DNA of 11,059 nucleotides. It comes from Candidatus Tectimicrobiota bacterium (GTDB taxonomy: Bacteria; UBA8248; JACPRG01). The stretch lies in the NCBI GenBank assembly GCA_016190025.1, contig JACPRG010000073.1, forward strand, positions 1 to 11,059, in the 5' to 3' direction. Below are positions 1-11,059 of this stretch, piece after piece. The position numbers and the translations under genes were made by a program. How positions within the stretch are numbered: the stretch's first letter is position 1; every line of letters starts with the position of its first letter. The notes beneath the pieces are model-generated. The model worked only from the letters and a program-made list of their open reading frames with translations, was not told the DNA's origin and ran no database searches.

Positions 1-10
1 CCTGGGTTGT

Positions 11-40
11 ATTATCAGACAAGAAAGCGCCCCTCTTCAA
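11..40 (-). promoter_or_regulatory. possible divergent sigma70-type promoter
   Basis: On the minus strand a TTGAAG hexamer (40..35, four of six matches to TTGACA) lies 18 bp from GATAAT (16..11, five of six matches to TATAAT). It would drive a gene to the left of the window, divergent from the TPP decarboxylase genes. This is seen by motif only; no downstream gene is visible to support it. Confidence 0.3.
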
Positions 41-54
41 TGATTCAGATCATT
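39..54. repeat. perfect 6-bp inverted repeat, possible operator
   Basis: AATGAT and ATCATT flank a 4-nt spacer (TCAG). The palindrome is AT-rich in a GC-rich background and overlaps the -35 box of the possible divergent promoter by two bases, a usual place for a repressor or activator site. It could also be the remains of an upstream terminator, but the following sequence lacks a clean T-tract. Confidence 0.3.
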
Positions 55-99
55 TTGGGGGCTTTTGCGGCCGCCCCGCCGGTGCCGGGCGGAAACGGA

Positions 100-128
100 T
101 TGCGCGGGCCCCGCCCCTCGCGTATCAT
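100..128 (+). promoter_or_regulatory. candidate promoter of the TPP decarboxylase pair
   Basis: TTGCGC (100-105) and TATCAT (123-128) are separated by exactly 17 bp. The -10 matches five of six consensus bases and the -35 three of six. Transcription would start near 135, leaving a leader of roughly 65 nt before the TTG start at 202. Motif-based inference only. Confidence 0.35.
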
Positions 129-201
129 AGGGGCCTGTGCCGGGCGTTGTCCGCCGCCCGGAATTCCACCGAAGGCGATTCGACGAGCGGGAGAGAGCGC
201 T

Positions 202-702
202 TTGAAGGAGAGATGCGCCGATCTGGTCATCCGGGGTCTGAAGGAGGCGGGGGTGAGCGTCGTCTGCGCCCTGCCGGAGTCCCACCTCAAACCGGTCTAC
301 GTCAAGGCGTCGCGGGACCCGGCCTTCCGCTACATCCCCGTGACGAACGAGGGAGAGGGCACCTCCATCGCGGCGGGGGTCTGGCTGACCGGCAAGAAGG
401 CCGTGATGATCATGGAGAACTCGGGCCTCCGCATGGCCACGGAGTCCCTGGCCCGCCTGGGCCTGACCCACGGGATTCCGGTCGTCCTCCTCATGAGCTA
501 CCGGGGGGATTTGGGCGAGCCCAACTGGTGGGGGATCCCCCACGGCATCACCATGGAACCCCTGCTGAGCGCCCTGCGCATCCCCTACGTGGTGGTCCGC
601 AAAGAGGAGGACATCGTCCCGTCCATCGTGAAGGCCCGCAGGTCGGCGGACACCTCCAAGTACCACACCGCCGTCGTCTTCAGCGGGGAGGTGATTGAAT
701 GA
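202..702 (+). CDS. split TPP-dependent 2-oxo acid decarboxylase, alpha (PYR-domain) subunit
   Basis: The 166-aa protein resembles the N-terminal half of sulfopyruvate/phosphonopyruvate decarboxylases (ComD-type): the pyrimidine-binding domain of a thiamine-diphosphate enzyme that decarboxylates a 3-substituted pyruvate. Visible marks are the NEGEGTSIAAG segment (residues 49-59), which carries the Glu expected to activate the cofactor, the MENSGLR stretch (71-77) typical of the family, and RGDLGEPNWWG (101-111) at the substrate-side loop. The reading frame stays open upstream to position 7, but the TTG at 202 is chosen because GGGAGAGA lies just before it (189-196) and because the family begins only 10-20 residues before the first strand. 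It overlaps the beta subunit gene by four bases (ATGA), implying translational coupling and a heteromeric enzyme. Substrate is not determinable: sulfopyruvate, phosphonopyruvate or another 2-oxo acid. Confidence 0.85.
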   Translation: MKERCADLVIRGLKEAGVSVVCALPESHLKPVYVKASRDPAFRYIPVTNEGEGTSIAAGVWLTGKKAVMIMENSGLRMATESLARLGLTHGIPVVLLMSYRGDLGEPNWWGIPHGITMEPLLSALRIPYVVVRKEEDIVPSIVKARRSADTSKYHTAVVFSGEVIE

Positions 703-1304
703 CCCGCTACGAGGCGCTGAAAGTCCTGGCCGCACGGATGAAGGACGAGATCTGCATCGTCTCCCTCGGGGGCATCGTGGACGAGTGGCACAACGCCCGG
801 CCCGAGCCCCGGGGGGCGAGCCTGTACCTGATGGCCCTGGGGTGCCACGTGCCGCTGGCCCTCGGCGTGGCCCTGGGCATGCCGCACCGCAAGGTGGTCT
901 GCCTCGAGACGGACGGCAGCGCCCTGATGAACCTCGGCATCTTCGCCACGCTGGGCAACGAGCAGCCGAAGAACCTCAAGGTCTTCGTCTTCGACAACCA
1001 GATCTACGAGTGCATCGGCGGCCCGCCCACGCACACCTCGGGCCGGGTGGACCTGGCGGAGATGGCGCGCGGCGCGGGGATCGCCGAGGCCCGGACCGTC
1101 CGCACCGAGGGCGAGATGAGGGAGGCCGCCGAGGAGGCCCTGAGCACCGAGCGCCTGCACTTCGTCGTCGCCAAGATCGAACCGGGCGTCCAGGAGGGCC
1201 TCCCCCGCAAAAAGAGCGACGGCATCGAGGACAAGTACCTCTTCGTCCGCTACCTGGAGGACTCCGAAGGCATCACCATCATCCCTCCGAGCGAGCACAA
1301 CTGA
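699..1304 (+). CDS. split TPP-dependent 2-oxo acid decarboxylase, beta (PP-domain) subunit
   Basis: The 201-aa protein is the diphosphate-binding half (ComE-type) that pairs with the preceding alpha subunit at the dimer interface. The TPP/Mg motif is recognisable as ETDGSALMNLG (70-80), ending about 28 residues later at DNQIYE (99-104). D72 and N100 are the expected metal ligands. The first Gly of the usual GDG is Thr71 here, a mild deviation. GGPPTHTSG (107-115) matches the family's Gly-rich loop after the second ligand. The ATG is embedded in the alpha stop (ATGA), so the start is secure. Length is in line with ComE-like subunits of about 180-200 aa. Annotation pipelines often name such pairs phosphonopyruvate or sulfopyruvate decarboxylase by similarity only, and nothing here fixes the substrate. 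Confidence 0.85.
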   Translation: MTRYEALKVLAARMKDEICIVSLGGIVDEWHNARPEPRGASLYLMALGCHVPLALGVALGMPHRKVVCLETDGSALMNLGIFATLGNEQPKNLKVFVFDNQIYECIGGPPTHTSGRVDLAEMARGAGIAEARTVRTEGEMREAAEEALSTERLHFVVAKIEPGVQEGLPRKKSDGIEDKYLFVRYLEDSEGITIIPPSEHN

Positions 1305-1370
1305 GCCGGGGAGGGAGGGAATCAGGCGCGGCGGCCGTCGGTTTGACCCTTCGCCGGGTCTGAATCACCC

Positions 1371-1397
1371 GCGGACGGCCCTCGAAAGCCCGTCCGC
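1371..1397 (+). other. 8-bp hairpin in the leader of the selenoprotein gene
   Basis: GCGGACGG (1371-1378) and CCGTCCGC (1390-1397) form a perfect 8-bp stem around an 11-nt loop, 37 bp before the GTG start. A shorter GACCC/GGGTC stem precedes it (about 1345-1360). There is no T-tract, so it does not look like a rho-independent terminator; it may structure the leader or protect the upstream mRNA end. Its function is unknown. Confidence 0.4.
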
Positions 1398-1420
1398 CCC
1401 ACAGGAGCGACTTCAAGGCA

Positions 1421-1426
1421 GAGGAG
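1421..1426 (+). promoter_or_regulatory. ribosome binding site that decides the GTG start
   Basis: GAGGAG lies 8 bases before the GTG at 1435. It supports starting the peroxiredoxin-like protein here, upstream of the in-frame TGA. The TTG at 1600 has no such site nearby. Confidence 0.7.
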
Positions 1427-1434
1427 ATTCATCC

Positions 1435-1923
1435 GTGGCAAGACAAGGCTCCCGAATCCTGGATTCCGGAGACGCGTTTCCGGAAATGGAAATGAACCTG
1501 GCCGGCGGCGGAAAGATGAAGATCCCCTCCGGCCTGGGGAACGACTGGAAGGTGATCCTGTTCTACCGGGGTCACTTCTGACCCTTCTGCAAGGCGCAGT
1601 TGAGCGCCTTCGAGAAGGCCGGCAAGCTCAAAGAGGAAGGAATCCGCGTCGCGGCCGCCTCTTCCGACACCCTGGAGAAGGCCCGGCAGTCGGTGGAGGA
1701 ATGGGGTGTGACCTTCCCCCTGGGATACGGCCTGGACCCGGCGGCCACGGCCGAGAAGACCGGGGCCTTCTACGACGCGAACCAGAAGATCATCCACTCC
1801 ACCGGATTCGTCCTGCGTCCGAACAACACGGTCGCCGTCGCGGCCTACAGCACCGGCCCCATCGGCCGCCTGATGTGGCAGGACGTCCTCGCGCTGGTTC
1901 AGTTCTACAAAAAGCAGGGATAA
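1435..1923 (+). CDS. selenocysteine-containing peroxiredoxin-like (AhpC/TSA family) protein
   Basis: This is a thioredoxin-fold peroxiredoxin-like protein of 162 aa if the in-frame TGA at 1579-1581 is read as selenocysteine (residue 49). Before the TGA the frame encodes a normal N-terminus (GDAFPEMEM at 12-20, then WKVILFYRGHF at 38-48). After it come PFCKAQLSAF and a full C-terminal half with typical elements such as GVTFPLGYGLD and STGFVLRPN. Family members read FYRG-x-W-C-P-[FY]-C at this point, so Sec replaces the catalytic Cys and gives a U-P-F-C (UxxC) redox motif with C52 as the likely resolving residue. A SECIS-like hairpin follows at 1583-1618. Expected role is thiol-dependent reduction of peroxides or disulfides in the cytoplasm; no signal peptide is seen. 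A GAGGAG site precedes the GTG. The alternative, a pseudogene with a nonsense mutation, is unlikely because homology is intact on both sides and the stop hits exactly the catalytic Cys codon. Confidence 0.9.
1583..1618 (+). promoter_or_regulatory. bacterial SECIS element (selenocysteine insertion hairpin)
   Basis: Immediately after the TGA, AAGGCGC (1591-1597) pairs perfectly with GCGCCTT (1604-1610) around a 6-nt loop AGTTGA. Below a 2x2 internal loop, a further six base pairs form (CCTTCT 1583-1588 with AGAAGG 1613-1618). The loop has G at its second position followed by U, and that G is 17 nt beyond the TGA. Known bacterial SECIS elements lie inside the coding region just downstream of UGA and carry a conserved loop G for SelB binding, at a comparable distance. 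Pairing is seen directly; SelB recognition is inferred. Confidence 0.8.
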
Positions 1924-1943
1924 CTCGATAGGTCAGGGAAAAG

Positions 1944-1979
1944 GTCGGCCCCCCGTGGGGGGCCGGCTTTTTCTTTTTT
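1944..1979 (+). terminator. strong rho-independent terminator, probably bidirectional
   Basis: An 11-bp, almost all G:C stem (1944-1954 with 1957-1967, one G-T wobble) is followed by TTTTTCTTTTTT (1968-1979). It ends the selenoprotein transcript 20 bp after its stop. Read on the minus strand the same hairpin is followed by CCTTTTCCC, so it may also stop the convergent lyase transcript that ends at 1999. Confidence 0.9.
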
Positions 1980-1998
1980 CCTCGCGGAAACCCTCCCG

Positions 1999-2844
1999 TC
2001 ACCCGCCCCTCTGCCGCCGGTGAATCAGACCGCCGACCTCCGGGGCCGGCATCACGCCTTCCTCCCCGTGGGTTCCCAGGTCCCGAAGGGCTTTGGCGAA
2101 GCGTTGCACGGCCCCGGCCGCGAAGCGGACGGAGGCGATGCCCAGGCTGGTCCGGGCGACGCCCAGGCCCTGGAGCTCCTGGACGGTGAGGTTGCCGGGG
2201 TAGCAGGTGATAGAGATGGGGGCCCGGATCTCCCGCGCCAAGGTCCTCACCACCTCCCGCGGGTGCTTCCCGAAGACGAACACCAAATCCGCCCCCTTCT
2301 CCGCGAAGGCGTTCCCCCGGGCGACGGCCTCGGACAGGCCCCTGGCCGGGTCGTCCGGGTGAGCCATCAGCGCGTCCGTGCGCGCGTTCAGGACGAACGC
2401 CGAGCGGCTGTCGCGCCTGGCCTCCAGGAACGCGTCAATCTTCTCCAGCATCTCTCTCAGGTCGACGATCCGCCACCCCTTCTCGCCCGGCCGGTTGAGC
2501 CTGTCTTCCAGGTTCATCCCGACCGCGCCGATCTGGATGAATTCGCAAGCCGTCCGGTACACGTCGGCCGGGGTCCCGTATCCGTCTTCCGCGTCGGCGT
2601 TGACCGGGATGTCCACGGCCCGGACCATCCGGCGGACCGCCTCCAGGCACTCCGTCATCCCCATGTAGCCGTCCGGGAGGCCGTAGGTGGCGGCGATTCC
2701 CCAGCTGGAGGCCTGGACGGCCTTGAACCCCTCCGCCTCGAAAATCCGGGCGGCGAGGGCGTCGTGGGCCCCGGGCATGACCAGAATCTCCGGGTCCCGG
2801 ATCAGCTTGCGAAAGAGCTCGCACTTCGCGTTAGGGTCACTCAT
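1999..2844 (-). CDS. isocitrate lyase/PEP mutase superfamily protein
   Basis: This 281-aa (beta/alpha)8-barrel enzyme belongs to the group that cleaves or forms C-C or P-C bonds next to a 2-oxo acid enolate (methylisocitrate lyase, oxaloacetate hydrolase, PEP mutase, carboxyPEP mutase-like). Visible features in order are VMPGAHDALAARIFE (22-36), LPDGYMGM (56-63), the metal-binding segment NADAEDGYG (82-90), NLED (111-114), NARTDAL (153-159) and a C-terminal GVARTSLG block. The catalytic loop after NLED (115-126) has neither KKCGH of isocitrate and methylisocitrate lyases nor EDK...NS of PEP mutase, so the reaction is unknown. The ATG at 2844 is preceded by AGGAG at good spacing; an open extension to 3183 looks non-coding. 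It stands alone, convergent with the selenoprotein gene and downstream of rsmD behind a terminator. Confidence 0.85.
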   Translation of the reverse strand: MSDPNAKCELFRKLIRDPEILVMPGAHDALAARIFEAEGFKAVQASSWGIAATYGLPDGYMGMTECLEAVRRMVRAVDIPVNADAEDGYGTPADVYRTACEFIQIGAVGMNLEDRLNRPGEKGWRIVDLREMLEKIDAFLEARRDSRSAFVLNARTDALMAHPDDPARGLSEAVARGNAFAEKGADLVFVFGKHPREVVRTLAREIRAPISITCYPGNLTVQELQGLGVARTSLGIASVRFAAGAVQRFAKALRDLGTHGEEGVMPAPEVGGLIHRRQRGG

Positions 2845-3179
2845 GGGACGCTCCTGTGCCTGGCGGAGGATCTCCGGCGAAAGAGGCTTTTCCACGCGGT
2901 TTGTTGAATCGCGGTGGAAAACCCAGGGGAAAACCGGCCCAGACGCTGATTTTCCCGACGGATGAATCAAAATGCCCAATTTGGAGGCACCGAAAATCCC
3001 GAATGCATCGGGGTAACCCGTTTTCCCTGAAAGCGCGATGTGGAGACCGCCGCATCCGCCCGAGGAGGGCACGATTGTGCGGGGGCGGCCCTGTGCCGCG
3101 GGAAAAAGTTTTCCGGGGGTCCGGGGAGGCGGTTTTCCCAAAAAGGGCCCCCGGCCCGATGAACCTGGGGCGAAAGAGC
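2845..3179. other. 335-bp intergenic region with clustered GGAAAA/TTTTCC hexamers
   Basis: No credible gene is seen: the open frame on the minus strand has a low-complexity, Pro/Gly/Ser-rich translation without family resemblance. The stretch holds the rsmD terminator at its right end, the leader of the lyase gene at its left end, and eight GGAAAA or TTTTCC hexamers (near 2888, 2916, 2928, 2950, 3021, 3101, 3109 and 3133). Two of them form the inverted repeat GGAAAA-AG-TTTTCC at 3101-3114. No convincing -35/-10 pair was found for the lyase gene. Confidence 0.5.
3140..3157 (-). terminator. rho-independent terminator after rsmD
   Basis: On the minus strand GGGCC-GGG-GGCCC (3157..3145) is followed directly by TTTTT (3144..3140), 23 bp after the rsmD stop. 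The stem is short (5 bp) but entirely G:C. It is well placed to end the transcript of the long minus-strand gene run. Confidence 0.65.
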
Positions 3180-3737
3180 TCACGCCGCATGGGCTTCCGG
3201 CTGATAAAAAGAGAGCGCGGTGTCGCCGAAGCGCCGGGTCTCCAGGATCTGAAGTCCCGGGACCTGTGGGGCGGCGGAGCGGGAGGCGTGCTCCAGGATA
3301 GCCGTCCCCTCCGCCTCCAGCAGGAAAGCCGCCTCCGAAAGGGCCTTCTCTCCCAGGTCCGAGGCATAGGGCGGGTCCAGAAAGATGACGTCGAAGACGC
3401 GACCCTCCCGCCGAAGCCTCCGCAGGGAGGCCAGGGCGTCGCCGGAGAGCGCCTCCCAGCGGCCGGGCGGAAACCCGGCGGCCTCCAGGTTTTTGCGCAG
3501 GACACTGAGCGCGCCCCGGTCCCGCTCGAGGAGGACGGCGGAGGACGCCCCCCGGCTCAGGGCCTCGGCCGACAGAGCGCCCGTCCCCGCGAAGACGTCC
3601 AGAAACCGCGCCCCCTCGATCCCGGCGCCCAGGATGTCAAAGAGGGCTTCCCGGACCCGCTCCGGCGTGGGCCGGACGGTCAATCCCTTGGGCGCCGCCA
3701 GGCGCCTTCCCCGGGCGGCGCCGCCGACGATCCGCAC
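3180..3737 (-). CDS. rsmD: 16S rRNA (guanine966-N2)-methyltransferase RsmD
   Basis: RsmD methylates N2 of G966 in 16S rRNA of the assembling small subunit, using S-adenosylmethionine. The 185-aa length is standard. It opens with MRIVGGAARGRRL, followed by the family motif RPTPERVREALFDIL (22-36). The SAM-binding motif I is FLDVFAGTGALSAEALSRGA (45-64), with the acidic ribose-binding ERD at 71-73. The catalytic motif IV is DPPY (121-124). The GTG at 3737 is chosen because it yields exactly the family N-terminus and has GGAG six bases upstream; the open frame extending to 4340 overlaps pfkB and is not coding. It lies 59 bp after pfkB and is the last gene of the run, with a terminator behind it. 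The frequent neighbour coaD is absent. Confidence 0.95.
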   Translation of the reverse strand: MRIVGGAARGRRLAAPKGLTVRPTPERVREALFDILGAGIEGARFLDVFAGTGALSAEALSRGASSAVLLERDRGALSVLRKNLEAAGFPPGRWEALSGDALASLRRLRREGRVFDVIFLDPPYASDLGEKALSEAAFLLEAEGTAILEHASRSAAPQVPGLQILETRRFGDTALSFYQPEAHAA

Positions 3738-3796
3738 GTTCGTCTCCGAAGGTCCCGGTCCCTCGCGCCCGCAGAGCGTCCCCCCCGCGGGGTCCC

Positions 3797-4723
3797 TCAA
3801 TCCTCCCGGACCCTCAGCGGCAAGTCGAAGCTCGAAAGGGACTTGAAGCGCTGGGCGCGCTCCTCCACCTCCTGCCGGGTGAGGGTCCGCAGGCGGTTGA
3901 GGCTGAAATCCTGAACGTTGAAGGAAGCCATGGCGCTGCCGTAGATGATGGCCCTGCGGAAGTTTTCGTGACTGATCTCGCCGCGAGAGGCCAGATACCC
4001 CATGAATCCGCCGGCGAAGCTGTCCCCCGCCCCAGTGGGATCGCTCACATCGTCGAGGGGCAGGGCCGGGGCCCAGAACTCCCCCGCGTCGTCGAAAAGA
4101 AGGGCGCCGTACTCCCCCCGCTTCACGACCAGGATCCTGGGACCCTCCCGGAGGATGGCCCGGGCGGCCTTGACCAGATTGCCCTCTCCCGCCAGAAGGC
4201 GCGCCTCGCCGTCGTTGATGATCAGGGCGTCCACCTGTCTCAGCGTCCGCCAGAGCGCCTCGGGCTTTCCCTCGATCCAGAAGTTCATGGTGTCGCACGC
4301 GGTGAACTGTGGGTCCCGGACCTGGCGCAGGACCTCCCACTGAAGCTCCGGGTCGATGTTCGCCAGGAACACGAACCGCGTGGACCGATACCTTTCGGGG
4401 AGCCTGGGCTGGAAATTGGCGAAGACGTTGAGCTGCGTCTCCAGGGTGATGGCCTCGTTGAGGTTCTCGGTGTACTCGCCCCTCCAGTGGAAGGTCTTCC
4501 CCCTGGCCACCTCCAATCCGTCGAGGTCGATCCCGCGGCTCCGGAGAAAATCCAGGTGCTCTTTCGGGAAATCCTCACCGACGACGCCGACCAGACGGAC
4601 GTCCGTGAACATCGAGGCGGAAACGGAAAAGTGAGTGGCCGACCCCCCCAAGACCCTCTCCCGCTCCCCGAACGGGGTTTTGACGGAGTCGAGCGCCACC
4701 GAACCAACGACCAGAAGTCCCAT
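3797..4723 (-). CDS. PfkB-family carbohydrate (ribokinase-like) kinase
   Basis: The 308-aa protein phosphorylates a sugar or nucleoside with ATP. It has the ribokinase fold: an N-terminal strand MGLLVVGSVALDS, the substrate-side glycine pair GGSATHFS (26-33), and the C-terminal PfkB signature DPTGAGDSFAGGF (228-240). D234 is the catalytic base and GAGD forms the anion hole. IINDGEA (168-174) is the common strand before the nucleotide site. Length is normal for the family. The start has GAGGGGA upstream. It is the seventh gene of the run, 156 bp after the carbinolamine dehydratase gene and 59 bp before rsmD. The substrate cannot be read from the sequence: ribose, fructose derivatives, adenosine and others are all possible. 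Confidence 0.9.
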   Translation of the reverse strand: MGLLVVGSVALDSVKTPFGERERVLGGSATHFSVSASMFTDVRLVGVVGEDFPKEHLDFLRSRGIDLDGLEVARGKTFHWRGEYTENLNEAITLETQLNVFANFQPRLPERYRSTRFVFLANIDPELQWEVLRQVRDPQFTACDTMNFWIEGKPEALWRTLRQVDALIINDGEARLLAGEGNLVKAARAILREGPRILVVKRGEYGALLFDDAGEFWAPALPLDDVSDPTGAGDSFAGGFMGYLASRGEISHENFRRAIIYGSAMASFNVQDFSLNRLRTLTRQEVEERAQRFKSLSSFDLPLRVRED

Positions 4724-4879
4724 CCCCTTCCCCTCGCAGTCTCCGGACGCTTCCTTCAGATAATCGGCTCACCCGCAACGCGCACCCCCTCCCCGCCGTC
4801 CGGTGCGGATCCTTCCGCCCTCCGCCGGCCTTTGCATCCGGAACCAGACGGCCGGACGCGCGGCCCCGCCGCTCACCGC

Positions 4880-5158
4880 CTATCGAACCGCCTCGATCTC
4901 CTTGGCGAGATTGACGTCCCGCTCCGTGAGGCCGCCCGCGTCGTGGGACGTGAGGACCAGGCGCACCCGCTTGTACCGGATGTCGATGTCCGGGTGATGG
5001 TCGTAGCGCTCGGCCAAAAGGGCCACCTTCGTCACAAACCCCATGGCCGGGGTGAACCACTCGAACTGAAACGTTTTGACGATGGCCTCCCCCTGCCGCT
5101 CCCAGCCGGGCAACTCCTCCAACCCCCGTCCAATCTCCTCTTCCGTCAGCCTGGCCAT
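4880..5158 (-). CDS. phhB: pterin-4a-carbinolamine dehydratase (PCD/DCoH)
   Basis: This 92-aa enzyme dehydrates 4a-hydroxytetrahydrobiopterin, recycling the pterin cofactor of aromatic amino acid hydroxylases. In bacteria lacking these hydroxylases, family members have been linked to molybdopterin metabolism. The full PCD signature is present: E50, H54-H55-P56, Y62, H72 and D81 with the usual spacings. Length is close to the family's usual 95-105 aa. The ATG has GGGAGGG seven bases upstream. It lies 33 bp after the E2 gene, so it is very likely co-transcribed with the dehydrogenase genes. No phenylalanine hydroxylase gene is in the window, which leaves its physiological partner open. Confidence 0.93.
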   Translation of the reverse strand: MARLTEEEIGRGLEELPGWERQGEAIVKTFQFEWFTPAMGFVTKVALLAERYDHHPDIDIRYKRVRLVLTSHDAGGLTERDVNLAKEIEAVR

Positions 5159-5191
5159 GGAAACACCCTCCCCCCTGGCCCTCCGCCGGCC

Positions 5192-6454
5192 TCAATCCAG
5201 GACCGAGAAGTCGAAGTTCTCCAGATTTTCGCAGACCGCCCGGTTGAACTGGGCGGCCAGCATCCCGTCCACCATCCGGTGGTCCACGCTCAAGGAGACT
5301 CCCATCCGGTCCCGGACCCCGATGGAGCCGTCCTCCAGCGGCACGACGCGCTTTTGGATGGCCCCGACGCCCAGGATGGCCGCCTCCGGCGGGTTGATGA
5401 TCGGGGTCGCGTAGATGCTCCCCGCGATGCCCGCGTTCGATATCGTGAACGTGCTGCCCGCCACGTCCGCGGGGGAGAGGGCGCCCTGGCGGGCCCGGTC
5501 CGCCATGTCCTGAATCCGCCGGGCGAGCTTCTCGAACGAGAGGGTCTCGGCCTCCCGGATGACGGGGACAACCAGCCCCTCCGGCACCGCCGCGGCGATT
5601 CCCAGGTGGATGTGGCGGAAAAGGTAAATGACGTCTCCGCCGAACCGGGCATTGAGCGGGTGGAACTCGGTCCGCTCCAGCGCCCGCAGCGCAGCCCAGG
5701 CGAGAAAGTGGGTGTAGGTCAGGTGGATCCCCTTCCGGGCGAACTCGGCCTCTCCCCTGGCTTTGCGCTGATTCACGATCTCGGTCACATCCGCCTCGTC
5801 GAACGTCGTGAACTGCGGGACTCCCTTGACGCTGGCGGTCAGCCGCTGGGAGAGGCGCTTGCGCAGACGGCTCAGGGGCAGCACGTCGGCGTTCTCCGGC
5901 GGGGGAAACACGAGAGCCGGCGCGTCGGGCGCGGCCTCCGCTCCCATCCCGGCCTTCGCCTTCCGGTCGGCCAGATAGGCCCTGAGGTCCTCCTCGGTCA
6001 CCCGGCCGTCCCGTCCCGTGCCGGCGACGCCCTCCACCTCATCCAGGGGAATCCCATAGTCTCTGGCCAGGCTCCGGACGCGGGGGGACAGGAATTTCCC
6101 CGGCCTCTCCCGCCTTGCCGCGGCGGCCGGACGCCCGGAAGGCCCCGAGGAGGAGGCCGGAACGGCCGCGGACTCCTCCGCCGGTGCACCCTCTTCTTCC
6201 ACCGGGACGGGCTCTTCCGTCTCAATGACGGCCAAGGCCTGGCCCACGGGGACGGCGGTCTCGGCGGGAACGAGAATCTTCGCCAGGCGTCCGTCGTAGG
6301 GGCTTTCCACCTCGAACTCGACCTTTTCGCTCTCCGCCAGGAGGACGGGCTCACCCTTCGTCAGGGGATCGCCCTCTTTTTTGAGCCACTGAACGATTGT
6401 CCCCTCATGGACGCTGGTCCCCATGCGGGGCATGGTGATCTTCGCCTGATGCAC
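5192..6454 (-). CDS. 2-oxo acid dehydrogenase complex E2, dihydrolipoamide acyltransferase
   Basis: E2 is the core of the complex: it takes the acyl group from E1 onto its lipoyl arm and passes it to CoA. The 420-aa protein has one lipoyl domain (about 3-78) with the lipoylation site K44 in AESEKVEFE, then an Ala/Pro/Glu-rich linker (about 80-118). A peripheral subunit-binding domain follows (about 120-158, FLSPRVRSLARDYG at 121-134), then the catalytic domain (about 188-420) with DHRMVDG (391-397), where H392 and D396 are the catalytic pair. The GTG at 6454 is supported by GGAG eight bases upstream and by the standard start of a lipoyl domain. It lies 56 bp after E1-beta and 33 bp before the PCD gene. 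Pyruvate, acetoin or branched-chain 2-oxo acids are possible substrates. No E3 gene is nearby. Confidence 0.93.
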   Translation of the reverse strand: MHQAKITMPRMGTSVHEGTIVQWLKKEGDPLTKGEPVLLAESEKVEFEVESPYDGRLAKILVPAETAVPVGQALAVIETEEPVPVEEEGAPAEESAAVPASSSGPSGRPAAAARRERPGKFLSPRVRSLARDYGIPLDEVEGVAGTGRDGRVTEEDLRAYLADRKAKAGMGAEAAPDAPALVFPPPENADVLPLSRLRKRLSQRLTASVKGVPQFTTFDEADVTEIVNQRKARGEAEFARKGIHLTYTHFLAWAALRALERTEFHPLNARFGGDVIYLFRHIHLGIAAAVPEGLVVPVIREAETLSFEKLARRIQDMADRARQGALSPADVAGSTFTISNAGIAGSIYATPIINPPEAAILGVGAIQKRVVPLEDGSIGVRDRMGVSLSVDHRMVDGMLAAQFNRAVCENLENFDFSVLD

Positions 6455-6510
6455 GGATGGTTCTCCGACCGGTTTCGCCGCCCGTCCCGGAAGGGCCGAC
6501 CCCCCGGGCC

Positions 6511-7509
<999 letters not shown>

Positions 7510-7564
7510 GTGCGCTCCCCCGGTTTTGCGGCGCGCCTCCGCCCCGCCCGCCACCGGCGGCGGC

Positions 7565-8677
7565 TCACGGGGCGTAAACGCCCTCGCAGACCTCCGGCCC
7601 CTCCGGAAAGGGGCTGTCCTTGGCATGCTGCACGGCCTCGTCGATCGCCCTTCGAATGCGATCGCCCACCCGCCGGAACTGGGCCTCATCGGCCCTCCCC
7701 CAGGCGCGCAACTTCGCCTCGAACAGAAGGATGGGGTCCCGCTCGCTCCAGGCGGCGACCTCCTCTTCGGGCACGTAGTCCTTGTAGGAGTCGTAGACCG
7801 AGTGGCCGCAGAGCCTTTCGTTCACCGACTCGATGAGGACCGGCCCCTCGCCTGAACGGGCGCGCTCCAGGGCCTCCCGGCAGACTTCGTAACAGGCGAC
7901 GACGTCCGTCCCGTCGATCAGGTAGCCCGGAATCCCGTACCCGACGGCGCGCAGGGCGAGCGTCTTGCAGGTGTACTGCAGCCGCGTCGGGGTCTTGTAC
8001 ACCCACAGGTTGTTCTCGACGACCACGACCAGGGGCAGCCGGTGGACGGCGGCCAGGTTCAGGCCCTCGTGGAAGTCGCCCGTGGAGGTCGCCCCGTCCC
8101 CCGACATGGCCAAGACCGCCGTCCCATCGTTTCGGACCTTGCTGGCCCAGGCGGCGCCGGCGGCGATGGGGACCATCGTTCCGATGTGGCTGATGAGCTG
8201 GAAGATCCTCAGTTCCCGGTTTCCGTAATGGAGGTCGCGCCCCCGGGTGATGCCGTTCGCCCGGGCCAAGTACTGGGCCATGAGCTGCTTCAGGTCCTGC
8301 CCCCGGACCAGGTGGGAGGCCACGTTCCGGTGCATGGGGACGAGGACATCCTTCTCCGCCAGGGCGTAGGCGGCGCCCACCGAGAGGGCCTCGTTCCCCC
8401 GTCCGGCGAAAGCCGTCCCCGGCACGAGCCCTTGGCGAAACAGCTCCCCCACCCTGTCCTCGACGGCCTTGGCGAGGGCCATGAACTCATAGAGCCGCCA
8501 GAGGTCGCCCGTCTCCAGGCCCAGATCGCCGGGGTCCGCCTTGGGACGCCACGCGACCCGAAGCCCGCTGATGACCAGATGCCGGTCCCGGAGATCCCGG
8601 AAAGGGTCAAGCCGGTCGAGCTCGGCCTCCCGGACCGGGACCTCCCGCGATAGGCTCTTTTCGTCTCGACGTGTCAC
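7565..8677 (-). CDS. 2-oxo acid dehydrogenase E1 component, alpha subunit
   Basis: The 370-aa alpha subunit of E1 carries the TPP-binding motif GDG (193-195) ending in ENN (221-223). Other E1-alpha marks are GRGNEALSVGAA (92-103), HYG (150-152) in the active-site region, and a GHSVYDSY stretch followed by VPEEEVAAWSERDPI, equivalent to the regulatory loop of the family. About 55 residues precede the usual start of the E1-alpha fold, an extension without recognisable domain. The GTG at 8677 has AAGGG six bases upstream and sits 14 bp after the pepA stop; a longer open frame to 9094 lies entirely over pepA. General resemblance is nearer to branched-chain/acetoin-type than to classical pyruvate E1-alpha, but the substrate is not certain. 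Confidence 0.92.
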   Translation of the reverse strand: MTRRDEKSLSREVPVREAELDRLDPFRDLRDRHLVISGLRVAWRPKADPGDLGLETGDLWRLYEFMALAKAVEDRVGELFRQGLVPGTAFAGRGNEALSVGAAYALAEKDVLVPMHRNVASHLVRGQDLKQLMAQYLARANGITRGRDLHYGNRELRIFQLISHIGTMVPIAAGAAWASKVRNDGTAVLAMSGDGATSTGDFHEGLNLAAVHRLPLVVVVENNLWVYKTPTRLQYTCKTLALRAVGYGIPGYLIDGTDVVACYEVCREALERARSGEGPVLIESVNERLCGHSVYDSYKDYVPEEEVAAWSERDPILLFEAKLRAWGRADEAQFRRVGDRIRRAIDEAVQHAKDSPFPEGPEVCEGVYAP

Positions 8678-8691
8678 GAAGGCCCTTCGAG

Positions 8692-10245
8692 CTAGCGCGG
8701 GCCGGCCGAATCCCACTTTTTCTTCTTGGACTTCAGCGGCCGCCAGTGGGCGACCAGCTCCGCAAACAGACGCACGCCGACGCCCGACGCCCCTTTGGGG
8801 GTGTAAGGCAGGTCCCCGTCGCGCCAGGCGGGACCGGCGATGTCCAGGTGCGCCCAGGGAAAGTCCTCGGCGAACCGGGCCAGGAAAGCCGCCGCGGTGA
8901 TGGCCCCGCCCCACCGGCCTCCGGTGTTCTTGATGTCGGCGATGTCGCTCTTGAGCAGGTCGAAGTACTCCTTCCACAGGGGGAGCTCCCACACCCGGTC
9001 GCCCGACCGCCCGGCCGCCTCCTTGAGCCGGCCGATGAGCTCTTCCGAATTGCCCAGCAGACCGGAGCAGGACTCCCCCAGGGCCACGACGCACGCCCCC
9101 GTCAGGGTGGCCGCATCCAGCACCGCCTGCGGCCTGTACCGCCGGGCGTACGCCAGGGCGTCACACAGGATCAGCCTTCCCTCGGCGTCCGTGTTGTCGA
9201 TCTCGATGGTGATCCCCGCCATGGATGCGACCACGTCTCCCGGCCGGTTGGCCTTGCCGCTGATCATGTTCTCCGTGCAGGGGAGGAGGGCCACGACCCG
9301 CTGGGGCAGCCTCAGCTCGGCGATGGCCCGCATGGCGCCCAGGACGGCGGCCGCGCCGGACATGTCCGTCTTCATCGTCCGCATGCCGCCGGAGGACTTG
9401 ATGTCCAGCCCGCCCGAGTCGAAGGTGACGCCCTTGCCGAGCAGGGCGATGGGCGCCGCGTCCTTGTTCCGTCCGGGATAGTCCAGGACGATGAACTTGG
9501 GGGGCGAGGCGCTGGCCTGCGCCACGCTGAGGTAGGCCCGCATCCCCAGCTTCTCCGCGTCGCGGGCCTCCAGGACCCGGCAGGTCATCCCGTACTTCCG
9601 CGCCAGGGACCTGGCGGCGCCCGCCAGATAAGCGGGCACGGCGACGTTGGCCGGCTGGGTCACCAGGTCGCGGGCGAAATTGGTGGCCTCTCCCAGGACC
9701 CATCCCCGCCGGGTCCCCCGCTGGAGGGCGGCGGCCTCTTCCCGGTCTTGGGCCACGAGAACCAGGGACCGGACATCCCCCGACTTTCCACCTTCGTCCT
9801 TTTTCCGGTAGGCGTCCATGCGGTACAGGCCCATGACGGCGCCTTCCATCCAGGCCTGGGCCTGGATGTCCGCCGCAGCGGGCAGCGCCGCCCCTGGGAT
9901 CTCGGCGTGGAAGGAGTCGAGTTTCAGGTCCAGGGCGGCTTGCGCCGCCGCCGCCGCCACGCCCCGCAGGACGTCCGCCGTGAGGCCGTCGGCCTCCCCC
10001 ATCCCCACCAAGAGAAGCCGCTTGGGGCGCACGCCTTTCGGCGAGTGCAGGAGGGGGATCAGCCGGCGCTGTCGGGGCTCCAGGCGGAACTCGCCGCCGT
10101 CGATCATCCGCTGAATGGCCCCCTTCAGGGCGGCGTCAGCTTGCCGGGCGCTGCCCCGAAGGGGCGTTTTCCCCTGGTAGACCGGGAGAACGGCCAGCTC
10201 GCATTCAGTCTCCAGAAGCCTTCCGACGATGACCCTTCCGCGCAC
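8692..10245 (-). CDS. pepA: leucyl aminopeptidase, peptidase family M17
   Basis: This cytosolic two-metal aminopeptidase releases N-terminal residues from peptides. The 517-aa length fits the family (about 500). The C-terminal catalytic domain carries all expected residues: K271 and D276 in GKGVTFDSGG (270-279), catalytic K283, D294 in KTDMSGAAA (292-300), and D353, E355 and R357 in NTDAEGR (351-357, the M17 signature). The N-terminal half is the less conserved macro-like domain. The C-terminus has a Lys-rich tail (KSKKKK, 505-510). The GTG start has AAGGAGA seven bases upstream. It lies 15 bp after ubiX and 14 bp before the E1-alpha start, so it is embedded in the operon. E. coli PepA also binds DNA, but nothing here shows this. 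Confidence 0.95.
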   Translation of the reverse strand: MRGRVIVGRLLETECELAVLPVYQGKTPLRGSARQADAALKGAIQRMIDGGEFRLEPRQRRLIPLLHSPKGVRPKRLLLVGMGEADGLTADVLRGVAAAAAQAALDLKLDSFHAEIPGAALPAAADIQAQAWMEGAVMGLYRMDAYRKKDEGGKSGDVRSLVLVAQDREEAAALQRGTRRGWVLGEATNFARDLVTQPANVAVPAYLAGAARSLARKYGMTCRVLEARDAEKLGMRAYLSVAQASASPPKFIVLDYPGRNKDAAPIALLGKGVTFDSGGLDIKSSGGMRTMKTDMSGAAAVLGAMRAIAELRLPQRVVALLPCTENMISGKANRPGDVVASMAGITIEIDNTDAEGRLILCDALAYARRYRPQAVLDAATLTGACVVALGESCSGLLGNSEELIGRLKEAAGRSGDRVWELPLWKEYFDLLKSDIADIKNTGGRWGGAITAAAFLARFAEDFPWAHLDIAGPAWRDGDLPYTPKGASGVGVRLFAELVAHWRPLKSKKKKWDSAGPR

Positions 10246-10260
10246 GGGCGTTCTCCTTTC

Positions 10261-10824
10261 TCAGCCTTCCCCGCCCTGCCAGCGGCGGAACATCTCGTTG
10301 GGGATGCCCAGACAATCGAGCGCCTTTCCGACGATGTGGTTCACCAGGTCGTCGATCGTCTTCGGTATGTGATAAAAGCCGGGACTCGCCATGAGGATGT
10401 GAACCCCCAACTGGGAGAGCCTCAGCATGTGTTCCAGATGGATGGGACTCAGGGGGGTCTCGCGGGGGACCAGGACCAGGTTCCGCTTCTCCTTGAGGAT
10501 CACGTCCGCCGACCGTCCGATGAGGTTCGTCGAGGCGCCGGTGGCGATCATGCTCAGGGTCTTCATCGAGCAGGGAATCACCACCATGTCTTTCAGCCCG
10601 GCGGAACCGCTGGCGGGAGTGGCGCCGATGTCGTTGATGTCGTGGACAACGTCGGCATAGCCCTGGAGGTCCTTGTAGGTCATCCCGAGCTCGTGCTTGA
10701 CCACCCGGACCCCGTCCTTCGAGCAGATGAGGTGCACTTCGATGTCCGTTTGCTTCAGGAACTCCAGAAGACGGACTCCGTAGATGGACCCGCTGGCCCC
10801 GGAGATGGCCACAATGATCTTCAC
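10261..10824 (-). CDS. ubiX: UbiX-family flavin prenyltransferase
   Basis: UbiX makes prenylated FMN from FMNH2 and dimethylallyl phosphate, the cofactor of UbiD-type decarboxylases used in quinone synthesis and aromatic acid metabolism. The 187-aa protein has the Rossmann-like start KIIVAISGASGSIYG (2-16) that binds flavin, CSMKTLSMIATG (85-96), and VPRETPLSPIHLEHM (119-133), all family hallmarks, followed by ASPGFYHIPKT (146-156). Length is normal. The GTG at 10824 gives the standard N-terminus and has AGGAG upstream; an open frame to 10926 adds non-homologous residues and is rejected. It is the first gene of the minus-strand run, 15 bp before pepA. No ubiD gene is in the window. Confidence 0.94.
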   Translation of the reverse strand: MKIIVAISGASGSIYGVRLLEFLKQTDIEVHLICSKDGVRVVKHELGMTYKDLQGYADVVHDINDIGATPASGSAGLKDMVVIPCSMKTLSMIATGASTNLIGRSADVILKEKRNLVLVPRETPLSPIHLEHMLRLSQLGVHILMASPGFYHIPKTIDDLVNHIVGKALDCLGIPNEMFRRWQGGEG

Positions 10825-10928
10825 AAATCTTCTCTCCTGCGGTTCGGTGGACACGGGGGCGGCGAACGGCCCGCTGACCGGCCTCACGGATAGCCAAAAA
10901 GGGAGGAAACCGCGGCCGGATGGCATTT

Positions 10929-10937
10929 AGTCTACCA
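10929..10937 (-). promoter_or_regulatory. possible extended -10 promoter of the ubiX operon
   Basis: On the minus strand TGGTAGACT has the extended -10 form TGn plus TAGACT (four of six matches to TATAAT). It would place the transcript start near 10922, about 97 nt before the ubiX GTG. No good -35 is seen at 16-18 bp. It is the only promoter-like sequence noticed in this 161-bp gap. Confidence 0.25.
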
Positions 10938-10985
10938 CAACGGCGCGAACGAAAGAGCCTCGGACCTGGAGGGGCGGGCTGGCCC

Positions 10986-11059
10986 CTATCCGCCTTTGGG
11001 TCCGCTCTCGGGAATGGGCAGAAGGATGGCGCCCTCTTCCGGGTCGCCGCAGGCCTCCG
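10986..11059 (-). CDS. possible C-terminal end of an unidentified protein (partial)
   Basis: The minus strand from the window edge reads 23 codons, EACGDPEEGAILLPIPESG and four more residues, then TAG at 10986-10988. Composition looks protein-like, and the position fits a gene upstream of ubiX in the same direction. The stretch is too short to assign a family, and a small hairpin (10970-10987) overlaps the stop codon. Treat as tentative. Confidence 0.35.
   Translation of the reverse strand, partial: EACGDPEEGAILLPIPESGPKGG

Follow-up and report, generated by a model that had tools for sequence, protein, structure and literature searches.

An apparent stop codon that probably encodes selenocysteine at the active site of a Prx-like redox protein gene of Candidatus Tectimicrobiota

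The apparent stop codon at 1579-1581 of the stretch of DNA analysed here (the window, 11,059 nucleotides from a Candidatus Tectimicrobiota bacterium) very probably encodes selenocysteine (Sec) at the active site of a Prx-like redox protein. We put the probability of this sequence-based reading at about 93%, a figure that covers Sec at residue 49 and leaves the catalytic cycle outside it. The reading is founded on family-wide conservation of the TGA, a hairpin of bSECIS type behind it, a codon choice fixed by the loop of that hairpin, and the occurrence of Sec machinery in a majority of the searched genomes that carry the Sec form. The Prx-like UxxC kind of selenoprotein has been known for some twenty years, with its genes often filed as short fragments, and since it is catalogued already the window gene adds a member rather than a kind.

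The gene and its reading frame

The features of the gene and its surroundings are as follows.

1422..1426, + strand: ribosome-binding site AGGAG, 8 nt ahead of the GTG start, read directly in the sequence
1435..1923, + strand: whole putative selenoprotein gene, GTG start, 162 residues including Sec49, TAA stop
1579..1581, + strand: UGA, the presumed codon of Sec49, which opens the motif U-P-F-C
1582..1618, + strand: hairpin of bSECIS type, lower stem 1583-1588/1613-1618, upper stem 1591-1597/1604-1610, loop AGUUGA 1598-1603
1588..1590, + strand: codon of Cys52, the sole Cys in the protein and presumed partner of Sec49
1600..1602, + strand: codon TTG of Leu56, inside the presumed SECIS loop and also the start of the short filed ORF
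1600..1923, + strand: truncated ORF of 107 residues (P0002, as filed in the protein database), without the active site
1946..1979, + strand: terminator-like hairpin with T-rich tail just 3' of the TAA, found by eye, stem 1950-1962

From the GTG at 1435 the frame runs through 48 codons to the TGA at 1579-1581 and then through a further 113 to the TAA at 1921-1923, with no other stop on the way. The initial annotation had described this TGA as interrupting an otherwise continuous, homologous frame with intact flanks, and both descriptions hold: the Pfam family AhpC-TSA (PF00578) matches residues 12-134 of the read-through product, across the TGA, with an E-value of 1.6e-14 (54.4 bits, gathering threshold 26), Redoxin being the second Pfam match (3.9e-9), and the AGGAG site, the GTG and the coding sequence on both sides are all in place. 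The window gave no match to Rfam at gathering thresholds. The terminator-like hairpin is weak evidence, because such sites occur at about the level of shuffled sequence (two in the window vs. 1.0, sd 1.0, in shuffles).

UGA is recoded to other amino acids in some uncultured bacteria, and the codon might be read as Trp or Gly in the window's genome. Against this, among 11 further frames listed for the window 9 stop at TGA (the remaining two at TAG), so TGA is not a sense codon throughout; the residue is Cys in every Cys-type alignment row, and a SECIS-type hairpin is present. The chance of such a code here seems negligible.

Relatives and the codon at residue 49

A search of the protein collection returned 70 matches, 19 of them 167-183 residues long and 51 short (89-120 residues, P0002 included). 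Identity to the long relatives is 46-52% in 18 and 32% in one, and all 19 carry Cys at the Sec49 site; the alignment with Cys homologues that the initial annotation had recommended came out as it expected, with the TGA opposite the first Cys of CxxC in these full-length proteins.

Genomic loci were sought with alignment A2, made up of 48 of the 51 short protein relatives, truncated and mostly of Sec type. The best 80 of its 83 matches gave 79 loci, in 77 of which the codon aligned with residue 49 was readable: it is TGA in 63 and TGC or TGT in 14, a share of TGA that is biased upward because the A2 query is rich in Sec forms. One phylum, of Rokubacteria/Methylomirabilota type, was therefore searched with a mixed alignment, A4, of 56 rows (38 Sec and 18 Cys); this label and those of Nitrospinota/Tectomicrobia and delta-proteobacterial type are taken from locus titles. 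The gene was found in 19 of its 95 genomes, 11 of them previously reached via Sec loci and 8 new, and the full-length matches have TGA at the site in 19 of 19, one carrying two; a twentieth match is partial and begins behind the Sec site. A Syntrophaceae locus (L033) is also among the relatives. No relatives were found in viral contigs (58 stretches) or in a genome scan with the single query P0001 (127 stretches), and a plasmid search gave 45 records, every one below 60% identity.

These counts bear on the possibility that a nonsense mutation or the misreading of a Cys codon produced the TGA, leaving only the fragment to be made. A single base separates TGC or TGT from TGA, and the tree described below joins the window to a Cys clade; however, TGA recurs in 63 of 77 relatives (best 80 of 83 matches) and in every full-length match (19) from the phylum searched with A4, no further stop breaks the frame before or after it, and the hairpin is unusually stable for the protein sequence (see below). 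A pseudogene or sequencing error is very unlikely.

A second Sec redoxin gene lies in 13 loci (L001-L010, L012, L015 and L016), its TGA 519-668 nt behind the first (at 5145 and 5798 in L001, for example); these tandem loci are titled Nitrospinota, Tectomicrobia or just 'bacterium'. A copy of the second type is also present in L029, at 600. Six of the 14 second copies have the motif UPYU, that is, two TGA codons 9 nt apart, followed by one CUCCC-GGGC-GGGAG hairpin at spacings of 34 and (hand-counted) 25 nt, which suits both TGAs. In L011, consecutive TGA codons at 2291-2296 (H-TGA-TGA-P) stand where relatives have Trp and then Sec, reflecting either an assembly error or double recoding.

A SECIS-type hairpin behind the UGA

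The RNA behind the UGA can fold as CCUUCU-GC-AAGGCGC-[AGUUGA]-GCGCCUU-CG-AGAAGG, with the loop beginning 16 nt after the UGA and an energy of -21.9 kcal/mol, and it fits the bacterial SECIS model. The limits for bSECIS elements, as given in the legend to Figure 2 of a 2026 review, are a hairpin 16-37 nt downstream, a G in the first two loop positions and an MFE of -7.5 or lower (PMC13188914). Only 1 of 200 versions of the window sequence with synonymous codons folds equally well (z -2.52).

Among loci from the best 80 of 83 matches, the model is satisfied at 61 of 77 Sec sites (63 first copies, the window counted, and 14 second copies) and at 4 of 14 Cys sites. Of the 16 Sec sites outside the model, seven, all first copies of Nitrospinota type, lack a hairpin of this kind; the remaining nine have the loop at 16 nt with energies of only -4.8 to -7.4. 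The mean z of the hairpin is -0.87 at Sec sites and -0.04 at Cys sites; z reaches -1 at 32 of 77 and 1 of 14, respectively, so that most single sites prove nothing.

Covariation was assessed in 40 of the 63 first-copy Sec sites, chosen after the hairpins had been seen and with the loop at 16 nt, a choice that favours the SECIS reading and keeps only L015 of the Nitrospinota-type first copies. In these 40 genes the cells of a six-pair consensus stem are 90% paired, vs. a shuffle mean of 74.3%, and 39 cells are changed on both sides, vs. 12.5, with none of 500 shuffles as high on either measure; no register slide of the stem exceeds 52.1%. Pairs with two-sided change number 4 vs. 3.4 in shuffles (225 of 500 as high), and further pair types 8 vs. 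8.7 (431 of 500 as high). Three of five measures support the stem, and we take covariation as support rather than proof because the two that fail are those which relatedness misleads least. RNAalifold, unprompted, recovered five of the six consensus pairs. The window's own stem is offset by one base from that of its relatives (a loop of 6, not 5) and pairs in one of the six consensus cells.

The codon choice inside the loop is a stronger signal than covariation. Codon 56 is TTG or TTA in 49 of the 63 Sec genes (best 80 of 83 loci), with a non-Leu codon in three, vs. a background in those genes of 63 TTG or TTA among 536 downstream Leu codons (12%); in Cys genes TTG or TTA stands there in 3 of 14. 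The hairpin, this codon bias and the recurrent TGA all speak for the Sec interpretation put forward in the initial annotation.

The same codon bears on whether TTG 1600 is the true start of a 107-residue protein, with the upstream part a separate or dead frame. In A2, 39 of the 48 short database relatives start at the residue of this TTG. Yet the 107-residue ORF matched no Pfam family at E 0.001, it is missing the active site along with the first strands, and P16 and R45, which lie upstream of it, do not vary in 56 alignment rows; the TTG is itself accounted for, because codon 56 lies in the SECIS loop. We consider a genuine short protein extremely unlikely.

Two Cys-type genes, in L046 (at 1496) and L060 (at 3917), have CAG-TTG at the position of the SECIS loop, possibly as remnants of a lost SECIS.

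Selenocysteine machinery in the genomes of relatives

The genomes behind 50 of the 79 loci (40 Sec-type and 10 Cys-type), all belonging to relatives of the window, were searched for Sec machinery. SelA is above cut-off in 35 of the 40 Sec-type vs. 4 of the 10 Cys-type genomes (p 0.004), SelB in 33 vs. 4 (p 0.012) and tRNA-Sec at 65 bits or more in 31 vs. 4 (p 0.048), with p values that treat genomes as independent. The 65-bit line was placed afterwards, at a gap in the scores, since the RF01852 cut-off of 47 bits is exceeded by 5 of 14 control genomes; the tRNA-Sec search scored 67 candidates per genome and can miss true ones. Going by titles, draft MAGs make up the Sec type, and the isolate genomes among the 50 all belong to the Cys group. 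In one Sec-type genome of 2.3 Mb (G005) the searches found neither SelA nor SelB nor a strong tRNA-Sec, and in genome G003 tRNA-Sec is present and SelA and SelB were not found. In the Rokubacteria/Methylomirabilota-type phylum SelA is above cut-off in 83 of the 95 genomes (16 of 19 with the gene and 67 of 76 without), which leaves its co-occurrence there uninformative.

Phylogeny of the Sec and Cys forms

The tree, which is unrooted, holds 75 rows (53 Sec and 22 Cys), near-duplicate loci having been left out. It requires at least 4 changes between Sec and Cys labels, vs. a mean of 19.4 when labels are shuffled; starred branches alone force 2. The window, a Sec form, branches as sister to a metagenomic Cys clade (97/83*), and together they sit in a group of 42 Sec and 10 Cys rows (86/99). 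This suggests that the sister Cys clade reverted from Sec, a direction that the unrooted tree does not itself give; the sister position also makes the tree compatible with an event peculiar to the window.

The active site and its presumed chemistry

A peroxiredoxin fold is predicted for the read-through product, whose motif U49-P-F-C52 is of the UxxC kind. When solved peroxiredoxins are aligned (6q5v and 7kuu), U49 falls opposite the catalytic Thr and C52 opposite the peroxidatic Cys, which points to a hybrid UxxC redoxin. The canonical peroxiredoxin motif is PxxxTxxC, and in the window protein its Pro, Thr and Cys positions are occupied by R45, U49 and C52. For Sec peroxiredoxins the 2026 review gives PxxxTxxU (PMC13188914). 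R145 is invariant in 56 alignment rows and lies opposite an Arg of 6q5v, which we take to be the peroxiredoxin active-site Arg. The initial annotation had placed the TGA at the catalytic Cys codon; it does correspond to the first Cys of the Prx-like CxxC, but the peroxidatic position of canonical peroxiredoxins is that of C52, U49 being at the Thr.

In the mechanism we propose, the UGA would be decoded to give Sec as in the established bacterial pathway, by SelB and Sec-tRNA(Sec) under the direction of the loop 16 nt behind it, and Sec49 and Cys52 would form a redox pair. One of the two would likely attack the substrate, a peroxide or a disulfide, after which an intramolecular selenenylsulfide between Sec49 and Cys52 would likely form and be resolved by a thioredoxin-type reductant that restores the pair. 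Of the two, Sec49 seems to us the likelier to attack, with the protein acting as a thiol-dependent peroxidase or reductase.

A canonical peroxiredoxin mode, in which Cys52 is peroxidatic and Sec49 merely resolving, competes with this catalytic part of the proposal and leaves Sec itself untouched. In its favour, Cys52 lies opposite the peroxidatic Cys in both 6q5v and 7kuu, and Arg145 opposite the Arg of 6q5v. Against it stand the replacement of the motif's Pro and Thr by Arg45 and Sec49 and the alignment of the first Cys of the ResA CxxC (2h1b) with U49; moreover, selenium is as a rule carried by the residue that attacks. We think the canonical mode rather improbable. A broader proposal can be made only tentatively, and we hold it to be doubtful: that these proteins form a separate subfamily, made up mostly of Sec forms, occurring in many phyla and without an NCBIfam model, in which Se replaces the catalytic Thr while the peroxidatic Cys and the Arg are kept, giving a hybrid of peroxiredoxin and TlpA catalysis, with Nitrospinota-type tandem pairs, some of them UxxC plus UxxU, and one hairpin that may serve two UGAs 9 nt apart.

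Comparison with known families

A Prx-like selenoprotein in which UXXC replaces TXXU is described in a study of the Sargasso Sea (PMC1088965). The GOS study lists a family 'Prx-like 1' (pfam00578, UxxC, 225 sequences; PMC2398784), and a 2006 survey records a Prx-like thiol:disulfide oxidoreductase for Syntrophus, Desulfotalea and Geobacter (PMC1794560). The 2026 review lists the Prx-like family under 'predicted with high confidence' (PMC13188914). Prx-like selenoproteins have been catalogued with either UxxC or UxxU. The open literature searched gave no account of the Prx-like UxxC family in Rokubacteria or Nitrospinae. The window protein shares with Prx-like/'Prx-like 1' the Pfam family and UxxC and differs in none of the features compared, a likeness judged on the Pfam domain and the motif; the reference sequence of this kind, WP_010940744.1, is a Geobacter sulfurreducens protein.

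Other families are further off. With the Sec peroxiredoxins of the TxxU type the window protein has in common the peroxiredoxin fold and the conserved Arg, but in those proteins Sec occupies the peroxidatic position, behind the Thr, whereas in the window protein the Thr position is taken by Sec and the peroxidatic position by Cys; the score against the PrxU model NF040737 is 17.8 bits against a cut-off of 270. The SelL-related redox protein model NF040769 shows weak similarity to residues 14-93 (24.5 bits, cut-off 120). The ResA/TlpA thiol-disulfide oxidoreductases, which are membrane-tethered or exported, have CxxC at the same place as U49-C52 (profile match to 2h1b, 4.4e-13); the window protein differs from them in having an Arg at the position of the conserved Prx Arg and in that no N-terminal hydrophobic stretch was seen by eye, and it is probably cytoplasmic.

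Annotation of the family

Standard gene calling, as the initial annotation anticipated, yields the fragment from TTG 1600: P0002 is filed as 107 residues that lack the active site. NCBIfam has no model above cut-off for the window gene or for nine relatives tested (six Sec-type and three Cys-type), and so NCBIfam alone would not name the gene a selenoprotein. With 51 of the 70 protein matches short, standard annotation tends to hide the Prx-like UxxC family, and surveys of selenium use or oxidative defence in Rokubacteria, Nitrospinota and other uncultured groups would overlook the active form if they started from gene calls of this sort. A recognition model for the family could be built from the relatives collected here, and the Sec and Cys forms can now be compared directly at the Thr-equivalent site of peroxiredoxins.

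Genomic neighbourhood

Upstream, at 1-1304, lies a pair of genes on the same strand whose frames overlap at 699-702. The downstream gene of the two (699-1304) is similar to phosphonopyruvate or sulfopyruvate decarboxylase but scores below curated cut-offs, and the first looks by eye like its N-terminal partner. On the minus strand, at 1999-2844, lies a PEP-mutase/methylisocitrate-lyase-like gene (Pfam PEP_mutase, 1.7e-66). The redoxin has such a gene close by in the window and in four loci (L038, L042, L048 and L079), a weak association; an all-against-all comparison of flanking ORFs showed no partner widely common to the window and other loci.

At 8692-10245, minus strand, is a leucyl-aminopeptidase-like protein, named by eye. 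It has long matches of 40-48% identity in 17 of 18 Nitrospinota/Tectomicrobia-type genomes, and of at most 50% in 82 of 95 Rokubacteria/Methylomirabilota-type and 114 of 247 genomes drawn from a delta-proteobacterial-type phylum, where scores go up to 463 bits; short pieces reach 53-59%. Identities no higher than 50% over long matches place the window lineage far from the genomes searched.
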